This document shows positions 1 through 5,457 of a DNA stretch of 5,457 nt, piece after piece. The translations under genes were made by a program, and so were the position numbers. A model generated the notes under the pieces. It saw only the letters and a list, made by a program, of their open reading frames with translations. It was not told the origin of the DNA and ran no database searches. The DNA comes from Candidatus Fermentibacterales bacterium (GTDB lineage: Bacteria; Fermentibacterota; Fermentibacteria; Fermentibacterales; JAFGKQ01), in the NCBI GenBank assembly GCA_016928495.1, contig JAFGKQ010000309.1, positions 1 through 5,457 on the forward strand. Reading direction: 5' to 3'. How positions within the stretch are numbered: position 1 is the first letter of the stretch; the number at the start of each line of letters is the position of its first letter.

Positions 1-161
1 ACGAAGTCGCCGGTGTCCACGTGTGGGGTGTAGACCGGCTTGTTCTTCCCCTGAAGGATCACGGCCACCCTCGAGGCAAGCCTGCCGAGCGCAAGGTCGC
101 TGGCGTCGACCACCCACCAGCGCCTCTGGACCGAGCCCTTCTTAGCCGAGAAAGTCTTCAA
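1..161 (-). CDS. rplM: 50S ribosomal protein L13 (RplM), N-terminal part, runs off the window
   Basis: L13 is an early-assembling protein of the large ribosomal subunit. Codons read from TTG at 159-161 to the edge give 53 residues: it begins [12 protein letters not shown], continues [18 protein letters not shown] (13-30), and reaches [16 protein letters not shown] (38-53). The opening MKTFSAK, the W-x-V-V-D-A strand, LGRLAS, and especially the [16 protein letters not shown] block are diagnostic of L13. An in-frame TGA at 168-170 lies three codons upstream, so translation cannot begin further back. TTG is the only start that gives the family's N-terminus. GGAGGG at 171-176 is 9 nt upstream of it. 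About 90 residues lie outside the window; rpsI commonly follows rplM. The gene is preceded by a long structured leader that probably controls it. Confidence 0.95.
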
Positions 162-177
162 GATCCCTCACCCTCCG

Positions 178-261
178 CTCTTCAACCCTCGACGGGTAGA
201 CCAGTCTGCCGCACGGAGCATGGACGGAGCCGAAGAGGTCATGGCGCGGCCCGATGCTCCG
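178..261 (-). promoter_or_regulatory. Candidate pseudoknot / switch structure in the rplM leader
   Basis: Two long pairings interleave in the leader RNA. Helix A is eight perfect Watson-Crick pairs: CGGAGCAT (254-261) with ATGCTCCG (214-221). Helix B is eleven uninterrupted pairs: 227-237 with 178-188, including CTCTTC with GAAGAG, three of the eleven being G-U. The 5'-to-3' order is A, B, A', B', so both together form an H-type pseudoknot, or else they compete. Helix B ends two bases before the Shine-Dalgarno GGAGGG (171-176). In addition the two CTCCG copies (214-218 and 225-229) are each complementary to CGGAG at 173-177, offering an alternative pairing that hides the ribosome-binding site. 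Known L13 leaders in other bacteria make autoregulation plausible; function here is inferred. Confidence 0.5.
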
Positions 262-281
262 ATCTGCAGTAACTACATAGT

Positions 282-299
282 AATGCGGCCTTCCGCACC
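282..299 (-). promoter_or_regulatory. Small hairpin in the rplM leader
   Basis: The minus strand reads GGTGCGG, loop AAGG, CCGCATT: a seven-pair stem with five Watson-Crick and two G-U pairs. It is followed by an AT-rich block (271-281) but not by a run of T, so it is not a convincing intrinsic terminator. A weaker stem, CCGC-TGGT-GCGG, lies just upstream at 313-324, and both use a copy of GGTGCGG. These may be part of the leader fold or chance GC-rich pairings. Confidence 0.3.
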
Positions 300-356
300 G
301 GATGCCCTCTCACCGCACCAGCGGCCCCCGGGCAACCGTTCGGACGCCGGGCGTGG

Positions 357-385
357 AATATGTGCTGCTACTCTCTTGATGGCAA
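357..385 (-). promoter_or_regulatory. Candidate sigma-70-type promoter for rplM
   Basis: On the minus strand, TTGCCA (380-385, five of six matches to TTGACA) is followed by exactly 17 bases and then CATATT (357-362, four of six matches to TATAAT). It lies 34 bases past the stop of the 171-residue gene and points at rplM. Initiation would fall near position 350, giving a leader of about 190 nt. Matches of this quality can occur by chance, and the lineage's own promoter consensus is unknown. A second AT-rich spot at 271-284 contains TACTAT but has no reasonable -35 partner. Confidence 0.4.
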
Positions 386-418
386 TGCTCTAGGGGCGCA
401 CTGGAGGGACTGCAGGTC

Positions 419-934
419 TCACAGCGATCCGGACCGCAGGACCGCCTTCCCGATCATGTCCGGGGTGCAGACGCTGACCCGGGCCATCTCGAGCAGGTCC
501 CGGGCCTCATCCGGAAGAGAGGCGGCGACCACCAGAAGCTCCATCCCGAGCTCCGACCGGAGGGCAGTGGACTTGCCCGCCAGGGCCAGGCTCCGCTTCC
601 CGGCGGGGACTCTCTCGCCGAAGGACTGGCAGACCACGCCCAGGCTCCTCCTGCGCGCGAGCAGCAGCAAGGGGATCCCGGGCCAGGGGTAGACCCTGGC
701 GGAGCGGGAGAAGCCCAGAGGCCTGAGCTGCTCCCAGGCCGCGGAGTAGATGTGCCTGGCCTTGCGCGCGTCAAGAGCCTTGCCGAGGAGATGCTCGAAG
801 GGCTCGCCTCCGGCGACGCGCGGCGCTTCCTCCAGAGCGAGCCGCCACTCCCGAGGGAGATGACGGGGGGCGGGCGCCCACTCGGGATGGCCGATGGCGA
901 CAGCTCCCATCCGGGTCCAGAAGGTCGCGGCCAT
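419..934 (-). CDS. Uncharacterised 171-residue protein, possible degenerate Mrr-like nuclease fold
   Basis: I do not recognise this gene with confidence. It follows recX by 26 bases on the same strand, and no competing frame there looks like a real protein. The only in-frame start nearby is the ATG at 932-934; its GAGGA element abuts the codon, which is too close for ideal initiation. The next ATG (codon 9) has no visible Shine-Dalgarno. No signal peptide or membrane segment is evident. The central and C-terminal part follows a pattern seen in Mrr-like restriction-endonuclease domains: helix ending in LRPLGF (70-75), strand PLLLLARR (88-95), strand LGVVCQSF (98-105), helix ALAGKSTALRSELG (117-130), strand ELLVVAAS (132-139), helix PDEARDLLEMA (141-151), then VSVCTPDM (153-160). 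The usual Asp and Glu/Gln-x-Lys positions appear to be replaced by P/L and CQS, so if related it would be inactive. This link is inference only. No terminator is evident after the stop. Confidence 0.7.
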   Translation of the reverse strand: MAATFWTRMGAVAIGHPEWAPAPRHLPREWRLALEEAPRVAGGEPFEHLLGKALDARKARHIYSAAWEQLRPLGFSRSARVYPWPGIPLLLLARRRSLGVVCQSFGERVPAGKRSLALAGKSTALRSELGMELLVVAASLPDEARDLLEMARVSVCTPDMIGKAVLRSGSL

Positions 935-960
935 TCCTCGTCTCGTGACCGGGGCGGGTC

Positions 961-1626
961 TCAGTCCGAGCCTCTCTCGCCGCTCTGCTCCCGGAGCTTC
1001 AGCATGACCCTCCGTATCGAGTCCCCCGAGAAACCGCGCCTCTGCATCCAGGCCCTGGCCCTGCGCGTTCTCACGTCCGACTCGAACCTGCCGTACAGCC
1101 TTCGCAGCTTCTCGACCACCGATGGCAGGGCCTCCTCCTCGTCGAAGCCGGCCAGCGCCTTCTCGGCAGCTCCCCGGCCCACCCCGCTCTGCCTGAGCCT
1201 GCGGGCGAGCCCGGCCCTGCCCCTGAGGAGCGACCCGGAGCCGCGTGCGGCCTGATCGGCGGCCAGCCTGGCGAACCTATCGTCATCCACGAGCCCGTGC
1301 TCGAGGGCGAACGTCACCGTTTCCTCGACCACGCGGTCGCAGTAGAGCCTGCGCCGGGAGAGATAGTCACGCAGCATCGCGCTGGTCCGCTCCCGGCTTC
1401 CGAGATAGCGCCCCAGGTCCCTTCGGGCTGCCTCCGACTGGGCCGGGCAGGCTCTGCGCTCCAGCCCGGCCATGTCAACCGGGCGGCCGGGGCACAGCCC
1501 CTCGGAGGACGCCATGTTCTCCGGGACGAGTAGTTGTCCGCTCCCGGAGACAAGGAGCAGCCAGCCGGGTCTGACCGGCTCGATAGCCGTGAGGAGGATC
1601 TCCGGTGCGCTCGGGTTCCCGGCCAT
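961..1626 (-). CDS. recX: RecX, regulatory protein of RecA
   Basis: RecX binds RecA filaments and modulates their extension and activity. The frame runs on upstream into recA, but the sensible start is the ATG at 1624-1626, 19 bases past the recA stop, with GAGG (1637-1640) 10 nt upstream. This gives 221 residues. The body fits the all-helical RecX repeats: first repeat about residues 67-128 (LGRYLGSRERTSAMLRDYL, then GLVDDDRFARLAAD), second about 131-160 (LLRGRAGLARRLRQSGVG, AAEKALAG), third about 174-211 (RRARAWMQRRGFSGDSIRRV). Residues 1-66 form a non-helical-looking N-terminal region (ILLTAIEPVRPGWLLLVSG), comparable to the beta-rich N-terminal segment of longer RecX proteins such as that of Bacillus subtilis. 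Position directly after recA is the classic location. A hairpin covers its ribosome-binding site. Confidence 0.92.
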   Translation of the reverse strand: MAGNPSAPEILLTAIEPVRPGWLLLVSGSGQLLVPENMASSEGLCPGRPVDMAGLERRACPAQSEAARRDLGRYLGSRERTSAMLRDYLSRRRLYCDRVVEETVTFALEHGLVDDDRFARLAADQAARGSGSLLRGRAGLARRLRQSGVGRGAAEKALAGFDEEEALPSVVEKLRRLYGRFESDVRTRRARAWMQRRGFSGDSIRRVMLKLREQSGERGSD

Positions 1627-1642
1627 CGAGGCACGGCCTCGA
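1626..1642 (-). promoter_or_regulatory. recA-recX intergenic hairpin enclosing the recX ribosome-binding site
   Basis: The minus strand carries a perfect 7-bp inverted repeat, TCGAGGC, loop CGT, GCCTCGA, starting three bases after the recA stop and ending on the A of the recX ATG. The 5' arm contains the only Shine-Dalgarno-like element for recX (GAGG, 1637-1640). When folded it would block initiation on recX; a ribosome finishing recA would melt it. No T-run follows, so it is unlikely to be an intrinsic terminator. The pairing is directly visible; its regulatory effect is inferred. Confidence 0.6.
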
Positions 1643-1645
1643 GGA

Positions 1646-2713
1646 TCAGGAAGGCTCTTCGTCGGCGGGGACGGCTTCTTCTTCATCCCCGCTCCAGGAC
1701 GCGGATGAGCCCAGGCCGGCCTTTTCGCGCAGCGCGGTCTCGAGCCTGGCTGAGACCTCAGAGTTCTCCACGAGGAAGGCCCGTGAGTTCTCCCTGCCCT
1801 GCCCGAGCTGGAGATCGTCATAGGAGTACCAGGTGCCCCGACGGCTGACGAGACCCTCTTCGAGGGCCATGTCGAGCAGCTCGCCCTCCCTGGAGATCCC
1901 CTCGCCATGGAGGATGTCGAACTCGGTCTGCCGGAAGGGCGGGGCGAGCTTGTTCTTGACGACCTTCACGCGGGTTCGGCTGCCCACTATCTTGTCGCCC
2001 TCCTTGATCGAGGCGATCCGGCGGATGTCCAGCCTCACGCTCGCGTAGAACTTGAGCGCCCTTCCTCCCGTGGTGGTCTCCGGGTTGCCGAACATCACCC
2101 CTATCTGCATGCGGATCTGGTTGATGAAGAGCACGACGCTCTTCGAGCGCGAAACCGCACCGGTCAGCTTCCGCAGAGCCTGAGACATCAGGCGCGCCTG
2201 GAGGCCCACATGGGAGTCGCCCATCTCCCCCTCTATCTCGGCACGGGGGGTAAGAGCGGCGACGGAGTCTATGCAGACCAGGTCCACCGCATTGCTCCTG
2301 ACCAGCATCTCGGTGATCTCGAGGGCCTGCTCGCCGCTCGAGGGCTGCGAGACCAGCAGGTTGTCGATGTTGACTCCCAGCCTGCCGGCGTAGAGGGGAT
2401 CCAGGGCATGCTCGGCGTCCACGAAAGCGACGTCCCCGCCCAGCTTCTGGGCGTTGGCGACCATGTGAAGGGCGAGCGTGGTCTTCCCCGAGGCCTCGGG
2501 CCCGTATATCTCGATGATCCTGCCTCTGGGGACACCCCCTATCCCAAGGGCCATGTCCAGCCCCAGGGAGCCGGTCGGGATCGTCTCCACCTTCAGCGCG
2601 GCCTGCTGCCCCAGCCTCATGATGGCCCCCTGCCCGTACTGCTTCTGTATCTGGTGCAGCGCAGCTTCGAGAGCCTTGGCCTTCCCGTCGTCCGCCGCTT
2701 TCCTGGTGGTCAT
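1646..2713 (-). CDS. recA: Recombinase RecA
   Basis: RecA forms ATP-dependent filaments on single-stranded DNA, performs homologous strand exchange, and in many bacteria triggers LexA self-cleavage. The 355-residue length matches the family (E. coli 353). Visible features in order: Walker A GPEASGKT (71-78); VDAEHALDP (98-106) with the catalytic Glu at 101; Walker B VDLVCIDS (143-150); loop L1 around [10 protein letters not shown] (161-170); loop L2 and signature [20 protein letters not shown] (198-217) followed by [10 protein letters not shown] (219-228); C-terminal [14 protein letters not shown] (293-306); and an acidic tail. No intein or insertion is present and all key residues are intact. 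The ATG overlaps the thpR TGA (ATGA), with AGAAGGG upstream. I see no room for a dedicated promoter at this junction, so expression probably comes from the operon or from a promoter inside upstream coding sequence. Confidence 0.98.
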
Positions 2714-3264
2714 GCCAATCCGCCCTTCTGCGCGCCAGGCCCGTAGGTCCTGACCGCTTCGTAGACCGGGCCTTCCCGGGTGAGAGTGCTGTTGTAGACG
2801 ACCGTTCTGGACAGGACCCCGCTCCAGGGACCGGGCGGGTCCAGCGTGGCCCTGCTCCCGGATGTGCCCTGACGGGCAATCGTAATGTGTGGCCTGAAAG
2901 ACCTGCGATCAACTCTCCCGCGATCATCGGGGACACGGGAGAGCAGCTCCGCCATCCTGCCGACCTGGCTCCCGAAGCTGCCGGAGATCCAGTAGACGGA
3001 TGGAAGTCCCCCGGGGACCCTCTGGCCGAAGGAGCCCGTGTCATCGATCACGAACGGGGACTCCTCGAAGGGCGTTGCTCCAAGGAGACGAAGCAGCTCG
3101 TCGAGGGCCGCGTCAGTGATGTCCCCGAGGAACCTGACCGTCAGGTGAAGCTGCTGGTCCCGCACCCAGCGCAGATCGGGCCAGGAGCGCCTCTGCCTGC
3201 CAAGCCACGGCTTCATCTCCTCCACCGTCCCCTCCGGGAGCGGCATCGCCACGAAGATCCTCAA
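2710..3264 (-). CDS. thpR: RNA 2',3'-cyclic phosphodiesterase (ThpR/LigT, 2H family)
   Basis: ThpR opens 2',3'-cyclic phosphate ends of RNA, leaving a 2'-phosphate. The family was first described as a 2'-5' tRNA ligase (LigT). The 184-residue protein has the two signature H-x-T/S-hydrophobic motifs: HLTV at residues 40-43 within [10 protein letters not shown], and HITI at 126-129 within RPHITIAR. Their histidines form the catalytic pair. The N-terminus [11 protein letters not shown] and the late strand [15 protein letters not shown] are also typical. The start is TTG at 3262-3264, overlapping the cinA TGA in a TTGA arrangement. AAGGGGG 7 nt upstream of it supports this choice. The stop overlaps the recA ATG by four bases, so the gene sits translationally coupled between cinA and recA, an order also known from Deinococcus. 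Its cellular role next to recA is not clear from sequence. Confidence 0.93.
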
Positions 3265-4556
3265 GCCGATGCCCCCTTCGACCGGAGCTCCCGCAAGCAG
3301 GAGTAGAGCATACCCATGGCGTTGACCACGGCCGCTCTCCTGACCCTCTCGCGGTCACCGTAGAAACGATGCAGAGCCGCCCTGGACGTTCCGGGGCACT
3401 CGAGAGCTATCCAGACGGTTCCCACGGGCTTCTGCTCGCTCCCGCCACCCGGCCCTGCGATCCCCGAGACCGCGACCGACGCTCCGGAACCGGTCAGCCT
3501 CCTGACGCCGGACGCCATCTGCTCGACGACCTCCCTGCTGACCGCGCCGGCCCCGGACAGCGATTCCTCGCTGACGCCGAGAACACGGGCCTTCACCTCG
3601 TCGGAATAGGACAACACGCCTCCGCGGAACCAGTCGGAGGAGCCAGGCTCGGACGTAAGCTCCGCCCCCAGGAGGCCGGCGGTGCAGGACTCCGCCACCG
3701 AGACGCTGAGGCCGGATTCCATGAGCTGTCTGCCCGCGGCGAGGCAGAGTGTCACTCCGGGTTCCGTCGAGTAGCAGTTGCAGCCGAGCTCCTCCGCCAT
3801 GGCATCGCCGGCACGCAGCACTGCTTCTGCCTCTCCACTGATCTTGACGTCGACCATCTGGACCGAGGGCAGGAAGGCAAGGTCGCAACCCCATCGCCTG
3901 GCCGCCGGGGACAGCCTCTCATAGAGATGGACCTCCCTGAGCCCCCATGTCCTGAGGAGCCCGGTTCGCGGGCCGGAGCGCAGGTCCGGGGAGATCCATC
4001 CCCTGCCCTCGAGGACCTCCAGGAGCCCCGGGAGCATCGAGCGCACCTCGGATGGAACGCCCGGCAGGCAGGCTATGGCGCAGCCATCCCGCTCGAGCAG
4101 AATGCCCGGGGCTATCCCGGGACCGTTCGGGAAAGCAATGGAGCCGACCGGCATCATTGCCTGCTTCCAGGCGACCGGGGGGACTTCCTCGCCCCTGGCT
4201 TCGAACCTCGCGCGGACCATGCGGGATGCATCTGCGTTCCTCTCGAGCTGCCTGCCCAGCGCCTGCGCAACGGCAGCCGACGTCATGTCGTCATCCGTCG
4301 GGCCCAGGCCACCGGTGGTGACGATGAGCCTCCCGGGCCTGATCAGACGGGATATCTCTCCCGAGATCTGTTCTAGAGAGTCGGGGAGAACGCTGCAACC
4401 CCCGACACGCAATCCAGCTCCGGACTCTAGGAACCGGGCGCACTCCGAGAGGTTGACGTCCCTGGTCCGGCCTTCCAGCAGCTCGTCCCCGACGAGGACG
4501 ATCCAGGCATGCTCCAGCGTCGCCATTCGGCGGGTCCGGTCAGAGCAGCACGTCAT
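3261..4556 (-). CDS. cinA: CinA: ADP-ribose pyrophosphatase / NMN amidohydrolase family protein
   Basis: This is a cytoplasmic two-domain protein. In the family the N-terminal MoCF-like domain hydrolyses ADP-ribose and the C-terminal PncC-like domain deamidates nicotinamide mononucleotide, so CinA recycles NAD by-products. In streptococci CinA also associates with RecA. Numbered from the ATG at 4554-4556 (431 aa), the N-domain shows VGDELLEGR (22-30) and TGGLGPTDDDMT (81-92). The C-domain shows AESCTAG (288-294, with the Ser of the ESCT motif used by PncC deamidases), GGVLSYSDEVK (312-322), GIAGPGGG (365-372) and KPVGTVWIAL (376-385). I prefer the ATG at 4556 because GGGAG lies 9 nt upstream; it overlaps pgpA by 17 bases. 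The ATG at 4524-4526 (421 aa) has no visible Shine-Dalgarno but gives an N-terminus closer to most homologues. The stop overlaps the thpR start. Confidence 0.93.
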   Translation of the reverse strand: MTCCSDRTRRMATLEHAWIVLVGDELLEGRTRDVNLSECARFLESGAGLRVGGCSVLPDSLEQISGEISRLIRPGRLIVTTGGLGPTDDDMTSAAVAQALGRQLERNADASRMVRARFEARGEEVPPVAWKQAMMPVGSIAFPNGPGIAPGILLERDGCAIACLPGVPSEVRSMLPGLLEVLEGRGWISPDLRSGPRTGLLRTWGLREVHLYERLSPAARRWGCDLAFLPSVQMVDVKISGEAEAVLRAGDAMAEELGCNCYSTEPGVTLCLAAGRQLMESGLSVSVAESCTAGLLGAELTSEPGSSDWFRGGVLSYSDEVKARVLGVSEESLSGAGAVSREVVEQMASGVRRLTGSGASVAVSGIAGPGGGSEQKPVGTVWIALECPGTSRAALHRFYGDRERVRRAAVVNAMGMLYSCLRELRSKGASA

Positions 4557-5019
4557 GGGCGAGGTCTCCCAGCCGGACGAGCGATCCCGCCATGGCCCCG
4601 GCGATCAGGTCGTCCAGCAGAATGCCGGCAGCCGAGTCGTGGTTGTCGGCCGCTCGCACCGGCCATGGCTTCAGTACGTCCAGGGCTCTGAACAGCACGA
4701 ACGAAGCCAGGATCACCATCAGTCCCCGGGATGGCCCGGCGACGCAGAAGCAGAGCCAGGCTCCAGCGAACTCGTCTACGTTGACGCGTCCGGGGTCCTT
4801 GCCCCAGCGGCTCCTCCCCGCCACGCACCCGGCGAAGCCGAGAGGGACCAGAAGCGCCATCAGGAGCCAGGGGACGAACCAGGGAGCCTGCCGGAGACCT
4901 GAGAACCAGAAGACCGCGAGCGCCATTGCGGCGCCCGCAGTGCCCGGAGCCACGGGCAGGAAGCCCGTTCCCAGCGTGGTCGCGACGGCCAGTCCCAGCC
5001 TCGAGCGGAGCCCGCCCAC
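4540..5019 (-). CDS. pgpA: Phosphatidylglycerophosphatase A (PgpA)
   Basis: PgpA is a membrane phosphatase that removes the terminal phosphate of phosphatidylglycerophosphate, the product of PgsA, to give phosphatidylglycerol. The frame stays open further upstream, but that part only shadows pgsA. I place the start at the GTG at 5017-5019, which overlaps the pgsA stop by one base and has GGAAGG (5031-5036) 11 nt upstream. The protein is then 159 residues, close to the usual 160-170. Family motifs appear in order: GTGFLPVAPGTAGA (residues 17-30), VDEFAGAW (81-88, acidic DE pair), FRALDVLKPWPVR (110-122) and GILLDDLIAG (132-141, DD pair). Hydrophobic stretches around 30-65 and 86-112 are probable membrane segments. 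Gene order (pgsA then pgpA) puts two consecutive reactions on one transcript. The start codon is inferred; the identity is firm. Confidence 0.93.
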   Translation of the reverse strand: MGGLRSRLGLAVATTLGTGFLPVAPGTAGAAMALAVFWFSGLRQAPWFVPWLLMALLVPLGFAGCVAGRSRWGKDPGRVNVDEFAGAWLCFCVAGPSRGLMVILASFVLFRALDVLKPWPVRAADNHDSAAGILLDDLIAGAMAGSLVRLGDLAHDVLL

Positions 5020-5457
5020 TAGAGAAGGAGCCTTCCGAGGATGGTCCGGTTGCGCCAGAAGTAGTCGATTCCTGATATCACGGTGAGAGCGATCGCGATC
5101 AGGAGGACGATCAGGGAGACCTGCTCGAGCCGGAGCACCAGCAGCCTGTCGCTCTGCGTCATCGGCCCGATCAGAGCCAGGAGCATGTAAAGGGAGAGAG
5201 CGAGCATCTGGGTCGTCGCCTTCCACTTCCCCATCCGGGAGGGCAGGATCAGCACGCCTGCGTAGGCGGCTACCGCCCTGAGGCCGGTAACCAGCAACTC
5301 CCGGCCTATGACCATGTAGGCGGCCCAGACCGGGACAAGCCCTATGTTCACGAGGCCCACCAGGACCAGAGAGACCAGCAGCTTGTCGGCGAGAGGATCC
5401 AGGAACTTGCCCAGGTTGGTGGTCCAGGAGTAGCGCCTGGCGAGGTAGCCATCATAA
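5019..5457 (-). CDS. pgsA: CDP-diacylglycerol-glycerol-3-phosphate 3-phosphatidyltransferase (PgsA), 5' end outside window
   Basis: This integral membrane enzyme condenses CDP-diacylglycerol with sn-glycerol-3-phosphate to form phosphatidylglycerophosphate, the committed step to phosphatidylglycerol and cardiolipin. Reading codons back to the window edge gives 145 residues beginning YDGYLARRYS. Residues 2-24 match most of the CDP-alcohol phosphatidyltransferase signature: D2-G3-x2-A6-R7-x8-G16-x3-D20-x3-D24. The first Asp of the signature lies just outside. Later blocks IGRELLVTGLR and GKWKATTQM are typical of PgsA rather than other family members. Several hydrophobic segments are visible, the last one ahead of a basic C-terminus. 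PgsA proteins are usually about 180 residues, so roughly 35-40 are missing. An internal GTG at 5358-5360 opens a shorter reading frame but falls after the catalytic motif and is not the real start. The TAG stop shares its last base with the pgpA start. Adjacent pgpA strengthens the assignment. Confidence 0.95.
   Translation of the reverse strand, partial: YDGYLARRYSWTTNLGKFLDPLADKLLVSLVLVGLVNIGLVPVWAAYMVIGRELLVTGLRAVAAYAGVLILPSRMGKWKATTQMLALSLYMLLALIGPMTQSDRLLVLRLEQVSLIVLLIAIALTVISGIDYFWRNRTILGRLLL

Follow-up and report, generated by a model that had tools for sequence, protein, structure and literature searches.

The window investigated in this study, a stretch of 5,457 nucleotides, is one of the 337 contigs that make up the 2.3-Mb draft genome (G000) of a Candidatus Fermentibacterales bacterium, which constitutes the single member of its family (f1) among the Fermentibacterota genomes compared. 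On its minus strand, the window contains the beginning of rplM, the gene coding for the ribosomal protein L13, which starts with a TTG codon at position 161 and extends past the window edge. The assignment of this gene in an earlier note, which was made from the letters of the DNA, is underlined by a match to the Pfam family Ribosomal_L13 (E 3e-15) and by the 62–74% identity of its product to L13 from 34 other Fermentibacterota genomes. The relatives of this gene assign the genome to the Fermentibacterota, with Candidatus Aegiribacteria and Fermentibacteraceae as nearest named entries. A frame of 171 residues located upstream of rplM (419–934, minus strand) finds no match in Pfam, but it may encode a conserved unnamed neighbour, since the sequence upstream of rplM in loci of the genus g8 ends in similar words (SVCTPD...). 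Further upstream, a close array of genes on the same strand (961–5360) comprises recX, recA, a LigT-type 2'-5' RNA ligase, cinA, pgpA and a CDP-alcohol phosphatidyltransferase resembling pgsA. The features surrounding the start of rplM are as follows.

1–161, minus strand: N-terminal 53 codons of rplM (ribosomal protein L13) with TTG start
162–351, minus strand: predicted 5' leader of the rplM mRNA of about 190 nt, placed by the conserved promoter
171–176, minus strand: Shine-Dalgarno sequence GGAGGG, 9 nt upstream of the TTG start, recognized from the sequence
178–188, minus strand: arm B', GGGTTGAAGAG, separated by one base (C177) from GGAGGG at 176–171
214–221, minus strand: arm A', ATGCTCCG, perfect 8-bp complement of arm A
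227–237, minus strand: arm B, CTCTTCGGCTC
254–261, minus strand: arm A, CGGAGCAT
357–362, minus strand: -10 hexamer CATATT, identical in all three loci of the family f3 and in G005
380–385, minus strand: -35 hexamer TTGCCA, from a promoter scan and the pattern found in the phylum

The plausible promoter that had been noted at the head of the leader is found as TTGCCA-N17-CATATT at 385–357 on the minus strand, and it turned out to be shared by the entire phylum. Within 260 nt upstream of rplM, the pattern TTG[AC]NN-N17-YADWTT is present in each of the 35 Fermentibacterota loci searched, where shuffled sequences give an expectation of 0.45, and spacers of 14–16 and 18–20 nt in the same pattern yield 0–2 matches in these loci. 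As the pattern was drawn up after viewing the sequences on which it was tested, the spacer control, which is less exposed to this bias, provides the more independent part of the evidence. Judged from sequence, rplM starts throughout the Fermentibacterota from one recognizable promoter with a fixed spacing of 17 nt.

The distance from this promoter to the gene varies within the phylum. Between the -10 hexamer and the start codon we find 195 nt in the window, 75–86 nt in f3, 81 nt in G005, 127–130 nt in g8, 106–124 nt in g7 and 156–220 nt in g2 together with g9. With transcription initiating 6–7 nt past the -10 hexamer, the mRNA would likely carry a leader of about 190 nt, since the conserved -10 hexamer is placed 195 nt before the start codon, and all arms from A to B' would be transcribed if the start sits where the promoter puts it. 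The long leader proposed previously is in this respect sustained at the sequence level, and, with the promoter at 385–357 and the start codon at 161, rplM shows the combination of an own promoter and a long untranslated leader that autoregulated ribosomal protein genes have in general. Its folding energy is ordinary, with z-values against shuffled sequences of -0.94 for the whole leader and of -0.47. The hairpin at 214–261 is stable, with nested pairs extending its 8-bp stem on the inside and on the outside, and many alternative GC-rich pairings are found around the Shine-Dalgarno sequence. The leader also contains a start-stop element ATGTAG at 278–273 on the minus strand.

The hairpin forms part of the arrangement in which the earlier note had suspected an autoregulatory pseudoknot. 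The complementarity described there is exact, with arm A (261–254) and arm A' (221–214) forming a helix of 8 bp devoid of mismatches, and arm B (237–227) and arm B' (188–178) a helix of 11 uninterrupted pairs, and their succession along the minus strand is A-B-A'-B'. Equally present are the copies of CTCCG, which are complementary to the CGGAG of the ribosome binding site. The 11-bp helix consists of eight Watson-Crick and three G-U pairs and is, due to the latter, weaker per pair than its shorter counterpart, as reflected in stacking sums of -16.4 and -15.8 kcal/mol for the 11-bp and the 8-bp helix, respectively.

To what extent such an arrangement is expected by chance is illustrated by a search of the leader between 350 and 178 (173 nt) for two helices that interleave, each without interruption and 6 bp or longer, the second ending at most 4 nt from the 3' end. 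When the leader was shuffled by dinucleotides, 142 of 1000 versions (14%) contained a pair of at least equal stability, as did 101 of 706 real stretches of 173 nt (14%), which overlap and were taken from both strands of the same window. Counting against a chance origin, the compact A-B-A'-B' arrangement is rare within a frame of 84 nt (7 of 1000 shuffles or 0.7%, and 9 of 1536 real stretches), with the boundaries of this frame being fixed after the fact, and arm B' lies in just the position from which ribosome binding could be blocked. The same leader additionally harbours a stronger interleaved combination, in which 320–312 pairs with 250–242 and crosses the helix between 261–254 and 221–214. 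This combination and the 11-bp helix exclude each other, since one stem region is contested by the 3' arm of the combination and by the hairpin loop.

In the ensemble of nested folds, the stem of 8 bp (254–261 with 214–221) pairs with a probability of about 1.0 and the 11-bp helix (227–237 with 178–188) with a probability of 0.00, although it has to be considered that folding programs restricted to nested pairs score pseudoknots unfairly. The best fold leaving the arms of the 11-bp helix free, combined with the stacks of this helix, amounts to -97.6 kcal/mol compared to -94.9 kcal/mol for the nested optimum, which is a rough sum preceding any pseudoknot penalty rather than a pseudoknot calculation. 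Since this penalty is roughly 7–10 kcal/mol, the 11-bp helix would be near break-even or unfavourable. It is predicted to form only as a pseudoknot, at an energy that is roughly break-even or worse. Of the earlier proposal, the functional pseudoknot is not supported. Its helices occur at the rate expected by chance, with equally strong pairs in 14% of shuffles and of real stretches, an H-type pseudoknot at the Shine-Dalgarno sequence is not favoured over nested folds, and the pairing between 227–237 and 178–188 is most likely a product of chance rather than an evolved pseudoknot.

The comparison with relatives provides no counterpart of the region. The leaders of f3 (75–86 nt), which resemble that of the window most closely, lack an equivalent of 178–261 and align with the window only at the promoter, the Shine-Dalgarno sequence and the coding start. 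When used as a DNA query, the leader finds matches at the coding start only, all of them in f3. Interleaved pairs in other leaders of the phylum are different, weaker and unrelated combinations, and no such combination is found in the leaders of L120, L121 and L118. In the short f3 leaders L120:2213-2300 and L121:1506-1593 (minus strand), a hairpin, GCTTCGAACGAAGC, directly precedes the Shine-Dalgarno sequence.

Structured rplM leaders do exist in two sister genera, where they follow the same promoter with its 17-nt spacer and extend over about 190–215 nt in g2 and about 122 nt in g8. In an alignment of 14 g2 sequences (A2; L032:1313-1518, L004, L005, L006, L019, L020, L023-L027, L029, L031 and L117), four helices have 91% of their cells paired, and eight pairs are changed on both sides, compared to 3.3 in shuffled and 2–5 in slid controls. 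The compensatory changes reside in two hairpins, and a loop, ATCTCACGG, is conserved in most members. The alignment of g8 (A3; 12 close sequences including L010:1642-1782 on the minus strand) contains two conserved hairpins (CCCCTTGGCATC... and GGGCT...GAAA...AGCCC) with 96.9% pairing but just two pairs changed on both sides, a number that was reached by 27 of 500 shuffles. The alignments thus suggest a conserved structure with compensatory changes, clear in g2 and slight in g8. In g8, a further hairpin may form around the Shine-Dalgarno sequence, and the similarity of GGGCTGAGATACACCC to a TPP riboswitch was dismissed as it found no match in Rfam. When whole genomes were searched with covariance models of both leaders (R2 for g2 and R1 for g8), each model returned one match per genome of its own genus, located at rplM. 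R2 additionally gave three weak matches among the g8 genomes, of which one lies at rplM. Neither leader matches a family in Rfam. Their relationship to the window is confined to the phylum, the promoter and the position before rplM, whereas sequence and structure are not common. As the hits of both models in the window are confined to the Shine-Dalgarno sequence and the first codons, structured rplM leaders occur in the phylum but are RNAs different from that of the window.

For E. coli, Firmicutes and Bacteroidia, L13 leaders are known or have been proposed, each with a structure of its own (PMC7247131). The rplM-rpsI operon of E. coli is subject to stringent control and to translational repression by uL13 via a structured 5'UTR of 157 nt, and the gammaproteobacterial leader is characterized by three conserved hairpins and an unusual Shine-Dalgarno sequence, GGGU, preceded by a single-stranded AU-rich stretch of 12 nt (PMC10931766). 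The window resembles this system in the identity of the gene, its own promoter and the long predicted 5'UTR (about 190 nt). In contrast to the uL13 operator, neither GGGU nor a preceding AU-rich stretch of 12 nt is found in the window, where a strong GGAGGG follows GAGGGTTGAAGAGC, which is not AU-rich. The L13_leader of Firmicutes (RF00555) is likewise located before rplM, but neither the window nor any one of 42 Fermentibacterota genomes, among them that of the window, gave a match over the gathering cut-off, while the positive controls, Bacillus subtilis and Lactococcus lactis, were both recovered. The L13 r-leader of Bacteroidia (Eckert and Weinberg 2020; PMC7247131) is one of several structurally unrelated leaders preceding rplM, and a scan of the window leader against Rfam 15 returned no match. 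An Rfam scan of the window together with the loci of 15 relatives at a permissive threshold revealed nothing meaningful. The earlier statement that the arrangement was not recognized as any of the known L13 leaders is supported for the L13 leader in Rfam.

Taken together, the locus is probably best described as a leader of about 190 nt that is transcribed from a conserved sigma-70-type promoter and contains the hairpin 214–261, with the 11-bp helix being most likely a chance pairing and expression being controlled at initiation. In this proposal, rplM would be regulated where its transcription is initiated, at the conserved promoter, and the GC-rich start region of this promoter would, as in the case of the E. 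coli operon, suit growth-rate (stringent) control. The structure of the leader may in addition modulate translation, possibly via feedback by L13 in analogy to E. coli. The exact transcription start, the stringent control and any binding of L13 are elements that we infer.

By analogy, it is plausible that the rplM leader acts as a cis-regulatory RNA specific to this lineage, and we regard as possible, though rather unlikely, that a structured leader particular to this lineage controls rplM, in response to L13 or otherwise, by a different fold, such as a long irregular hairpin at the 5' end combined with the hairpin 214–261. The length of the leader would be in line with such control, as would the conserved g2 and g8 leaders, which are found essentially only at rplM, and the diversity of L13 leader structures between lineages (PMC7247131). 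Conversely, the leader of the window folds no better than its shuffled counterparts, and the g2 and g8 models extend no further into it than the ribosome binding site and coding start. We consider it improbable that the phylum has kept one rplM promoter while repeatedly replacing the leader RNA, which differs between f1, f3, g2, g8 and g7, and that the version in the window responds to L13 by the loop of 214–261 reaching bases adjacent to the Shine-Dalgarno sequence.

Slightly less probable still is an autoregulatory pseudoknot, where bound L13 would stabilize the 11-bp helix beside the Shine-Dalgarno sequence and thereby block initiation on rplM. Besides the exact complementarity and suitable position of its arms, this mechanism could draw on the apical loop of H1, which exposes CUCUUC and would be able to reach GAAGAG beside the Shine-Dalgarno sequence, on the repression of rplM by uL13 via its leader in E. 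coli (PMC10931766) and on the structured leaders of sister genera. It is opposed by the chance-level occurrence of the helices in shuffled and real sequence, the stronger conflicting pair in the same leader, the break-even or worse energy and the absence of the region in relatives. Very doubtful is a translational coupling or attenuation by a short upstream frame of 24 codons (168–242, minus strand), which runs from ATG 242 to a TGA at 170–168 located between the Shine-Dalgarno sequence and the TTG start of rplM, as we found no convincing Shine-Dalgarno sequence before its ATG, the matching region is missing in relatives and open frames of this length are common in GC-rich DNA.

With the pseudoknot at chance level, the window itself is of little significance. 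Of some broader value are the single recognizable promoter of fixed spacing from which an entire candidate phylum starts rplM, and the leaders of at least g2, and probably also g8, as structured rplM leaders not contained in Rfam, which usefully add to the known L13 leaders of unrelated structure. The Fermentibacterota could also serve to study how leader RNAs are replaced while the promoter preceding them stays constant.
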